A stretch of 64,000 nucleotides of DNA, taken from Verrucomicrobiota bacterium. GTDB taxonomy: Bacteria; Verrucomicrobiota; Verrucomicrobiia; Opitutales; Opitutaceae. Positions 1 through 64,000 of this stretch are shown piece after piece (position 1 is the first letter of the stretch; the number at the start of each line of letters is the position of its first letter). Under the pieces are notes generated by a model. The model saw only the letters and a list, made by a program, of their open reading frames with translations, did no database searches and was not told where the DNA came from. The stretch lies in the NCBI GenBank assembly GCA_018239845.1, contig JAFEGO010000092.1, positions 62,001 to 126,000 on the forward strand. Reading direction: 5' to 3'. The translations under genes and the position numbers were made by a program.

Positions 1-1
1 C

Positions 2-1717
2 ACGTTTCGCGTGAACGAAAAAGGCTTCGCGCTGGAGATCGACTGGACGTGCGTGAAAACTTTTCACGCGAGCGAGCTCGCGGCGCTGCGCCTGCCCTTC
101 GACCTCTTCCGCTCGGTCGTCAACGTCATGGCGATGCCCGATCCGCGCGGACCCTCGGGCCTCATCTCGTTCCCGGCCCTGATCCAGGCGCCGAACTACG
201 GCGCCATGCGCGTGACGGTGCGCGAGGGTGCGGCGCTCGGGCGCATCACGCCGCTGCGCGCGCAGGCGGAGCTGTGGCTCGACCTGATCCCCGGCGCGGT
301 GCCGCTGCCCAGCGGACTGCTCGAGCTGCCTGCGGGCCGCGGCCGCGTGGTGTTCGATTTCACGCTGACGAAGGTCTTCCCCTTCGGCGTGGAGGATATG
401 CGCGACATTTTCGCGTGGTGGGAAATGCCGCCGTTTTATTCGTTCGTGGGGTTGGAGCCGGTCCTCGGCGCGTTGAGCGACGCGTGGCTCAACGGCATCT
501 CGTTCCGTCCCGATCTCGGCCGCTTCGCCAACAACTCGGTCGCGGACTCGGTGGCCCTGTGTGCGTGCTACTACGCGGATCTCGCCGCGTATACCCCGCC
601 GCTCGCCGACGGGCTCGATTCACGGCAGTTCATCCGCGTGGCAACGGAGCAGATGATGCGCGACCGCAACTCCAGCATCTACTCCAACTGGAAACATTTC
701 CCCATGGCGGCGACGAGCCCGGTGGACTGCGCGTGGCTCTATGTGGCGTCGACCGGCGACTGGGACTGGGCGAAGCGCTGGCGCGATGCGATCCGCCACT
801 ATGCGCACATCCTGAAGCAAATGGAGTGGCAGGACACCGGCCTCATCGCCTCCGAGGAGTCGGGCATCCCCGAGGAAGCCGCCGCGACCCACGCCAACAT
901 GCAGTGCACCTGGGCCGACAGCGCACGCTCCGGCCATCTCGAATCCTACGTCAACGCCCACGGCTACCGCGCCCTGTTGCGCGTGGCCGATCTGCTCGAC
1001 CAGCTCGACGATGCGCCCGGCGCAGCGGCGGCGCGCGCGCAGGCGGGCCGGCTGAAGGCCAGCTTCATGGCTACGTTTTACGACGCCGCGACAAAACAGA
1101 TCATGCAGTGGATCGGGCGCGACGGCCGCCGCCACGGCTACCGCTCGCATATGCACCTCGGCTCGGCGGTGGCCCTCGGCCTCGTGCCGGAGGAGACTGC
1201 GCGCGAACTCCTGCGCGAACACCTCGCGCAGATGGAGGCGCGCGGCACCCGCTACGAGTGGGGCCTGCCCATCTACCTCGATCCCACCCCGGAGGTCGCC
1301 CACAACACCTGGCACGGCAAGGGCGTCGAGCCCGACGGCAGCGATCTTTTCGGCGTGTATCAAAACGGCTCCCTGCACACGCACCAAACCTGGTACTTCC
1401 TGCAGGCGCTCTACCACACCGGCCTGCGCAAGGAGGCCAACGATCTCTTCGTGAAGATGACCGCGCTGGTCCGCACCGGACAGCTCTGCGGTCCGCTGCA
1501 TTCCGGCGTCGATTGGCGGCATCCCGTCAGCGGCCGCCCGGTGGGCTATGAGGGCCTGCTCTCGGAGCAGTTCCACTTCCTGCTCGCGGCGGTCACCGGC
1601 TACCTCGGGTGTGAGCTCACGATCGACGGCCTCGTGATCAAGGGCCCGGCGACGGAGCGCATCCGGATGTTGAAACCCAACTTTGCGCGCATGGCGCCGA
1701 CGCAACCCAAAGCCTAA
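2..1717 (+). CDS. MGH1-like glycoside hydrolase, 5' end outside window
   Basis: The reading frame is open from the left edge, with Thr-Phe-Arg codons before the GTG at 11, so the gene starts outside the window; 571 residues are visible. The central and C-terminal parts have the pattern of an (alpha/alpha)6-barrel, six-hairpin glycosidase of the MGH1/GH63/trehalase-like group: many Trp- and His-rich helices, WKHFPMAAT, an EESG segment, THANMQCTWADS, and GLPIYLDPTP followed by WHGKGVEPDGSD. The visible N-terminal stretch looks like a beta-rich accessory domain. The probable role is hydrolysis of an oligosaccharide, substrate unknown. No signal peptide can be judged because the start is missing. 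An NTF2-like gene follows after 11 nt and may be cotranscribed. Confidence 0.72.
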   Translation, partial: TFRVNEKGFALEIDWTCVKTFHASELAALRLPFDLFRSVVNVMAMPDPRGPSGLISFPALIQAPNYGAMRVTVREGAALGRITPLRAQAELWLDLIPGAVPLPSGLLELPAGRGRVVFDFTLTKVFPFGVEDMRDIFAWWEMPPFYSFVGLEPVLGALSDAWLNGISFRPDLGRFANNSVADSVALCACYYADLAAYTPPLADGLDSRQFIRVATEQMMRDRNSSIYSNWKHFPMAATSPVDCAWLYVASTGDWDWAKRWRDAIRHYAHILKQMEWQDTGLIASEESGIPEEAAATHANMQCTWADSARSGHLESYVNAHGYRALLRVADLLDQLDDAPGAAAARAQAGRLKASFMATFYDAATKQIMQWIGRDGRRHGYRSHMHLGSAVALGLVPEETARELLREHLAQMEARGTRYEWGLPIYLDPTPEVAHNTWHGKGVEPDGSDLFGVYQNGSLHTHQTWYFLQALYHTGLRKEANDLFVKMTALVRTGQLCGPLHSGVDWRHPVSGRPVGYEGLLSEQFHFLLAAVTGYLGCELTIDGLVIKGPATERIRMLKPNFARMAPTQPKA

Positions 1718-1728
1718 AGGAAGCGACC

Positions 1729-2121
1729 ATGAACAATGACGAACAAGCCATCCGTACCGCGCATGCCGTATGGATTGCGGCGGTCAACCGCGGCGATCTG
1801 AAGCTTCTGTTTACGATGATCACGGACGATGTGGTCCTGCTCAATCCCGGGCAGGAGCGGCTGGATCGCGCGGGGTTTGCGGCCAAGTTTGCCGGGGCCT
1901 GCGAACAGCTGCAGTTCCGTTGTGTCAGCGAGATTGAGGAGGTGGTGGTGAGCGGTGGGATGGCTTATACCCGCTGTTGGGATACGCTGACTGCGACCCC
2001 GCGTGTCGGCGGGGCAACGATGCAGCTCGCCGGGAACCGCCTGACCGTGTATCGGAAGCAGGATGACGGGCGCTGGCTGCTGGCGCGGGATGCGCATACG
2101 CTGACTCCAGTGGCGGAGTGA
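1729..2121 (+). CDS. SnoaL/DUF4440-type NTF2-like protein
   Basis: This 130-residue protein has the size and pattern of the NTF2-like cone fold (SnoaL/DUF4440 group): an N-terminal helix with 'IRTAHAVWIAAVNRGD', then 'DDVVLLNPG', and a C-terminal beta-sheet ending 'YRKQDDGRWLLARDAHT'. Such proteins are small cytoplasmic enzymes or binding proteins, and the family name does not fix a reaction. ATG at 1729 is preceded by GGAAG about 7 nt upstream, a good ribosome site. It lies 11 nt after the glycosidase and ends before a bidirectional terminator, so it probably closes that transcript. Confidence 0.8.
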   Translation: MNNDEQAIRTAHAVWIAAVNRGDLKLLFTMITDDVVLLNPGQERLDRAGFAAKFAGACEQLQFRCVSEIEEVVVSGGMAYTRCWDTLTATPRVGGATMQLAGNRLTVYRKQDDGRWLLARDAHTLTPVAE

Positions 2122-2143
2122 AGGGAAGGCGGGGACTATTTTT

Positions 2144-2176
2144 GGACAGAATGACAGAATGCGGAGACAGAATGGG
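2144..2176 (+). repeat. half nonamer-repeat element (GACAGAATG words)
   Basis: Three near copies of the word GACAGAATG lie between the NTF2-like gene and the terminator. No inverted partner is visible here, so this looks like a half or decayed copy of the hairpin at 10061-10141, which uses the same word. Confidence 0.6.
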
Positions 2177-2195
2177 AGTGTGACCGACCAATGAA

Positions 2196-2224
2196 AAAGG
2201 CCCGACTTTCGGAGTCGGGCCTTT
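2196..2224. terminator. bidirectional intrinsic terminator
   Basis: A perfect 12-bp stem (AAAGGCCCGACT and its complement) with a 5-nt TTCGG loop, flanked by GGTTTTT on the plus side and by A-rich sequence that reads as a T tract on the minus side. It sits between two converging genes and can serve both. Confidence 0.85.
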
Positions 2225-2247
2225 GGTTTTTAAGGAGCGGGGCCGGG

Positions 2248-5200
2248 TCAGTTTTTGACCGGCAGGAGGAGTTCGCGGGCGCCGTTGGGCTCGTTGATGA
2301 AGAGGAGCTGGCTCAGATCATCGGGAAGCGGGTCGCTGCCGGCCGCGCGCGTGAGCGTGCAGGTCAGCGTGACCTTCGCCGGGGCGGCGCCCCATGTCCA
2401 CTCGAGCTGGTCGGTGTCGCCGGCCGAGGGTGCCGTGTCGGCGGACACGGTGGTCTTGCCGCCGGCGTAGCTCCAGCCGGCGGGCAGTGCGAGCTGGAGG
2501 TCGAGGCCGGTGGCCTGGCCGGCGACGGAGATCGTGGTCGTGATGACGGCGCCGGTCTTGTTCGTGGTGCTGCTGGCGGTCGCGGTGACGACGGTGAGGT
2601 CGGCGGGCTCGCTGGAAGCGGCTCCGTTGGCATTGACGACGGCGACCCAGTAGCTGGCGGCGTCGTCGGCCTGTACGTTGCGCAGCGTCAGGGTCGGGCC
2701 GGTGGCGCCGCGGATCGCGTCGTCGTTGCAGTACCACTGGTAATGCGCGCTGGCGGCGTCGCTCGTGGTGACGGCGAACACCACGGTATCGCCCGGCTGC
2801 ACCACCTGGTCGGCGGGGCTGGTGAGGATCACGCTGGCCCCGGCGGGGAGGGTGATGCTGAGATCGGTGCCGGCATCCGTGGCCGCGGCGGCCGTGGTGG
2901 CGGTGCCCTGCGTGAGGCTCAGGTAGATAGTGCCGGTAGCCCCCGCGGCGCCATCGACGGCGATCGAGTAGGTGGTGCCGGCGACAGCGGTGAAGGTGAG
3001 GGCGCTCGTCTTGTTGCCGCCGACATTGTCGTCGGAGGCGACGACGCTCAGGGCGTTGACCGCGGTGCCGGTGTAAACGGCGAGCAGGGTGTCGAAGGTG
3101 CTGCCGACGGTGTTGACGCTCACCGGCCCGGAGGCCGGGGCGGTCCAGCGCCACCAGACGGACTTGCCGCCGACGACGCCGGCGTGGTTGGGCTCGCCGC
3201 TCTCCTTCGTGGCGCCGGTGTTGCTGCCCTTCGTGCTCACCTTCGCGCCCGTGAGCGTGATCGCATTGGCGAAGGCGTCGTTGGAGGCGACGACGGTGAC
3301 GACGAACGAGCTGCTGGTCTTCAGCGTGCCGTCGCTGACGGTGAGGGTGATGGTGGAGGTGCCGGTGACCTTCACGGTCGGCGTCACGGTGACGGTGCGG
3401 GCGGCGCCGGAGCCGCCGAGCGTGATCTTGTTGGCGGCGACGAGCGTGGTGTTGGAGCTCGTGGCGGTGAGGGTGAGGCTCGTGGCGGCCGTTTCCGCGT
3501 CGCCGATGGTGAAGGCGAGCGTGTTGCTGGACGTGCTGACGAGGACCGTCTGGTTGGGGATCGCGCTGATGGTGGGCGCGGTGTTGGCGGCGTTGACCGT
3601 GAGGACGAACGCCGTGGCGGTCTTCAGCGCGCCGTCGCTGACGGTGAGCGTGATGGTGGCGCTCCCGGTCTGGCCGGCCGCGGGCGTCACGGTGACGGTG
3701 CGGGCGGTGTCGGCGCCGCTGAGGGCGATGTTGGCGACGGGGACGAGCGTGAGGTTGGAACTCGCGGCGGTGACGGTGAGGCCGGTGGCCGCGGTCTCGG
3801 CGTCGCCGACGGTGAAGGCGAGCGGGCCGGCGACCGTGCCGACGGTGACCGTCTGCGCGGCGATGGCGCTGATGGTGGGCGCGGTGTTCACGGCTTTGAC
3901 CGTGAGGGTGAAGCTTGTGCTGGCCGTGAGGCTGCCGTCGCTGACGGTGAGGGTGACGGTGGCGGTGCCGCTCTGGCGGGCCGCGGGCGTGAGCTTCACG
4001 GTGCGGCTCGCGGTGGTGCTCTGGCGGGCCGCGGGCGTGAGCTTCACGGTGCGGCTCGCGGTGGTGCCGGCGAGGATGATGCCGGAGGCGGGGAGCAGCG
4101 TGGCGTTGGAACTCGTGGCGGTGACGGCGAGGTTGGCCACGGCGGTCTGCGCGTCGCCGATGGTGAAGGCGAGGGCCGCCGTCGAGGTGTCTTGGTTGAT
4201 CGTCTGGCTCGCGATCGAGGTGATGGTCGGCGCGGTGTTGGTGGCGATGACCGTCACGACGAAGGCGCTGCTCGCGGTGAGCGAGCCGTCGCTGACGGTG
4301 AGGGTGATCGTCGCCGTGCCGCTCTTGCCCGAGGCGGGCGTGACGGTGACGGTGCGGGCGGAGCCGCTGCCACCGAGGACGATGTTGGCGACGGGGACGA
4401 GCGTGGTGTTGGAGCTGGCCTTGGTGACGGTGAGGGCGGTGGCCGCGGTCTCGGTGTCGGCGACGGTGAAGGCGAGAGCGGCGGTGGTGCCGTTGGTGAG
4501 GATCGTCTGGTTGGCGATGGCGCTGATGGTCGGTGCGTCGTTGACGGCGGTGACCGTGACGCCGAAGGACGTGCTCGTGGTGAGCGTGCCGTCGCTGACC
4601 GTGAGCGTAATCGTCGCGGTGCCGGCCTGGTTGGCGGCCGGGGTGAGGGTGACGGTGCGGGCCGAGCCGCTGCCGCCGAGGACGATGCCGGCGGCGGGAA
4701 ACAGCGTGGCATTGGAGCTCGCGGCGGTGACGGTGAGGCTCGCGGCGGCGGTCTGGGCGTCGCCGACGGTGAAGGCGAGGGCGGCGCTGGCGGTGTCCTC
4801 CTTGAGCGTCTGCGCGGCGAGGGTGGTGATCGTGGGCGCGGTGTTGAGCGCGTTCACGGTGAGCGTGGCCGCGGCGGAGGCGACGTTGGCCTGCGCGGAG
4901 TTGGAGGCGAGGCAGCGGAACTGCGTGCCGGAGAGCGCCACGGTGGGCGCGGCGACGGTCAGGGTGCCGGTGGTGGCGCCGGAGTAGGTCGTGCCGTTGC
5001 TGAGGTTGGCCCACGTGACGCCGGCGTCGGCCGACGACTGCCACTGGAGGCTGGGCACGGGCGTGCCGCTGGCGGCGGCGGTGAAGCTGGCGGCGGTGCC
5101 GGCCGTGACCGTGACGTTGACGGGCTGCGCGGTGAAGGCGGGGGCGACGGCGGTGGACTTCGCCCCGGTGGTGGCGGTGCTGAGCGCGAGGCTGAAGCCG

Positions 5201-8100
5201 CCGCGCGCATCGAGGGCGATGACATTGGTGAGACCGGCGGGGATCACGGTCTGGCCGTAGGAATTGTCACCCCAGGCGGCGACGGTGCCATCGGACTTGA
5301 GGCCGAGCGCGTGGTAGCTGCCGGCGGCGAGGGCCTTGAGGGCGCCGGAGCCGGCGGGCACGACGGCGTTGGCCGTGTAACCCCAGGCGACGACGGTGCC
5401 GTCGGCCTTGAGGGCGAGGGACTGCTCGGCGCCCGCCGCGATGGCGACGACGCCGGTGAGGCCGGCGGGCACGGTGGCCTGGCCGCTGTAGTTGGCGCCC
5501 CAGGCGACGACCGTGCCGTCGGCCTTCAACGCGACGGAATGATAGCTGCCACCGGCGACGGCGATGACGTTGGCGAGACCCGCCGGCACGGTGGACTGGC
5601 CGTAGGAATTGTCGCCCCAGGCGGCGACGGTGCCGTCGGCCTTCACGGCGAGCGAGTGGTAGTAACCGGCGGCGATGGCGACGACGTTGGCGAGGCCGGC
5701 GGGCACGGCGGTCTGGCCGGAGCCGTTGTAACCCCAGGCGGCGACGGTGCCGTCGGCCTTGAGGGCGAGCGAGTGGTAGTAGCCGCCATCGACGGCGACC
5801 GCGGCGCCGAGGCCGGCGGGGAAGGCGAGCTGGCCGATGCTGTTGTCGCCCCAACCCGTGACGGAGCCGTCGCGGTGCAGGGCGAGGGCGTGGGAGAAGC
5901 CCGCGCCGAGGGCGATGGCGTCGGTGAGGGTGGCGGGCACGTTGGTCTGGCCGCCGGTGTTGTCACCCCAGCCGACGACTTGCGTCGTGGCGGGAGCGAT
6001 ACGCACGAAGTTGATCGCGCCAAGGGTGGTGCCGGTGGTGTTGGTGACGGCGACCTGGTAGAAACCGGCGCTGGCCGCGGTCACGGTGGACAGGGGCAGC
6101 GTGCTGGCGGTGGCGCCCTTGATGGCCACGCCGTTGAACTTCCACTGGTAGGCGAGGGTGTTGTCGATCGTGGCGGCGGTGACGCTGAGCACGAGCGAGT
6201 CGCCCGGTGCGGCGACGAGGAGGCCGCCGGTCTGCGCGGTGATGGCCGGGGGCGCGGCGACGACGGTGAGGGTGAGCGTGGCGTTGCCGGTGCCGAGGGC
6301 GTTGGTGGCGGTGAGCGCGATGGCGAAGGTGCCGGTGACGCCCGCGCTGCCGCTGATGATGCCGGAGACGGGGTCGAGGCTCAGGCCAGCGGGCAGGCCG
6401 GAGGCGGTGTAGCTCGTCGGGGAGTTGGTCGCGACGATCGCGTAGGTGAAGGGCTGGCCGCCGCCGGTCGTCGCCGTGGTGGCGCTGGTGATGGCGGGGA
6501 TGGCCGGGACGACGGTGCCGGTGAGCGTGTACTGACCGATGCTGCCATAGCTCGTGTAGCCGGTCGGCGTCGTGGCCAGGGGCGTGCCGGTGGACGAGGG
6601 CGTGAGGCGCACGAAGTAGGTGCCCGCGGTAGCGGTGTAGCTCAGGCTCGCGCCGGTGGTGGTGGCGGGGTCGGCGGTGGCGACGACCTTGCCGGCGGCG
6701 GTGAGGAGCTCGATCTTGGTGTCGGTGTCGCCGCCGTAGGTGCCGGTCGCCGCGCGATAGGGCGACACGGTCAGGCTGACGGTACCGGCGGCGGTGTTGA
6801 AGGCGTAGATATCGAGGTCGGCCGAGGTGTTGAAGACACCCGCGGCAGAGAGGGCGGTGCCGGAAACGGACGCGGCGGCGGCGGTGGCGATGGTGCCGCC
6901 GGCCTCGTCGGGCCGGTAGCCGATGTGCGCGGCGATGATGGCGATGTCATCCTGCGTGTTGTTGGCGAGGTAGTATTCGCCCTTGGACCACTGGGTGACG
7001 TTGCGGCCGTAGGGCGCGCCCATGATGGGGCCCCAGGAGGTCTCGCCGGTGCCGTGGCCGCCGTAGTACTCGGTGCCGTTGGTCTGGCCGTCGTGCGAGA
7101 GGCCGAGGTTGTGGCCGAGCTCGTGGGCGACGGCGTCGGCGAGGTTGGCGGTGTTGCCGGAGAAATTCGTGTAGTAGATGAAGACCGGCGAGCTGCTGCT
7201 GGCGTAGTCGAAGTCGCCGAAGACATCGATGAAGGCGACGCCGCCGGAGGAGCCGTCGGGCATCGCAATGCCGTTGGCATCGGTGCTGGCGGTGATCACG
7301 GCGCGGCCCGTGGTGTTGGTGAAGACGGCGGGCTGCTCGGTGGTGACGTCGACGTTGAACGCCGCGTAATCCTCGGAAACGCGCTCCCAGATCTGGATGA
7401 TCGCGGCCTGCTCATCGGCGCTGAACGTCGTGCGGTCGCCGTCGGTGTCGTAGGGGAGGGCGGTGTAGGTCGCGGCGCCGTAGGTGGAGTTCCAACGGGT
7501 GTTGGTGACGGTGCAGCCGTTGAAGTCGAGGTAGAGGACGTTGGTCGCGCCGGGGCGCGAGTGGCGGACGGGCGGCGCGGAAATCGCGACGGAGGTGCTG
7601 ACGGCGGCGGCCTGCGTGGTCGTGGTGGTGGTCCCGGAGGAGCTGGTGCCCTTCGAGGCGGCACCGATCGCGGGCGTCTTCATGAGCGACGCGGGGAGCG
7701 AGCAGACGTAGTAGAGGGCGCCGTCGGGCGTGGCGCGGAGGCTGGTGAAATCCTCGCTCGGCACCTCGAGCTTCGCGAGCTTGGCGAGGGTGCGGCGGCG
7801 CACGGGCTCGTCGAGGCGGAGCAGGGTGTCGCGGAAAGCGCCCGCGGGGATCAGGGCGAAGAGCTCGGCGGACTTCGCGTCGGGCGTGGCCGCGGGCGAG
7901 GCGGCCGGCGCGGCGGCGGAAGTCGCATCGCGGCCCGCGTGGGCGGCGGCGAGATCGGCCGGCGGCAGGGCGCGCGCCGGCTGCGTGGCGACATGAGCCG
8001 CCGGTGCGGCGGGCTCCACCCGCGAACGCAACCAGAAGAAGGCCAGCGCGAGCGCGCCGACCGCCGTGAATCCGAGCACCAGTTTCTTGTGAGCTTTCAT
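2248..8100 (-). CDS. giant secreted zinc metalloprotease with Ig, RCC1-like and cadherin-like repeats
   Basis: A 1950-residue exported protein. The start is placed at ATG 8100, which directly begins a Lys-rich n-region and hydrophobic segment (KKLVLGFTAVGALALAFFWL); an upstream GTG frame to 8154 adds 18 residues without a signal. The catalytic domain carries the extended zinc motif HELGHNLGLSHD (H326, E327, H330, H336) of reprolysin/metzincin-like peptidases, followed by a Met-containing 'GPIMGAPYG'. Then come a pre-peptidase-type beta domain (about 420-520), a putative-Ig domain (520-600), an Ig domain (605-705), about seven RCC1-like blades with the repeating AAWGDNSYGQ theme (705-975), another Ig domain, about five or six 95-residue cadherin-like repeats (1085-1610), a second pre-peptidase-like domain, and a last Ig domain. 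No PEP-CTERM or T9SS tail is seen. The likely role is degradation of extracellular protein or surface adhesion. Confidence 0.85.
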   Translation of the reverse strand: MKAHKKLVLGFTAVGALALAFFWLRSRVEPAAPAAHVATQPARALPPADLAAAHAGRDATSAAAPAASPAATPDAKSAELFALIPAGAFRDTLLRLDEPVRRRTLAKLAKLEVPSEDFTSLRATPDGALYYVCSLPASLMKTPAIGAASKGTSSSGTTTTTTQAAAVSTSVAISAPPVRHSRPGATNVLYLDFNGCTVTNTRWNSTYGAATYTALPYDTDGDRTTFSADEQAAIIQIWERVSEDYAAFNVDVTTEQPAVFTNTTGRAVITASTDANGIAMPDGSSGGVAFIDVFGDFDYASSSSPVFIYYTNFSGNTANLADAVAHELGHNLGLSHDGQTNGTEYYGGHGTGETSWGPIMGAPYGRNVTQWSKGEYYLANNTQDDIAIIAAHIGYRPDEAGGTIATAAAASVSGTALSAAGVFNTSADLDIYAFNTAAGTVSLTVSPYRAATGTYGGDTDTKIELLTAAGKVVATADPATTTGASLSYTATAGTYFVRLTPSSTGTPLATTPTGYTSYGSIGQYTLTGTVVPAIPAITSATTATTGGGQPFTYAIVATNSPTSYTASGLPAGLSLDPVSGIISGSAGVTGTFAIALTATNALGTGNATLTLTVVAAPPAITAQTGGLLVAAPGDSLVLSVTAATIDNTLAYQWKFNGVAIKGATASTLPLSTVTAASAGFYQVAVTNTTGTTLGAINFVRIAPATTQVVGWGDNTGGQTNVPATLTDAIALGAGFSHALALHRDGSVTGWGDNSIGQLAFPAGLGAAVAVDGGYYHSLALKADGTVAAWGYNGSGQTAVPAGLANVVAIAAGYYHSLAVKADGTVAAWGDNSYGQSTVPAGLANVIAVAGGSYHSVALKADGTVVAWGANYSGQATVPAGLTGVVAIAAGAEQSLALKADGTVVAWGYTANAVVPAGSGALKALAAGSYHALGLKSDGTVAAWGDNSYGQTVIPAGLTNVIALDARGGFSLALSTATTGAKSTAVAPAFTAQPVNVTVTAGTAASFTAAASGTPVPSLQWQSSADAGVTWANLSNGTTYSGATTGTLTVAAPTVALSGTQFRCLASNSAQANVASAAATLTVNALNTAPTITTLAAQTLKEDTASAALAFTVGDAQTAAASLTVTAASSNATLFPAAGIVLGGSGSARTVTLTPAANQAGTATITLTVSDGTLTTSTSFGVTVTAVNDAPTISAIANQTILTNGTTAALAFTVADTETAATALTVTKASSNTTLVPVANIVLGGSGSARTVTVTPASGKSGTATITLTVSDGSLTASSAFVVTVIATNTAPTITSIASQTINQDTSTAALAFTIGDAQTAVANLAVTATSSNATLLPASGIILAGTTASRTVKLTPAARQSTTASRTVKLTPAARQSGTATVTLTVSDGSLTASTSFTLTVKAVNTAPTISAIAAQTVTVGTVAGPLAFTVGDAETAATGLTVTAASSNLTLVPVANIALSGADTARTVTVTPAAGQTGSATITLTVSDGALKTATAFVLTVNAANTAPTISAIPNQTVLVSTSSNTLAFTIGDAETAATSLTLTATSSNTTLVAANKITLGGSGAARTVTVTPTVKVTGTSTITLTVSDGTLKTSSSFVVTVVASNDAFANAITLTGAKVSTKGSNTGATKESGEPNHAGVVGGKSVWWRWTAPASGPVSVNTVGSTFDTLLAVYTGTAVNALSVVASDDNVGGNKTSALTFTAVAGTTYSIAVDGAAGATGTIYLSLTQGTATTAAAATDAGTDLSITLPAGASVILTSPADQVVQPGDTVVFAVTTSDAASAHYQWYCNDDAIRGATGPTLTLRNVQADDAASYWVAVVNANGAASSEPADLTVVTATASSTTNKTGAVITTTISVAGQATGLDLQLALPAGWSYAGGKTTVSADTAPSAGDTDQLEWTWGAAPAKVTLTCTLTRAAGSDPLPDDLSQLLFINEPNGARELLLPVKN
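3971..4066 (-). repeat. perfect 48-bp tandem duplication inside the metalloprotease gene
   Basis: Positions 3971-4018 and 4019-4066 are identical, giving an in-frame repeat of 16 residues (TTASRTVKLTPAARQS twice) within one cadherin-like module. The lack of any divergence suggests a recent duplication, or an assembly artefact. Confidence 0.9.
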
Positions 8101-8225
8101 CGCTGTATCCAGATCGACAAAACCCCGGGGCCAAACTCGGGGTGAGTTCCGCACCAGGGTCGTCGATCTGCCTTAAATTTTGTCAGGTGAGCTTGGCCAA
8201 ACCGGCCTCACCGGCAAGTAAAATA

Positions 8226-8253
8226 CCCTAGTCCAGCTAGGGCTATAGCCCTA
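8226..8253. promoter_or_regulatory. overlapping palindromes upstream of the metalloprotease gene
   Basis: CCCTAG(8226-8231)-5 nt-CTAGGG(8237-8242) overlaps a perfect 16-nt palindrome at 8238-8253 (TAGGGCTA and its complement). The three CCCTA/TAGGG half-sites lie 126-154 nt upstream of the metalloprotease start and 56 nt past the WYL regulator stop. They could be an operator for the protease gene; no T tract follows, so a terminator is less likely. This role is inferred. Confidence 0.45.
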
Positions 8254-8308
8254 ATGCAAGTTGCTTGAATTTCTGCACCTAGACGGCGTTTAACGCCATG
8301 CAATCGCG

Positions 8309-9307
8309 TTATTTACCGGGCAAATAGAGCGCGGAAAGGGCGCGGACGGTCTTGCGGATATTATCCTGGAGTTCCACGGGCGCCACGACCTCGGCGGCGG
8401 CGCCCCAGCCGAGCACCCATTGCTCGATCTCCATCAGCGCTCCGAGGTGCAGGTGCAGTTCGAGGCGGCCGTCGGGCAGCTCGCGCATCTCCTGCGACTC
8501 GTGCCACTCGCGCTCGCGGACGCGCTCGGCGACGGCGGGGGCGAAGCGGATCACGACGCGGTAGTTGCCCGAGCCGCCGAGCACACCGAGGGCGCTCGCG
8601 AAGAATTTCTCCGGCGAAAAATCGTCGGGCCGGGTAAACGTCTCCTTGGTGACGTCCACGTCGGCGATGCGCGGCAGCGCGAACGTGCGCAGGCCCTCGC
8701 GCTCGCGATCGTAGCCGACGAGGTACCAGGAGTTTTCGCGGTTGGCCAGGTGGTAGGGGTGGACGCGGCGGTGGGATTTTTTCGTCTCGCCGGGCTTGCG
8801 GTAGTCGAACTCGACGGCCTGCTGCTTCAGCACGGCGTTGCTGAGGGTGTTGAAGACGGCGAGGTCGGTGCGGCCGAGGCCGATGTTCTTGAACGACACG
8901 GCGCGCAGCTCGTCGGCCGGGGAAAACGAAATGCGGTCGCGCAGGCCGCCGGCGAGTTTTTCAAACGCGACCTCGAGCTGGCGGTGAAACGGCGTGCCGC
9001 GGTACTGCTGCAGCGCGCGCTGCGCCACGAGGAGCGCGAGCAGCTCGCCCTCGGTCATGTGTACGGTGGGAAAGGCGTTGACCGGATGTGTGTAGCGGTA
9101 GGCCTGGATCAGCGGGTCGAACTCGATCGGCAGGTCGAGCTGGTCGCGCATGAACGCGATGTCGCGCACGATGGTCTTGCGCGAGACCTCGAGCATTTTG
9201 ACGAGCTTGGTGCAGTTGGTGAGGGTGTTGCGGCGGAGCTCGTCGTGGATGCGGAGCATGCGCTGCAGGGGCGGACGGGAAAGCTGGGCGCGGGGAGCGG
9301 CGGACAT
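8309..9307 (-). CDS. WYL-domain transcriptional regulator
   Basis: A 332-residue protein with an N-terminal winged helix-turn-helix (about 15-65, 'RMLRIHDELRRNTLTNCTKL' then 'VSRKTIVRDIAFM'), a middle WYL domain including 'SWYLVGYDRERE', and a C-terminal WCX extension. WYL regulators sense ligands, often nucleic acid or nucleotide related, and many control stress or defence loci. The gene lies on the same strand as, and upstream of, the metalloprotease gene, and 70 nt from an unknown divergent gene (9378-10055). Its target is unknown; the divergent partner is the natural first guess. Confidence 0.88.
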   Translation of the reverse strand: MSAAPRAQLSRPPLQRMLRIHDELRRNTLTNCTKLVKMLEVSRKTIVRDIAFMRDQLDLPIEFDPLIQAYRYTHPVNAFPTVHMTEGELLALLVAQRALQQYRGTPFHRQLEVAFEKLAGGLRDRISFSPADELRAVSFKNIGLGRTDLAVFNTLSNAVLKQQAVEFDYRKPGETKKSHRRVHPYHLANRENSWYLVGYDREREGLRTFALPRIADVDVTKETFTRPDDFSPEKFFASALGVLGGSGNYRVVIRFAPAVAERVREREWHESQEMRELPDGRLELHLHLGALMEIEQWVLGWGAAAEVVAPVELQDNIRKTVRALSALYLPGK

Positions 9308-9377
9308 GCGGAGGATTTTTTAGGGATTCGCTGAGCTGGGACAAGCAATGTCCCACGTCCCGGGGTAGGATGCACGC

Positions 9378-10055
9378 ATGAACTCCACCATCCGTCTCCC
9401 CCGTCCCCTCCGCGCCCCGCGTTCCGCCCGCGCCGCCGCCGCCCGCCGCGTCAAGTGCTTCGTGCCCCTCGCCCTCACCTGGGCGCACGGCAACCAGGCC
9501 TGGCGCGTGACGGCCTGGCCCGAAGTCCGCTTCGAGAGCCGCTTCGGCGACGAGTGGATGCCGGCCAATCCCTCCGCGGAGGTGATGGCCTCGGCGGCGC
9601 AGGGCTGCGGTACGCCGGCCTGGTCGGCGTACCTGGAGTTCGTGCCGGCGGAGGTGCGCGAGTTCCTCGGGCGCTTCGCCATCGCGCGGATGGAGGCCCT
9701 GCAGGTCATCGCCCGCTGCCCCTCGCTGCTGGAAACCCTTTTGGAAACGCCCTCGCTCACCTCCTACCTCGCGGCCCACGCGATGCTGCGCGGCGGCGAC
9801 GCGCCCAGCTGGTCCGAGATCGAGGCGGTGCACGAGCGCCGCGGCGTGTACGGCCTGCTGGAGTGGCTCGGCCTGCCTTCCTCGAAGCAGACCCTCGCGA
9901 TCCTGCGCAACATCATCGAGCCCGACCTGCCGAAGCGCATCCTCGAGCCCCTGCGCACGATCCTCTGGGAGCCGACGACGATCTTCGCCCTGCAGCGACT
10001 GCCCGCGATCACCGACCGCCAGCTCGCGCACTTCTGCCACGCGCTGGCGGCGTGA
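9378..10055 (+). CDS. unknown 225-residue protein divergent from WYL regulator
   Basis: I do not recognise this family. The N-terminus is strongly basic (Arg/Ala/Pro rich, no signal peptide), followed by a region with 'WRVTAWPEVRFESRFG' and then a mainly helical, Leu-rich part ('ARCPSLLETLLETPSLTSYLAAHAML', shown here only as character, and 'GLLEWLGLPSSKQTLAILRN'). It is probably cytoplasmic. The Leu-rich helices resemble an alpha-solenoid or a nucleic-acid-binding scaffold, but no motif proves this. It shares a 70-nt divergent spacer with the WYL regulator gene, which suggests joint control. The ATG at 9378 is the first in frame; the coding bias is normal for the window. Confidence 0.7.
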   Translation: MNSTIRLPRPLRAPRSARAAAARRVKCFVPLALTWAHGNQAWRVTAWPEVRFESRFGDEWMPANPSAEVMASAAQGCGTPAWSAYLEFVPAEVREFLGRFAIARMEALQVIARCPSLLETLLETPSLTSYLAAHAMLRGGDAPSWSEIEAVHERRGVYGLLEWLGLPSSKQTLAILRNIIEPDLPKRILEPLRTILWEPTTIFALQRLPAITDRQLAHFCHALAA

Positions 10056-10060
10056 GGATT

Positions 10061-10141
10061 TGGACAGAATGGACAGAATTTACGGAATGGAGAACCGAAC
10101 GTTCTCATTTGGTTAATTCGGTTCATTCTGTCTAAAAGTCC
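10061..10141 (+). repeat. nonamer-repeat hairpin upstream of vanZ-like gene
   Basis: The 5' arm reads as 9-nt words GGACAGAAT, GGACAGAAT, TTACGGAAT. The 3' arm (10111-10141) carries the complement ATTCTGTC and pairs with it imperfectly. The element ends 5 nt before the TTG start proposed for the next gene, so it would fold in that gene's leader. Confidence 0.7.
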
Positions 10142-10146
10142 GGTCG

Positions 10147-10590
10147 TTGATTTCATCAGGATACTTCAAGAACTGGCTGCCGGTGCTGCTGTGGATGGGC
10201 GTGATTTTCTTCATGTCCACCGACACGGGCTCGGCGGCGCATACGTCGCGGATCCTCGGGCCGCTGCTGCACTGGCTGAAACCCGATATCACGCCGGAGC
10301 AGTTTGCGACGGTGCAGCTCGGCGTGCGCAAGCTGGGGCACCTCAGCGAATACGCGTTGCTCGCGGTGCTGTTGGTGCGGGCGATCCTGGGTTCGCGGCG
10401 CGCAAGCATAAGTGCGGCGGCGCTCGCCTGGGCCGGCGCGGTGCTCTACGCGGCGAGCGATGAGTGGCACCAGTCCTTAGTGCCCTCGCGCACGGCGTCG
10501 GCGGGCGATGTGGCGATCGATGCCGTCGGCGCACTGCTGGGGCTCGCGCTGTTTTTCGCGTGGCGGAAATTTCGCGCGAACAAAAATTAA
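10147..10590 (+). CDS. VanZ-family membrane protein
   Basis: A 147-residue inner-membrane protein with about four hydrophobic segments (about 9-25, 60-80, 90-107, 118-138). It has the VanZ-family pattern: 'FFMSTDTG' after the first helix, 'KLGHLSEYALLAVLL', and 'SDEWHQSLVPSRTASAGDVAIDA'. The namesake confers weak teicoplanin resistance, but most members have no tested function. The start is taken as TTG 10147, because the first ATG would fall inside helix 1. The start lies 5 nt after the hairpin element, so translation could be sensitive to that fold. Confidence 0.85.
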   Translation: MISSGYFKNWLPVLLWMGVIFFMSTDTGSAAHTSRILGPLLHWLKPDITPEQFATVQLGVRKLGHLSEYALLAVLLVRAILGSRRASISAAALAWAGAVLYAASDEWHQSLVPSRTASAGDVAIDAVGALLGLALFFAWRKFRANKN

Positions 10591-10721
10591 GCCAGATCGC
10601 GCTGGCTATCCGGACGAAAACGGATACGTCTTGATTCAGGCAAGGCGCTTGAGGCGCACGCAGGCCCCGGGCGACTTGGTTCAACCCCGCAAAGTCATTC
10701 AGTTCAACCCCCGCGAACCCC

Positions 10722-11159
10722 ATGAATGCGCTTGATCCGTCCTCATTCGGCCCGAAGAAGGCCCGCGTTGAGATCATCCCCCTGATCGATGTGATCTTTT
10801 TCCTGCTGGCGACGTTTGTGCTCTTCACGCTCTCGCTCAGCAAAATCGGCGCGATCGACGTGCCGTTTCCCATCTCTACGCCACAGCCGGGTGTCGACCG
10901 CACCGCGTACATCCAAGCCTCGGCGGACGGCACGTTTTATTGGAAGCAGGGCCAGGCGGGCGTGCCGGAGATGATCACGGCCAACGAACTCGGGCCGCGC
11001 CTCCAGTACTATAAAAACAACGACATGAGCCCGCGGGTCTTCGTGCGCGGCGACGACAAGGCGAAGTACGGCCCGACGATCGCGATCTTCGACGAAGCCC
11101 TGAAGGCCGGCATCACCCAGGTCTCGATCGAGACCGTGCCGAGCCAGACGGGCCGCTGA
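10722..11159 (+). CDS. ExbD/TolR-type biopolymer transport protein (orphan)
   Basis: A 145-residue protein with a short cytoplasmic N-terminus, one transmembrane helix ('IPLIDVIFFLLATFVLFTL', about 19-37) and a periplasmic C-terminal domain that includes 'VFVRGDDKAKYGPT'. This is the ExbD/TolR architecture, including the conserved Asp (D23 region, 'PLIDV') that takes part in proton flow. ExbD normally works with the ExbB/MotA-like channel and a TonB or Tol partner, but no exbB is adjacent. A TonB-C-domain gene occurs at 20857-22134, not close by. ATG 10722 overlaps no other gene and is followed 3 nt later by the converging helicase stop. Confidence 0.88.
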   Translation: MNALDPSSFGPKKARVEIIPLIDVIFFLLATFVLFTLSLSKIGAIDVPFPISTPQPGVDRTAYIQASADGTFYWKQGQAGVPEMITANELGPRLQYYKNNDMSPRVFVRGDDKAKYGPTIAIFDEALKAGITQVSIETVPSQTGR

Positions 11160-11162
11160 ACC

Positions 11163-13280
11163 CTAGCGCGCTGCAGCCGCCACGCGTCCCGGCGGGGCTG
11201 GGCGCGGGTTGCGCAGCACCGCGTGGTTGACCACGCGGCGCTGGTCGGCGGTGAGCGGCGGCAGGTCGGGGAGCGCATCGGCCTTCGCGTCGCGGAGCCA
11301 CTCGCGGGCGAGCGCGCGAAACGCGTCCCAGCGCTCGGCGATGAAGTGGTCGCGGCCGTTCATCGGCGCGCCGTCGCCGACGAGCGGACCCGCGGCGGCC
11401 ACCTGCCGCAGCAGGCTGCGCCACTCGGTGAGCAGGCGGTCGATGTCGCCGCGGCCGGCGTTTTCGCATTCAGCAAGGGCCTCGCGCGTGCGGGCGCCAT
11501 CGGCCACGAGCGCGCGCACGAGGTCGCCCGCGCCAAAGCCGTAGTGGATCGGCACACCCTCGTGCAGCCAGCCGTCGATGCTCAGGCGGCGGTAGGCGCG
11601 CTCGCAGGCGCTGGCGAGGCGGCCGAGCCGGCGGGGATTGGTCCCGGAGAAGCGGTCTCCCGCGAAGAGGTTGGCGGAGTCGAAGAGCAAATCCTCCAGC
11701 GGATAACGCTTGTCCTCCAATCCGGCGGCTAGGGCGAGCCCTTCGGGTCCGAGGAAGAAGGAAACGATCTCGCCGCGCACCGTCAGGTGCAGGGCGCGGT
11801 CGAGAACCGCCGTACGCTGCCATTGCCAGAGCAGCGTAGGCTGGGGCGAGAGTGCGAGGCACGCCGGCCGGTGCGCGCATGTGGGACAGGCGGGAAACGG
11901 GTCGCGCTCGCGGCGCACGAGGCGGGCGCGGCCGGTGTCGGTGCGCTGGCCGCAGGGCAGGGCGCCGGGCGGGAGTGCGGCGGTCTTTTCCACCCCGAGC
12001 GGCAGCGGCTCGTCGGTGAAGAAACGCTGTGCGGCCTCGGCGGCGAGCGCGGCGGCATCGCGGCCGGAGCGCAGCTGGCGGAGGAAGAAGGCCCACGGGA
12101 GCGGTGCGGCGCGCTTGAGCCGCAGGGGCTCGGCCCGGTGGAGGCGCGGCGTGCTGCCGCTCACGAGCACGTAGCCGACCTCGTCGAGCCCGCGGCGGCC
12201 CGCGCGGCCGACCATCTGGAGCAGCTCGTGCGGCTCGATCTCGTGTTCGAAATGATCGTGGCGGTAGCCGCCCGCGGTGATGAGCACAGATCGTAGCGAA
12301 AAATTGATACCCGCGCTGAGTCCGAGGGTGGCGACGACGGCGCGGAGCTGGCCGGCCTTGGCCAAGGGCTCGATCACACCCGCGCGCTGTGCGTAGGTGA
12401 GGCCGCTGTGGTGGTAGGCGACGCGGGCCTTCAGCAACTTGGCCAGCGCCGGGCCGCAGAGCTGCTCTTGCTCGGGGCTCAGCGTGAGCGGCTCGGCCAG
12501 CGGCAGCTCGCGCGCAAACTGCCGGGCCAGCCGCTCCGCGTCGGCGCGGTGCGGGGCGAAGACGAGCACGGGCCCGAGGCCCTCGCGGAGCGCACCGGCG
12601 ACACGCTTTGACCAAAAACCTTCGATGGAGCGCGGCAGGCCGTGGATGAGTTCGTCGACCTCGATCTCCTCCAGCTGCACGGGCCGTTCGCGGTGCTGCA
12701 CGACCTCGGCTTCTCGCCCGAGCCGGCGTAGCCACGCCGCGACGTCGGCGGGATTGGCCACCGCGCCGCTCAGGAGGAGAAACTGGAGTTCGCGCGGCGC
12801 GGAGAGGAGTACGCCCTCGTAGTGGTTGCCGCGGTGCTCGTCGGCGAGCCAGTGGTACTCGTCGATCACGAGCAGCGCGAAGGGCTCCTCGCTGCCGTCG
12901 GCGGCGCGGGCGTTGGGATTTTTCGCCGGGCCGGCGCGACGCGGCAGGCCGATGTGACCCTGCGCCGCCTCGAGCGTCGCCACGACCACAGGCGCGCCGG
13001 GATCGACGCAGACGTCGCCGGTGAGGATGCCGACGCGCCAGCCGCGGGCGCGCCATTCGGCGAACTTGTCGTTGGCCAGCGCACGGGTCGGCACGGTGAA
13101 GAGCGCGCGCTTGGAGAAATTCACCTGCTCGGCCCAGCGCTCGAAGATGTACGTTTTCCCCGCGCCGGTGGGCGCATCGACCACGACATCGCGACCCGCG
13201 CGGAGCGCCTGCACTGCCAGGGCCTGCCACCGGTCGGGCAGCATGAGCTTCTGCAAACCTGCAAACGCGTCGGACAGCAC
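11163..13280 (-). CDS. Ski2-like DEAD/DEAH-box helicase with cysteine cluster
   Basis: A 705-residue superfamily 2 helicase. Motif I APTGAGKT is near residue 34, Ia 'VPTRALANDKF' follows, motif II is DEYH near 137, and motif VI 'QMVGRAGRRG' lies near 355, with 'HHSGLTYAQR' and 'ATLGLSAGINF' in the second RecA domain. This order and the DExH box fit Ski2/Hel308-type RNA or DNA helicases. Around residues 440-475 there is a Cys-rich stretch ('FPACPTCAHRPAC' with an earlier Cys), which may bind zinc or an iron-sulfur cluster; this is not typical of Ski2 and is notable. It lies downstream of rapA on the same strand, with a hairpin element between them. The exact substrate is unknown. Confidence 0.85.
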   Translation of the reverse strand: MLSDAFAGLQKLMLPDRWQALAVQALRAGRDVVVDAPTGAGKTYIFERWAEQVNFSKRALFTVPTRALANDKFAEWRARGWRVGILTGDVCVDPGAPVVVATLEAAQGHIGLPRRAGPAKNPNARAADGSEEPFALLVIDEYHWLADEHRGNHYEGVLLSAPRELQFLLLSGAVANPADVAAWLRRLGREAEVVQHRERPVQLEEIEVDELIHGLPRSIEGFWSKRVAGALREGLGPVLVFAPHRADAERLARQFARELPLAEPLTLSPEQEQLCGPALAKLLKARVAYHHSGLTYAQRAGVIEPLAKAGQLRAVVATLGLSAGINFSLRSVLITAGGYRHDHFEHEIEPHELLQMVGRAGRRGLDEVGYVLVSGSTPRLHRAEPLRLKRAAPLPWAFFLRQLRSGRDAAALAAEAAQRFFTDEPLPLGVEKTAALPPGALPCGQRTDTGRARLVRRERDPFPACPTCAHRPACLALSPQPTLLWQWQRTAVLDRALHLTVRGEIVSFFLGPEGLALAAGLEDKRYPLEDLLFDSANLFAGDRFSGTNPRRLGRLASACERAYRRLSIDGWLHEGVPIHYGFGAGDLVRALVADGARTREALAECENAGRGDIDRLLTEWRSLLRQVAAAGPLVGDGAPMNGRDHFIAERWDAFRALAREWLRDAKADALPDLPPLTADQRRVVNHAVLRNPRPAPPGRVAAAAR

Positions 13281-13326
13281 GCGCTCATCGTGCGCGCGCG
13301 ACGCGGAAGGTCAAATGGTGGCCGGG

Positions 13327-13404
13327 ATATTTACACCAAGGTCGCAAAGGAAGCAAAGCAGGGCAAAGGCCCCTTCGCGATCTTTGCGATCTTGGTGTAA
13401 ATAA
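13327..13404 (-). repeat. nonamer-type hairpin between rapA and helicase genes
   Basis: ATTTACACCAAGGTCGCAAAGG near 13329-13350 pairs with the complement ending at about 13404 (TTTGCGATCTTGGTGTAAAT), about 20 pairs with a few mismatches. The 5' arm is made of 9-nt words (CACCAAGGT, CGCAAAGGA, AGCAAAGCA). It begins 47 nt upstream of the helicase start and abuts the rapA stop. Confidence 0.75.
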
Positions 13405-13405
13405 A

Positions 13406-16267
13406 TCAGTCTTCCTCGCCCGCGCCGGCGACCAGGAGGCGCAGCGAATCGGGGCGCAGGCGGGCGGCGGCGAGCGCGGCGGTGACGTGGCCGAGCTGGG
13501 CCTGGGCGAGGGCGATTTCCTCGGGGCGGACGCTGGGGTTGATCTTCTGCAGGTCGGTCAGGCGCTGGATCTCGGCGGTGAGCGTCGCGGTGGCCTTGGC
13601 TTGCGCAGCGGCGATGAGCGCGGGGGCGCGGGCCTCGGCTTCGGCGCTGGCGGCGGCGGCGAGTTTTTTCATGAGGCCGGGCGTGAAGCTCGGCTGCTCC
13701 AGGAAGCGGTGAATGTCGCCGTCGGTGAAATCGTCGATCACGTCCTCGTGCGAGAGCGCTTCGGTATGATCTTCGCCGCGGAGATCGACGACCACGCGGA
13801 CAGGTGTAGGCGCGAGAAACTGGTCGACGTGCCAGCGGGTGTCGGCGACGGTTTCGAGGACGAAGACGGCTTCGAGGAAAAGATTGGGCTCGTCGCTCCG
13901 CAGGTAGCCGAAAGCCGTGGTGCCGGCCTTGCCGTCGATCAGGAGGTCGATGGCATCCTGCACAAGCGCATGGTCGGCGGACAGGAAGCGGATGTCCTCG
14001 CGCACGATGGCGCGGGCGCGCGTGAAGGTCGCGAGCATGCCGTCGGGCGGGATCGACGGGAAACCCTCGATGTACGCGTGCGCGGGATCGAGGAAGACGT
14101 CGCCCTCCTCGTGCTCGCGGATGCGCACGCCGAAGTGATCGAGCAGATCGATGAGGAAATTGCGCAGGAAGGGATCGGCGTCGGCCGCGCGCACGCGGTC
14201 GATGACCTGCGTGGCGACCTCGCGGTTGAAGGAGTTGAGCTCAAGCAGGCGGTCGCGGCCGCGCTCCATCTTCTTGGTGAGCTCGGCGCGAAACGCGGCG
14301 GTCTCGGCGACGAAGGCCTCCAGCTCGGCGGCGGCGTGCGCGGTGCCGGCACTGCCGAGGCGGCGCGCGAGATCGAGCAGGCGGGGCTTGAAGTGGTCGG
14401 CGTAGTCGTTGCCACCGTGGAGCGACGTCTCAAAGGCATCGAGGCCGCGGTGGTACCACTCGACAACGCACTCCTCGGCGCTGCCGGCGATGAACGGGAC
14501 GTGGATGCGGATGGTCTGGGTCTGGCCGATGCGATCGAGGCGGCCGATGCGCTGCTCCAGCAGGCCGGGATTGAGCGGCAGGTCGAAGAGCACGAGGTGG
14601 TGCGCGAACTGGAAGTTACGGCCCTCGCTGCCGATCTCGGAGCAGATCAGGAGCTGCGCGCCGTCGGGCTCGGCGAACCACGCGGCGTTGCGGTCGCGCT
14701 GCACAAGCGGCAGGCCCTCGTGGAAGAGCGCCATCTTAAGATTGGTCTTTTCGAGCAGCGCGGCCTCGAGGGCGACGACCTTGCGCTGGGATTTGCAGAT
14801 GAGCAGGACCTTGGCGGGGCGCTGCGCGAGCAGGAAGGCCACGAGCCAGTCGAGGCGCGGGTCCTCGCGGAAGGCGTAGCGGAGGTTGGCGTCGTCGCCG
14901 GTCTCCTCGGCGGAGAGTTCGCGCCAGATGCGGTGGAGGAGCGTGAGGTTTTGACCGGCGTCGAGGGGGACGGGGCAGAACTTGCGCTTGGGGAAACCGG
15001 TCATCGCGGCGCGGGTGTTGCGAAACACCACGCGGCCCGTGCCGTGCTGGTCGAGGAGCGTCTGGAGCAGCGCCTCGCGCGCGCCGGGCTGGGCGCGGCC
15101 GAGGGCGTCGAGGTGCTCGGCGAGGCGCGCGGGGTCACGGTCGAAGAGCTTCTTCAGCGCGGTGCGGTCCTTGGGTGTGAGGGTTTTCTGGCCGATGATC
15201 TTTTCCGCGATGGCGGCGACGGCGCCGAAATTCTCCGACTCGGTGACGAAGCTTTCGTAGCTCGCGTAGCGGTTGGGATCGAGCAGGCGCAGGCGCGCGA
15301 AATGGCCGGCGAGGCCGAGCTGCGTCGGCGTGGCGGTGAGGAGGAGCAGGCCCGGTGTGCGCGCGGCGAGCGACTCGACGAGCGCGTACTCCGGGCTCGC
15401 GGCCTCGGGCGTCCACGCGAGGTGATGGGCCTCGTCCACGACCACGATATCCCAGCCGGCTTCGAGCGCCTGGGCGCGGCGGGCTTCGTTGTTCGCGAGA
15501 AACGAGACGGCGCAGAGCGCGAGCTGCGACGCGAGGAAGGGATTCTGTCCCGGGTCGCTCTGCTCGCTGGCGAGGCAGCGGGCCTCGTCGTAGATGCTGA
15601 ACCAGAGGTTGAAGCGGCGCAGCAGCTCGACGAACCACTGGTGCGTGAGCGGCTCGGGCACGAGGATGAGCACGCGCTGGGCGCGGCCGAGGGCTAGCAG
15701 GCGCTGGAGGATGAGACAGGCCTCGATGGTCTTGCCGAGGCCGACCTCGTCGGCGAGCAGCACGCGCGGGATCTGGCGCGAGGAGACCTCGTTGAGGATG
15801 TAAAACTGGTGGGGGATCAGCTCGAGGCGTCCGCCGAGGAAGCCGCGCACGTCGGACTGGCGGAAGCGCATCTGCGCCTGCAGCGCGCGGTAGCGCAGGT
15901 CAAAGACCTCGCCCGGGTCGGTCTGCCCAGCCATGAGCCGCTCGGGCGGCAGGTCCACGCTGGTGACATCGGAGAGCGCGTCCTCGCGCGCGCGGCGGCC
16001 GGCGCCGAGGTAGGTGAGCAGGCCGTCCTTTTCCTCAATGGACTCGATGACAAACGGCGCGCCATCGCGCGGCGTGGCGGTCTCGCCGGCGCGGAACTGC
16101 ACGCGCTTCAGCACGGCGGTACCGAGGGCGTAGAGGCGCTTTTCCTTGGTCGCGGGGAAGTCGATGGCGATGCGCTTGGCGGCGGGATCGACCGACGCGA
16201 CGACGCCGAGCCCCAGCTCGGGCTCCCGCTCGCTCATGCAACGCTGTCCAACGACACTCAATGCCAT
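13406..16267 (-). CDS. rapA: RNA polymerase-associated SWI2/SNF2 ATPase RapA
   Basis: A 953-residue protein, close to the 968 of E. coli RapA. The N-terminus (GQRCMSEREPELGLG) lines up with the known RapA start (GQRWISDTESELGLG), which decides for ATG 16267 over an internal ATG at 16237. A Tudor-like N-terminal region is followed by motif I DEVGLGKT (about 170), motif II DEAH in VVDEAHHL (about 274), the 'LLLTATPTQLG' motif III, 'SEIGSEGRNFQFAHH' (about 545) and QRIGRLDRIGQ (about 575). RapA binds RNA polymerase and uses ATP to recycle stalled enzyme after transcription. The C-terminal spacer domain with 'APTPVRVVVD' is also conserved. It is likely in one transcript with the downstream Ski2-like helicase. 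Confidence 0.93.
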   Translation of the reverse strand: MALSVVGQRCMSEREPELGLGVVASVDPAAKRIAIDFPATKEKRLYALGTAVLKRVQFRAGETATPRDGAPFVIESIEEKDGLLTYLGAGRRAREDALSDVTSVDLPPERLMAGQTDPGEVFDLRYRALQAQMRFRQSDVRGFLGGRLELIPHQFYILNEVSSRQIPRVLLADEVGLGKTIEACLILQRLLALGRAQRVLILVPEPLTHQWFVELLRRFNLWFSIYDEARCLASEQSDPGQNPFLASQLALCAVSFLANNEARRAQALEAGWDIVVVDEAHHLAWTPEAASPEYALVESLAARTPGLLLLTATPTQLGLAGHFARLRLLDPNRYASYESFVTESENFGAVAAIAEKIIGQKTLTPKDRTALKKLFDRDPARLAEHLDALGRAQPGAREALLQTLLDQHGTGRVVFRNTRAAMTGFPKRKFCPVPLDAGQNLTLLHRIWRELSAEETGDDANLRYAFREDPRLDWLVAFLLAQRPAKVLLICKSQRKVVALEAALLEKTNLKMALFHEGLPLVQRDRNAAWFAEPDGAQLLICSEIGSEGRNFQFAHHLVLFDLPLNPGLLEQRIGRLDRIGQTQTIRIHVPFIAGSAEECVVEWYHRGLDAFETSLHGGNDYADHFKPRLLDLARRLGSAGTAHAAAELEAFVAETAAFRAELTKKMERGRDRLLELNSFNREVATQVIDRVRAADADPFLRNFLIDLLDHFGVRIREHEEGDVFLDPAHAYIEGFPSIPPDGMLATFTRARAIVREDIRFLSADHALVQDAIDLLIDGKAGTTAFGYLRSDEPNLFLEAVFVLETVADTRWHVDQFLAPTPVRVVVDLRGEDHTEALSHEDVIDDFTDGDIHRFLEQPSFTPGLMKKLAAAASAEAEARAPALIAAAQAKATATLTAEIQRLTDLQKINPSVRPEEIALAQAQLGHVTAALAAARLRPDSLRLLVAGAGEED

Positions 16268-16372
16268 GCCCCATGAGGAGGGAGCCGCGCGCCAGATTCA
16301 AAGGGATTTCTTCGGCGCGCGGGCGGAGGGCTTTCTGATGCTGGGCCCAAGCGGCGTAAGGATATAATCTAA

Positions 16373-16378
16373 CCTCCT
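16373..16378 (+). promoter_or_regulatory. possible -10 box for the LysM protein gene
   Basis: A perfect TATAAT stands out in GC-rich sequence 91 nt upstream of the ATG at 16469. No convincing -35 element is seen at the right distance, so this is a weak call. Confidence 0.3.
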
Positions 16379-16468
16379 GCACAGGGGCTTTGAGCCTTGA
16401 GCGGTCGGCCTGCCGGTGTATCCAATGAACAGGTTCAGGTCCAACCTCCCTTCCAGCTTCCTACCCCC

Positions 16469-17806
16469 ATGAAGAATACGACCCGCTCCGTCTGCCGTTG
16501 GTTTTTTCTCCTGCTGCTTCAAGCCGGCCTATGGGTCTGCGCTGACGCGCAGCCAATTCCAACCAGCGGTCCGCCGGTTGCTCCCGGCGATCCGCTGACC
16601 CCCTACTATCTCAGTTTTCCTGTTGCTGGCAAAAGCTACGCCAGCGTCTCCATCGTGGGCGGGCAGGTATACAAGACGGCCAAGGCCTACCGGTTCCTCT
16701 TTGAGAAGGACCGCACGGCGGTCTTCACCGCCAAAGCTTCAGGCCGTTTTGACGGCGAGGATTTTGCCGCCACCTACAAGGCGCCGGTGATAGAGCTCCC
16801 GCCGGAAAAAGCGAATCACGCTCCCGTCACCTGGGACAGGGAAATATTGCGCCAATATCCCGTGGGGACCGATCTCGTGACCATCGACATCAATGCGATC
16901 AAGAACGCGGCCAAGGGCGATGTGCAGGGCACGGTCGAGAGTGCGCTGAAGACCGCAGAGCAGTTCGACGTGATCGGGGCCAGCGCGAAATTCATCGGCA
17001 TCGTCAACGGGGTCACCAAGCTCGTGGATTTCTTCGACAAGGCGAAACTCATTGAGACCCTCGGCGGCGCCTCTTTCGGGTTAAACAAGGTGGGTAGCGC
17101 CAAGGCGGCGGGGTACTACACGATTTTCTTTTCCCCTGATAAAAATGAATTTGCGGCCTATGTGAACCCGGCCAAGCGCCTTTCGTGGAACGCGGCCACC
17201 CAGCAGCTCTACTATGGCGATGAACTCGTGGCCAACACCAGCTACTTGGTGATAAAGATCACCTACACGTCGAGGATCGCGGGCAAAGGCACCGAGGCAG
17301 TGGAATTGTTCGGCCAGCAGGAGCGTACCCATCCTTGGGCGCGCAAGTACCGGGACCTCCGGCAACAGATTATCGATACGCCGCCGACCGGCACCCCGGC
17401 TGAGATCAAAAAGGCGATTCGCACCAAGCTGGAAGTCCCGCATACCCTGCTATACGCGGACCGGCTCGTCTCGTCCAACGAACAGGAGGTCATCCATGCC
17501 GATTACCTTGATGCGCTGCTCACTGAGCTGGCCGGGGACCAAAAGCAACTTGTCGTGGCCAGCGAGCCGGTGCGGGCGGCAGTGCAGGAGATCCGCAATG
17601 AAGCGGTGGAAGAGGCCAAAATCAAGAGCCCGGAGCTGTCGACCCACCTCGAGGCCAACCGGGCGGTGGTGTTCAATGGAGACACGGCGGAAAAAATTAA
17701 AAAACGCGCCGGTGTAACCTGGGAGGAACTGCAGCAAGCCAATCCCGGCATCGATTTATCCAACCTCAAGGTCGGCACAAAAATCAAGCTGCCCCCCAAA
17801 CAATGA
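16469..17806 (+). CDS. secreted protein with C-terminal LysM domain
   Basis: A 445-residue protein with a signal peptide (RSVCRWFFLLLLQAGLWVCA, cleavage near 'ADAQ'). The start is ATG 16469; an upstream frame from 16397 adds 24 residues without signal character. The C-terminal 43 residues form a LysM domain (VVFNGDTAEKIKKRAG ... 'LQQANPGIDLSNLKVG' ... IKLP), which binds peptidoglycan GlcNAc chains. The central part has no motif I recognise. The protein is probably periplasmic or on the cell surface, held by the wall. It is divergent from rapA across a 201-nt spacer. Confidence 0.8.
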   Translation: MKNTTRSVCRWFFLLLLQAGLWVCADAQPIPTSGPPVAPGDPLTPYYLSFPVAGKSYASVSIVGGQVYKTAKAYRFLFEKDRTAVFTAKASGRFDGEDFAATYKAPVIELPPEKANHAPVTWDREILRQYPVGTDLVTIDINAIKNAAKGDVQGTVESALKTAEQFDVIGASAKFIGIVNGVTKLVDFFDKAKLIETLGGASFGLNKVGSAKAAGYYTIFFSPDKNEFAAYVNPAKRLSWNAATQQLYYGDELVANTSYLVIKITYTSRIAGKGTEAVELFGQQERTHPWARKYRDLRQQIIDTPPTGTPAEIKKAIRTKLEVPHTLLYADRLVSSNEQEVIHADYLDALLTELAGDQKQLVVASEPVRAAVQEIRNEAVEEAKIKSPELSTHLEANRAVVFNGDTAEKIKKRAGVTWEELQQANPGIDLSNLKVGTKIKLPPKQ

Positions 17807-17870
17807 GGGTCAGGTCTCGGGAGGCGGCGGTGGGCGTGGCGCGGTGTCAGGGCCTTTTCCACAGGTGGGG

Positions 17871-17955
17871 GAGGCACGAAGGGCACGAGTGCCTCACGAA
17901 GGGATGGTCCGACCGGATGTTTTATTCGTGAGAAATGAGTGCGATTCGTGTCTCC
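17871..17955 (+). repeat. nonamer-type hairpin (CACGAA words) upstream of dioxygenase gene
   Basis: GAGGCACGAAGGGCAC at the left pairs with GTGCGATTCGTGTCTCC at the right (17939-17955), and CTCACGAA (17893-17900) pairs with TTCGTGAG (17924-17931). It lies 53 nt before the dioxygenase start. Confidence 0.65.
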
Positions 17956-18008
17956 ATTGCTTGTGGCTTGAGCGGGGAGGCTTGGGCGCTCAATTTTCGC
18001 GCACCCCT

Positions 18009-18800
18009 ATGACCGCTTCGCTTTTGAAAGTGGATGCCGCGCAGATCAACGCCTGGGTGGAGCAGTTCCACCGCGACGGCTACCTGTTCCTGAAGGACGT
18101 GTTGCCGAAAGAGCTCTGCGCGGAACTCCGCGCGGACCTTGATCGCATGATCACGGAGAATCCGGGTGGCGATGTCTATCGGGGAAAGGACCTGGAACTC
18201 GTCTTCCGGGCCTTTGAGCACAGCGCGGCGAATCTCAGCCTGTTCGATCTCGAGCCCATCGTGTCGCTCGCGGAGGCGCTGATCGCGCCGGACTGCCACG
18301 TCATCCACAACAACAGCTTCAAGACCTTGTACGGCGGCGGCATCTCGACGTGGCATCAGGACGATCCGCCCCACTACCTCGTGACCGACGGCAAGCCGCC
18401 GACCAATGTGCGGCTGCCGGTGCTGTTTTTCACGGCCAACTACTACCTCACGGATGTGACCGACATCGCGCACGGAAGCACGGAGGTGATCCCGGGCTCG
18501 CACCTGATCGGGCAGGCGTGTCCGCCGGAGATCAAGGGCACGGAGTGGGAGAGCAAGGTGACGTACAACCTGGGCGGCGCGGGCAGCGTGGTGCTCTTCA
18601 ACAATCAATTATGGCACCGCGGCGGGCCCAACACGAGCGACCGCCACCGCTACATCACGCAGGTCACGTACGCGCGGCGCATCGTCGGGCACAAGTACTA
18701 CCCGTTTATGAATTACCAGATGCCCGAGCGCATTTATAAGGACGCCGACGAGCGCCGGAAGCGCCTGCTGGGCTTCCTGCCGCACGGGCCGTACGGCTGA
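18009..18800 (+). CDS. phytanoyl-CoA dioxygenase-family Fe(II)/2-oxoglutarate enzyme
   Basis: A 263-residue protein of the PhyH family. The iron ligands fit the HxD...H facial triad: H116 and D118 in STWHQDD, and H203 in QLWHRGGPN, with a downstream Arg (DRHRY) suited to bind 2-oxoglutarate. These enzymes hydroxylate small substrates, and the substrate cannot be read from sequence. ATG 18009 is chosen because the domain starts directly ('QFHRDGYLFLKDVLP'). The longer frame from 17844 would translate the hairpin element. It stands alone between repeat elements. Confidence 0.88.
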   Translation: MTASLLKVDAAQINAWVEQFHRDGYLFLKDVLPKELCAELRADLDRMITENPGGDVYRGKDLELVFRAFEHSAANLSLFDLEPIVSLAEALIAPDCHVIHNNSFKTLYGGGISTWHQDDPPHYLVTDGKPPTNVRLPVLFFTANYYLTDVTDIAHGSTEVIPGSHLIGQACPPEIKGTEWESKVTYNLGGAGSVVLFNNQLWHRGGPNTSDRHRYITQVTYARRIVGHKYYPFMNYQMPERIYKDADERRKRLLGFLPHGPYG

Positions 18801-18817
18801 GGATTGATGAGTGGCCC

Positions 18818-18850
18818 ACGGAATACACGGAAGACACGGAAAAGAGGAGC
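18818..18850 (+). repeat. half nonamer-repeat element (CACGGAANA words)
   Basis: Three 9-nt words CACGGAATA, CACGGAAGA, CACGGAAAA, the same as the left arm of the hairpin at 40763-40836, but without an inverted partner nearby. Confidence 0.65.
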
Positions 18851-18866
18851 GGCGCTGAGGAGCGGG

Positions 18867-18936
18867 GTAGGTTGCGCGCTCGCGCGCAACAGCGGCTTTC
18901 CTGGGTGGCGTTGTTGCGTGCGAGCACGCAACCTAC
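18867..18936. repeat. inverted repeat with GTAGGTTGCGCG arms
   Basis: A 24-nt arm at 18867-18890 pairs with 18913-18936 at about 22 of 24 positions, and each arm is itself partly palindromic (GTTGCGCGCTCGCGCGCAAC core). A half copy of the same word (GCGCAACCTAC) lies near 55126-55136. The function may be transcript termination between converging genes, or a REP-like element. Confidence 0.7.
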
Positions 18937-19013
18937 CGCAAGCGTGGGCGGAGTGGCTTTCTGTGGGTCAGGACGTAAAGCCCACAGATTCGGGTCAGTG
19001 GTGACCGTGCGGG

Positions 19014-19640
19014 TTACTTCGCGGCGGACTCCGCGGCCTTGAGGAGGTCGGCGGAGGAGAGGCGGACTTTGTAATCGGGGTTCGAGTACACGAACTTGAT
19101 CACGCCGTCGCGGCCGATGAGGTATACGGTGGGGACGGGGAGCCAGGTACCTTCGCCGTCCGGGATGGGCGTGAGGGTGATGCCGTGCTTTTGGTAGGCC
19201 TCGGCGGTCTTGCCCGATACGCGGAAGGCGACGCCGTAGGCCGCTGAGGCGGCCATGCCGTGGTCGGAGAGGAGCCGGTAGGCGAGGTGGTTTTTGCCGG
19301 CCATCTGCTGGAGGCCGTCGGCGGTGTCGGGGGAGATCGCGATGGTCTGGTAGCCGAGGGCCTGGAGCTTGGGCTCGAGTTCGCCGAGGGCGGCGAGCTG
19401 GGCGTTGCAGTACGGGCACCAGCTGCCGCGGTAGAAGACGAGGACAGTGGGCTGGGTCGCGAAGGTCGCGGCGAGGTCAACCTTGGCCCCATTGAGATCG
19501 GTGAGGGTGAGGCCCGGGGCCTTGGCGCCGACCGGCAGGGGTTTGGCCTCCTCCGCGGAGGGGGCGGGCGTGGCCGCGCGCGTGAGCGCGGCGGCGAGAA
19601 GGAAGAACGCAGTTAGCAAGAAGCGGAAGGGTTTGCCCAT
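19014..19640 (-). CDS. secreted peroxiredoxin-like (AhpC/TSA, redoxin) protein
   Basis: A 208-residue thioredoxin-fold protein with a signal peptide (FRFLLTAFFLLAAALTRAATPA). ATG 19640 is chosen; the frame from 19724 adds 28 residues without signal character. The active site is WCPYC in 'YRGSWCPYCNAQLAALGEL', so two cysteines are present as in thiol-disulfide enzymes and bacterioferritin-comigratory-type peroxiredoxins. The C-terminal 'PTVYLIGRDGVIKFVYSNPDY' completes the fold. The likely role is thiol redox chemistry in the periplasm. The gene is divergent from the PEP mutase-like gene, with a hairpin element between them. Confidence 0.85.
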   Translation of the reverse strand: MGKPFRFLLTAFFLLAAALTRAATPAPSAEEAKPLPVGAKAPGLTLTDLNGAKVDLAATFATQPTVLVFYRGSWCPYCNAQLAALGELEPKLQALGYQTIAISPDTADGLQQMAGKNHLAYRLLSDHGMAASAAYGVAFRVSGKTAEAYQKHGITLTPIPDGEGTWLPVPTVYLIGRDGVIKFVYSNPDYKVRLSSADLLKAAESAAK

Positions 19641-19710
19641 GCCAACGGAGAGGCGAGAAGCACGGGATTTATTCCCGTCAGATACAGGGAAGACATGAGA
19701 TAGAAGAGGA

Positions 19711-19784
19711 GACACGAATGGCACGAATGACGCACGAATCCGGATCGGTGTTTCGTAGGCAATTCGTGTGATTCGTGTCGTGCC
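19711..19784. repeat. nonamer-type hairpin (CACGAATGN words) in a divergent spacer
   Basis: Left arm words GACACGAAT, GGCACGAAT, GCACGAAT pair with AATTCGTGTGATTCGTGTCGTGCC at the right. It lies between two divergent genes, 71 nt from one start and 106 nt from the other. Confidence 0.7.
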
Positions 19785-19889
19785 TTGTTTGGATTTAGGA
19801 TGTCACGGGTGACTCGGAAATGGGTGGAAGTGTATGGATTGCGCGCGGCTTTGACTGGAGGTGGGGGTGCGAATGCGCGAGGGTGGGGC

Positions 19890-20708
19890 ATGAGCAATTC
19901 ACAGGCGGAGAAGGGGCTTAAACTGCGGGCGTTGCATGCGGGACCGGAGCCGCTGGTGATTCCGAATCCGTGGGATGCGGGGTCGGCGCGGTTGCTGGAG
20001 GCGCTGGGGTTTTCGGCGCTCGCGACGTCGAGCTATGCGGCGGCGGGCACGCTCGGGCGGAAGGACTATGGCCTGCAGTGCGAGGATGTGCTCTCGATGG
20101 CGAAGAGTATTGTCGAGGCGGTGGACCTGCCGGTGTCGGCGGATTTGGAGAATGGGTTTGGCGACCGACCCGAGGATGCGGCGGAGACGATCCGGCGCGC
20201 GGCGGAGTTGGGCTTGGTCGGCGGCTCCATCGAGGACGCGGCGGGCGGAGCGGCGCCGTATGATTTGACGCTGGCGACGGAGCGCATCGCGGCGGCGGCG
20301 GAGGCGGTGAAGAAACTGCCGTTTCCGTTTGTGCTCGTGGCGCGGGCGGAGAACTACGCGCGGGGCGTGACGAATTTGGACGATACGATCAAGCGGCTGC
20401 AGGCCTACGAGCGCGCGGGCGCCGAGGTGCTGTTTGCGCCGGGGCTGCCGGACCTCGCGGCGATCAGGACGGTGAGCACGGCGGTGAAGGCGCCGCTGAA
20501 TGTCGTGGGCACGATGCAGAACGGCGCGCTGAGCGTGGCGGAGCTGAAGGCCGCGGGCGTGCGGCGGATCAGCCTCGCGGCGTCGTTTTATCGCGCGGCA
20601 ATGAGCGGGCTCAACGACGCGGCGCGCGAAGTGCGCGAGCGCGGGACATTTACCTTCGTGCAAAAGGGCATGGCGCCGGCAGAGCTGGGGCGCGTGATGC
20701 GGGGCTGA
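19890..20708 (+). CDS. isocitrate lyase/PEP mutase-family enzyme
   Basis: A 272-residue TIM-barrel protein. It shows the family features 'VIPNPWDAGSARLLE', 'ALATSSYAAAG', 'PVSADLENGFGDRPEDAAE' (Mg-binding Asp/Glu region) and 'VGGSIEDAAG', plus 'LVARAENYARG' and 'FAPGLPD'. Length and the absence of the KKCGH loop of true isocitrate lyases place it with the short PEP mutase/2,3-dimethylmalate lyase-like group that cleaves or forms C-C or P-C bonds on oxaloacetate-like acids. The specific substrate is unknown. ATG 19890 is chosen by the domain start; the longer frame from 19785 runs into repeat DNA. Confidence 0.86.
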   Translation: MSNSQAEKGLKLRALHAGPEPLVIPNPWDAGSARLLEALGFSALATSSYAAAGTLGRKDYGLQCEDVLSMAKSIVEAVDLPVSADLENGFGDRPEDAAETIRRAAELGLVGGSIEDAAGGAAPYDLTLATERIAAAAEAVKKLPFPFVLVARAENYARGVTNLDDTIKRLQAYERAGAEVLFAPGLPDLAAIRTVSTAVKAPLNVVGTMQNGALSVAELKAAGVRRISLAASFYRAAMSGLNDAAREVRERGTFTFVQKGMAPAELGRVMRG

Positions 20709-20735
20709 GGGCATGGCCCTTGGCCAATGACGAAG

Positions 20736-20815
20736 GCCTAATGACTAATGTCTAATGATCGGAGGCTCGGAGATCTGAGAGGTCTCGCGACGTTCGCGAC
20801 GGACGCGACGACGGA
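20736..20815 (+). repeat. left copy of a direct repeat flanking the TonB-C gene
   Basis: TGACTAATGTCTAATG.TCGGA followed by GGTCTCGCGACG and CGCGACGG words, shared with 22208-22266 in the same orientation. The left copy has an extra 11-nt segment in the middle. See the matching entry. Confidence 0.7.
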
Positions 20816-20856
20816 AGACGGGGCACGTGGGGCGTAAAGCCTCGCCCGCAGTTGGC

Positions 20857-22134
20857 CTACCGTTTCGGCAGCTCGAGGTCGTGGATTTCGAAGGGGATTT
20901 TTTGGAGGGATTTGTCGGTGATCAGCCAGCAGACCAGCCGGGCGTCGGGCGGGAGTTTGAGCTGGTAGATGTCCAGCCGCTTACCGGAGGTGCCGCCGCC
21001 GGAGTGATAGAATCCGTTGTGGTCGTAGCGCAGGGAGCGGCCGTCGGCGGTTTGGAATTCGACCCCGACGAGATGATTGTTGGGATCGTCGATGCCGACG
21101 GCGAGGCTGTCGGCTTGCATCCGCTGGTTGGGCTCGAAATGGGCCGTGATTTCCTTGTCGAAGCTGTAGCCGCCGTAATCGGCGAGGCCGCCGGCGGCAT
21201 TCACTTTGTGAAATCGTTCGGCGGTGGGCTGGTCGAAGAGGACGATGCTGACGCCTTGGGCGCGCAAGGCGGCGGAGCGGATGGGGGAGCCGAAGGTACC
21301 GGAGGCCTTTTCGACGGTCACGGTTGCATTGGGGTCAAGGCCGGGTATGACAAGTTCGAATACGCCTTTGAGGGTTGCGATCTTGGTCGCGGCCGGGGCG
21401 TGTTCGCTGAGATTGACGTAGAGCTGAGGCGGGGGATTCCGCACGTAGTCGTCGGCGTTGATGCTGCCGACGGCGTCGCTGTAAAAATAGCCCGGGCTGC
21501 CGGGGTCCAAGACGAGACCGGTGTCGTCCACCGCGCGTGAGACCACGACGCGGCCGGCACGGATGGGGCTGCCGCCGTCGTCGCTGATCACGAAGCGGCC
21601 GGACAGCGCCAGCGGGTAGCGCATATTGCCGGTCCAGCCGCCAAAACCCACCTTGATGTGTCGCGGCGCCGGCTCGGGGGCGCCTTGGAAGACGATGGGG
21701 GCGATGGTGAAGGAGATGCGCGGACCGTCGTCGCCGAGGGCGGGGCGGAAGAGCCACTGCTGCACGGCGTCGAGCGAGGTCTGGTTGAAACGGGCGTCGG
21801 TGGAGTCGAGGATGCGCGCGGCCTCGACCTTGCCGGTGTCGCTGATGACGAGAGCGACGTTGACCTTGACTACGGCGCCCTCGGGGAGAGGGAACGGGGA
21901 GGCCGGGGAAAAAGCGGAGATGAGCTGGGCGCGTTTGCGCGGGCCGGGAGAGGTGCTGGTCAGGCGATCGTGATACGCGGGGATGTCGGCCCAGAGCGCG
22001 ACCATGCGCGCGTAGTCGCCCGGGGGTTTGGCGGGAGCGGTGGGGGTCTGGGCGTGGATACGCAGAGCGGGGGAGAGCGCGACGGCGACGATAAGGAGAC
22101 AGAGGCGGAGGGCGGGGCGGGGGTGGGGTGGCAT
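20857..22134 (-). CDS. secreted TonB-C-terminal-domain protein
   Basis: A 425-residue protein with a signal peptide (RLCLLIVAVALSPALRIHA). About residues 85-150 match the TonB C-terminal domain: 'VKVNVALVISDTGKVEAARIL' and 'AVQQWLFRPALGDDGPR', the usual plug-contact half domain. The rest has no motif I recognise and is not a TonB plug partner with a transmembrane Pro-rich region, so this is a periplasmic or secreted TonB-C-like module rather than a classic energy transducer. It is an isolated gene flanked by direct repeats (20736-20815 and 22208-22266). Confidence 0.75.
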   Translation of the reverse strand: MPPHPRPALRLCLLIVAVALSPALRIHAQTPTAPAKPPGDYARMVALWADIPAYHDRLTSTSPGPRKRAQLISAFSPASPFPLPEGAVVKVNVALVISDTGKVEAARILDSTDARFNQTSLDAVQQWLFRPALGDDGPRISFTIAPIVFQGAPEPAPRHIKVGFGGWTGNMRYPLALSGRFVISDDGGSPIRAGRVVVSRAVDDTGLVLDPGSPGYFYSDAVGSINADDYVRNPPPQLYVNLSEHAPAATKIATLKGVFELVIPGLDPNATVTVEKASGTFGSPIRSAALRAQGVSIVLFDQPTAERFHKVNAAGGLADYGGYSFDKEITAHFEPNQRMQADSLAVGIDDPNNHLVGVEFQTADGRSLRYDHNGFYHSGGGTSGKRLDIYQLKLPPDARLVCWLITDKSLQKIPFEIHDLELPKR

Positions 22135-22207
22135 GAAGAAAGGGTGACCGTCAGCAGACGAATGAAGTGCCAGGAAATTAGAGAGGGAATGGAATGACCA
22201 ATGCCTG

Positions 22208-22266
22208 ATGACTAATGTCTAATGCTCGGAGGTCTCGCGACGCACGCGACGGGCGTGACGACGGAA
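22208..22266 (+). repeat. right copy of a direct repeat flanking the TonB-C gene
   Basis: Matches 20736-20815 at TGACTAATGTCTAATG, TCGGA, GGTCTCGCGACG, CGCGACGG and GACGACGGAA. The two copies flank 20857-22134 in the same direction. Confidence 0.7.
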
Positions 22267-22429
22267 AGATGTTCCGCCGGAGGTGGCCGGTGGGCTCAAC
22301 GTCAGAGAGATGAGACGACGGGATGGATTGGCCTAAGAGAGCTTGGGTTCATCCGTAGGGAAGATATCTTGGCACAATATCCAAAATAGTGAGACTCAGC
22401 CTAGGTATCATAGACACCCCCCCAATCTT

Positions 22430-23677
22430 ATGAATATCACCCGAATTTGGCAGGCCCTGAGCCTGATGGCGGCAATGGTGGTTAGCGGTACGAACGTTTA
22501 TGCCGCACCGAGTGTTTCCCAGTCGCCGGCGGAGGAGATAGCCGAACTGGACAAGCTGCTGACCCAGATCGACCGGGCGCTCGACGCGAAGGACTCGCTG
22601 GAGCCCTTTCTTTATGCGACCTCGGCGCTCAACTCGAAGATTGATGTCTTCGAGATACGCTTCGGCGTGCCGCTGCAAACGCAGCCGCAATGGGAGGCAC
22701 TGCGCGGCAAGGCGGAGAAAGTGCTCAAGCGGGTGGATGGGCGGCATCGCAACGACATCTATTTCAATGCCGATTCGGCTGAGACGGGCACGTGCGTCCT
22801 GATCGAGCTGGCGGGTAACCCGACGACGGCGCTGAAGCGCTTGGACCAGATAAAGCCGGGAGGTGGCTGCGGGAATTGGGCAGCGTCCGTGATGCTCGCG
22901 GTCAACACCCAGAAAGCCGGCATCTATCAGCGGAAGGGCGACTACAAGCAGGCCTATGCGTCGATGAAGGCGGCGCGGGACGACATGGTTTTTGCGCTCG
23001 GGGCGCCGGCATCCGATCTGTTTTGCTGCCGATATGCCTTTCTAGCGGGCAAAAACGGAGAGGTCGAAGAGGCGAAGAAATTCTATCAAAGGGTGGTTGA
23101 TCTTTATCCCAAGACCGATGGCGACCAGATCGCGCGAAAGGCGCTGACGGCGATGGGGAGCCTGACCGAGCCTGATCTGCAGCGGATACGGCGCGTCTAT
23201 CTCGAGGAAAAGGAAATCCGCGACTACGATGCGGCGATTTTCGCGATTGCGGGACACAAATTCCCCGGGGCGTACGATTTTCTGGTGGAGCAACTCGCAT
23301 CGGCAGAGAACTTCGAGCGCAATCGCCTGATTCCGGCCCTGGGGGTGCTGGGCGACAGACGGGCCCTGCCAGTCCTGAAAAAGATCACGCAGGAAAGTAA
23401 GGACAATGCGAATACAGTGCACGCCCTGGTCGCGCTGGCCCGACTGGGCGACCGGGAAGAGGTCGTGCCCTGTCTCAAGCGGCAGTTGGATGCGAAAAGT
23501 GATATATTCTTCAATGGCTATTGGTTGGATGCCAGCCTGAGGGAAATTTATGGCGACGGGCCGGAGCGGCTGGAAATGGGCGCAACCTTGGAGATGACTC
23601 CGGCTAAACTTGCGCAGCGCTGGCTAACATGGATCGAGTCGCGAAAGGTGCCGGCGGTAGAGCAGAAGAGTGCTTAA
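22430..23677 (+). CDS. secreted HEAT-repeat-like protein
   Basis: A 415-residue protein with a signal peptide (ALSLMAAMVVSGTNVYAAPS). ATG 22430 is chosen, since the frame from 22343 adds 29 residues with no signal. The N-terminal half is helical with TPR-like pairs ('KAGIYQRKGDYKQAYASMKAARDD', shown only as pattern, and 'KKFYQRVVDLYPKTDGDQIARKAL'), and the C-terminal half contains HEAT-like units ('PALGVLGDRRALPVLKKITQ' and 'ALVALARLGDREEVVPCLKR'). Such proteins act as scaffolds in the periplasm. No partner can be named. Its codon use is a little less GC-rich than its neighbours. Confidence 0.72.
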   Translation: MNITRIWQALSLMAAMVVSGTNVYAAPSVSQSPAEEIAELDKLLTQIDRALDAKDSLEPFLYATSALNSKIDVFEIRFGVPLQTQPQWEALRGKAEKVLKRVDGRHRNDIYFNADSAETGTCVLIELAGNPTTALKRLDQIKPGGGCGNWAASVMLAVNTQKAGIYQRKGDYKQAYASMKAARDDMVFALGAPASDLFCCRYAFLAGKNGEVEEAKKFYQRVVDLYPKTDGDQIARKALTAMGSLTEPDLQRIRRVYLEEKEIRDYDAAIFAIAGHKFPGAYDFLVEQLASAENFERNRLIPALGVLGDRRALPVLKKITQESKDNANTVHALVALARLGDREEVVPCLKRQLDAKSDIFFNGYWLDASLREIYGDGPERLEMGATLEMTPAKLAQRWLTWIESRKVPAVEQKSA

Positions 23678-23703
23678 GGAGGCGAGGTGGGGGAGCTGCA
23701 CAA

Positions 23704-24576
23704 TCAGTGCGGATTGTTGAGAAACGTGTTCCAGACGGCGATGAGGGATTGGTCGGGGAACCAGAAGGTGAGGCTGGCGGTGGCGGGCGGGATGCCGGGG
23801 GCGATCAGCTTTTTTTGGTCGAGGTCGAGGACGATGCCGGTGCGCTCGGCGGCGGGGCGGTCGAAGCTCGCCAGGACGGCGGCGAAGAAAGGGAGGGCGA
23901 GATCGTTGGCGTTGGCGGTGTTGTGGCCGCACTTGGACTCGATGGCCAGGCACCAGCGCGCGCCGAGCTTGCGATTGGGTTCGTAGAATTTGCGGCTGGC
24001 GGCGCGGTAGCGCTGGTCCTTGGCCCCGGCGATGAAGAGGCCGGGGATGGCGCGCACGGCGTCGGTGGGCGGGATGATGAAGCCGCCGCCTTTGTTGGAG
24101 ACGAAGGCGGCGACGCGCTCCGGGCAGAAGCAGGCGAAGTTGTAGCTGAACTCGCCGCCGGCGGAAAGGCCCATGACGAAGAGCGGGACTTTTTCGAACT
24201 CGGGGTGGCCGCTTTGTTGGCCGAGGGCGGCGAGGGCGTTGAGCAGGGCGCGGCCGCTGCCGCGGTCGGCCTTGGTGTAGTGGAAGAAATCGGTGAGGTC
24301 CTCGGTGGCGAAGTAGCAGGCGACGAGGGCGAGCTGATGGTCACGCGCGAAGTTTTGCCACTGCGGGCGGCCATCGACGTTGATGCCGTCGAGCACGATG
24401 GCAATGCCGCGGACGGGGCCGGCCGGGACGTCATCCGGCAGCCAGAGATGAAAGGCGGCCTTGTCGAATGTCTCCCTGGGCTGGCGCGGGATATCGACGT
24501 CGCAGGTCGCGGCGAAGGCGGTGGAGGTGAAAGCGACTGTGCAGAGGAGAAGACCGAGGAGCGAGGGGTGGCGCAT
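23704..24576 (-). CDS. secreted alpha/beta hydrolase-like esterase
   Basis: A 290-residue protein with a signal peptide (SLLGLLLCTVAFTSTAFA). ATG 24576 is chosen. The frame extends to 24849, but that adds 91 low-quality residues over repeat DNA. The nucleophile elbow GLSAGG and an 'FHYTKADRGSG' segment, with a late His in 'ESKCGHNTAN', fit the alpha/beta-hydrolase triad Ser-Asp/Glu-His. It may act on an ester or polysaccharide-linked group outside the cell; the substrate is unknown. It converges with the HEAT gene, with 26 nt between stops. Confidence 0.78.
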   Translation of the reverse strand: MRHPSLLGLLLCTVAFTSTAFAATCDVDIPRQPRETFDKAAFHLWLPDDVPAGPVRGIAIVLDGINVDGRPQWQNFARDHQLALVACYFATEDLTDFFHYTKADRGSGRALLNALAALGQQSGHPEFEKVPLFVMGLSAGGEFSYNFACFCPERVAAFVSNKGGGFIIPPTDAVRAIPGLFIAGAKDQRYRAASRKFYEPNRKLGARWCLAIESKCGHNTANANDLALPFFAAVLASFDRPAAERTGIVLDLDQKKLIAPGIPPATASLTFWFPDQSLIAVWNTFLNNPH

Positions 24577-24642
24577 GGCGGGGTGAAGTGAGAGTGGAGT
24601 CGGGTGGGCGGAGGCGCAACGAGGGCGGGCGGAAGTATTTGG

Positions 24643-24669
24643 CCACGGATTACACGAATGGCACGGATA
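24643..24669 (-). repeat. half nonamer-repeat element (CACGGATTA words)
   Basis: Three 9-nt words CCACGGATT, ACACGAATG, GCACGGATA, upstream of the hydrolase start, with no inverted partner. Confidence 0.55.
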
Positions 24670-24800
24670 GCCGATCCGGTTGAACCACTTCTGGGCACTG
24701 AGGAGCACTGATGACGAGCGGGACGGACATGGCGACGGGAACGCCTGTGCTGGTGAGCGTCGTATGAGATGGCGATGGCGCCGAAATAGGGGTTGGGGTG

Positions 24801-24877
24801 AGTTTTGTCCGATAGTCGGACATTTTTCCAAGTTTTGTCCGATTTGCATTTAGGCTAAAGTCCGTAATACGGACTTT
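24801..24877. promoter_or_regulatory. cluster of palindromic operator-like sites with TCCG half-sites
   Basis: A palindrome TGTCCGA-TAG-TCGGACA at 24806-24822, the same 13-nt word AGTTTTGTCCGAT repeated at 24801 and 24831, and a perfect 21-nt palindrome at 24857-24877 (AAAGTCCGTA, one central A, then its complement). Together they look like binding sites of a dimeric helix-turn-helix repressor, similar in style to antitoxin operators. No regulator gene is next to them. Confidence 0.6.
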
Positions 24878-25049
24878 GTATCACAATGATTTTAAAATAG
24901 TTAATGTATAATTAGTATTGCAAATTCAGGTGTTTTTAGGCGATGCCTGCTATCGCGGTTGCGCGATGGGGGCGGGGGAGGAGAGGTGGGGCGGGGGGGA
25001 CGAGAACGAAGGGTCGCGGGGTAAACCCGCTCCTACAGGGGCAAGAAAA

Positions 25050-25073
25050 AGGCCGCCCGTTGCGGGGCGGCCT
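25050..25073 (-). terminator. intrinsic terminator of the RNase G/E gene
   Basis: AGGCCGCCC (25050-25058) pairs with GGGCGGCCT (25065-25073). On the minus strand the stem is followed by TTTTT. It lies 22 nt past the rng stop. Confidence 0.85.
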
Positions 25074-25094
25074 GGGGGAAGAACTGTAATCGGT

Positions 25095-26843
25095 TTAGCG
25101 ATACTCTTCGCCGGTGAGGGCGTTGATGATTTTGAAGTTCTCGACGTGGTAGTTCATGTCGGCGCGGAAGGCCAGCTTCACACCGAACAACTTCTCCATG
25201 CGGACGAGGAGCTCGGCGTCCTCGCTGCGGAGGCGTTCGAGGATGCTCGGGTGCACGAGGACGCGCAGCGAGTACTCCTTGCCGTCGTTGCGCAGCTGGA
25301 GGCGGCGGACGACGGAGCTGAGCTTGCGCTGGAGCTCGACCGACATCGTCGTGGCGCTCTTCACGATGCCGCGGCCGCGGCAGTAGGGGCAGTCCGTGTA
25401 GAGGTTGCTCGAGAGGGACTCCTGCTGGCGCTGGCGCGTCATCTGGAGGATGCCGAGGGTGGAGATGGGGAGGATGTGGTTCTTGGCCTTGTCGTGGGCC
25501 ATCTCCTGGACCATGCGCTCGTACACGGCGTTGCGGTGGCGGCGCTCCTTCATGTCGATGAAGTCGATGATGAGGAGACCGCCGAGGTTGCGGAGGCGGA
25601 TCTGGCGCGCGGCCTCGCTGGCGGCCTCGAGGTTGACGGCGTAGATGACGTTCTTCTCGTCGCCGCCGCGGGACTTGTGGGAGCCGGTGTTGACGTCGAT
25701 GGAGATGAGGGCCTCGGTCTCGTCGATGACGATTTCGCCGCCGGAGGGGAGCGGGACCTTGCGCTGGCCGGTCTGCTCGATCTGGCGCTCGATGTTGAAG
25801 CGTTCGAAGATCGGTATGCTGTCGTTGTAGAACGCGATCTTGGAGGCGGAGCGCTTGGAGATCTGGCCGACGAGCTTCTGGGTGCGCTCGTGGTCTTCCT
25901 TGCGGTCGATGAGGACGCGGTCGACCTCCTCGGTGAGGAAATCGCGGACGGTGCGCTCGACGAGGTCGGGCTCCTGGTAGAGGCACGCGGGGGCGCGGTC
26001 GCTCTGCATCTTGGCGGTGATGCCCTGCCAGGTTTTTAGGAGGATGTGGAGGTCGCGGACGAAGTAGCGGGCTTTCTTGCCCTCGCCGGCGGTGCGGACG
26101 ATGACGCCCATGCCCTCGGGGATGGTGAGCTCGTTGATGAGGGTCTTGAGGCGCTTGCGCTCCTGGGGGTCCTCGATCTTGCGGGAGATGCCGCAGCCGT
26201 CAGAGAACGGGGTGAGGATGAGGTAGCGGCCGGGGAGGGAGAGGTTGGTCGTGGTGCGGGGGCCCTTGGTGCCGATGGGGCCCTTGGTGACCTGGATGAC
26301 GATGTCGGTGCCCGGGGGGTACATGCCGGGGATGTCCTTCACGGTGGGCTCGGCCGGGCGGGGCGGGGCGTTCTTCTTCTTGTTGACGCGCACGACCTCG
26401 ACGGAGGAGTCGGTGGCGGCGGGGAGCATGTCCCAGTAGTGGAGGAAGGCGTTCTTGGCGTAGCCGATGTCGACGAAGGCGGCCTTGAGGCCGGGGTCGA
26501 GGTTCTTGATGCGGCCCTTGTAGATGCCGCCGACCATGCGGTCGTCGGACTCGCGCTCGATCTCGAACTTCTCCAGGCGGCCGTCGACGAGGAGCGCGAC
26601 GCGCTTCTCGAGGGGCTCGGAGTTGATGATGAGTTCGCGGTAGGAGCCCTTGTCCTTTTTGAAGACCGCGAGGATCTTCTGGAGGAGGGGGCGCTGCTTG
26701 GCGCGCTCCTCGGCGCCGGCCTTCAGCTCGGCGGAGCTGACGGGGGCGGAGTTGCTGGCCGGGGGCGGGTTGACGAGTTCCTCGTCATACTTCTGGGCGA
26801 CATCCTGGGGGATGCCGGAGTTGGGTTGCGATTGATCGCTCAT
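25095..26843 (-). CDS. rng: ribonuclease G/E family endoribonuclease
   Basis: A 582-residue Rne/Rng protein. An N-terminal region with '[17 protein letters not shown]' precedes an S1-like RNA-binding domain ('[24 protein letters not shown]'). The catalytic Asp pair of RNase E, D303 and D346, is matched by '[12 protein letters not shown]' and '[11 protein letters not shown]'. The Zn-link CPYCRGRG is near the C-terminus. The long acidic scaffold of E. coli RNase E is absent, so this is G-like; the size is between the two. It cleaves single-stranded RNA with 5' monophosphate for rRNA maturation and mRNA decay. The start is ATG 26843. RodA lies downstream in the reverse order upstream of it (96 nt), and a terminator follows the stop. 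Confidence 0.92.
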
Positions 26844-26939
26844 GTTGGGTGTCGTTGGTTTGGACGACGGGACCCCTTGGTGAGACAGATGCGGCGCAGG
26901 AGATTCCGGCAGGGCGGTCGTTAGCGCGAAGAAGGGATT

Positions 26940-28199
26940 TCATGCGAAATCCTTCCTGAAGCGATAGACGCTCTGGACCAGTCCTTGCAGCAAGCAGCAG
27001 CTGAGCACAAAGGAGCCACCGTAGCTGATGAAGGGAAGCGGTATGCCCGTGATGGGCACGAGCCCGATGGTCATGGCGACGTTCACAAACACATGCACCA
27101 TGAACAGCACCGTGACGCCGAGGGCGAGCAGGGTGCCGAACCGGTCTCGGGCGAGACCGGCGATGCGGATGCCGTTGAACAACACCAGGGCAAACAGGCT
27201 GAGAACCGTGAGGCTTCCCAAAAATCCCTTTTCCTCGGCGATGACCGAGAAGATAAAATCGTTATGCGCGACCGAGCGGGGCAGGTAGCCGAGCTGGGCC
27301 TGGGTCCCCTGCGTCCAGCCCTTGCCGGCGAGGCCGCCGGAGCCGACGGAGATGAGGGACTGCGAGAGGTTGTAGGCGACGCCGACGCCCTTGGGGTCCA
27401 CCTTTTCGGGGGCGGCGAAGGCGAGGATGCGGTTGCGCTGATAATCGTGGATCGGCGGCGAAAGGAAGGAGTGCGGCTCGTATTTGCCGCGGTCGGTATC
27501 GTAGGAGTAGTTGTGCGACTCCATGAAGTTCGCGTACTTCCACGTGTCGTAACCGACGATGGCGACGATGATCAGGAATGCCCCGAGGGCTGCCGCGAAG
27601 AAGCGCGCGGACAGCTTGGAAACGTAGAGCATCGAAAAAACCATCGGGGGGAGCACGATCGCCGACTTCAAGTCGGGCTGCTTCAAGATCAAGAGCATGG
27701 GGACCCCCACCGCAAGGGCCAATTTCCCCAGAACGCCAAGGGATTGGCGGACGGTGCCGATTTCGGAACGGATCAGGAGACTGGCGGTGATGAGGAGGAC
27801 GGCGACCTTGGCCGTCTCGGAGGGCTGGTAGGAGAAGAAACCGAGGTTGATCCAGCGCTGGGAGCCCCAGGTGTCGTTGGAGGAGTTGGGCAGGATGAGC
27901 ACGATCACCAGCGGGACCATGCAGGCGGCGTAAAACCAGTGGGTGACGCTCAGCCAGAACCGGTAGTCGATGAGGGAGACGGCGGTGTAGAGGCCGGCGC
28001 CGACGACGAGGAAGATCACCTGCTTGAACCAGTACTGGCTCTGGAGCGCGGTGTCGGGGGCCGAGAACTGCGCGCTGTAGATAAACATGACCCCGAAGGC
28101 GCTGAGGAACAGCAAGGCCAGGGGGGTGACCCAATCCCAACGCTCCCGCGTGGTCGTCTTGAAGACGGCGATGTAGTCGGTGGGGGAAGGGAGTTTCAC
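26940..28199 (-). CDS. rodA: rod shape-determining protein RodA (SEDS glycosyltransferase)
   Basis: A 419-residue integral membrane protein with about ten hydrophobic segments, of the FtsW/RodA/SpoVE family. SEDS proteins polymerise lipid II into glycan strands, and RodA does so in the elongation machinery with PBP2 and MreB. Family motifs include 'HNDFIFSVIAEEKGFLG' (the extracellular loop with the catalytic Asp near it), 'GIPLPFISYGGS' close to the C-terminus and 'NLSQSLISVGSGGLAGKGW'. The start ATG 28199 overlaps the stop of the O-antigen ligase gene by 4 nt (ATGA), so the two are translationally coupled. This links wall elongation to the surface-glycan locus in one transcript. No mre genes are near. 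Confidence 0.92.
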   Translation of the reverse strand: MKLPSPTDYIAVFKTTTRERWDWVTPLALLFLSAFGVMFIYSAQFSAPDTALQSQYWFKQVIFLVVGAGLYTAVSLIDYRFWLSVTHWFYAACMVPLVIVLILPNSSNDTWGSQRWINLGFFSYQPSETAKVAVLLITASLLIRSEIGTVRQSLGVLGKLALAVGVPMLLILKQPDLKSAIVLPPMVFSMLYVSKLSARFFAAALGAFLIIVAIVGYDTWKYANFMESHNYSYDTDRGKYEPHSFLSPPIHDYQRNRILAFAAPEKVDPKGVGVAYNLSQSLISVGSGGLAGKGWTQGTQAQLGYLPRSVAHNDFIFSVIAEEKGFLGSLTVLSLFALVLFNGIRIAGLARDRFGTLLALGVTVLFMVHVFVNVAMTIGLVPITGIPLPFISYGGSFVLSCCLLQGLVQSVYRFRKDFA

Positions 28200-29716
28200 A
28201 GGGCGCGGTGGTGGGTCAACGGAGCAGAAGCCAGCGGGCTTGGCAATGACGGGACTTCCGCCGGGGCGGCCGGCGCACCGTCGGCCTCGGTTACCACCGG
28301 CTCAGGCGGGGTGCTGGCGAGGCCGAGGAGGGACCAGAAGACGACGGCGCCCATGGGCCCTTCGAGGACGACGCCGAAACAGGCGCTGATCAAAATTACC
28401 CATGCACAGCTCCACAGGCCGAGATCCGCGGGCGTGGCGTCGGGGTCGCGCATCACGCGCCAGGTGCGGCGGGTCAGCAGGAAGGCAAAGGCGAGGAAAG
28501 CCGCCAGCCCGGCGAAGCCCATGCGGCCGAAGGCGCTCATGATGATGCTATGCGGGCTGCGGGCGGAGAAGTCCTCCGCCATGTCAGGATTGTACTCCTG
28601 CAAAAACTCGCGGGAGAGATCGTAGCCGAAGCCGAGGCCGAAAAAAGGGTTTTGACTGAGGGTCTCGCTGGCGACAGTGCCCCACCAGACGGTGCGAAAG
28701 CGGTTGTTGTCGCCCTTCATGGAGCTCTCCGCGCTCACGTAGGTGCCGGAGCCAACGACGTCGCCGAGGGAGAGGACGCGCTCGGAGACTCCGGCGAGCT
28801 TGCCGCGGGCCCAGAGGTTGTCGGCCAGCAGGGCGAGGCCGGCGACGACGAGGCCGGCGAGCAGGACCGCGGCGCCCTGCAGCAGGACGAAGCGGCGGAG
28901 GCGCGACACGGCGAGCCAGAGCAGGGCGCCGAGCGCGCCGAGCATGGAGGCTCGGTTGTCGGCGCCGATGACGTACACGATTTCAACCAGCGCGAGCACC
29001 CAAAGCCACGGGCGGTGGCGGACGGGCGCGGTGGTCGCGAGGAAGACGCCGCTGACCGCCATGAAGGTGAGGGCGAGGTCGCCTTTGAAGAAGATCAGCG
29101 GGATGCCGCGGACGGTGAAGATGGTTTGGAAAAAACCGGGAAACGCCTCCGAGAGCACGACGGCAAACGGCAGGGTGAAACTGGCGACCTTGAGCGTGCC
29201 AAGGAGGAACCCACGCGAGCGGGCGTCGCGCGCGAGCTCCTGCGCGAGGAAGAAAAACGCGGCGTAGTAGATCATCGCGTAGTCGCGGATCGCGAGGAGG
29301 CCGTAGGTACGCACATCAAACATCACGCGGATGGTGCCGACGAGCAGCCACGCGAGGATGGCCCAGTTGAGCGCGTCCTTGCGAAACGGCAGCCGGTGGG
29401 CGGACGCGCATTGCAGGAAAATCCAGCCGCCGGCGACGAGGAGGGCGATCTCGGCCGGCAAAAGAGGCAGGCCCGGCACAGGCATGAGCTGGGCGAAGCC
29501 GCGGTTGCCGACGAGGTAGCCAAAGAGGATGAGGGCGAGCGCGACGGCTGCCACATCGGTACGAAGCAGACGCACGGACACAGCGACGATGACCAAGGCG
29601 GCGACCAGCGCGGGCAGCACATAGTCGCCCTGCGCGAGGCCCCAGGCGAGCCATACGGCCGCGAAACCGCCGCCGAGGGCGATCAGGCGGAGGCGCAGGC
29701 TGATGTGGGTCAACAT
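28196..29716 (-). CDS. O-antigen ligase/polymerase-family membrane protein
   Basis: A 506-residue protein with about eleven or twelve transmembrane segments and a large loop around residues 310-400. This is the architecture of WaaL/Wzy O-antigen ligases, and the 'FFGLGFGYD' region with His in the loop ('SARSPHSIIM') is the typical segment that carries catalytic contacts. It would transfer or polymerise undecaprenyl-linked glycan on the periplasmic side. It overlaps rodA by 4 nt and is divergent from the glycosyltransferase at 29800. Family assignment between ligase and polymerase is not settled by sequence. Confidence 0.82.
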   Translation of the reverse strand: MLTHISLRLRLIALGGGFAAVWLAWGLAQGDYVLPALVAALVIVAVSVRLLRTDVAAVALALILFGYLVGNRGFAQLMPVPGLPLLPAEIALLVAGGWIFLQCASAHRLPFRKDALNWAILAWLLVGTIRVMFDVRTYGLLAIRDYAMIYYAAFFFLAQELARDARSRGFLLGTLKVASFTLPFAVVLSEAFPGFFQTIFTVRGIPLIFFKGDLALTFMAVSGVFLATTAPVRHRPWLWVLALVEIVYVIGADNRASMLGALGALLWLAVSRLRRFVLLQGAAVLLAGLVVAGLALLADNLWARGKLAGVSERVLSLGDVVGSGTYVSAESSMKGDNNRFRTVWWGTVASETLSQNPFFGLGFGYDLSREFLQEYNPDMAEDFSARSPHSIIMSAFGRMGFAGLAAFLAFAFLLTRRTWRVMRDPDATPADLGLWSCAWVILISACFGVVLEGPMGAVVFWSLLGLASTPPEPVVTEADGAPAAPAEVPSLPSPLASAPLTHHRAL

Positions 29717-29799
29717 CGCGGATTGACGGAGACGAGCGTCGGGACGGGCGTCAAGCAGACGGTGGGAGAGATGAGAGTGGCAATGAGGGAGGGCTCTGT

Positions 29800-30816
29800 T
29801 TGGTTGGGGGTGTGCCGGTTGTTTCCGTGATCACTCCGTTTCATCGGGTCGTGCCCTGGCTGTGTGAGGCGGGCGAGAGTCTGCGCGCGCAGACGCTGAC
29901 GGACTGGGAGTGGCTGGTGGTCGACGATGGCACAGGCTCGGGGCTGTCGAGCCTCGGAGAACTCGGGCGCGACCCGCGCATCCGGCTGCTGTCGCACGCG
30001 ACGAACTGCGGGGTGTCGGCGGCGCGCAATCTCGCGGTGTCGGCGGCGCGGGGTGAATTTCTCGCGATGCTCGACTACGACGACGTGGCGCGGCCGCAGC
30101 GGCTGGAGCGACAGGTGACGCGGCTGCGGGCGGAGCCGGCGCTGGGGCTGGTGGGGAGCGCGGTGGATACGATTGACGAACACGGCGCAACGGTGGGGCG
30201 GGAGTTTGCGCTGCTGGACGGAGTGGAGCAGACACGCTTTTCCCAGTACACCATGCCGGTGGCACTGTCGGCCTGCACGGGGCGGCGGGAGGTGTTTGAG
30301 CGGTATGCGTTCCGGAGGGATTTCGACACGGCGGAGGACTACGATTTTTTCACGCGGGTCGGGGAAACGTGGATGACGGGTGCAGTGGCGGAGCCGCTCG
30401 CGGGCTATCGCGTGTACGCGAGCCAGACGACCCAACAGCGGCAGGATCGCCAAGTATTCGCGGCGTCGTGCGTCCGGCTGCTCACGGCGCGGCGCCGGGC
30501 GGGGCGGGCGGAAGGATGGGCCGAGCTCAAGGAGGAGCTGGGGGCATGGATGGCGGCGCCGCCGAAAGCGGAGGTGGCGTGGCTGGATTTTGCGCAGCGG
30601 TGCGTGCGGGAGAATTTCCCGAGGCTCGCGGTCTATCACGCGCGGCGGCACCTGATGCTGGCACGGCGGCCGGGGGCGGTGGTGGCGGCGCTGCAAGTGT
30701 TGCGTGGCGCACTTGGGCAGGCGAAGGGAGCGGCGCGGCGGGAGGTGCTGCGGGTGTTTCTAATGGGACCGCTGCGGGCGCACCGGCTCGGTCGCAGGGC
30801 TGGCGGCTTGGTATAA
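29800..30816 (+). CDS. family 2 glycosyltransferase
   Basis: A 338-residue GT-A fold enzyme. It begins with the GT2 signature 'PVVSVITPFHR', the nucleotide-binding 'LVVDDGTGS', and a DYDD metal motif in 'EFLAMLDYDDVARPQRL'. The later ED motif is 'TAEDYDFFTRVG'. It transfers a sugar from a nucleotide donor in the cytoplasm to a growing glycan. TTG 29800 is taken as the start because it follows a GAGGGAGGG ribosome-site-like run at the right distance; GTG 29812 is the alternative. Its last 57 nt overlap the end of the converging GT4 gene. Confidence 0.85.
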   Translation: MVGGVPVVSVITPFHRVVPWLCEAGESLRAQTLTDWEWLVVDDGTGSGLSSLGELGRDPRIRLLSHATNCGVSAARNLAVSAARGEFLAMLDYDDVARPQRLERQVTRLRAEPALGLVGSAVDTIDEHGATVGREFALLDGVEQTRFSQYTMPVALSACTGRREVFERYAFRRDFDTAEDYDFFTRVGETWMTGAVAEPLAGYRVYASQTTQQRQDRQVFAASCVRLLTARRRAGRAEGWAELKEELGAWMAAPPKAEVAWLDFAQRCVRENFPRLAVYHARRHLMLARRPGAVVAALQVLRGALGQAKGAARREVLRVFLMGPLRAHRLGRRAGGLV

Positions 30817-31956
30817 GCGCCCGTACGCATCCAGCATTTTGGCGGAAGCGAAGCGACCGGCGACGAAGCGTTGCGCGGCGGTCGTGACGGGGGCCCAGCG
30901 GGCTGTTTCGCGGAGGGCGTCGGTGAGGACGGCAGCGAGATGAGGGGCGTCGCCCGGGCGGGCGAGCCAAGGGTGGGTGGCGGGTAAGGCTTCGTTCAGA
31001 CCGGCAGCGGTGGTGGCGACGATGGGCGTGCCGCAGAAAGTGGCTTCCACCGCGACAAGGCCGAGGCCTTCAAAGCGGGAGGGCATGACCATGAGGTCGA
31101 AAGTCGGCAATAGCTGAGGCAGATGGGCGACGGGTGGCCGGACCTCAATGCGCCAGCCCGGCGGTGGTTGGGCGGCGAGCGCAGTGAGGAGCGGGGCCTG
31201 CGCACCATGGCCGAGGATGAAGAGTTCACCGCGTACATCAGGCGGCAGGACGACCTGCGGCAGAGCGGCGGCAAGAATATCGGTGCCTTTCTGTGGCTCA
31301 AGGCGTCCGGCGAAAAGCACGCGGCGCACGGCGGGATCGTCGGGTGCGGCCCGTGGCGGGAGGAGCGGGAGATCGATGCCGTTGTAGATCACGGTGGGCG
31401 GCGAGGGTGCCGCGGGGGCACCGCTGTCGGTGCGGTAGCGGAAGAACTCGGCGAGCGCGGCTTCGGAGACGCCGGCGATGTGCGCGTGCGCGAGCCGGTG
31501 GTCACACCAGCGGCCGAAGCGCGGCCAGTAACGCCAGAAAACGCTGTTGTGAATCGTGCGAACCAAGGCGGGGCGCGGGACGCCGGCCGGCAGGCACGCC
31601 ATCACGGCGCCGCAGATCTCGGCCGTCTCGGCGTGGAAATGCACAATATCGGGACGAAACCTTCGGATGGCCCGGGCAAGCGCGAGGCCGCCGGTGATCA
31701 TGCCGCCGCGCTTTACCGTGAGACGTGTACCGCGAAACCAAGGGATGCTGGCGGCCGCGAGCTCGGCGGCCATCCCGGCGCCGACGGCGTCGGGGCCGAG
31801 GCCGTTGACGGTGAAGACCGCGAAATCGATCTCGCTCCGCAGGCCATGGACAAGGGCGAGGGAAACCTTTTCCGCGCCGCCGAGGCCGAGGCGCGTGATC
31901 ACCTGCAGTACGCGGAGGCGGCGGGATGGGGAGGAGGCTGGAGCGGCCGCGGACAT
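30760..31956 (-). CDS. family 4 glycosyltransferase (GT-B)
   Basis: A 398-residue GT-B fold enzyme. The N-terminal domain has 'RVLQVITRLGLGGAEKVSLAL' (shown as pattern), typical of GT4 enzymes. The C-terminal domain has 'RRVLFAGRLEPQKGTDILA' and 'VMPSRFEGLGLVAVEATFCG', which includes the EX7E-type nucleotide-sugar site. ATG 31956 is chosen; a TTG at 31965 is possible. It follows the flippase stop by 5 nt, so the two form an operon. Its stop region overlaps the converging GT2 gene by 57 nt. Confidence 0.87.
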   Translation of the reverse strand: MSAAAPASSPSRRLRVLQVITRLGLGGAEKVSLALVHGLRSEIDFAVFTVNGLGPDAVGAGMAAELAAASIPWFRGTRLTVKRGGMITGGLALARAIRRFRPDIVHFHAETAEICGAVMACLPAGVPRPALVRTIHNSVFWRYWPRFGRWCDHRLAHAHIAGVSEAALAEFFRYRTDSGAPAAPSPPTVIYNGIDLPLLPPRAAPDDPAVRRVLFAGRLEPQKGTDILAAALPQVVLPPDVRGELFILGHGAQAPLLTALAAQPPPGWRIEVRPPVAHLPQLLPTFDLMVMPSRFEGLGLVAVEATFCGTPIVATTAAGLNEALPATHPWLARPGDAPHLAAVLTDALRETARWAPVTTAAQRFVAGRFASAKMLDAYGRLYQAASPATEPVRPQRSH

Positions 31957-31961
31957 GGAAA

Positions 31962-33446
31962 TCAATTTTCGGATACAATGGGGCGACCGAAGGGACGATG
32001 GGCCCAGAGCGTGCGGAACTCATCGCGAAGGCGCGGCCAGAGCAGGAGGAGCAGGGCAACGGCGAGGAGTCCGCCGAGGGTGGAGGCGGCCAGGCGAAGC
32101 GCGAGCGGTTGCGCGGCGGTGAAGGTGTGCCCGAGCCAGAGACCGAGACCGAGGCTGAGGGCAGTGGCGAGCGGGCCGGCGAAGGCGGAGAGCCAGTCGG
32201 CGGGGCGAATGGCGGTGCCGCGGGCCGTCCAGGCGAGGCGGGGGACGAGGAGCAGTAGGTTGGCGCAGGTGAGGCCGGCGGCGAGGCCGACGACGCCATA
32301 CGGGCGGCCGAGCCAGAGGCCGAGGAAGGTGACGGGGAGCGCGACGGCGGTGAGCTGCATGAGCGCAACGGGACGGTTCAGCGCGACGGCGAGCGGGTAG
32401 AGGGTGGAGGTGAGGTAGTTGGCGGCGGCACCGCCGGCGAGCCAGCGGAGGATCGGCGCGGCGTCGGGCCATGCGGCGCCGAGAGCGAGGCGCACGACCT
32501 CGTCGGGCAGCACGAAGCATATGGCGGCGACGGGGAGGGTGAAGTGCGCGATGGCGTTGGTGGTCTCGCGGAAGTGTTTGGCGAAGTCCGGCGTGCCGGG
32601 GCCGAGACGCGACAGCGTGGCGAGCAATACGGAGCCGAAGGGCGTGGCAAGGTGGGTGGCTGGCTGCGTGAGGAGCTGGCCGGAGCGGTTGTAGAGACCG
32701 AGCGGAGCAGCGCCGAACCAGCGGCCGAGGAGCAGGGTGTCGATCTGCTGGAGGACGTAGAGCAGGACGTTGTAGGCGGTGAGATGCAGGCCGGTCGCAG
32801 CGAGAGGGCGCAGGCCGGCGGCAGGCGCGTGCGGACGCCACGGGCAGAGCCGCCACGCCTCGACGGCCATCACGGTCTCGGAGACGAGGAGGTACCAGGC
32901 GAAGGAAGCGGCCCCCGCGCCGAGTGCGCCGGCGGCAAGCATCGCGGCGGTGCCGAGGACGGCGCCGAAGGTTTCGAGCCGGTTGAGTTCGCCGAAATGG
33001 AGGTCGCGCTGGAGGAGCGTGCGGGGCCAGGCGTTGAGGCCGTTGAGGATGAAGCCGAGGCTCATCAGGCGCAGCACAGGCACGACGGCGGGCTCGGCGT
33101 AGTAGCGCGCGACGAGCGGGGCGAGCAGCACGCAAAGCCCGGCGAGCACGAAGCCGAGAATCACATGCAGACGGAGGAGCGCGGTCTTCTGGTTTTCGCT
33201 GAGCGTGGGCGACTGGATTGCGGCGGCGCCGGCGCCGAAGTCGCGGAACAGCACGAGGAGAAACGTGAGGCTTGCGGCCATCGCGAAGATGCCGTGGCCG
33301 GCGGGCGAGACGAGGCGGGCGAGGACCACGACGCCGGCGAGCTTGCAGACCACGCGCACGAGCTGCGAGGCGAGCGTGGAGCGGTAGCCGGCGGCCGCGC
33401 GGCGGAGGGAGTGGTCGGAGGCAGGGTCGCGGTCAGCGGCGCTCAC
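31962..33446 (-). CDS. Wzx-type lipopolysaccharide/oligosaccharide flippase
   Basis: A 494-residue membrane protein with about fourteen hydrophobic segments, of the MOP flippase superfamily (polysaccharide biosynthesis family, RfbX/Wzx type). Family signs are 'TLASQLVRVVCKLAGVVVLARLVSPAGHGIFAM' (pattern), 'QIDTLLLGRWFGAAPLGLYNRS' and 'TTNAIAHFTLPVAAICF'. It would move undecaprenyl-linked glycan units across the inner membrane. The start is GTG 33446. The divergent GT2 gene begins 66 nt away, and the GT4 gene follows in the same operon. Confidence 0.87.
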   Translation of the reverse strand: MSAADRDPASDHSLRRAAAGYRSTLASQLVRVVCKLAGVVVLARLVSPAGHGIFAMAASLTFLLVLFRDFGAGAAAIQSPTLSENQKTALLRLHVILGFVLAGLCVLLAPLVARYYAEPAVVPVLRLMSLGFILNGLNAWPRTLLQRDLHFGELNRLETFGAVLGTAAMLAAGALGAGAASFAWYLLVSETVMAVEAWRLCPWRPHAPAAGLRPLAATGLHLTAYNVLLYVLQQIDTLLLGRWFGAAPLGLYNRSGQLLTQPATHLATPFGSVLLATLSRLGPGTPDFAKHFRETTNAIAHFTLPVAAICFVLPDEVVRLALGAAWPDAAPILRWLAGGAAANYLTSTLYPLAVALNRPVALMQLTAVALPVTFLGLWLGRPYGVVGLAAGLTCANLLLLVPRLAWTARGTAIRPADWLSAFAGPLATALSLGLGLWLGHTFTAAQPLALRLAASTLGGLLAVALLLLLWPRLRDEFRTLWAHRPFGRPIVSEN

Positions 33447-33511
33447 GGCGGATTTGGATGGAAGATGAATTCGTGGTTTCCTGCGGCCGGGGTTCGCCTT
33501 AGCACGGGACG

Positions 33512-34492
33512 GTGCAGACGAACGATCCGATGCTGGCGCAAGGGGCGACGCCGAAGCAAGCTCCCGCGGTGTGGGCGGTGATCCCCGCGTACGGCCGCCC
33601 GGCGCTCTTGGGCGCGGCGCTGGCGTCGCTGCGCGGGCAGGCCGGTCTGCATGGCGTGGTAGTGATCAATAATTCACGCGACGCGGCGACGGCGGAAGCG
33701 GCGCGGGCAGGGGGGCAGGTGAGAGTGCTCACGCCGACGGTAAACCTCGGCACGGCGGGTGGAATCGCGTGGGGCTTGAAGACGGTTTTTGCCGAGTACG
33801 GCGCGACGCATGCGTGGATCATGGACGATGATGCGCAGGCGACACCGGGAGTGCTGGCGGCGTTGCTCGCGGCGCTGGAGAGGGCGGACGCGGATGCCGC
33901 GGTACCGTTGCTGGTGGACGAGCAGGAGCGCGTGCAGTGGCTGCCGGGGTTGACTGGGAGAACGGCGCGACGCGCGGGCCGCGGCGGGCCGACGGTTGAA
34001 AGATTTCGGAGCACGGCGGGCGTAAAACCACTGTCGTGTCGCTGGGCGCTGTGGGCGAGCTTGCTCGTGACGCGGCGCGCTGTGGAGGCGAGCGGCTGGC
34101 CCGATGTAGGGCTATGGTCGCAGTTCAGCGATCTGGATTACACGCTACGGCTCACGGGAAATTTTCGCGCAGTGCTAGCGCCGCTGGCGGTCTGCCGGCA
34201 CCTGCCGCCGCCGAGTGTGGAAGGACCAGCCTTCGTGGCGAAGCTGCACTCGGCGCTGCAAAACGGGAATTACGTCGCGACGCGGCGACGCTACGGTTGG
34301 CGCGCGCTACGGCACTTGCCCGGACTGCACTGGCGGTATCTGCGGCACTACCACTGGGCCCCGCGCGCTTGGGCGGGAGCAGGCTCGGCGTTTTTCCTCG
34401 GCGCGGTGCTGGGCCGGAAGAGTGCGCGCGCAGCGACGCCCGGAGGGATCGAATCGGCGCGAGCAGAGCTGGCGCGCTATGGCGTGACGTGA
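33512..34492 (+). CDS. family 2 glycosyltransferase (rhamnosyl-type)
   Basis: A 326-residue protein with the GT2 signs 'VWAVIPAYGRPALLGAAL', 'VVVINNSRDAA', the donor-binding stretch 'NLGTAGGIAWGLK' and the metal site DDDA in 'WIMDDDAQATPG'. A late 'FSDLDYTLRL' matches the acceptor/ED region of rhamnosyl- and galactofuranosyl-type GT2 enzymes. The start is GTG 33512, with ATG 33530 as an alternative. It shares a 65-nt divergent spacer with the flippase gene and ends just before the YciI-like gene, which converges with it. Confidence 0.85.
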   Translation: MQTNDPMLAQGATPKQAPAVWAVIPAYGRPALLGAALASLRGQAGLHGVVVINNSRDAATAEAARAGGQVRVLTPTVNLGTAGGIAWGLKTVFAEYGATHAWIMDDDAQATPGVLAALLAALERADADAAVPLLVDEQERVQWLPGLTGRTARRAGRGGPTVERFRSTAGVKPLSCRWALWASLLVTRRAVEASGWPDVGLWSQFSDLDYTLRLTGNFRAVLAPLAVCRHLPPPSVEGPAFVAKLHSALQNGNYVATRRRYGWRALRHLPGLHWRYLRHYHWAPRAWAGAGSAFFLGAVLGRKSARAATPGGIESARAELARYGVT

Positions 34493-34500
34493 GCGACGGC

Positions 34501-34791
34501 TCAGGTCTTCGGCAGTTCGCAGAGTTCCACTGTGCCGCCATGCAGGACGACGGGGTGGAGTTTCAGGAGATCGAGCAGCGGCTGTTTCTCCGCGGAGTCG
34601 AAACGCATGTAGCCGGTGATGTGCGCGGTGGAGCGCGCCGTCGCAGTATCACCTACGAACTCGCGCCGGCCGACGGCGCTACCGCCTTGGAAGAGCCCGC
34701 TGGCACGTGCCGCGGCGAAGAAGCGATCCCACTCCGCCGGAGTCGTGGGACTGGTGGCGTTGCCCTGGATGAGGAGGAGGTATTGGGTCAT
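34501..34791 (-). CDS. YciI-like domain protein
   Basis: A 96-residue protein starting MTQYLLLIQGNA at ATG 34791; the longer frame from 34857 has no matching pattern. The ferredoxin-like dimeric alpha/beta shape is typical of YciI/YCII-related proteins, with 'DRFFAAARASGLFQGGSA' and the C-terminal 'LKLHPVVLHGGTVELCEL' strand. The family has few known activities. Its start overlaps the stop of the unknown gene 34788-35069 by 4 nt (ATGA), so these two are coupled. Confidence 0.78.
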   Translation of the reverse strand: MTQYLLLIQGNATSPTTPAEWDRFFAAARASGLFQGGSAVGRREFVGDTATARSTAHITGYMRFDSAEKQPLLDLLKLHPVVLHGGTVELCELPKT

Positions 34792-35069
34792 GGGCGTGGC
34801 GGAAGTTGAATGACGATCCGCGATGAGCTGTCCTCGTTCTCGCTGTAGATCAACCACAGGCGATGTCCTTGTTTTGGGTTAAAATGAAACTCGATATCCA
34901 AATATTTGAATATGGCTGGCCGGCCCTTTTTCTTCTCTGAGGTTTGATCGGGGGTCCCGAAAATCGCCACTATGTCATCCTGAGAAGTGCCCAAGGACAG
35001 CGGAGTGATAGAGCCAGACCGAAGTAACTCATCGCGACATTTCTCAAAATTCTCGCGGGGCGGATTCAT
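34788..35069 (-). CDS. unknown 93-residue protein with SmpA-like motif
   Basis: I do not recognise the family. ATG 35069 begins the conserved-looking part; the frame open to 35366 adds an Arg/Pro-rich low-complexity leader. The segment 'LGTSQDDIVAIFGTPDQ' resembles the G-x-S-x-x-E/D-V...G-x-P motif of SmpA/OmlA (BamE)-like folds, followed by 'PAIFKYLDIEFHF' and 'LWLIYSENEDSS'. Small proteins of this kind are often immunity-like or regulatory, but this is a guess. It lies 14 nt after the GT4 stop and is coupled to the YciI-like gene. Confidence 0.6.
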   Translation of the reverse strand: MNPPRENFEKCRDELLRSGSITPLSLGTSQDDIVAIFGTPDQTSEKKKGRPAIFKYLDIEFHFNPKQGHRLWLIYSENEDSSSRIVIQLPPRP

Positions 35070-35083
35070 GTCGGATGCGTATC

Positions 35084-36139
35084 TTAGGATAAACGTAAGG
35101 TAGAGGCGAGCGCGGTGATGTGATGAGATGCGATGTAATGAGCTAGAAAATACTCGCGCTGAAGGCAGAGGAGGGGCGGTGAGGCTTGGCTGCGCGCGAG
35201 CGCGGCGGCTAAGGCGGCGGGGTCGCGGGGTGGGACGAGTGGGGTGCCGGGCGGGACGGTTTCGGGTAGGCCGCGCCAGTTCGTGGCGATGAGGGGGCGA
35301 TCGTGGGCGAGGGCTTCGAGGGCGACGAGGGGCTGGGCTTCGTGGGCGTAGTGCGTGGGCAGGCACACGACGTGGCAGGCGGCGAAGAGCTTTTCCTTTT
35401 CCTCACCGGTGACGAAACCGACGTGGCGGACGGTGGGGCCGGCGGCGGCGATTTTTTGGCGGAGCGCGGGGTCGGTCGCGGGGCCGGCGAGGGTGAGCTG
35501 GCAATCGACGCCGCCGGTGCGGAGGAGGGCGTGGGCGTCGAGCAGGGTGTCAGCGCCTTTTTCGGCGGTGACGGCGCCGAGGAAGAGGAGGTTGAAACCA
35601 GTCGCGGGCGGAGGTGGCGCGCCGGCTGGGCATGGGTCGGCGATGCCGTTGGGGACGATGGCGACGCGGTGGGGTTTGAGGTAGTCGGCGTCGGCGCGGA
35701 GGGACGTGGTGAGGACGATGGCGAGCGTGGCGCGGCCGAGGAGCAGACGTGTGAGCCAGCGTTCGGGGGCGGTGGCGCGGGTGGTGAGCCAGTCGGCGAG
35801 TCCGCCGTTGTGGAAGTGGAGGACGAGGCGGCCGTAAAAGGGGCGGACGAGGGTGAGGAGGAGCCAGTCGCGGTAGAGTGCGGCGCGTTTGCCGGGGGCG
35901 GGGATGTAGTAAAGCGTGTCGCAGTGGCGGCGGGCGGCGATGGCGCGAAACGCAGCGGCGAGGGCGGTGAAGACTTTGCCGGGACGAGGGCGGCCGATGT
36001 CGGCGTGGTCGCGCGAGAGAGGGAGGTTGACGTGATGAACGGCAATGCCTTGGGCGGGGAGGCCGTCGAGGAGCGTCCGCACCATGAGGCTCTGCCCGTG
36101 GAGGGGCGGGGGCGTCTGGGCGAGGACGAGGAGTTTCAT
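35084..36139 (-). CDS. family 4 glycosyltransferase (GT-B)
   Basis: A 351-residue GT4 enzyme starting MKLLVLAQTPPPLHGQS at ATG 36139. It has the donor-binding signs 'FNLLFLGAVTAEKGADTLLDA' (pattern), 'HVVCLPTHYAHEAQPLVALEALAHD' (pattern; E-x7-E) and 'LPETVPPGTP'. It belongs to the surface glycan set. It is divergent from the exosortase gene, 50 nt away, and is the first gene of a three-gene unit with the unknown and YciI-like genes. Confidence 0.86.
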   Translation of the reverse strand: MKLLVLAQTPPPLHGQSLMVRTLLDGLPAQGIAVHHVNLPLSRDHADIGRPRPGKVFTALAAAFRAIAARRHCDTLYYIPAPGKRAALYRDWLLLTLVRPFYGRLVLHFHNGGLADWLTTRATAPERWLTRLLLGRATLAIVLTTSLRADADYLKPHRVAIVPNGIADPCPAGAPPPPATGFNLLFLGAVTAEKGADTLLDAHALLRTGGVDCQLTLAGPATDPALRQKIAAAGPTVRHVGFVTGEEKEKLFAACHVVCLPTHYAHEAQPLVALEALAHDRPLIATNWRGLPETVPPGTPLVPPRDPAALAAALARSQASPPLLCLQREYFLAHYIASHHITALASTLRLS

Positions 36140-36189
36140 CGGCGGGGTTGAAGCTTGGCGGCGGTGCGGAACGGTGCAGCGTTTAGCCC

Positions 36190-37824
36190 ATGGAGTCAGC
36201 CGTCGCAAGCCGTGAGCAGTCCGCCTCGTCGCGGTGGATCGCGGCGGCGGTGTGCGCGGTCGCGGGCGTGGCGGTGTGGCAGTTTTTCGGCAATGCGACG
36301 CGCGGGTACGTGCAGACGGACTCGATGTTCTGGTGGTGGATCAGCCAGTGGCTCGATCCGCAGGCGGAGACGGAGCACGGTTGGCTGGTGCTGGGGATCA
36401 GCGGGTGGCTGCTGTGGCGGAATTTGAAGGAAGGTTCTGGGTTCCGGGTTTCGGGTTCCGGGTTTCGGGTGGGTGATTCGGAGAGCGTATGGCCGGCGGC
36501 GGTGGCGATGGTCGCGGGGCTGGCGCTGAATCTCGCGGGGTTTGTGGCGCAGCAGACGCGCGTGGGGATCGTGGGGTTTTTGCTGTTTGCGTGGGGCGTG
36601 CTGCGGCTGGGCGGCGGGCCGCGGTGGGGACGGGCGGCGGCGTTTCCGCTGGGGTTTTTGCTCTTCGCGGTGCCGGTCAACGTGCTCGACACGGCGGGCT
36701 TCTGGCTGCGGGTGGGCGTGGTGGATGCGAGCACGGCGCTGGCGCGCGGGGCGGGCATCGCGCTCGTGCGCAACGGCACGCAGCTCTTCGCGCCCGACGG
36801 GCATTATCAATATGATGTCGTGGCGGCGTGCTCGGGGGTGCGCTCGCTGGTGGCGCTGTCGGCGCTGGCGCTGCTGATCGGGTATCTGAATTTCCGTACG
36901 TGGTGGCGGCGGGGGCTCATGCTCGCCCTGTGCTGGCCGCTGGCATTCTTGGGCAACGTGGCGCGGATGATGGCCATCATCTTTGCCGCGCAGGCGGGCG
37001 GGCAGGCGTGGGGCGAACGCGCGCACGATGTGATGGGGTATGGGGTGTTTGTGATCGTGCTGGGCGGCGTGTGGCTCGCGAGCGAGGCGCTGCGACGGTG
37101 GTGGCCGGAGCAGATCATACCGGATACCGGATCGCGGAAACCGGATACGGGAGGCCGTTGGAGGACGGTGGCGGTGGGGGTGGTCGTGGGGCTGGCGGTG
37201 GGGGAGATGTTTTTTTTGGCGCACCTCGGGTCGCTGGAGGCGCGGGGGCGGGTGGGCGTGGTGCTTACGGCGGACGGCAAGGACCCGGTGGACCTGCCGC
37301 TGTTTGTGGGGACGGAGTGGGTGGGGCGGCGCGCGGAGGTAACGGCCGTGGAGCGCGAAGTGTTGCCGCCGGATACAGGGTTTTCGCGGCGCAACTACAT
37401 CGAGGTCGCGAGCGGGCGGCACGCGGTGTTCGTCTCGGTGGTGCTAAGCGGGCGGGACCGGACGTCGATCCACCGGCCGGAAGTGTGCCTCGTCGGCCAG
37501 GGGTGGACGATCCGGGGGGCAGGGAGCCATGTTTTTAACGGCGGGGTGCCGGCGACGCTGCTGCGGACTACGCGGACGGAGGCGCGAGGCGGCAACCCGG
37601 TGCCGGCGCTGGTCGCCTACTGGTTTGTGAACGGGGACCGGGTGGTGGCGTCGCATTGGGAACGGTTTATGTGGGACGCTTGGAACCGGCTCCGGCATGG
37701 CCGCGCCGACCGCTGGGCCTACGTGCTGGTGCAGGCCGATGCGGGGGACGGCGAGGCGGCGGCGCTGGCCCGGATGCAGGCGGTGCTGGCCGGGGTGCTG
37801 CCGGGGTTGCAACTGAGGCGATGA
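36190..37824 (+). CDS. exosortase fused to EpsI domain
   Basis: A 544-residue protein: N-terminal 310 residues form the multi-span exosortase/archaeosortase core, and the C-terminal 200 form an EpsI (exosortase-associated) domain with '[11 protein letters not shown]' and '[19 protein letters not shown]'. The catalytic triad fits: C214 in [11 protein letters not shown]259 in [10 protein letters not shown] and H279 in [11 protein letters not shown]. Exosortases cut and anchor PEP-CTERM proteins at the membrane; this fits the substrate at 49893-52253. The coding sequence carries two 7-nt tandem tracts (36433-36474 and 37121-37148) that encode low-complexity loops. ATG 36190 is the first in frame. 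It begins next to the glycan genes, a usual exosortase setting. Confidence 0.92.
36433..36474 (+). repeat. 7-nt tandem tract inside exosortase gene (GGTTYYG)
   Basis: Five units GGTTCTG, GGTTCCG, GGTTTCG, GGTTCCG, GGTTTCG, then a degenerate GGTGGGT, coding for [14 protein letters not shown] in a loop. A 14-nt perfect duplication lies inside. Seven is not a multiple of three, so slippage by one unit would shift the frame. Confidence 0.9.
37121..37148 (+). repeat. second 7-nt tandem tract inside exosortase gene (CGGATAC)
   Basis: Four units CGGATAC, CGGATCG, CGGAAAC, CGGATAC, coding for [13 protein letters not shown] at the junction between the exosortase core and the EpsI domain. Confidence 0.85.
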
Positions 37825-37897
37825 CACGGGGATGGCGAAGAGAAGGCGGAAGAAGGCTTGAGGTTTGGGAGGGGCGACGTAGCTTGCGCGTCCTTCG

Positions 37898-39478
37898 ATG
37901 TTTTCGGGCGGCACAGCTCATTTCGCATCCACACTCGCCACGGGCGAAGCTGTGGACTGGTCGTTGCCGATCGCGGTGATCGCCGGCGGAGGCATCGGTT
38001 TCCTCGTGGTGTGGGCGCTGACGCGACACACCCGGCGCATCGCGCACGAGCAGGCGGCCGAGCTGATGGAGGTGGCCCGGCGCGAGGCGGCCGTGGCCGC
38101 GGAAGAACTTAAACAGAAAGCCGAGGACGAGATCCGCGAACGCCGCGCGGAGCTGCGCCGGGAGTTTGACCACCGGCAGGTGGACCTCGAGGTGAGCCTG
38201 CGCGAGATCCGCGCGCACGAGGAGTCGCTGGGCCTGCTCGACTACCAGATGGAGCAGAAGCAGGAGCGCCTCAACCGCGAGAGCGCCGCCATCACGCAGG
38301 CGCGCGATGCGATCCGTTCCCTTTCGAAGAGCGTGCGCAAGCGTCTCGAGGGCGTGGCGCAGATGGACGCGGAGGAAATCCAGCGCCAGCTGCGCGAGGA
38401 GGTGCTGCTGGAGTGCCAGGACGAGCTGCGCGCGCTGCGGCGCGAGACGATGGAGCGCTCCGAGCAGGACATCCAGAATGAGAGCCGGCGCATTTTGATC
38501 GCCTCGATGCAGCGGCTGGCGAGCAAGCCCAACAACGACCTCACGGCGACGATCGTCAACCTGCCGAGCGAGGAGATGAAGGGCCGCATCATCGGCCGCG
38601 AGGGCCGCAACATCAAGGCCTTCGAGTCGGCGACGGGCGTGACCGTGCTGATCGACGAGTCGCCGCAGACCGTGCTGATCTCCTCCTTCGACCCCGTGCG
38701 CCGCGAAATCGCGCGCGTGGCGCTCGACGGCCTGGTGAAGGACGGCCGCATCCACCCGGCGACGATCGAGGAGTTTGTCCGCCGTGCGCAGGAAGAGATC
38801 GAGCAGCTGACGACGCAGGCCGGCGAGGATGCCGTTTCGCGCCTCAACATCAACGGCCTGCATCCCGAGATCATCAAGCTCCTCGGCAAGCTGAAGTACC
38901 GTTTCTCCTACAACCAGAACGTGCTCGACCACTCGGTGGAGACGGCGTTCCTCGCGTCCATGATCGCGAGCGAGGCCGGGCTCGACCCCAACCTCGCGAA
39001 GCGCGCGGGCCTGCTGCACGACATCGGCAAGGCCGTGACGGCGGAGTACGAGGGCAGCCACGCGCACATCGGCGCGGAGTTCATCAAGCGCTACGGCGAG
39101 ACGCCGATCGTGGTCAACGCGGTGGCCGCGCACCACGAGGAAGTGAAGCCCGAGACGGTTTACGCGGGCCTGGTGATTCTGGCCGACACGGTCTCGGCGG
39201 TGCGCCCCGGCGCGCGCGCGGAGTCGATGGCCGGCTACACCCAGCGGCTGGAACGCCTCGAGAAACTCGCGCTCTCTCTCGAGGGCGTGCAACAGGCCTT
39301 TGCGATCCAGGCGGGCCGCGAGATCCGCGTCGTCGTGGCACCCCACGTGGTGACGGACGACCGGGCGCGCGAGCTCGCGAAGGAACTGCGCGACCGGATC
39401 GAGACGGAGCTGCAGTACCCGAGCACGATCAAGGTGACGGTGATCCGCGAATCGCGCTTCACGGAGACGGCGACCTGA
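37898..39478 (+). CDS. rny: ribonuclease Y
   Basis: A 526-residue protein with an N-terminal transmembrane helix ('LPIAVIAGGGIGFLVVWAL'), a long Glu/Arg/Gln-rich coiled coil (about 40-200), a KH domain with GRIIGREGRN near residue 229, and an HD domain with HDIGKA near 373 and the later HHEE. This is the RNase Y order. It is a membrane-tethered endoribonuclease that starts mRNA decay in many bacteria. ATG 37898 is chosen. It is noteworthy that an RNase G/E-type enzyme is encoded 11 kb away. The next gene, queF, is separated by a hairpin element. Confidence 0.95.
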   Translation: MFSGGTAHFASTLATGEAVDWSLPIAVIAGGGIGFLVVWALTRHTRRIAHEQAAELMEVARREAAVAAEELKQKAEDEIRERRAELRREFDHRQVDLEVSLREIRAHEESLGLLDYQMEQKQERLNRESAAITQARDAIRSLSKSVRKRLEGVAQMDAEEIQRQLREEVLLECQDELRALRRETMERSEQDIQNESRRILIASMQRLASKPNNDLTATIVNLPSEEMKGRIIGREGRNIKAFESATGVTVLIDESPQTVLISSFDPVRREIARVALDGLVKDGRIHPATIEEFVRRAQEEIEQLTTQAGEDAVSRLNINGLHPEIIKLLGKLKYRFSYNQNVLDHSVETAFLASMIASEAGLDPNLAKRAGLLHDIGKAVTAEYEGSHAHIGAEFIKRYGETPIVVNAVAAHHEEVKPETVYAGLVILADTVSAVRPGARAESMAGYTQRLERLEKLALSLEGVQQAFAIQAGREIRVVVAPHVVTDDRARELAKELRDRIETELQYPSTIKVTVIRESRFTETAT

Positions 39479-39484
39479 CGGGGA

Positions 39485-39575
39485 AACCACGAAACACACG
39501 AAACACACGAAAAACACGAAACCCGTAAACGAAGGGTTTTGGATTTTCTTTCGGGTATTTCGTGTGTTTCGTGGT
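39485..39575 (+). repeat. nonamer-type hairpin (CACGAAACA words) upstream of queF
   Basis: Left words CACGAAACA twice, CACGAAAAA, CACGAAACC; right arm CGGGTATTTCGTGTGTTTCGTGGT ends at 39575. Arms pair over about 18 nt, and an inner AAACCC...GGGTTT stem sits at the tip. The hairpin ends 5 nt before the queF ATG. Confidence 0.85.
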
Positions 39576-39580
39576 GGCAA

Positions 39581-39949
39581 ATGGCTGACCCGAAAATTCT
39601 AGAGACCTTCCCGAATCCCGCGCCGCAGCGCGACTTTTTGATCGAGCACACGCACCACGAGTTCACGTCGGTGTGCCCGATGACGGGGCACCCCGACTTC
39701 GCCGACATCACCGTGCGCTACGTGGCGGACAAGACCTGCGTCGAGCTGAAGTCGCTCAAGCTGTACTTCCACGCCTACCGCAACGAAGGCATCTTCTTCG
39801 AGGCGGCGACTAACAAGATCTGCGACGACCTCGGTGCCGCGCTCAAGCCCCGGAGCCTCACGATCATTGCCAACTGGAAGGCGCGCGGCGGATTCAGCTC
39901 ACGCGTGACCGCGGAGTGGACGCGGAAGAACGCGGCGAAGAAGCGCTGA
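39581..39949 (+). CDS. queF: NADPH-dependent 7-cyano-7-deazaguanine (preQ0) reductase
   Basis: A 122-residue short (unimodular) QueF. Catalytic C32 and D39 are in TSVCPMTGHPDF, with the family spacing of seven residues, and the substrate/NADPH segment is 'ELKSLKLYFHAYRNEGIFFE'. It reduces preQ0 to preQ1 in queuosine synthesis. ATG 39581 is preferred over a 14-residue longer frame that would translate the hairpin. No other queuosine gene is near. The leader has the hairpin 39485-39575, which may hide the ribosome site. Confidence 0.95.
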   Translation: MADPKILETFPNPAPQRDFLIEHTHHEFTSVCPMTGHPDFADITVRYVADKTCVELKSLKLYFHAYRNEGIFFEAATNKICDDLGAALKPRSLTIIANWKARGGFSSRVTAEWTRKNAAKKR

Positions 39950-39981
39950 GGAGACGGCGCCGGCGGGATGCCGGCGCTACT

Positions 39982-40749
39982 TCAGACTTTCAACGCGGTC
40001 AGGACGGCGGCGTGCAGAGCGGGCGTCGCGCTGGCGATGGTGGACTCGGCCGGGTAGGCCGGGCCACCCTGCCAATCGGTGATCACGCCGCCGGCGCCGC
40101 GGATCACGGGGATGAGGGCGGCGATGTCCCACGGATTCATGATGGGGTCGAGCACCACGTCGGCCCACCCGCCGGCGACGAGCAGGTAGCCATAGCAGTC
40201 GCCCCAGGTGCGCACGAGCCGCGCGCGCTGGCTGAGGGCGTGGAAGCGGTCGCCATTTTGATAACGCGCCGGATTGAGCGGATCGCTCGTGAGCAGCGTG
40301 GCGGTCTCGATCGTGGCCGTGGCGCGGGTGCGGACGGGGCGGCCGTTGAGGGTCGTGGTGACGTTGTCGCCGAGCATGAGCTGGCCGAGCACCGGCTGGT
40401 GGATGCAGCCGAGCACGGGCTGGCCGCGGTGGAGCAGGGCGATGAGCGTGCCCCAGAGCGGGACGCCTGTGATAAAGGATTTGGTGCCGTCGATGGGATC
40501 CAGCACCCAGACAAACTCGGCGTCGGTGCGCTCGGAGCCGAATTCCTCGCCGAGGATGCCGTGGTCAGGGAATTTTTTCGCGATCAGGGCGCGCATGAGC
40601 TCCTCGGCGCCGCGGTCGGCCTGCGTGACCGGTGAGGCGTCGGACTTGGTCTCGACGGCGAGGGCGGGATTGCCGAAGTGCGGGCGGATGAAGGCGCCGC
40701 TCTTTTCGGCAAGCTCGGTCATGAAGGCACGGTAAGGCGTCAGGTCCAC
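39982..40749 (-). CDS. hisN: histidinol-phosphatase of the inositol monophosphatase family
   Basis: A 255-residue protein with the metal sites of this family: GEEFGSE, DPIDGTKSF ('WVLDPIDGTKSFITGVPLWG') and the C-terminal 'NPWDIAALIPVIRGAGG'. The pattern 'GTLIALLHRGQPVLG' is close to the HisN-type histidinol phosphatases, which take the dephosphorylation step before histidinol dehydrogenase. An inositol monophosphatase activity cannot be ruled out. The start is taken as GTG 40749 (ATG 40722 is possible); the longer frame runs into the hairpin. It is divergent from the exonuclease gene. Confidence 0.85.
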   Translation of the reverse strand: MDLTPYRAFMTELAEKSGAFIRPHFGNPALAVETKSDASPVTQADRGAEELMRALIAKKFPDHGILGEEFGSERTDAEFVWVLDPIDGTKSFITGVPLWGTLIALLHRGQPVLGCIHQPVLGQLMLGDNVTTTLNGRPVRTRATATIETATLLTSDPLNPARYQNGDRFHALSQRARLVRTWGDCYGYLLVAGGWADVVLDPIMNPWDIAALIPVIRGAGGVITDWQGGPAYPAESTIASATPALHAAVLTALKV

Positions 40750-40762
40750 GGAGAGAGGGATG

Positions 40763-40836
40763 CCCACGGAATACACGGAAGACACGGAAAAAAGATTCGG
40801 TTTTCCGGCATCCGTGTATTCCGTGTGTTCCGTGGG
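40763..40836. repeat. nonamer-type hairpin (CACGGAATA words) overlapping an exonuclease start
   Basis: CCCACGGAA, TACACGGAA, GACACGGAAAA at the left pair with TTTTCC..ATCCGTGTATTCCGTGTGTTCCGTGGG at the right over about 24 of 27 positions. It fills the spacer between divergent genes. Three GTG codons in frame with the exonuclease lie in its right arm. Confidence 0.9.
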
Positions 40837-41503
40837 CAACACCTGGACCGAGCAGCCGATTTTTTTCGTGGATTTCGAGGGAAGCCGCGCGTCCGGAATC
40901 CTGGAGTACGGGGTGGCTGAGGTCATCGGCGGGCGGATCGGGGCGGTGCACACACGGCTCTGCGCGGCGACCGGGCGGGTGCGGGCCGAGGACTCGGCGG
41001 TGCACGGATTGAAGGAGGATGCCCTGAAGGAGCACGCGCCGTTTGTTGATGAGTGGGAGCTTTTCGCGGGGCTGCGCGAGCGCGGACCGCTGGCGGCGCA
41101 CTATGCGGGCGTCGAAAATGCGCTGTTGAAATCGGTGTGGGCGTACCCGCGGAACTCGCCGGACTTCGCCCGCCCGGGCGAGCGCGTGATCGAGTGGGGA
41201 CCGTGGTTGGACTCAGCGCGCCTCTACGCGCAGCTATATCCGCAGATCGACACCGGCCGGCTGGAGGGAGTGGTGGCGGCGTGCGGACTCCAAGCGGAGC
41301 TGGATGCGCTGGCGGTTCAGCATTGTCCGCCGGACCGGCGGCACTACCACGCGGCGCTGTACGATGCGCTGGCTGGGGCGGTGCTCCTGACCTCGCTAGC
41401 CAAGGAGCCGCGGATCGCGGAGATGTCGGTGATGCAACTGCTGGCGCTCAGTACGCTCGACGGCGACAAGCGCGACGCGTTGCAACAGGGCGAATTGTTT
41501 TAA
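40832..41503 (+). CDS. DnaQ-like (DEDD) 3'-5' exonuclease
   Basis: A 223-residue protein with an RNase H-fold exonuclease pattern: Exo I 'FFVDFEGSRASGILEYG' (D and E), Exo II region 'LAAHYAGVENALL', and Exo III 'RHYHAALYDALAGAVLL' with a His-x4-Asp. The length suits a stand-alone exonuclease. The most likely start is GTG 40832, because the codons before it are the hairpin arm; the protein part proper begins with 'TEQPIFFVDFEG'. The gene converges with the WecG-like gene, sharing TTAA at the stops. Confidence 0.75.
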   Translation: MGNTWTEQPIFFVDFEGSRASGILEYGVAEVIGGRIGAVHTRLCAATGRVRAEDSAVHGLKEDALKEHAPFVDEWELFAGLRERGPLAAHYAGVENALLKSVWAYPRNSPDFARPGERVIEWGPWLDSARLYAQLYPQIDTGRLEGVVAACGLQAELDALAVQHCPPDRRHYHAALYDALAGAVLLTSLAKEPRIAEMSVMQLLALSTLDGDKRDALQQGELF

Positions 41504-42270
41504 GGGGCCGGCTTGACCGCATATCTTTTCAGGCCGAGTTTTTGGGCGAGGACGCGGAGGACGAAGGCGGGGTTGTTGACGAGGTAGCGGTAGGCGAGGC
41601 GGCGCGGTTCGGTGGCGAGACGAAAGAGCCATTCGAGGCCGCTGCGCTGCATCCAGCGCGGGGCCTGGCGCACGCGGCCGGCGTGGAAATCGAAGGCGGC
41701 ACCCACGCCGATCAACACACCGGAGTCGAGGAGCGCGGCGTGCTCGGCCATGAATTTCTCCTGTTTCGGCGTGCCGAGGCCGACCCAGATCACGTCGGGC
41801 CGGAGACGCGCAATTTCGGTGCGGAAAGCGGTTAGCTCCGTGGCGTCGAGCGGGCGGAACGGCGGGGTGAACGTGCCGGCGACATCGAGGCCGGGGAAGC
41901 GGGCGCAGAGATTGGCGCGGAGGGTTTCCGCGACGCCGGGCTGGCCGCCATAAAAATAATGCCGCAGTCCCACGGCCCGGCCGGCATCGCACACGGCGAG
42001 CAGGAGGTCGGGGCCGTACACGCGCTCGACGCCGCGTGGGCCGAGCCAGACGAGGGGCATGCCGTCGGGCGTGGTGAGCCAGGAAGCGTTGAAGGCGCGG
42101 CGCAGCTCCGGGTCGCGGCGCGCCTCGACGAGGCCGTGGGCGGTGCCGCAGCAGATGTACCCGCAGCGCAATTGCCCCCGCACGCCGACGACGAGGTCGC
42201 GCGCCTGCGCCAGGGTCAGCGCGGAGACGCCGACGCCGAGGACATTGTAGCGCGGAGGGAGGGTCGGCAT
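41500..42270 (-). CDS. WecG/TagA/CpsF-family glycosyltransferase
   Basis: A 256-residue GT26 enzyme. Family signs are 'TTPDGMPLVWLG' with the catalytic-loop Asp, 'CGTAHGLVEARRDPELR', 'DVIWVGLGTPKQEKF' (the G-x-P-x-Q-E motif) and 'RAPRWMQRSGLEWLFRL'-like 'QAPRWMQRSGLEWLFRLATEP'. These enzymes add a sugar, such as ManNAcA or ManNAc, to lipid-linked GlcNAc in antigen or wall polymer synthesis. This fits the glycan context of the window. Start ATG 42270; the divergent lipoprotein gene starts 146 nt away. Confidence 0.92.
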   Translation of the reverse strand: MPTLPPRYNVLGVGVSALTLAQARDLVVGVRGQLRCGYICCGTAHGLVEARRDPELRRAFNASWLTTPDGMPLVWLGPRGVERVYGPDLLLAVCDAGRAVGLRHYFYGGQPGVAETLRANLCARFPGLDVAGTFTPPFRPLDATELTAFRTEIARLRPDVIWVGLGTPKQEKFMAEHAALLDSGVLIGVGAAFDFHAGRVRQAPRWMQRSGLEWLFRLATEPRRLAYRYLVNNPAFVLRVLAQKLGLKRYAVKPAP

Positions 42271-42415
42271 GGAGGCGGATGGAAGGTTAGCTGAGGTCGG
42301 CGGCAGGTAAAGCCCGCGCGCGGCAGGGTGGTTTTCATGGTGAGGAGGTATGTCGTGAAAAGGCGGTGACGGTGCGTTTTCGGCTGTCAGGCGGGGCGGC
42401 GGAGGTTAAGGATGG

Positions 42416-43981
42416 GTGGCAATGAACCCCCGAATCTGGCGTTGTGGCGTTGTAATCCTTGCCCTGGCGATCGCCGGGTGCGCCAAGAAAGAAGAGGCCC
42501 CGGTGGTGGTGCAGAAACCTGCGCCGCCGAAGCCGGCGACCGTCGAGGTGGTGAAGGCGGCGGAGCGCAGCCGGCATTTCATGACGGTGAGCAAGCAGCT
42601 CGAACTGGGCGGCACGCTCTACGGTTACGCGGAGGTGGATGGCGACGTGCTGAAGCTCGCCGGTTCCGCGCATGACCTGCTCACGCAAATGGCCAAGACC
42701 CAGCCCGAGGTGGCACCGTGGGCGAAACAGGATTTCGCGTCGCTGCTCAGGACGCTCGGGCTGGACGACATCAAGGCCGTGGGCGTGAGCTCGGTGCCCG
42801 ATGGGACGGGCTTTTTCCGCAACCGGGCGTTTTTCTACACGCCGGAGGGCCGGCACGGGCTGCTCGCGGGACTGGGGGAGAAGACCGGACCTTTCGGTCA
42901 CCTGGACCTCGCCCCGGCGGACGCGGATCTTTATGCGGAGACCGAGATCGACCTGAAGGTGATGTATGAGACGGTCAAAAAGATCGTGGCGCAGACCAGC
43001 GGCCAGCCGGCGTCGGACAACATGGATACGGCGATCAGGCAGGCGGGGGAAAAGGCGACCCTGTCCTTCCTCGACCTGATCTACGGGCTGAAGGGGCATG
43101 CGGCGCTGGTGGTGAAGTTTGACGAGGACAAGACCATCGCGATCGGCGGGGGCATGGGGGCCATCCCGAAGTTTTCGCTGCTGATCGCGATCGACGGCAT
43201 CGCGGCACCGGTGGCCGCCTCGCTGGACAAGGAAAAGCAGTTCGTCGCCACGCAGGAGGGCGCGCGCCGGACCTACCGGCTGGTGCAGCCGCTGCCGGTG
43301 CCGGAGGTCCAGCCGGTGTTTGCGACCGAGGGTCGGACGCTGTACTTCGCGACTACGGAAGGATTTCTCACCGAGTGCCTCACGGCGAAGCAGGGGCTCG
43401 CGCAGACCCCGGCGTTTCGCGCGGCGCTGGAGCACGTCGGCACCGAGGGCAACGGCCTGACCTACGTGACGCCGCGGTTTTTCCGCCGTCTGCGCCAGAT
43501 CGAGACACTGAACCCCAACCTGCCGGAGCAGCCGCGGTCGGTCATCCATATGATTGCCCAGGCGCTGCCGGCGCCAGCGCACCCGATGGTGGCGGTGCGG
43601 ACGAACCTGCCGGATGGCATTTTGGTGCGCTCCTACTGGAACCGCTCGCTCAAGCAGGACGTGGCGGCGATCTCGATTTATAATCCGGTCACGATCGGCC
43701 TGCTGTCGGCGATGGCGATCCCCGCCTTCCAGAAAGTGCGGGACTCTTCGCAAGAGAAGGCGGTGCTCAACAACCTGCGCCAGTTTGCCGCGGCGGGCGA
43801 CCAGTACTGCCTGGAGAACGGCGTGAGCACGGCGAACTACAGCGACCTCGTGGGGCCGGACCGGTATATCAAACGCATGGTGCCGGTGGCCGGGGAGAAT
43901 TACCGCGCGCTCAGATATGTGCAGGGCGAGCCCCTCCGGGTGAAACTGCAGAACGGCAAGGTCGTGGAGTACAGGCCCTGA
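42416..43981 (+). CDS. lipoprotein with a C-terminal pilin-like module
   Basis: A 521-residue protein (519 from ATG 42422). The signal ends in a lipobox LAIAGC ('VVILALAIAGCAKKEE'), so it is lipidated. The body has no motif I recognise. From residue 426 on, 'TIGLLSAMAIPAFQKVRDSS' with 'KAVLNNLRQFAAAGDQYCLE' and 'YSDLVGPDRYIKRM' match the N-terminal helix and following segment of type II secretion/type IV pseudopilins, but without the prepilin cleavage site. The module is internal to one polypeptide, an unusual fusion. GTG 42416 or ATG 42422 could start it; a purine run 'GAGGTTAAGGATGG' precedes both. Confidence 0.82.
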   Translation: MAMNPRIWRCGVVILALAIAGCAKKEEAPVVVQKPAPPKPATVEVVKAAERSRHFMTVSKQLELGGTLYGYAEVDGDVLKLAGSAHDLLTQMAKTQPEVAPWAKQDFASLLRTLGLDDIKAVGVSSVPDGTGFFRNRAFFYTPEGRHGLLAGLGEKTGPFGHLDLAPADADLYAETEIDLKVMYETVKKIVAQTSGQPASDNMDTAIRQAGEKATLSFLDLIYGLKGHAALVVKFDEDKTIAIGGGMGAIPKFSLLIAIDGIAAPVAASLDKEKQFVATQEGARRTYRLVQPLPVPEVQPVFATEGRTLYFATTEGFLTECLTAKQGLAQTPAFRAALEHVGTEGNGLTYVTPRFFRRLRQIETLNPNLPEQPRSVIHMIAQALPAPAHPMVAVRTNLPDGILVRSYWNRSLKQDVAAISIYNPVTIGLLSAMAIPAFQKVRDSSQEKAVLNNLRQFAAAGDQYCLENGVSTANYSDLVGPDRYIKRMVPVAGENYRALRYVQGEPLRVKLQNGKVVEYRP

Positions 43982-44064
43982 GTGCCGGAGGACGGATTTT
44001 CCAGCGGGGGCGGAACGCGGGCCTTGCGCTGGGCGGGGACGGTGGTGCAGTTTGATAGGTTCCC

Positions 44065-45879
44065 ATGGCCATTGTCAGTCTCCTCGATGTCAGCCTGAGC
44101 TTCGGCGGCGCGCCGTTGCTCGACCGGGTCAATCTCCAGATTGACCGCGGTGAACGCGTGTGTCTCGTCGGCCGCAACGGCGCGGGCAAGTCCACGCTGA
44201 TGAAAGTCATCACGGGCGAGTTGAACTGTGACACGGGCCAAGTCTTCCGTCAGGCTGGCGCGGTCTTCGCGACGCTGCGGCAGGAAGTGCCGGCGGGTCT
44301 CGCGGGCACGGTGCGCACGGTGGTCGAGGGCGAGGGCGGCAGCTACGAGGAGCACAACGACTGGGAGCGGCACGACCGCGTGGAGCGCCTGCTGGAGAGC
44401 ATGGGCCTGCCGGCTGACCAGGATTTCGCGGCGCTGTCGGCGGGGCAAAAACGCCGCGTGCTGCTCGCACGCGGCCTCGTGGAAGAGCCGCAGCTGTTGC
44501 TGCTCGACGAGCCGACCAATCACTTGGATTTGGAATCCATCCAGTGGCTGGAACAGTTTTTATTGGAGTGGGGCGGGGCGCTGCTCTTCGTGACGCACGA
44601 CCGGGCGTTCCTGAGGACCCTGGCGACGCGAATCGTCGAGGTGGACCGCGGCAAGCTCATCGGCTGGGCCTGCGACTACGACACGTTCCTCGTGCGCAAG
44701 CAGGCGGTGCTGGAGGCGGAGGAGGTCGAGCGCGCGCAGTTCGACAAGAAACTTGCGCAGGAGGAGGTCTGGATCCGCCGCGGCGTGAAGGCGCAGCGCT
44801 CGCGGGCCAACAACCGCATCCACGCGCTGGAGAAGATGCGCGCCGAGCGCGCGGCGCGGCGCGACCGCACGGGCAAGGCGACCATCACGGCGCAGGAGGC
44901 GGACCGCAGCGGCTTCAAGGTGATCGAGTGCAAGGATGCGGGCTTCCGCTACACGCCCGAATCGCGCTGGATCGTGCGCGACCTTACGGTGCGCATCGAG
45001 CGCGGCGACAAGATCGGCATCGTGGGCCCCAACGGCGCGGGCAAGACCACGCTGCTGCGCCTGCTGCTCGGCGAGTTGCAGCCGACGACCGGCGCGATCG
45101 AACAGGGTACGCGGCTCGAGGTGGTGTACTTCGACCAGCTCCGTGCGCAGCTCGACGAGACGATGCGCGTGCAGGACGCCGTGGCCGACGGCAACCCGAC
45201 CGTGACGATTAACGGTAAGACGCGGCATGTGATCTCGTACCTGGAGGACTTTTTGTTCGAGCCCGCGCGCGCACGGACGCCGGTCAAGGCGCTGTCGGGC
45301 GGCGAACGCAACCGCCTGCTGCTCGCGCGGCTCTTTACCAAGCCCTGCAACGTGCTCGTGCTCGACGAACCGACCAACGACCTCGATGCGGAGACCCTCG
45401 AATTGCTGGAGGATCTGCTCGTGGAATTTGGCGGCACGCTGCTGCTGGTGAGCCACGACCGTGCGTTTCTGAATGAAGTGTGCACGAGCCTGCTCGTGTA
45501 CGAGCCGGGCGCCCGCGTGGTCGAGTACCTCGGCGGCTACGACGACTGGCAGAAGGAAAAAGCCGCGAAGGCGGCGGCCGCGCTCGCCGCGGAAGAGAAG
45601 GCGAAGCGTGACACCAAGGCCGCAGCGGATGCGGCGGCCGAGTCAGCCGCGCCCGCGAAGAAGGCCCGCAAGCTCACGAACAAGGAGCGCGCGGAGCTGG
45701 AGGCGCTGCCGAAAAAGATCGAGGTGCTCGAAGCGGAGCAGGCGGCGCTGACCGCGAAGCTGGGCGACCCCATGTTTTTCAGAAAAGGCGGCGCGGAAGT
45801 CGCGCAGGCCACCGCGCGGATGGATGCCGTCGAGAAGGAGCTCGCCGCGGCCTACTCGCGCTGGGCGGAGCTGGAGTAA
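44065..45879 (+). CDS. uup: ABC-F family ATPase (Uup-like)
   Basis: A 604-residue soluble twin-ABC protein. Walker A sites are GRNGAGKST (about 33-41) and GPNGAGKTT in the second half; signatures are LSAGQKRR and LSGGERNR; Walker B sites are LLLLDEPTNHLD and VLVLDEPTNDLD. There are no membrane segments. The C-terminus is a Lys/Glu-rich coiled coil ('LTNKERAELEALPKKIEVLE'), the mark of Uup among ABC-F proteins. ABC-F proteins act on the ribosome or in DNA transactions. It is 7 nt from the converging HAD gene. Confidence 0.88.
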   Translation: MAIVSLLDVSLSFGGAPLLDRVNLQIDRGERVCLVGRNGAGKSTLMKVITGELNCDTGQVFRQAGAVFATLRQEVPAGLAGTVRTVVEGEGGSYEEHNDWERHDRVERLLESMGLPADQDFAALSAGQKRRVLLARGLVEEPQLLLLDEPTNHLDLESIQWLEQFLLEWGGALLFVTHDRAFLRTLATRIVEVDRGKLIGWACDYDTFLVRKQAVLEAEEVERAQFDKKLAQEEVWIRRGVKAQRSRANNRIHALEKMRAERAARRDRTGKATITAQEADRSGFKVIECKDAGFRYTPESRWIVRDLTVRIERGDKIGIVGPNGAGKTTLLRLLLGELQPTTGAIEQGTRLEVVYFDQLRAQLDETMRVQDAVADGNPTVTINGKTRHVISYLEDFLFEPARARTPVKALSGGERNRLLLARLFTKPCNVLVLDEPTNDLDAETLELLEDLLVEFGGTLLLVSHDRAFLNEVCTSLLVYEPGARVVEYLGGYDDWQKEKAAKAAAALAAEEKAKRDTKAAADAAAESAAPAKKARKLTNKERAELEALPKKIEVLEAEQAALTAKLGDPMFFRKGGAEVAQATARMDAVEKELAAAYSRWAELE

Positions 45880-45885
45880 GATCGC

Positions 45886-46533
45886 TTACTTTTCAAAGCG
45901 CCGGAGCAAGGCTTCGAGGGCATGGTCGGCGAGGGATTTCACGCGCAGGTCGGCGTGGGCGAAGTCGTGGTGCGCGGTGCTGGGGTTGGGACAGACGACG
46001 ACGCGGATATGCGCGCGGTGCGCGGCGAGGCTGCCGGTGTGCGAATCCTCGAAGGCAATCGCCTCGTGACCGCGGAGGCCGAAGTGCTGGAGCACGTGCT
46101 TGTAGAGGTCGGGCTCGGGCTTGGGCGAGGGGACATCCTCGCGGCAGGCCAGAAAATCGAAGTGCGGGAAGAGGCCGAGGCGCGTCAGATGCGCGTCGCA
46201 GTGCTCGTGGCGGGAGTTGGAGGCGAGGGCAATCTTGAGACCGCGTGCACGGGCGGCGGTGATCAGGTCGACCACGCCGGGCAGGATGGGCAGGGCGAGG
46301 TCGCGCTGGCGGTTGAGTTTGCGGCGCTCGGTCTCGAGGGCGACGCGGTCCACTCGTTTCTCGAAGGCGTGCCACGGGTCGAAGGCGTAGTCGGCGTGGC
46401 CGACCGAGCGGAGATGCGAGGCCTCGTCAAAGGGGATGCCGTGTGCGGCGTGCACATCGGCGTAGGCGCGGATGAGGGCGGACTCGGTGTCGAGGATGAG
46501 GCCGTCAAAATCAAAGACGAGGGCGCGGATCAT
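45886..46533 (-). CDS. HAD-family hydrolase
   Basis: A 215-residue subfamily IA HAD phosphatase with the usual order: nucleophile motif 'FDFDGLILDTES' at the N-terminus, motif II 'LASNS' (about 108), motif III Lys in 'PKPEPDLYKHVL' and motif IV 'AFEDSHTGSLAAH'. The helical cap fits beta-phosphoglucomutase or a phosphoglycolate-type phosphatase. The substrate is unknown. Its ATG 46533 lies 14 nt downstream, in the direction of transcription, of the hairpin 46548-46678. Confidence 0.88.
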   Translation of the reverse strand: MIRALVFDFDGLILDTESALIRAYADVHAAHGIPFDEASHLRSVGHADYAFDPWHAFEKRVDRVALETERRKLNRQRDLALPILPGVVDLITAARARGLKIALASNSRHEHCDAHLTRLGLFPHFDFLACREDVPSPKPEPDLYKHVLQHFGLRGHEAIAFEDSHTGSLAAHRAHIRVVVCPNPSTAHHDFAHADLRVKSLADHALEALLRRFEK

Positions 46534-46547
46534 GAAGAAGAGATGGA

Positions 46548-46678
46548 ACCACGAAACACACGAAATACACGAAAAGAAAGCCGCAGGGCGAAATAGCTGC
46601 GTAGCTGACTGGCTCCTGGAAATGGAGAAGGCCGGGCAGCGCGCCCGGCCTTTCGTGTATTTCGTGTGTTTCGTGGTT
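46548..46678. repeat. near-perfect nonamer-type hairpin (CACGAAACA words)
   Basis: AACCACGAAACACACGAAATACACGAAA at the left (28 nt, 46548-46575) has a near-perfect complement at 46650-46678. The words CACGAAACA, CACGAAATA, CACGAAAAG make the arm. Nested inside is a GGCCGGGC stem (46628-46652). It lies between two minus-strand genes. Confidence 0.93.
46628..46652. terminator. GC-rich stem inside the hairpin, possible terminator
   Basis: AAGGCCGGGC pairs with GCCCGGCCTT around a 5-nt loop. It lies between the zinc-ribbon gene stop (46681) and the HAD start, so it could end that transcript; only a short T run follows on either strand. Confidence 0.5.
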
Positions 46679-46680
46679 AA

Positions 46681-47058
46681 TTACGCGTGCAGCATGCGGC
46701 GGAGTTCGGCGCGGGCTGTGGGGGCGCTGACGCCGGCCTCGACGAGGAGCGTGACCATCGTATCAAAACGGCGGCGACGGAAGGCACCCTTCTCCGAGCC
46801 GTCGCGGCGGTCGTCGCAGCGGAGGGCGAGGGAGTTGCCGCAGGCGCAGTTGCGCATGAGGAGGACGATGGTGCCGTCCACCGTGTCGGCGCGCTCGATC
46901 AGGCCGGAGGAGCCGAAGATCGGCGTGGTGCGCACGACGAAGTCGTCGAGGTCGGAAAACGAGCGGTTGCAGCGGACGCAGGAACGCGGAAACGACTCGT
47001 CGGCCCGGACCTGGAGTCCGACGTAGTGCGATGGCGCTGTATCCCCCGTTTCTTGCAT
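46681..47058 (-). CDS. unknown protein with CxxC zinc-ribbon-like pairs
   Basis: A 125-residue soluble protein. It has SCVRCNRSF near residue 26 and NCACGNSLALRC near 70, so two Cys pairs that could bind zinc, and a C-terminal helix-rich 'LLVEAGVSAPTARAELRRM'. I do not recognise a named family. ATG 47058 is chosen; the frame from 47094 is 12 residues longer. It is on the same strand as the HAD gene but the hairpin with a stem lies between them, so it may be a separate transcript. Function unknown. Confidence 0.65.
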   Translation of the reverse strand: MQETGDTAPSHYVGLQVRADESFPRSCVRCNRSFSDLDDFVVRTTPIFGSSGLIERADTVDGTIVLLMRNCACGNSLALRCDDRRDGSEKGAFRRRRFDTMVTLLVEAGVSAPTARAELRRMLHA

Positions 47059-47180
47059 CGAGGGCAAGGGGAAGGGCCGCGGATTTTTTGGCAACAGGAA
47101 ACCGCCTGAAAAACCACCAGGAGCTGGGTGTTTTACCTCTGGCTAAAAACCGGGAGAACTACCGTGTGCGGAAAAATTGG

Positions 47181-48410
47181 TTACGCGACCGGGGCCGGCG
47201 CGGACTCGTGCAGGGCGCGTCGGGTGAGGTAGGCGAGGACGAAGGCGCCGCCGACGAAGGCCAGCAGGCCGGCGTAGGCCATGACGGCGTCCGCGTGCAC
47301 GACGACGGCGATGGCGGCGAGCTGCAGCAGGGTACGCAAAGTGCGATCCACGGCGACGAGGGCGACGTTGACCCGGCCCATGAGGGCGTTGGGGACTTCG
47401 TGCAGCAAGACCGTGCCGCGGGCGATGCGGGTGCCGGCGTTGCCGAGGCCGAGCAGCAGCAGCGCGCAGTAGAAGGAGGGGACGGTGTGCACGCCGCACA
47501 TGAGGGCGAGGCCGCCGGTGAAGACCGCGATCATGATGAGCGCGGCACCGGCGTACGACGCGCGGGCGAGGAGGGCCGGTCCGACCAGGGCGGCGCCGAT
47601 GGCGCCGACGGCGAAGGCCATTTCGCCCTGGCCAAAGACCGAGGCCGAGGCGTGCAGGATGTGCTGCACGTAGATCGGAAAGAGATAATTGCCGACCATC
47701 ACGGCGATGAAGGGCGCGAACGTGCAGCAGATGAATAGCGTGAACTTCGGCCGGACGCGCAGCCAGCGCAGGCCCTCCATGATATCGGCCACGGCGCCGA
47801 CGCGGGGCTTCACGTCGCGCAGGTGGGTGGGCTCGTAGGGAATCGTTTTCTGGAGGAAGTAGCTGATGACGTAGGTCGAGCCGTCGATGAGCAAGATGGT
47901 GCTGAAGGAGACGTGATCCAGCAGGAGACTGGCGAGGCCGCCGGAGAGCATGGAGGCGGTCTGGCCCTGAACCTCGAGGAGGCTCATGAGCTTTTGGTAA
48001 TGGCGGCGCTCGAAGATCTGCTGCACGAAGGCGAACTTGGCCGGGTAGTGCAGCGTGTAGTAGAGCATGCCGCTGAAATAGAGTAGAAGGAGCTGCCAGG
48101 TGGCGGTTTCGCCGGTGAGGAGCATCCATGCGGCCATGGTGAGCGTACAGGTGGCGCCGAAGATCTCGCCGGCGAGCATCGCAGTCTTGCGCGAGTGACG
48201 ATCGAGCCAGGCACCGTAGTGCGGCACGATCGCGAACAGGGCGACGGTGGTGGCGACGGTGACGTAGCCGTAGAGCTGCTCGCCGCCGGCCCGCTTGATC
48301 AGGAGCCAGGGGATGGCGATGATCGTGATACCGGAGCCGATGGAGCCCGTGATGTTGGCGGTGAGGAGCCGGCGGATGCGAAAGTCGCGGAGCAGTTCGA
48401 TCATGCGCAC
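47181..48410 (-). CDS. MFS transporter
   Basis: A 409-residue inner-membrane protein with about twelve hydrophobic segments in two halves. 'LLTANITGSIGSGITIIAIPWLLI' begins helix 1, and a charged loop with 'YGAWLDRHSRKTAML' after helix 3 carries the MFS G-x-x-D-R-x-x-R/K-x-x motif between helices 2 and 3. The class fits permissive drug/solute exporters of the MFS_3 type. The substrate is unknown. It follows the M28 peptidase gene by 3 nt on the same strand, so the two are likely cotranscribed, and the exporter may serve the peptidase product. Confidence 0.88.
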   Translation of the reverse strand: MRMIELLRDFRIRRLLTANITGSIGSGITIIAIPWLLIKRAGGEQLYGYVTVATTVALFAIVPHYGAWLDRHSRKTAMLAGEIFGATCTLTMAAWMLLTGETATWQLLLLYFSGMLYYTLHYPAKFAFVQQIFERRHYQKLMSLLEVQGQTASMLSGGLASLLLDHVSFSTILLIDGSTYVISYFLQKTIPYEPTHLRDVKPRVGAVADIMEGLRWLRVRPKFTLFICCTFAPFIAVMVGNYLFPIYVQHILHASASVFGQGEMAFAVGAIGAALVGPALLARASYAGAALIMIAVFTGGLALMCGVHTVPSFYCALLLLGLGNAGTRIARGTVLLHEVPNALMGRVNVALVAVDRTLRTLLQLAAIAVVVHADAVMAYAGLLAFVGGAFVLAYLTRRALHESAPAPVA

Positions 48411-48413
48411 AGG

Positions 48414-49787
48414 TCAGAGCCCCTGGGTGTCCACGAGCCAGACGAGCGCGGCGAGGGCGGCGGCGCCGAGGTGGAGTTCGCGCGGGTTGACCTTCTCGAT
48501 GGTATCGATCGCGGTGTGGTGATAGTCGAAGTAGCGCTGCGAGTCGGGGGTAAGGCCGGCGATGGTGACGCCCGCGAGCATGAGCGGGCCGACGTCGGCG
48601 CCGCCGGAGCCCTTGGAGAAATTCCACAGGCCCCACGGCTCAAACAGTCCGCGCCAGCGCGCGGCGCGGAGATGGGCGTCGCCCTGCGTGCTGCCAAAGT
48701 TGAAGCCATTGGGCGCGAAGCCGCCGTTGTCGGACTCGATGGCGAAAATGTGCCGGCCGGGTTCTTCACGCGCGAGCTGGGCGTAGCGCACGGCCCCGCG
48801 CAGGCCGTTTTCCTCGTTGGTGAAGAGGACGCAGCGGAGCGTGTGGCGGGGCTTGAGCCCGAGGGCGCGGAAGAGGCGGAGGACCTCGATGGATTGCACC
48901 ACACCCGCACCGTCGTCGTGCGCGCCGGGTGTGATGTCCCACGAGTCGAGATGACCGCCCACGACAATGATCTGGTCGGGAAACTCTGAGCCGCGGATCT
49001 CGCCGATGACATTGTGCGAAGGGGCGTCGGGCAGCTTGCGCGCGTGGATCGCGACGTGGACACGCGTGTGCGGATCAGCGGCGAGAGCGGCGGCGAGGCG
49101 GTCGGCGGCGAGGGTGCTGAGCGCGGCGGCGGGGATGGCGGCGGACTCCGGAGGAAACCGCGTGTTGCCCGTGTGGGGCACGTCGTCGAGCGCATGCGTG
49201 AGCGACCGGGTGAGCACCGCGACGGCCCCGCCGGCGGCGGCTGCCGCGGGGCCTTGGTTCCGCTGATCGCCGGCCTCGCCATAGGCGGTCATGCCGCGAA
49301 ACACGGCCGGGTTCATCGGGCGGTTGAAAAAGACGATCTTGCCGGCGAGCCGGGTGCGACCGAGCGCGCGGACCTCGGCGAGGGATTTTACCTCGACGAC
49401 CTCGGCGGTGAGGCCGTCGGCGGGCGTGGCGCCGGAGTTGCCGAGGGCGGCGGCGGCGAGCGGCTGGCAATGGCCGGCGGAGTCGAGGAGGAGGACGGAC
49501 TCAGGTGCGCCACGCTCCCAGTGCGGCACCATGACATCCTGCGTGTACACGCGGTCGAGCGGGAGCGCGCCGAGGGTCTTTTGCGCCCAGACGACGGCGC
49601 CCTCGAGGGACTGGGAGCCCGCGAGGCGGCCGGGATGCTGCGTGGTGAGCACGCGGAGATTTTCGTAGGCCTGGCCGTGGGCGAGGGCTTCGGCGAAGAA
49701 ACGGTCCACCGTGACCTTCTCGGTCTGGGCGTGGGCGAGGGTCGCGAGGACGGGGATGAGCCACGCGAAGCGGAAGACGGAGCGCAT
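48414..49787 (-). CDS. secreted M28-family zinc aminopeptidase
   Basis: A 457-residue protein with a signal peptide (FRFAWLIPVLATLAHAQTEK). The two-zinc ligand order of family M28 is complete: H279 in GGHLDSWD, Asp in GAHDDGAG, Glu in 'FTNEENGLRG', Asp in 'IESDNGGF' and a late His in 'YHHTAIDT'. These enzymes remove N-terminal amino acids from peptides in the periplasm or outside the cell. The MFS gene starts 3 nt after the stop, so it is an operon. The PEP-CTERM gene is divergent, 105 nt away. Confidence 0.92.
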   Translation of the reverse strand: MRSVFRFAWLIPVLATLAHAQTEKVTVDRFFAEALAHGQAYENLRVLTTQHPGRLAGSQSLEGAVVWAQKTLGALPLDRVYTQDVMVPHWERGAPESVLLLDSAGHCQPLAAAALGNSGATPADGLTAEVVEVKSLAEVRALGRTRLAGKIVFFNRPMNPAVFRGMTAYGEAGDQRNQGPAAAAAGGAVAVLTRSLTHALDDVPHTGNTRFPPESAAIPAAALSTLAADRLAAALAADPHTRVHVAIHARKLPDAPSHNVIGEIRGSEFPDQIIVVGGHLDSWDITPGAHDDGAGVVQSIEVLRLFRALGLKPRHTLRCVLFTNEENGLRGAVRYAQLAREEPGRHIFAIESDNGGFAPNGFNFGSTQGDAHLRAARWRGLFEPWGLWNFSKGSGGADVGPLMLAGVTIAGLTPDSQRYFDYHHTAIDTIEKVNPRELHLGAAALAALVWLVDTQGL

Positions 49788-49892
49788 ACGCCATGCTTTT
49801 ACGGGACGCCGCGCGACACAAGGGACGAATGCGCGGCGGGTTAACCAGATCGTAACAAAAGCGCCGCATCACTGTATCAATCCGCCGGCAGA

Positions 49893-52253
49893 ATGACCGT
49901 TCCTGCCATGAACCAACGTCTCCCTCGCTCCCTCCTGTCCGTCCTCGCGCTCGCGCTGCTGCCCACTTTCGCCGCGGCGCAGACGACGATCCCCGCCGCC
50001 ACCGGCAACTTCAACGCCAACACCGCCGGCACCACCTACACGCTCAACGCCGGTGACACCCGTCAGGTCACTTCGGGCAGCACCGAGGCGGTTACGGTCG
50101 GCAGCAGTTCCGGCACGATCACGCTGAACATCAATGGCACCGCGTCACAGGCCGGCAGTGGTCGCGGCATCCGCAGCGGCACGGGCGCGGGCTCGATCAC
50201 AGTGAGCATCGGCAGCACCGGTTTGGTAAAGGCGGTTTCCGACGATGCGATCCAAGGTCGCAACACGGGCTCCTTTAACCTCGTCAACCTCGGCACCCTC
50301 TACAGCGGTCCGAACATCAGCGGCACGCCCACGGCCTCGACCGTGACGGGCCGCGGCCTCAACCTGCGCGATGCCGGCGGCGGCACCATCGTCAACGGCT
50401 CCACCACCAACAGCACCGCCCTGATCCAGGCTGATGGCAACGACGCGGTACGCGTCGGCGTCGGTTTCTCCTTCACGAACTACGGCGTCATCCTCGCCAA
50501 CGGCGTGGTCAACGACTCGGCGGCCAACAACGCCCTCAGCGGCGGCAGCACGACGAAGACCTACACGGCGGGCGGCGGTTTTTCCTTTGAAGATCCCTCC
50601 GGCACGGTCGGCTCGGCTAACTCGAGCCTCGACAACTACGGCTCCATCTCCGGCGCGCGCCACGGCGTGCAATCGGGCGTGCTCGGCACGAACCTGACCG
50701 TCACCAACGAGGTGGGCGGCACGATCATCGGTCGCAACGGCTCGGGCGTCGGCTTCGATGCCACCAACGCCTCGCCCGCCAACGCCACCGTCAACAACTA
50801 CGGCCTCATCCGCGGCGACTACGCCGGGGCCGGCCACATCATCGACCAGACCGGCAGCGCCAGCGCGACCAACGATGGCGATGGCGACGGCGTCGATATC
50901 GATGGCGCGGCGACGATCCATAACTACTCGACGGGCCGGATCCTCGCCACGGGCGCGGGCGGCTACGACTCCGAAGGCCGCAAGAACACGAGCGACGGCA
51001 TCTCCATCGGCGGCGGCATTATCACCAACGACGGCGTCATCCGCGGCGCGGATGACGGCATCGTGGTAAATAACGATACCAACGCCAGCCGGAGCGGCGT
51101 CGCGGCGACGACGATCACCAACAACGCGGGCGCGACCATCGAGGGCCAGAACAGCTATGCGATCCGCCTCGAGAACAAGCTCGGCGACGCGCGCGACAAC
51201 GACACGATCATCAACGCGGGCACGATCACCGGCGGCGGTACGATCCCGGCCGCGGGCACGGTCACGCTGCAGGGCGGCGCGACCGACACCAACTCCACCG
51301 GCACGCTCGACGGTGTGGCCTACACCGGCACCGGCGACGCCCGCTTCATCCGCGGCGACGGCTCCGCGATCCAGATGGGCGAAGGCGACGATGTCCTCAC
51401 CAACACCGGCACGGTCGATGGCAGCGCCACGGGCCGTGCGGTGAATATGGAAGGCGGCAACGACACCGTGAACTTCAACGGCGGCACGATCACCGGCGAA
51501 ATCAACGGTGGCGCGGGCACCGACACGCTTAACCTCGGCGCCGGCGTCTCGACCACCTCCAAGATCCTGAACTTCGAACAGTTCGGCGTCGTCTCCGGCA
51601 CGGCGACCCTCGCCGGTGTGGTGAGCGGCACGACCCTGACCAAGACCGGCGCAGGCACGCTCGCCCTGACGGCCAACAACACCTACACGGGCTTGACGAC
51701 GGTCAGCGCCGGCACGCTCCGCGTGAACAACAGCAACACGGGCTCGGCCACCGGCAGCGGCGATGTGCAGGTCAATGCGGGTGCCACGCTCGCGGGCGCC
51801 GGCTTTATCGCGGGCAACGCAGTCGCGGACGGCGTCATCGCCCCGGGCAACAGCATCGGCACGCTGACGGTCAACGGCAACGTGACGTGGAACGGCACGG
51901 CGGAGAACGCCTGGCAGTTCCAGCTCGGGGCCGGCAACACCGCGGACCTCCTCGTGGTCGGTGGAGACTTTGCCAAGGGCACGGGCTCCACGTTTGTCTT
52001 CGATTTTGAGAACGGCGGCGCGATTGGCACGTACACGCTGGTGGACTGGACGGGCGCGACGACCTTCGCGGCCTCGGACTTCAGCTACATCAATCTCGAT
52101 CCCGCGTTCACCGGCACGTTTGCCTTCAACGGCAGCCAGCTGGAGTTCACGGCCACGGCAGTGCCGGAGCCGGCCACGTGGGCGGCGATCGCCGGGGTCG
52201 CGGCGCTCGGCCTCGCCATCTGGCGCAAGCGCGCGGTGCGGGCCAAGGCTTGA
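49893..52253 (+). CDS. PEP-CTERM surface protein with autotransporter-type beta-strand repeats
   Basis: A 786-residue exported protein with a signal peptide (LLSVLALALLPTFAAA, cleavage before QTT), a long Gly/Thr/Asn-rich parallel beta-helix with repeated NDGVI/TNNAGATI-like turns, and an autotransporter-associated beta-strand repeat near residue 570 ('LTKTGAGTLALTANNTYTGLTT', pattern; 'VSAGTLRVNN'). The C-terminus is a PEP-CTERM signal: VPEPATWAAI, a hydrophobic helix, and RKRAVRAKA. It has no outer-membrane beta-barrel domain, so the surface anchor is the exosortase route (36190-37824). ATG 49893 or 49908 may start it. A strong terminator follows. Confidence 0.9.
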   Translation: MTVPAMNQRLPRSLLSVLALALLPTFAAAQTTIPAATGNFNANTAGTTYTLNAGDTRQVTSGSTEAVTVGSSSGTITLNINGTASQAGSGRGIRSGTGAGSITVSIGSTGLVKAVSDDAIQGRNTGSFNLVNLGTLYSGPNISGTPTASTVTGRGLNLRDAGGGTIVNGSTTNSTALIQADGNDAVRVGVGFSFTNYGVILANGVVNDSAANNALSGGSTTKTYTAGGGFSFEDPSGTVGSANSSLDNYGSISGARHGVQSGVLGTNLTVTNEVGGTIIGRNGSGVGFDATNASPANATVNNYGLIRGDYAGAGHIIDQTGSASATNDGDGDGVDIDGAATIHNYSTGRILATGAGGYDSEGRKNTSDGISIGGGIITNDGVIRGADDGIVVNNDTNASRSGVAATTITNNAGATIEGQNSYAIRLENKLGDARDNDTIINAGTITGGGTIPAAGTVTLQGGATDTNSTGTLDGVAYTGTGDARFIRGDGSAIQMGEGDDVLTNTGTVDGSATGRAVNMEGGNDTVNFNGGTITGEINGGAGTDTLNLGAGVSTTSKILNFEQFGVVSGTATLAGVVSGTTLTKTGAGTLALTANNTYTGLTTVSAGTLRVNNSNTGSATGSGDVQVNAGATLAGAGFIAGNAVADGVIAPGNSIGTLTVNGNVTWNGTAENAWQFQLGAGNTADLLVVGGDFAKGTGSTFVFDFENGGAIGTYTLVDWTGATTFAASDFSYINLDPAFTGTFAFNGSQLEFTATAVPEPATWAAIAGVAALGLAIWRKRAVRAKA

Positions 52254-52274
52254 GGCGGGTTGACATGGGCTCTC

Positions 52275-52300
52275 ATGGCGCAGGCTTCGGCCTGCGCCAT
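52275..52300 (+). terminator. intrinsic terminator after the PEP-CTERM gene
   Basis: An 11-bp perfect stem ATGGCGCAGGC with a TTCG loop, then TTTTT. It lies 21 nt past the stop codon. Confidence 0.9.
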
Positions 52301-52316
52301 TTTTGGGAGTAGCGCC

Positions 52317-52379
52317 TAGTGGCTGCGGCGTCCCGCCGCAGATCCTTCAAGCCCTGCGGCGAGGACGCCGCAGCCACTA
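52317..52379. repeat. inverted repeat with GTGGCTGCGGCGTCC arms
   Basis: TAGTGGCTGCGGCGTCC (52317-52333) pairs with GGACGCCGCAGCCACTA (52363-52379) over 17 perfect bases. It lies between converging transcripts and may be a REP-like element. Confidence 0.85.
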
Positions 52380-52393
52380 TGAGCCCCTCTGAA

Positions 52394-54022
52394 TCAGCCC
52401 TCGGGGGCAGGGGTGGGTTTGGAGAGGAGGAAGGTGTGGCCGATGGTGTTGAGCTGGCCGCTGATGCGGCGGAGCACATTCACCATGTCCACGAAGCGAG
52501 TGCTGGTCTCGGCGGCGCCGGGGGTGTTTTGCGCGAGGCGCTGGTAGTGCTGCTTCTGGATCTCGATGCACCAGTCCTTCAGCACATCGCCGTCGCGGAG
52601 GAACTGGCGGGCGAGCGTGCGGTCGCGCGTGGCGAGGACGGAGATGGCGGTCTCAACCCGGCGCATCACGCGGCGGTGCAGCTCCTCCAGGTCGGCCCGG
52701 TCTTCCGGTGGGAGGGCGACGGTCTCGTTGGCGTGCTTGATGACGGAGCCGCAGAGGCTCTTGTCGATGGTGTCGGCGATGGACTCGAGCTGGCTGGAAA
52801 AATTGAGGAGGCCGAACTGGAGCTGGCTGTCGCGGGGCGTCATCGCGTCGGCGGGGAGCCGGCTGAGGTAGAGCTTGATGGCGTTGTTGAGCTCATCGAC
52901 GCGGTCGTCGTGGCGCTGTATGCTGCGGGCGAGGGTGGGGTTGTTCTCGACGAAGGCGCGCCATGCGCCATCGAGCATGCCCTTCACCTCGTCGGCGAGG
53001 CGGAGGGTTTCGCGCGTGGCGTTGGCGAGGGCGAAGACCGGGCTCGTGAGCGCCGCGGGGTCGAGGTGGGTGGCGACGGGCGGCACTCCGGCGACGGTCG
53101 CCTCGGCGGGGCGGACGGTGTGCTGGAGGAGGCGGCCGAGCGGTCCGGCGAAGACGACGCCGACGGCCATGACCGCGAGGTTGAAGGCCGTGTGGAAATT
53201 GGCGGTCTGGCGCTCGAGGCTGCCGGGGCTGAGCGCGAGGAGATCGAGGAGCGGCTGAAAGGCGATGAGGCACAGCACGATAAAGGCGCCTTTGAGGATG
53301 AGATTGGCGGCGGCGAGCCGGCGGCCCTGCCAGGTGCCAAGTCCGGCCATCAGCGAGGTGAGGCCGAGGCCGAGGTTGGCGCCGAGGACCACGGGCACGA
53401 GCAGCTCGAGGGTGACGATGCCGGAGGAGCCGAGCGCGAGGGCGAGACCGATGGCGGCGGTGGAACTCTGCGTGGCGAGCGTCAGCACCGCGGTGAAGAC
53501 GACAAGCAGCACATGATGGTGGATGAGGATGCCGAGGATGGTGCGGAAATCCTCGTCGCCTGCGAGGGTGTGCGCGGCCTCGCCGCCGACGCGCATCGCG
53601 AGGAAGATGAAGCCCAGGCCGAGGAGGGACTGGCCCGCGCCACGGATCGTCTCGGATTTGAACGCCTGGAAACCGATCAGGCCCACGACGAGGAAGACCG
53701 AGTAGTAGTCGTAGAAGCGGAGCGCGATCAGCTGGACGGTGATGGTGATGCCGACGTTGGCGCCGAGGAGGAAGGCCAGCATCGAGGCCGCGGGGAGCTT
53801 GCCGGCGTTGAGAAGCTGGAGGGCAAGGAGCGTCTGCGCTGTGGAGGACGGGGCGACGGTGCCGAAGACGAAACCGGCGAAGGCGGACGTCCACGGTCGG
53901 CGCGCCATGCGCTCAAGCCAGGCGTGGAGGGCGTGCCCGAGCATGCGCTCGAGGCCTTTGCGCAGGGATCGGATGCCGAAAAGAATCAGCGCGACGCTGC
54001 CGGCGATGTTTAAGAACACCAT
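52394..54022 (-). CDS. Na/Pi cotransporter family protein with PhoU-like tail
   Basis: A 542-residue membrane protein. The first 330 residues contain the two inverted repeats of the NptA/Na-Pi type with the signs 'APSSTAQTLLAL' and 'ATQSSTAAIGLAL', the QSS-type motifs of this family. About eight or nine helices are seen. The C-terminal 200 residues are helical and PhoU-like ('RETLRLADEVKGML', 'FSSQLESIADTID'). It would bring phosphate, or a related anion, in with sodium. The CorA gene lies upstream on the same strand, 89 nt away. Confidence 0.9.
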   Translation of the reverse strand: MVFLNIAGSVALILFGIRSLRKGLERMLGHALHAWLERMARRPWTSAFAGFVFGTVAPSSTAQTLLALQLLNAGKLPAASMLAFLLGANVGITITVQLIALRFYDYYSVFLVVGLIGFQAFKSETIRGAGQSLLGLGFIFLAMRVGGEAAHTLAGDEDFRTILGILIHHHVLLVVFTAVLTLATQSSTAAIGLALALGSSGIVTLELLVPVVLGANLGLGLTSLMAGLGTWQGRRLAAANLILKGAFIVLCLIAFQPLLDLLALSPGSLERQTANFHTAFNLAVMAVGVVFAGPLGRLLQHTVRPAEATVAGVPPVATHLDPAALTSPVFALANATRETLRLADEVKGMLDGAWRAFVENNPTLARSIQRHDDRVDELNNAIKLYLSRLPADAMTPRDSQLQFGLLNFSSQLESIADTIDKSLCGSVIKHANETVALPPEDRADLEELHRRVMRRVETAISVLATRDRTLARQFLRDGDVLKDWCIEIQKQHYQRLAQNTPGAAETSTRFVDMVNVLRRISGQLNTIGHTFLLSKPTPAPEG

Positions 54023-54111
54023 GATGACGGACGGAAGATAGGGGACTAAGACGTGCGCGTCCAGCGCGGGGAGACGGTCGATGGCGGGTATGCGGCCACC
54101 GAGCTAACGGA

Positions 54112-55086
54112 TCAGAACCACTTTTTCTTTTTCAGATAGACGACCATCGCGAGGGTGGAGACGAGGGTGAGGATGCAGGCGTACAGGTAGCCATGCGGCG
54201 AGCGGAGCTCGGGCATGTGGTCGAAGTTCATGCCGTACCAGCCGCCGACGAGCACCGCGGGGAGCGTGACGGCGGTGAGCGCAGTGAGAAACTTGATACC
54301 CTCGTTGGCCTCGAAGGCGGCCTTGTTGAGGTAGATGTCGAAGGCCATCATCAGTCGCTCGCTGTAGCCGGCGGCGGTCTGCTCCTGGCGCGCGAGGTTG
54401 TCGCGGAGGTCGCGGTAGTAGGGGAGCAGGTTGGCGCGGATGAGCTTGCTGTCGCCGCGCGCGAGGCGGTCGATGACGTCGCGCTGCGGACGGATGATGG
54501 TGCTGAGCTTGGTGAAGTCGCGGCGGACGTGGAGGATCTCGGCGACGAGCTTCTGCGCGCCGGACTCGCGAGCGAGGACGTGCTCCTCGATCTCCTCCAG
54601 CTCGGTGCGGAGCTCGTCGATCACGGGGACGTAGTTGTCGATGAGCTGGTCGAGGAGGCTGTGGGCGATGCGGTCGGGGCCGCGGGGGGCGGCGCCGATG
54701 CTCTTGGTGTAGCGGTCGATCATCGTCGTCACCGAGCGGAGGGGCGTGCGGTGGAAGGTGACGAGATAGTCCTTGCCGAGGAAGAAATCGACCTCGGTGG
54801 TGGCGAACTTGTCCTGGCGCGTGAAATCCACGGCATGCATCACGAGGAAAAGATAGTCCTCGTAGTCCTCGACCTTCGGCAGGGAGCTGGGGGTGACGCA
54901 GTCCTCGATGGCGAGCGGGTGGAACTGAAAAACCTCCTCGAGGACGGACTTGATCTCGGCGTCGGTCGGGTTGTCGAGATCGACCCAAAGGATGAGACCC
55001 TTGTCGGAACGCACGAGCCGCAGGGCCTCGAGCTCGAGGTCGCGGCCGACGAGTTTGCCTTCGCTGAAGATGAAGGAGTGGATCAT
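54112..55086 (-). CDS. corA: CorA-type magnesium transporter
   Basis: A 324-residue protein with a large soluble N-terminal domain and two C-terminal helices. The signature GMNF is in 'VGGWYGMNFDHMPEL', and the last helix ends in KKKKWF. It forms a pentameric channel for Mg2+ (or Co2+) across the inner membrane. The N-terminal domain includes 'HPLAIEDCVTPSSLPKVEDY'. ATG 55086. The Na/Pi transporter gene follows 89 nt downstream and the EIIA gene precedes by 52 nt on the same strand, so a three-gene ion/regulatory set is possible. Confidence 0.93.
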   Translation of the reverse strand: MIHSFIFSEGKLVGRDLELEALRLVRSDKGLILWVDLDNPTDAEIKSVLEEVFQFHPLAIEDCVTPSSLPKVEDYEDYLFLVMHAVDFTRQDKFATTEVDFFLGKDYLVTFHRTPLRSVTTMIDRYTKSIGAAPRGPDRIAHSLLDQLIDNYVPVIDELRTELEEIEEHVLARESGAQKLVAEILHVRRDFTKLSTIIRPQRDVIDRLARGDSKLIRANLLPYYRDLRDNLARQEQTAAGYSERLMMAFDIYLNKAAFEANEGIKFLTALTAVTLPAVLVGGWYGMNFDHMPELRSPHGYLYACILTLVSTLAMVVYLKKKKWF

Positions 55087-55138
55087 GCGGGAAAAACGAC
55101 GGCGAAAAGGACAGCGCGTGCGAAACGCGCAACCTACC

Positions 55139-55654
55139 TCAGACCGGCGCGGAGGCGAAGAGTTTCTCCTCGGCGGCGACGACGGCGGCGATGAAGTCGG
55201 CGGGCGTGTCGGCGGTCATCAGCGCATCGCGGTTGGCGGCGTCGCGGAGGAGCTTGCAGAGCGTGCTGAGCACGGTGAGGTAGTCGCCGGGCTTGGACTT
55301 GGGTGTGCCGAGGACGAAGAAGAGCCGCACCGGGTCGGACGTCTGGTCGAAGAGGATCGGGGTGTCGATGCGGCCGACGGCGAGGACGATCTTCTGCACA
55401 TGCGTCGTGCGCGCGTGGGGCAGGGCGATGCCATGGCCGAGGCACGTCGTGTCGAGCCGGTCGCGGGTGAGCAGTTCGCCGTAAAAACCGGGGTAGCTCG
55501 TGACGTCGGGATGGCCCTCCAGCAGCTTAGCGATGGACTCAAGCACGGTGGCACGGTCCGCACTGGGCAGGTGCAGCGCGATGCGGGCGGGGTCGAGCAA
55601 CGGGGAGATTTTTCCAGCGAGGGCCACGGGCGAAAGGGGATTGAAGCAAGACAC
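55139..55654 (-). CDS. PTS EIIA (fructose/Ntr-type) protein
   Basis: A 171-residue protein of the EIIA-fructose/PtsN group. The phospho-acceptor His lies in 'LGHGIALPHARTTHV', and the rest has the usual 'RLFFVLGTPKSKPGDYL'. No EIIB or EIIC is near, so a regulatory EIIA-Ntr role is more likely than sugar uptake. GTG 55654 begins the frame; an in-frame GTG at 55627 is an alternative. The gene is 52 nt upstream of corA, in line with Ntr-type control of ion transport. Confidence 0.87.
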   Translation of the reverse strand: MSCFNPLSPVALAGKISPLLDPARIALHLPSADRATVLESIAKLLEGHPDVTSYPGFYGELLTRDRLDTTCLGHGIALPHARTTHVQKIVLAVGRIDTPILFDQTSDPVRLFFVLGTPKSKPGDYLTVLSTLCKLLRDAANRDALMTADTPADFIAAVVAAEEKLFASAPV

Positions 55655-55765
55655 GTCGGCCCTTCGGCCTTGGCAAGGGCGGAATTGAAAAGACCACGAG
55701 GAGATGAGGAGCGCCCGCGAATCACGCGAATGGGCGTGAAGGCGAAGAACAGGAGCGCGCGCAAA

Positions 55766-55794
55766 AAAGGCGCGGCTTTGTGGGCCGCGCCTTT
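55766..55794 (-). terminator. intrinsic terminator of gyrA
   Basis: AAAGGCGCGGC pairs with GCCGCGCCTTT around a 7-nt loop; read on the minus strand it is followed by a run of T. It lies 22 nt beyond the gyrA stop. Confidence 0.88.
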
Positions 55795-55816
55795 GAAGGC
55801 AAGACGGAGGATTTGA

Positions 55817-58330
<2,514 letters not shown>

Positions 58331-58395
58331 TCGGAAAAAATTTTAAGCGCGAAGAGGCGAAGGGGCTAAGGCCGGAAGAAGAGCGACGCCGGATA

Positions 58396-58809
58396 CTAGG
58401 GTTGGGTTTGAAAATCCAAATTCAGGATTCGGTTGATACCGTCTTTGATGAGCGGGACGTTGAAGTTGATGAGCAGTCCGAGCGGGAGCTTGAGGAGCTT
58501 TAAATAGGTGGTGACCTGAACGCGGTGGATGGGCTGGATGGCTTCGACCGTTTTCAACTCGATGAGCAATTGGTCGTTGAGGATGAGATCCAGACGGTAG
58601 GCATGATTGATGACGGTGCCGCGATAGGTAAGCGGGAGAACTTTTTCGCGTTCCACCTTGAGGCCGGCGTGAGCCAACTCGATGGCGAGGCATTCATGAT
58701 AAGCACTTTCCAGCAAACCCGGCCCCAAGGTGCGATGAACCGTCAGCGCCCCGTGCACCGCGATGGTGGCGAGCCGCTCGATTCCCTCGGGCACGGTGAC
58801 TTGGTTCAT
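58396..58809 (-). CDS. GxxExxY protein
   Basis: A 137-residue protein of the GxxExxY family, named for 'GPGLLESAYHE'. It also has 'HAYRLDLILNDQLLIELKTVE' (pattern D...ELK), the PD-(D/E)XK-like core of this group. Its biological role is not established; it is likely a nuclease-fold protein. It is inserted between gyrB (31 nt upstream) and gyrA (65 nt downstream) on the same strand. Its base composition is clearly lower in GC than both gyrase genes, which suggests later insertion. Confidence 0.88.
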   Translation of the reverse strand: MNQVTVPEGIERLATIAVHGALTVHRTLGPGLLESAYHECLAIELAHAGLKVEREKVLPLTYRGTVINHAYRLDLILNDQLLIELKTVEAIQPIHRVQVTTYLKLLKLPLGLLINFNVPLIKDGINRILNLDFQTQP

Positions 58810-58840
58810 GGCTTAGCATCTTTGCCTCTTAGCGCTTAAC

Positions 58841-61489
<2,649 letters not shown>

Positions 61490-61572
61490 TCAGGGTGGAA
61501 AAGGCGTTTCCTTGCGATTTAAGGCGAGGGATTCGGTTGACCGGGGTGGGGATAGGGGCAAGGTCCTTGCCC

Positions 61573-62295
61573 ATGCTTACACCCGTGATTGAAAAGGTGT
61601 TGATTTTGCAGGATCGCGACGTCCGGCGGCAGACGTTGGAAAATCAGTTAAAGGCCGTCCCGCAGGACGTTGCGCGAGTGGAGCAGAAGATCGCCGCCGA
61701 AAAGGGCGCAATCGAGACCGCCAAGGGCGAGCTGATGGCGCTGGAGGCCCGCAAGAAAGTCATCGAGACGGAAATCGGCTCCGCCGAGACCCGGCTGGCC
61801 AAGTATCGCACGCAACAGTCGCAGGTGAAAAAGAACGACGAGTACCAGGCACTCGGCCACGAGATCGAAACGACCCAGAAAACGATCGGGGAATTCGAGG
61901 GCCAGGAGCTCGAAATCATGTACGGGATCGACGAGGCGAAAAAGAAGTTCGCCGCGGCCGAGGCCGAGCTGAAGGCCAACATCGCCGGCCACGAGGCGCG
62001 CATCAAGACGCTGAAGGAGCGCGGCGAAAACCTCGCCGCCGAGGCGAAGGTAGCGCAGGGGGATTTCGCGGCGGCGCGGGCTCCGCTCGACGAGCCGACG
62101 CTGCGGCTGTACGACCGCATCGCGGCGCGCAACCTGCCGGCCTGCGTGCCGATCCGCGGCGGCAAGTGCGGCGGCTGCCACCTCAAGGTTTCCAGCGAAG
62201 TGGAGTCCGCGGTGCGCGGCAAAGGCGGGCTCGATCCCTCGGGCCGGCTCGCGACCTGCGACCAGTGCGGCCGGTTGGTGTACTGGGAGGCCTAA
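61573..62295 (+). CDS. coiled-coil protein with C4 zinc ribbon
   Basis: A 240-residue protein of the DUF164/CT398 type: a long coiled coil ('KIAAEKGAIETAKGELMALE', 'QVKKNDEYQALGHEIETTQK') followed by a C4 zinc ribbon with CGGCHLKVS and CDQCGRLVYW. It is likely cytoplasmic and may be a scaffold or nucleic-acid binding factor. ATG 61573 is chosen; the upstream frame to 61495 adds 26 residues. It is divergent from gyrB across a 167-nt spacer. A GC-rich stem at 62302-62322 follows it. Confidence 0.85.
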   Translation: MLTPVIEKVLILQDRDVRRQTLENQLKAVPQDVARVEQKIAAEKGAIETAKGELMALEARKKVIETEIGSAETRLAKYRTQQSQVKKNDEYQALGHEIETTQKTIGEFEGQELEIMYGIDEAKKKFAAAEAELKANIAGHEARIKTLKERGENLAAEAKVAQGDFAAARAPLDEPTLRLYDRIAARNLPACVPIRGGKCGGCHLKVSSEVESAVRGKGGLDPSGRLATCDQCGRLVYWEA

Positions 62296-62301
62296 AACAG
62301 G

Positions 62302-62322
62302 GGCCCGGCCGCCGGCCGGGCC
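62302..62322 (+). terminator. GC-rich stem after the zinc-ribbon gene
   Basis: GGCCCGGCC pairs with GGCCGGGCC around a 3-nt loop, 7 nt beyond the stop. The T run after it is absent, so it may be a weak or factor-dependent terminator. Confidence 0.55.
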
Positions 62323-62333
62323 TGCAAAGATCC

Positions 62334-62394
62334 TGCGACCGCAATTGCTCGGGACGCGACGCCGTTTGCACGCCCGAGACAATTACGGTTCGCA
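62334..62394. repeat. imperfect inverted repeat between zinc-ribbon and deacetylase genes
   Basis: TGCGACCGCAATTGCTCGGG (62334-62353) pairs with CCCGAGACAATTACGGTTCGCA (62373-62394) with a few mismatches and bulges. It may be a terminator or REP-type element in a converging spacer. A small RNA is possible but unsupported. Confidence 0.55.
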
Positions 62395-62438
62395 CGACGG
62401 GCGCGAGTCAGCGCGCCCGAGGTGGTCACAGAAAGGGT

Positions 62439-63158
62439 TCATCGCCCGCGCAGCCGGTTCCAGTAGCGCCGGGCGCGCTGGCCGAGGCGTTTGGGCTGAC
62501 TGAAGGGCGCAGTGGGAGAGGGCAGGCGGTCGGCGCCGACGCGGTAGAGAAGAGGACGGTCCCAGTTAAGATTGTCAGCGCCGCCGATGCGGAAGGCGTG
62601 CGCGTAATGCTGCTGTACCAGCTGCAAGGCCCGCGGGGAGAAACGCCCGTAAGGAAAGACAAAGCTGTCCACCGGGCAGCCGAGGCGCGCGCTGAGCAGG
62701 AGCTTCGAAGAGACGATCTCGGTATGGAGATCGACGTCGGACCCGTCGAGGGGGCGGTGGGTGTAGCCATGGGCGGCGATGGCGACGAGGCCGCTCCGGG
62801 CGATCTCGCGCAGCTCCGTCCACGTGCAGTAGCCCGCGCCGTCGCTGAAGTCGGATTCGACCAGCAGGCGGATATGAGGTTCGAGGTCCACGCGCTCGGA
62901 GACCACCACGGGCGGCACGGCGAGGACGGCGCAGAGGTTGTGCTTGGCGAGCAGGGGGAAGACGACGGCGTAGAAATCGTAGCTGGCGTCGTCGAAGGTG
63001 AGGCAGACGTTGAGGCGGTCAGGGTCGAGGTTGTCGCCGGGCAGGACGCAGGCGTAGTTGGCCGCGATGTGCGCGAAATGCGCGTCGAGCATGGCCGGGG
63101 TGTTGCCATAGGGCCCGGACCGGGCCCGGTGATACATCAGGGCGAGGAGACTCATCAT
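62439..63158 (-). CDS. polysaccharide deacetylase-family protein
   Basis: A 239-residue NodB-like enzyme. Motif 1 is 'VCLTFDDASYDF' (the first Asp as base, the second for metal), and motif 2 is the His pair in 'AAHGYTHRPLDGSD'. These enzymes remove N-acetyl or other acyl groups from surface polysaccharides. No signal peptide is visible, so it may act in the cytoplasm or use another route. ATG 63158 overlaps the stop of the upstream glycosyltransferase (ATGA), so the two are coupled. Confidence 0.87.
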   Translation of the reverse strand: MMSLLALMYHRARSGPYGNTPAMLDAHFAHIAANYACVLPGDNLDPDRLNVCLTFDDASYDFYAVVFPLLAKHNLCAVLAVPPVVVSERVDLEPHIRLLVESDFSDGAGYCTWTELREIARSGLVAIAAHGYTHRPLDGSDVDLHTEIVSSKLLLSARLGCPVDSFVFPYGRFSPRALQLVQQHYAHAFRIGGADNLNWDRPLLYRVGADRLPSPTAPFSQPKRLGQRARRYWNRLRGR

Positions 63159-64000
63159 GTGCAGCGCCGGTTGGCCTCGTGGAGGAGGAGATATTTCCAG
63201 AAGACGGTCTGGGCCTTGTAGGCGCAGATCACGAGGCCCTCGTAGCCCTCGAAACAGCCGAGCTGCAAGAGATAGCTCTTCACGAAGGCCCAGGTGCCGC
63301 GCGCGACCGCCTTGAAGGGGCTGGAGGACTTGCGACCGGCGTTCTGCGTGGCGAAGAGCCGGCCGTAGCTGTTCATCTTGCGCAGGAAGTCGTCGAGCGA
63401 GACGTAGGAATGGTGGCGGATCGCGTGGCGCAGGACGCGCACGTTGAGCTTCGCGGTCTGCACACGCTCGTGGACCTCGCTGGCGCAGAAATTGGTGACC
63501 CGGCGGTTGAAGAGCCGCTCATGGCGATCGGGCGCCCAGCCGCAGGAGGTGATCTTGCGGCCGTTGAAATAGTTGTCGAACGGGATGGTATAAACCGTGT
63601 GCGGATCGAGCTCCAGGCCGGCGATCTCAGCGACGAGCGCGGGGGTGACGATCTCGTCGCTGTCGATGGAGAGGATCCAGTCGTGGCTCGCGAGCTCGAC
63701 GGCGTGGCGGTGGGCGCGGCCGAAGCCGGGGAAAGGGCCCGTGAGGCGGTGGACGCGGACGTTGGTGTGGCGCCGGGCGATCTCGATCGTGTCGTCGGTG
63801 GAGCCGGTATCGAGGACGATCACCTCGTGGCACCAGCGGAGGGCGTTGAGGACCTCATCGAGCCGGGCGGAGCTGTTCTTGGTCAGGATGGTGGCGCTGA
63901 GGGCCGGGAAGCGGCGGGCTGGCGCAGCGGCGAAGGGCGGGGCGGACTCGGCGGGGGCAAAAGATTGGAGGGCAGCGGGGCCGGCATAGAGATCGGTCGT
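63155..64000 (-). CDS. family 2 glycosyltransferase, 5' end outside window
   Basis: The frame stays open from the GTG at 63823 to the right edge at 64000 and contains no earlier start, so the gene begins outside; 281 residues are visible. The segment just upstream of the GTG reads 'LSATILTKNSSARLDEVLNA', the true GT2 N-terminal strand. It is followed by 'EVIVLDTGSTDDTIEIA', and the metal site DSDE in 'WILSIDSDEIVTP'. The C-terminal part is like the LpsX/WaaE-type lipooligosaccharide GT2 enzymes ('DRHERLFNRR'). It is coupled to the polysaccharide deacetylase downstream. Confidence 0.88.
   Translation of the reverse strand, partial: TTDLYAGPAALQSFAPAESAPPFAAAPARRFPALSATILTKNSSARLDEVLNALRWCHEVIVLDTGSTDDTIEIARRHTNVRVHRLTGPFPGFGRAHRHAVELASHDWILSIDSDEIVTPALVAEIAGLELDPHTVYTIPFDNYFNGRKITSCGWAPDRHERLFNRRVTNFCASEVHERVQTAKLNVRVLRHAIRHHSYVSLDDFLRKMNSYGRLFATQNAGRKSSSPFKAVARGTWAFVKSYLLQLGCFEGYEGLVICAYKAQTVFWKYLLLHEANRRCT

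Follow-up and report, generated by a model that had tools for sequence, protein, structure and literature searches.

The locus lies in a window of 64,000 nucleotides, the whole stretch of contig JAFEGO010000092.1 that was analysed, from a verrucomicrobial genome of the family Opitutaceae. A cluster of half-sites spans positions 24806-24877 on the plus strand and consists of two parts. The first is a 46-bp unit, made up of the 17-nt palindrome TGTCCGATAGTCGGACA (24806-24822) and, after it, the half-site stretch GTTTTGTCCGATTTGCAT (24832-24849), whose core is GTCCGATTTGCA. The second is the 21-nt palindrome AAAGTCCGTAATACGGACTTT (24857-24877), which is perfect apart from its single central base. 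An AT-rich stretch follows on the same strand (24880-24935) and contains a TATAAT at 24907-24912. The half-site cluster, the 21-nt palindrome and the TATAAT had been recorded in the initial annotation, and the positions of all three were confirmed in the sequence.

The cluster sits between two minus-strand genes. On its right, the 3′ end of a ribonuclease E/G gene (rng, 25095-26843; PF10150, E 2.4e-97) faces the cluster. On its left, a 290-aa reading frame, located at about 23704-24576, starts about 230 bp away; by eye it is esterase- or depolymerase-like, and it has no Pfam match at E ≤ 0.01. The cluster had been described as one that no gene follows, which is correct in the rightward direction but not on the minus strand, where this frame starts. 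No -35 partner was found for the TATAAT, and the region 24570-25100 contains no sigma-70-like promoter. AT-rich DNA also lies 3′ of most other copies of the 46-bp unit. Rfam gave two sub-threshold matches (best E 0.4), both near the end of rng and outside the cluster. At 25008-25036, the window further contains an inverted repeat whose plus-strand end is CTAC (GTAG on the minus strand), which resembles the GTAG-type REPs known from Opitutus terrae.

Sequence statistics single out the near-exact arrangement of the half-sites only, since the generic half-site and a loosely matched pattern are unenriched in the window: TGTCCG is depleted (20 observed vs 42 expected), and TGTCCG-N5-CGGACA with 3 mismatches shows no enrichment (25 vs 45 expected). 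With up to 3 mismatches allowed, the window contains the 21-mer once, vs 0 of 100 shuffles, and the half-site stretch occurs once vs 0.01 expected.

Two repeats and a bracketed helix-turn-helix gene

A genome search with 24780-24930 gave seven further matches, some of which represent the 46-bp unit and others only the class of the 21-nt palindrome. The 46-bp unit, which is built of a palindrome, 13-14 bases and TGTCCGATTTGCA, recurs in its own genome (G000) with E values down to 1.5e-14. By eye, it is present at about nine places (C6, C10, C11, C53, C60, C83, C108, C115 and C117), with altered copies in C10, C11, C60 and C108. This genome has 6 places with the core GTCCGATTTGCA, and G021, a genome of the same genus, has none. 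The core is matched in 17 of 61 family genomes; in the matches from other genomes that were examined, no 46-bp unit surrounds the core, so that these look like chance. A small conserved peptide (MQIGQN...), obtained by reading the unit in reverse, was dropped because the C108 copy, by eye, has no ATG there. At G000:C53 (L038:3288-4357), a Phd/PIN toxin-antitoxin-like pair adjoins a copy of the unit.

The 21-mer class, defined by the pattern TGTNCGTAWTACGNACA, is found at 13 exact places in the same genome and at 21 places with up to 2 mismatches; the reversed-pattern control gave 0. Ten of the exact places are of the TGTTCG kind and three of the TGTCCG kind. Among 120 family genomes, 16 carry exact copies, as many as 20 in one genome, and none was found in G021. 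Absence of the motif elsewhere would have spoken against the initial annotation; the palindrome is in fact a repeated motif with the look of a binding site. Both repeats share the TGTCCG-N5-CGGACA spacing, and the 46-bp unit may be read by the same protein as the 21-mer; its inner bases are AT instead of TA, unlike those of nearly all bracketing palindromes.

The window palindrome is a solo copy of a class that brackets a gene elsewhere in the genome (G000:C2:56457-56831). Two TGTCCG-type palindromes enclose this 125-codon gene within C2:56437-56853, one before its start and one directly after its stop. The product, of about 125 aa, is an XRE/Cro-like helix-turn-helix (HTH) protein. The suggestion to look for the palindrome upstream of HTH genes was thereby borne out in the bacterium's own genome. 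An equal layout with TGTTCG palindromes is present in G083 and G074, and in G052 the exact window 21-mer stands on both sides of a gene that is 54% identical to the C2 protein (L173/L242).

The protein family has a patchy distribution. A protein search found it in 54 of 120 family genomes; the own genome has two matches, at C2 and C14, G021 has none, and no relatives were found in viral contigs. The loci that were read comprise 70 from the listing of this search and 32 from a scan of named genomes, whose titles include Opitutus, Lacunisphaera, Rariglobus, Ereboglobus, Synoicihabitans and other Opitutaceae or Verrucomicrobiota, together with two Akkermansia(ceae)-labelled MAGs. Twelve of these 102 duplicated a locus already included; without them, 90 non-redundant loci remain. 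The genes have no constant partner: relatives of any one neighbouring frame occur in at most 3 other loci of the 90.

Five genomes in which a TGTTCG-bracketed gene was read (G074, G083, G099, G102 and G106) contain 3 to 20 exact palindromes; the gene of G102 (L181) has one mismatch in its downstream palindrome. Exact palindromes also occur in 11 of the other 115 genomes, where no TGTTCG-bracketed gene was read. The one-contig genome G020 (C1) carries 14 TGTTCG palindromes and no gene of that class among the genes read, a case suggesting that orphan sites may outlive their gene. For the 10 TGTTCG copies in the own genome, too, the cognate gene is absent among the genes read. A second bracketed gene, or cassette, of the own genome lies at G000:C14 (L200, about 953-1303, minus strand); it is bracketed by TTTGTAGTTTATTAAACTACAAA-type palindromes and has ATCGGACA half-sites upstream, as in the 46-bp unit.

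Protein fold and the match between helix and half-site

Searched alone, the C2 protein matched nothing in Pfam, NCBIfam or PADLOC, and against PHROGs it gave weak matches only, to entries whose function is unknown in that collection (best E 0.011). Across the single-sequence scans as a whole, NCBIfam and PADLOC yielded nothing, and Pfam as well as PHROGs matched weakly at most. A member-by-member scan matched YdaS_toxin in 11 of 16 proteins (best E 1.3e-4) and HTH_3 in 4 of 16 (best E 1.9e-5). The AlphaFold2 model of the L240 member consists of an N-terminal helix and a helical HTH domain (pLDDT 82.5, pTM 0.55), and the family is characterized by this N-terminal helix, a basic linker and a conserved PDAER motif. 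With the same model, Foldseek listed mostly XRE proteins, and VIA-align scores for residues 53-119 reached Z 7.9 at most, which the tool itself describes as common. As modelled, the HTH domain is of the XRE/lambda-repressor fold, with Z below 8 and no Foldseek match at E ≤ 0.001. Two other assignments were rejected: HNF-1, which is highest in VIA-align (Z 7.9, 2.4 Å, 66 residues) at a level common for helical models, and homeobox proteins, which provide most chains in a PDB profile search, with E 0.03 and above.

The family resembles YdaS/Cro-like regulators in its weak Pfam matches and in structure (YdaS chain 8c7k, Z 5.5, rmsd 2.0, 52 residues), but differs from them in the N-terminal helix, the basic linker and the PDAER motif, and in having no relative in viral contigs. 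Its fold is like that of HipB/HigA antitoxins only as it is like XRE proteins in general. No nuclease or transposase domain was seen in the protein scans, in which absence of a match is not proof, and the bracketed proteins scanned gave no Y1_Tnp match.

Palindromes flanking the genes were accepted if they were odd in length, at least 15 nt long, and had an A/T centre and restricted inner bases. Across the 90 loci, the nearest upstream palindrome has its centre a median of 26 bp before the expected start, and the nearest downstream palindrome a median of 25 bp past the stop. A palindrome pair on both sides that agrees in at least 6 of 7 half-site bases was found in 56 of the 90 loci, and an identical 7-nt half-site on both sides in 47. 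The shuffling control applies to the latter count: when upstream and downstream sides were shuffled between loci (2000 shuffles), 7/7 agreement had a mean of 4.26 and a maximum of 11. Thirty-four of the 90 loci fail the both-sides criterion, some of them carrying palindromes that the script did not accept.

Within the 56 loci, half-site distance follows the 12 residues of the recognition helix (r = 0.67) and hardly the rest of the conserved protein (0.14). For helix and half-site, a partial correlation of 0.66 compares with 0.19 for the best of 2000 permutations. Permutation leaves some effects of descent in place; the partial correlation argues against descent alone as a sufficient cause of the match. 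The covariation favours a specific reading of the palindrome by the protein. Individual half-sites go with characteristic helices. The CGAAC half-site is found with HRAR[IV]GE or HKARVGE (9 loci), CGGAC with HPSRITE and HVSRVTE (own C2 and G052), CGGA with HCSRITE, GTGAC or GTTAC with PRQR, and GCAA, GCCA and GCTA with DPSR or DPAR.

Related loci can differ in the gene and in both palindromes. L203 (G083:C12, about 428100) and L204 (G040:C1, about 2627600) occupy the same chromosomal place and are 92% and 85% identical in the outside DNA, but only 66% identical in the gene. The core is TTTTGCG..CGCAAAA in both palindromes of L203 and TTTGCCG..CGGCAAA in both of L204, so that gene and palindromes changed together in an apparent re-coding of specificity. 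In L204, a TGA is present in sequence that the script appended beyond the stop; the gene itself is unaffected. A similar pair, L182/L186, is 81% and 88% identical outside and 67% in the gene, and its arms are GTGAAA vs ATGAAA. The orthologous loci L171 and L240, by contrast, have an unchanged core.

Since G052 carries the exact 21-mer around its 54% identical gene, and since the C2 protein has a CGGAC-type helix that matches the CGGAC arms of the window palindrome, the C2 protein is most likely the one that reads 24857-24877. The initial annotation had named a distant regulator as a potential reader, and the C2 gene, bracketed by the palindrome class, fits that part as the likely cognate gene. 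The site may also serve as a decoy or in an architectural role, as the annotation proposed. We consider it probable that the window's 21-nt palindrome belongs, as a solo copy, to a set of dispersed sites that are read by a distant, self-bracketed XRE/Cro-like protein (C2:56457-56831). The HTH protein would bind the palindrome as a dimer, and the upstream copy would repress its own gene. Solo copies would be further binding sites, dispersed with or from cassettes, and could outlive the cassette gene. In the window, none of the transcription units shows evident control, and the site is therefore most likely a weakly used or neutral binding site, as opposed to a lost module's operator.

Position of the copies and alternative readings

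Genomic context was assigned with a home-made gene caller for 59 sites or clusters, the window included. Twenty-six lie between tandem genes, 12 between convergent and 8 between divergent genes, 11 are inside genes, and 2 are at contig edges. Alternatively, the protein could be an XRE regulator of the ordinary autoregulated kind that controls a small regulon, in which the solo palindromes are working operators and the window cluster serves the 290-aa minus-strand frame about 230 bp away. The 26 tandem and 8 divergent sites would suit such a regulon, as would the upstream palindrome close to the start codon, with its centre a median of 26 bp ahead. The autoregulated XRE regulators of PMC12565409 combine an HTH fold with a palindrome upstream of their own gene, as here. 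The bracketed genes differ from these regulators in the second palindrome directly behind the stop codon, in the dispersed solo copies, some of them in genes, and in their patchy occurrence among relatives. The 12 sites between convergent genes and the 11 inside genes also speak against a regulon, as do the absence of both gene and sites from the same-genus G021 and the genomes that have sites and no cognate gene among those read. We regard this reading as unlikely.

Two of the in-gene copies were compared with related sequences. The copy in C75 (L052:3941-3957; G000:C75:8440-8456) lies inside an ABC transporter gene, which over 2411 bases is equal in length to its counterpart in G021 and gapless around the site, with the bases differing as a block. 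In C59, the Fpg-like protein encoded around the copy is gapless there against the solved Fpg 1tdz, though the alignment with 1ee8 has gaps nearby. These copies replace bases in place, without insertion, which is not explained by simple transposition. In 66 copies, the stem continues past the 17-mer by a mean of 3.5 pairs vs about 0.4 expected, an extension that includes the AA..TT belonging to the motif itself. The stems of many copies exceed the length that a binding site requires, and at L147:2986 (G099:C30:171685) the palindrome centres a perfect inverted repeat of at least 51 bases.

Palindromes with extended stems, arranged in part as doublets at 44-119 bp (12 of 54 clusters), could also be repeats of the REP/REPIN type that a RAYT (Y1 tyrosine transposase) mobilises and that surround the HTH gene by chance. 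In PMC3116915, REPINs are defined as REP doublets that form hairpins. REPtrons and TIRtrons, described in PMC3733652, are RAYT or RAYT-like genes with their own dispersed repeats on either side, and O. terrae is presented there as rich in GTAG repeats, with RAYT genes flanked by their repeats. Y1_Tnp genes are present in all 8 of the 8 genomes searched, two of them in the own genome. As in REPtrons and TIRtrons, a gene is flanked here by palindromic repeats that are also dispersed as singlets and doublets, mostly outside genes. Unlike in those systems, the gene encodes an HTH protein in which a Y1 domain was not detected, the repeats have no GTAG/CGTC tag, and the half-sites track the recognition helix. 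GTAG or CGTC abuts 0 of 66 copies, the own RAYT locus that was read (L288) has no such palindrome, and G021 has Y1_Tnp but no palindromes. Nor do inverted doublets predominate, as only 7 of the 12 doublets have inverted centres. Mobilisation by a RAYT is very improbable on these grounds.

We also give little credence to intrinsic or bidirectional transcription terminators as the nature of the palindromes. The 24806-24822 palindrome is followed by TTTTT and scored terminator-like, the mean stem extension of 3.5 pairs past the 17-mer would suit a hairpin terminator, and several copies lie at gene ends; but the cores are conserved in sequence, beyond pairing alone, and match the HTH helix, some copies are inside genes, and by eye a T run is absent in most copies read. 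That a toxin-antitoxin module was lost here and left the cluster as a relic, as considered in the initial annotation, is scarcely credible. Operator style and the XRE antitoxin-like fold would fit such a relic, and at C53 the Phd/PIN pair adjoins a single other copy of the 46-bp unit, yet the cognate genes are single, with no constant partner in the 90 loci, and the motif is found at many places without a module. SOS boxes of LexA have next to no probability: the TGTTC..GAACA half-sites look like the LexA box of Verrucomicrobia, TGTTC-N4-GAACA, but their spacing differs (N7), and the sole LexA domain match (C107:22463) has, by eye, GTGCTC-N4-GAGCAC-like repeats upstream and none of these palindromes.

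Possible dispersal of the cassettes

Flank homology is absent in 126 of 137 locus pairs with gene homology, so the genes lie at unrelated places, and this, together with the patchy distribution, favours dispersal. We infer from these comparisons that the cassettes may be mobile. L243/L250 was rejected as an instance of cassette-confined homology: because both loci have a further shared stretch downstream, the pair was counted as flank homology and not used as proof of mobility. A clean insertion junction in G021 was not seen at C2, C53 or C26. There, 1688 bp at C2 (alanine racemase gene included), 1069 bp at C53 (Phd/PIN pair included) and 760 bp at C26 compare with 36, 14 and 68 bp in G021, respectively; two C14 cassette stretches were left out of this comparison. 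The window stretches had no locus match in G021, where the contig with rng ends inside the gene. A survey of the open-licence literature (REPIN/RAYT, Opitutaceae palindromes, Verrucomicrobia REPs and bracketed HTH genes) found no description of this arrangement, which is weak evidence of absence.

It is conceivable, if rather doubtful, that the cassettes form a new class of minimal selfish unit, in which a DNA-binding gene with no nuclease detected is delimited by its own palindromes. Such a unit would disperse as cassette, doublet or solo site and re-code helix and both palindromes together, and the window cluster would be one of its footprints. Should the cassettes spread, they would represent gene units with their own binding sites as limits and without a known mobilising enzyme, a point that bears on the origin of dispersed palindromes in bacteria. 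The 56 genes, each adjoining its own putative target, offer a natural protein-DNA recognition series in which the helix predicts the half-site and the rest of the protein hardly does. In these genomes, an orphan operator need not mean a lost neighbour.

In viral contigs, the palindrome pattern was found at 59 stretches, mostly with other words, a number near a rough chance estimate for which the collection size was assumed. The IMG/VR contigs L314, L326, L340 and L345 contain paired related words (e.g. TGTACGTATTACGGACA) that lie 44 or 52 bp apart and are possibly phage operators of similar design.

Follow-up and report, generated by a model that had tools for sequence, protein, structure and literature searches.

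The hairpins of tandem 9-nt words in the window (the whole 64-kb stretch of DNA analyzed here) are read, with moderate confidence, as the non-autonomous copies within a class of selfish elements, small and located in short intergenic spaces, REPIN-like in form, for which the GxxExxY protein would serve as the word-recognizing factor. A complete element is proposed to consist of a word array, a gene for a GxxExxY nuclease of the PD-(D/E)XK family, and the same array inverted. In each array a word of 7-8 nt would be repeated three to four times, neighboring copies being separated by 1-2 free bases, which gives a period of 9 and sometimes 8, and the two inverted arrays would be the ends of one unit. 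The original prediction of a REP-like family maintained by some factor holds up in this form, with GxxExxY as a candidate factor that occurs in this genome together with these arms.

Hairpins and single arms in the window

All seven full hairpins that had been predicted are present (Table 1), with folding energies of -35 to -78 kcal/mol, and the predicted period of nine is specific: seven three-copy arrays, defined by two or fewer varying columns, occur at period 9 and none at periods 8 and 10-15. The expected enrichment over shuffled DNA is likewise present, with eight strong inverted repeats in the window versus 0.0 in shuffles; the arms of four of these eight have period 9, and those of none have any other period. 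The hairpins at 17871 and 13327 depart in part from regular word spacing (9, then 10-11). The arms are made of tandem direct words, and an internal palindrome is absent from them. Among the predicted half copies, two (18818 and 24643) prove to be genuine single arms and the third (2144) is irregular; the single arms at 20783 and 22234, as well as the GxxExxY gene with inverted arrays at 58396-58809, are additions to the prediction.

Table 1. Coordinates of hairpins, single arms and the GxxExxY locus in the window
Feature	Position	Strand	Description
Weak single arm	2144-2176	+	GACAGAAT words, spacing irregular
Full hairpin	10059-10136		Words ACAGAATGG; found by folding and inverted-repeat scan
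Full hairpin	13328-13403		Arm TTTACACCAAGGTCGCAAAGGAAGCAAAG, matching arm of GxxExxY gene G000:C108; strong inverted repeat
Full hairpin	17871-17955		Words CACGAAGGG, spacing irregular; found by folding
Single arm	18815-18847	+	CACGGAATACACGGAAGACACGGAA
Full hairpin	19711-19784		Words CACGAATNN; found by folding
Single arm	20783-20814	+	TCTCGCGACGTTCGCGACGGACGCGACG; word type of GxxExxY element G000:C20
Single arm	22234-22262	+	TCTCGCGACGCACGCGACGGGCGTGACG; same word family as 20783-20814 arm
Single arm	24643-24671	+	CACGGATTACACGAATGGCACGGAT; word type of GxxExxY element G000:C74
Full hairpin	39485-39575		Words CACGAAACA; strong inverted repeat
Full hairpin	40761-40838		Arms GCCCACGGAATACACGGAAGACACGGA, shared with GxxExxY element G000:C105
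Full hairpin	46547-46678		Arms AACCACGAAACACACGAAATACACGAAA, perfect inversion; 76-nt loop with nested GC-rich hairpin
gyrA	55817-58330	-	Neighbor of GxxExxY gene, same strand
Arm 3' of GxxExxY gene	58343-58373		8-nt-period words (GCGAAGAG GCGAAGGG GCTAAGG)
GxxExxY gene	58396-58809	-	137 aa, PD-(D/E)XK nuclease family; PF13366 and TIGR04256
Arm 5' of GxxExxY gene	58811-58840		Inverted partner arm
gyrB	58841-61405	-	Neighbor of GxxExxY gene, same strand

Several other repeats accompany these features. The stretches 20722-20815 and 22190-22265, separated by 1.5 kb, repeat in direct orientation one composite in which a 7-nt array (AATGACT type, resembling IVP arms) is followed by a CGCGACG 9-nt arm, and right-hand partner arms are absent nearby. 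Convergent genes enclose a strong inverted repeat without the 9-nt period (18866-18937, GGTAGGTTGCGCGCTCGCGCGCAACAGCG), which lies just past the 18815 single arm, and an exosortase reading frame (36190-37824) contains two 7-nt tandem arrays, GGTTCCG at 36433-36470 and ATACCGG at 37117-37152. The long loops of the 46548-46678 hairpin and of two others (L077, L078) contain nested stems (GGCCGGG...CCCGGCC or a GGCAGGCGTCCCTGCC repeat), which look as if a second element or a terminator had been captured.

In the genome of origin (G000, a 4.23-Mb draft for which counts were taken from pattern searches and stretches), perfect CACGAA-NNN triplets number 27 and the reversed pattern is absent; relaxed CACRRA arrays number 105, against four for the reversed pattern. 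The scan of related genomes that the prediction had called for revealed CACGAA arrays in 17 of 57 relatives and control matches in none. The hairpin catalog of the own genome holds 36 members, extragenic and built of conserved inverted arms around a short variable spacer. Their loops are mostly unrelated to one another, and the exact recurrence of a whole hairpin was found once, with one of the two sites at a contig end of the draft; loop homology as proof of copying was dropped, resting on this single exact pair. Three window hairpins were compared with the same-genus genome G001: the hairpin at 46547-46678 is missing at the matching place, the slot of the 39485-39575 hairpin is occupied by a different, 7-nt-like hairpin, and the hairpin at 40761-40838 is common to both genomes and is therefore the oldest of those checked.

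It had also been claimed that full copies lie upstream of genes, and this is true of all those in the window. Genome-wide the rule fails, the neighbors of 33 hairpins being co-directional in 22 cases, convergent in seven and divergent in four, a distribution judged the same as that of ordinary window spacers (21, 7 and 8, respectively). A promoter or regulatory role was rejected on this lack of orientation preference. The wider reading that the hairpins are host regulatory or terminator structures serving the adjacent genes would account for their snug fit between stop and start codons, from which the hairpin edges lie a few to about 30 bases away, and for the terminator-like stems in some loops. 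It is nevertheless very improbable, considering that the orientations equal those of baseline spacers, that close relatives have most of the slots tested either empty or filled with something else, and that the same words bracket nuclease genes. At the outer edge, an apparent insertion motif (CTGATTTTT) noticed by eye was rejected: GATTTT lies within 22 bases in 5 of 52 CACGGA arms, and the motif frequently overlaps a TGA stop. No obvious target site duplication was found in the listed flanks, nor was a precise recent filled/empty pair among them, and no transposition event or intermediate was seen among the genomes compared.

The GxxExxY gene and its element-specific words

Between gyrB and gyrA, the window carries a GxxExxY gene whose two flanking arms match each other in inverted orientation (z = 8.4). 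Its product scores 133.3 bits against PF13366 (6.8e-39; cut-off 22) and 136.7 bits against TIGR04256 (cut-off 35). In 67 aligned GxxExxY proteins, E34 and D74 are invariant, and E84 and K86 are kept at 90% or more, these four residues being the expected PD-(D/E)XK set. An AlphaFold2 model (pLDDT 86) has SSO0001 as its best solved match (Z 9.5); many PD-(D/E)XK nucleases come next, with Z values below 8. Together, the retained active-site set and the predicted fold make it very likely that GxxExxY is a working nuclease. Hjc resolvases are also among the matches, at Z 5.5-6.6, under the level where fold implies kinship, and no function is deduced from them.

Arms and gene behave as one unit at other loci as well. 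Both at the C105 locus of the own genome and in the relative G021, two arms 390-420 bp apart enclose exactly one gene, which is GxxExxY (TIGR04256, E about 1e-39; also PF13366). When the upstream flank was compared with the reverse-complemented downstream flank (match threshold, a score of at least 14), the own flanks matched in 63% of 30 GxxExxY loci of relatives, compared with 5% when the flanks came from different GxxExxY loci and 0 in shuffled sequence. In 78 GxxExxY loci of GTDB genomes from about ten phyla (Verrucomicrobiota, Planctomycetota, Kiritimatiellota, Lentisphaerota, Calditrichota, Acidobacteriota, Myxococcota, Omnitrophota, Bacteroidota, Pseudomonadota and others), the corresponding values are 76% for own flanks and 24% for other loci. 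Period 9 was found at 38 of 80 GxxExxY loci versus 0 expected, other periods from 7 upward reaching at most 2, and it was found at none of 19 large Y1 transposase loci used as controls. One GxxExxY gene (L358, G016:C3:278978-279319) has 7-nt-type flank words (CCAGGAAACCAGGAATCAGG...CCTGGCTTCCGGC) and is an exception to the link between period and gene family. Tandem short words can grow by replication slippage, and chance slippage might thus produce arrays; as a sole cause it is refuted by the inverted pairing, leaves the partner arms, the period-gene family link and the genome-wide copies of the same words unexplained, sits poorly with reversed controls near 0, and has virtually no chance of being the explanation.

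The GxxExxY copies examined in the own genome use different words, namely CACGGAA (C105), CACGGAT/CACAGAT (C74), CGCGACG (C20), GCAAAG (C108) and the 8-nt GCTAAGAG type of the window copy (C115). Four of these five word sets (C105, C74, C20 and C108) recur as gene-less arms in the same genome; the C105 arms, for instance, are those of the abundant CACGGA hairpins. The C20 arm pattern was found in 37 arms of the own genome, 18 of G016, one of G027 and none in 54 other genomes, its reversed pattern had no match in the own genome, and eight hairpins with C20 words were read. The C108 pattern was found in 19 arms of the own genome, including the window hairpin at 13328 with zero mismatches, in 62 arms of G006 and in eight of G021; its single match in G027 adjoins a GxxExxY gene. 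Across 94 GxxExxY loci, protein identity correlates with word similarity (Mantel r 0.55, p 0.001), which would fit specific recognition but also plain inheritance of whole units with no binding involved. Words and genes also occur apart: no GxxExxY gene matching the CACGAA word was found in the own genome among the five of six copies checked, G015 and G025 have CACGAA arrays with GxxExxY not detected, and G016 has CGCGACG arms, yet its three GxxExxY genes have other flanks.

GxxExxY genes are present in 39 of the 57 genomes examined. A search in phages gave no match, and among plasmids eight records were found, none with a filled/empty pair. The GxxExxY tree contains well supported groups that mix phyla (e.g., a Zetaproteobacterium with a Calditrichia, 100/96), a pattern that would be in line with transfer, with the caveat that bins can hold foreign contigs. 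A GTDB record titled as a Klebsiella pneumoniae MAG (L254) has a GxxExxY gene that groups with Planctomycetes, and this bin is likely mislabeled or mixed.

A parallel 7-nt class around 23S rRNA IVP genes

Genes of the 23S_rRNA_IVP family (four-helix, S23), present in 37 of the 57 genomes, are bracketed likewise in the same genomes, with words of 7 nt. Period 7 was found at 25 of 30 IVP loci versus 0.7 expected, and a second IVP sample across the phylum gave 16 of 27 loci at period 7, seven at period 8 and none at 9. Own-flank matches reached 57% in the first sample and 48% in the second, compared with 2.5% and 1.3%, respectively, at other loci, and IVP protein identity is related to arm similarity (r 0.22, p 0.003). 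The period thus goes with the protein family, being 9 or 8 for GxxExxY and 7 or 8 for IVP, with 8 shared, and we take the 7-nt/IVP elements to be a second class, parallel to the first, with the same design and another protein. IVP genes on cyanobacterial plasmids are also bracketed by 7-nt words (CAGAATTCAGAAGTCAG..., GGGTGTA). On a plasmid of Picosynechococcus sp. PCC 7003 (L319), a type III-B CRISPR operon contains an IVP gene that is flanked by inverted short words and has cas10/cmr2 on one side and cmr3 on the other.

The gyrB-gyrA space provides a view of one slot across relatives. It holds GxxExxY in the own genome and is empty, with a length of 54 bp, in the same-genus G001; it contains an IVP gene with 7-nt arms in G002, G018, G028 and G030, 7-nt gene-less hairpins in G014, G022 and G023, and gene-less hairpins of 6-nt words (CGTTCT), a third period, in G004 (L285) and G031 (L293). 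Several other relatives have it empty. Hairpins at slots where relatives hold a gene would be expected if GxxExxY or IVP bound its own flanking arrays to regulate its own expression and the gene-less copies were remnants after gene loss, and the protein-word correlation would also follow. Such self-regulation leaves the tens of same-word gene-less copies per genome at unrelated places unexplained, as well as the inverted arrays on both sides, and we consider it improbable. As a generalization that is plausible and still tentative, a new mobile element class in ten or more bacterial phyla may exist in which GxxExxY or IVP reads inverted element-specific words and the protein family sets the period.

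Apparent word conservation, proposed mode of action and known systems

That period and fold are kept and words differ, as originally proposed, is true between word families, which share the same design and always have the same word in both arms. Within a word family it did not stand up: arm pairs of one hairpin were no closer to each other than randomly re-paired arms in four families (p = 0.42, 0.41, 0.86 and 0.91), and the predicted pairing-preserving changes, sought as compensatory covariation between arms, were found in none of the four. An apparent covariation, in which the second word of several hairpins alternated between CGCGAAG and CGCGACG in both arms, vanished once all pairs were counted. 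Free bases fall between words, where the word-based patterns used for locus finding bias formal counts of free positions. Because the arms of one hairpin agree no better than re-paired arms, the words rather than the fold appear to be kept within a word family; the words are probably protein targets, and the pairing of the arms looks like a consequence of the same word being used twice.

These results bear on an RNA-level element, in which a passenger ORF in the operon mRNA would be enclosed by the paired arms and then removed or silenced by RNase III. The layout is that of the Coxiella 23S rRNA IVS, in which RNase III cuts the inverted ends that enclose an S23 ORF (PMC4990558). Gene-bearing elements are oriented with their operon (32:6 and 32:7 co-oriented with neighbors), also in plasmid examples such as the IVP gene between cas10 and cmr3, and this strong co-orientation is not predicted by simple DNA insertion unless antisense copies are lost. 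On the transcript, however, arm differences have no bias toward G-U pairs over A-C mismatches (126 vs 147 for gene-bearing elements; 36 vs 45), which together with the absent covariation speaks against selection on RNA pairing, and the gene-less hairpins have no preference for co-directional spaces. An RNA-level element is therefore judged unlikely. The differences from the Coxiella IVS go further: the 9-nt class carries GxxExxY instead of S23/IVP, which is the cargo of the 7-nt class only, and the elements lie between protein genes rather than inside 23S rRNA, with tandem-word arrays as ends.

For the preferred reading, a selfish element with a word-recognizing nuclease, we infer that the GxxExxY nuclease recognizes its own word array and would act in trans on all units with its word, whether gene-bearing or gene-less. 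Such action would spread or preserve the units, by analogy with the role ascribed to RAYT transposases in the life of REPINs, and cutting by the nuclease, the active site of which is intact, may be what moves or fixes the elements.

REPINs are extragenic, occur in many copies and consist of a pair of conserved arms, inverted relative to each other, on either side of a variable spacer (PMC3116915). The gene-less extragenic hairpins described here resemble them, with lengths of about 70-130 bp, inverted conserved arms, variable loops, tens of copies and many single-arm remnants; their genome also contains a gene for a candidate enzyme with these arms on its two sides. The hairpins differ from REPINs in arm structure, tandem words of 7-8 nt separated by free bases taking the place of one palindromic REP; the enzyme belongs to the PD-(D/E)XK family and is not a Y1 transposase; and each genome has several GxxExxY genes, each with its own word. 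That the hairpins are ordinary REPINs moved by RAYT (Y1) transposases, an idea favored by these likenesses and by RAYT-like Y1 genes in the same genomes, is extremely improbable: flanks of the Y1 genes examined have either nothing comparable or classic single-palindrome REPs without 9-nt words, and period 9 occurs at 0 of the 19 large Y1 loci. The small RAYT genes of the same genomes (L149-L156) have REP-like palindromic flanks of the GCCCCAACGGGGC type and represent a separate known system. The hairpins are like MITEs in being short and gene-less with inverted ends, and in sharing these ends with a gene-bearing relative in the same genome, provided that the GxxExxY element is the autonomous one; a classical transposase is absent, target duplication was not seen and the loops are mostly unrelated.

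The accessible parts of earlier reports describe intergenic tandem heptamers comparable to the words around cyanobacterial plasmid IVP genes, namely GGGAATC in Xanthomonas and GGGGA(T/C)T in Nostoc (PMC4692102) and TAACTGA in Beggiatoaceae (PMC4679880). In those parts, 70-75 inverted pairs per genome are given for the Xanthomonas heptamers, no general link with mobile elements was found for those of Xanthomonas and Nostoc (PMC4692102), and a partner gene is named in neither source; the inverted heptamer layout around IVP genes is new. By extension, the IVP gene XCC0516 of Xanthomonas campestris, the product of which has a solved structure (2gsc), is predicted to lie between inverted heptamers of the GGGAATC type. 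In the literature searched, which lay mostly outside subscription journals, GxxExxY and non-rRNA IVP genes were never tied to inverted word arrays, and the term GxxExxY occurred in two of 5.4 million papers, once in each. The element system is widespread and apparently undescribed; we rate it as a variant of the REPIN/IVS kind that has a fair chance of forming a separate class.

The small orphan families GxxExxY and IVP are both common and lack an agreed role, and their link with inverted arrays turns them into a testable element system. If the proposed explanation is true, both families would gain a role, many unexplained 7- and 9-nt intergenic repeats would be explained, and an origin would be offered for the heptameric repeats described without a cause in cyanobacteria and Xanthomonas. 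If the nuclease reads its word, these elements would provide a large natural collection of small nucleases whose matched target arrays are diverse in sequence.
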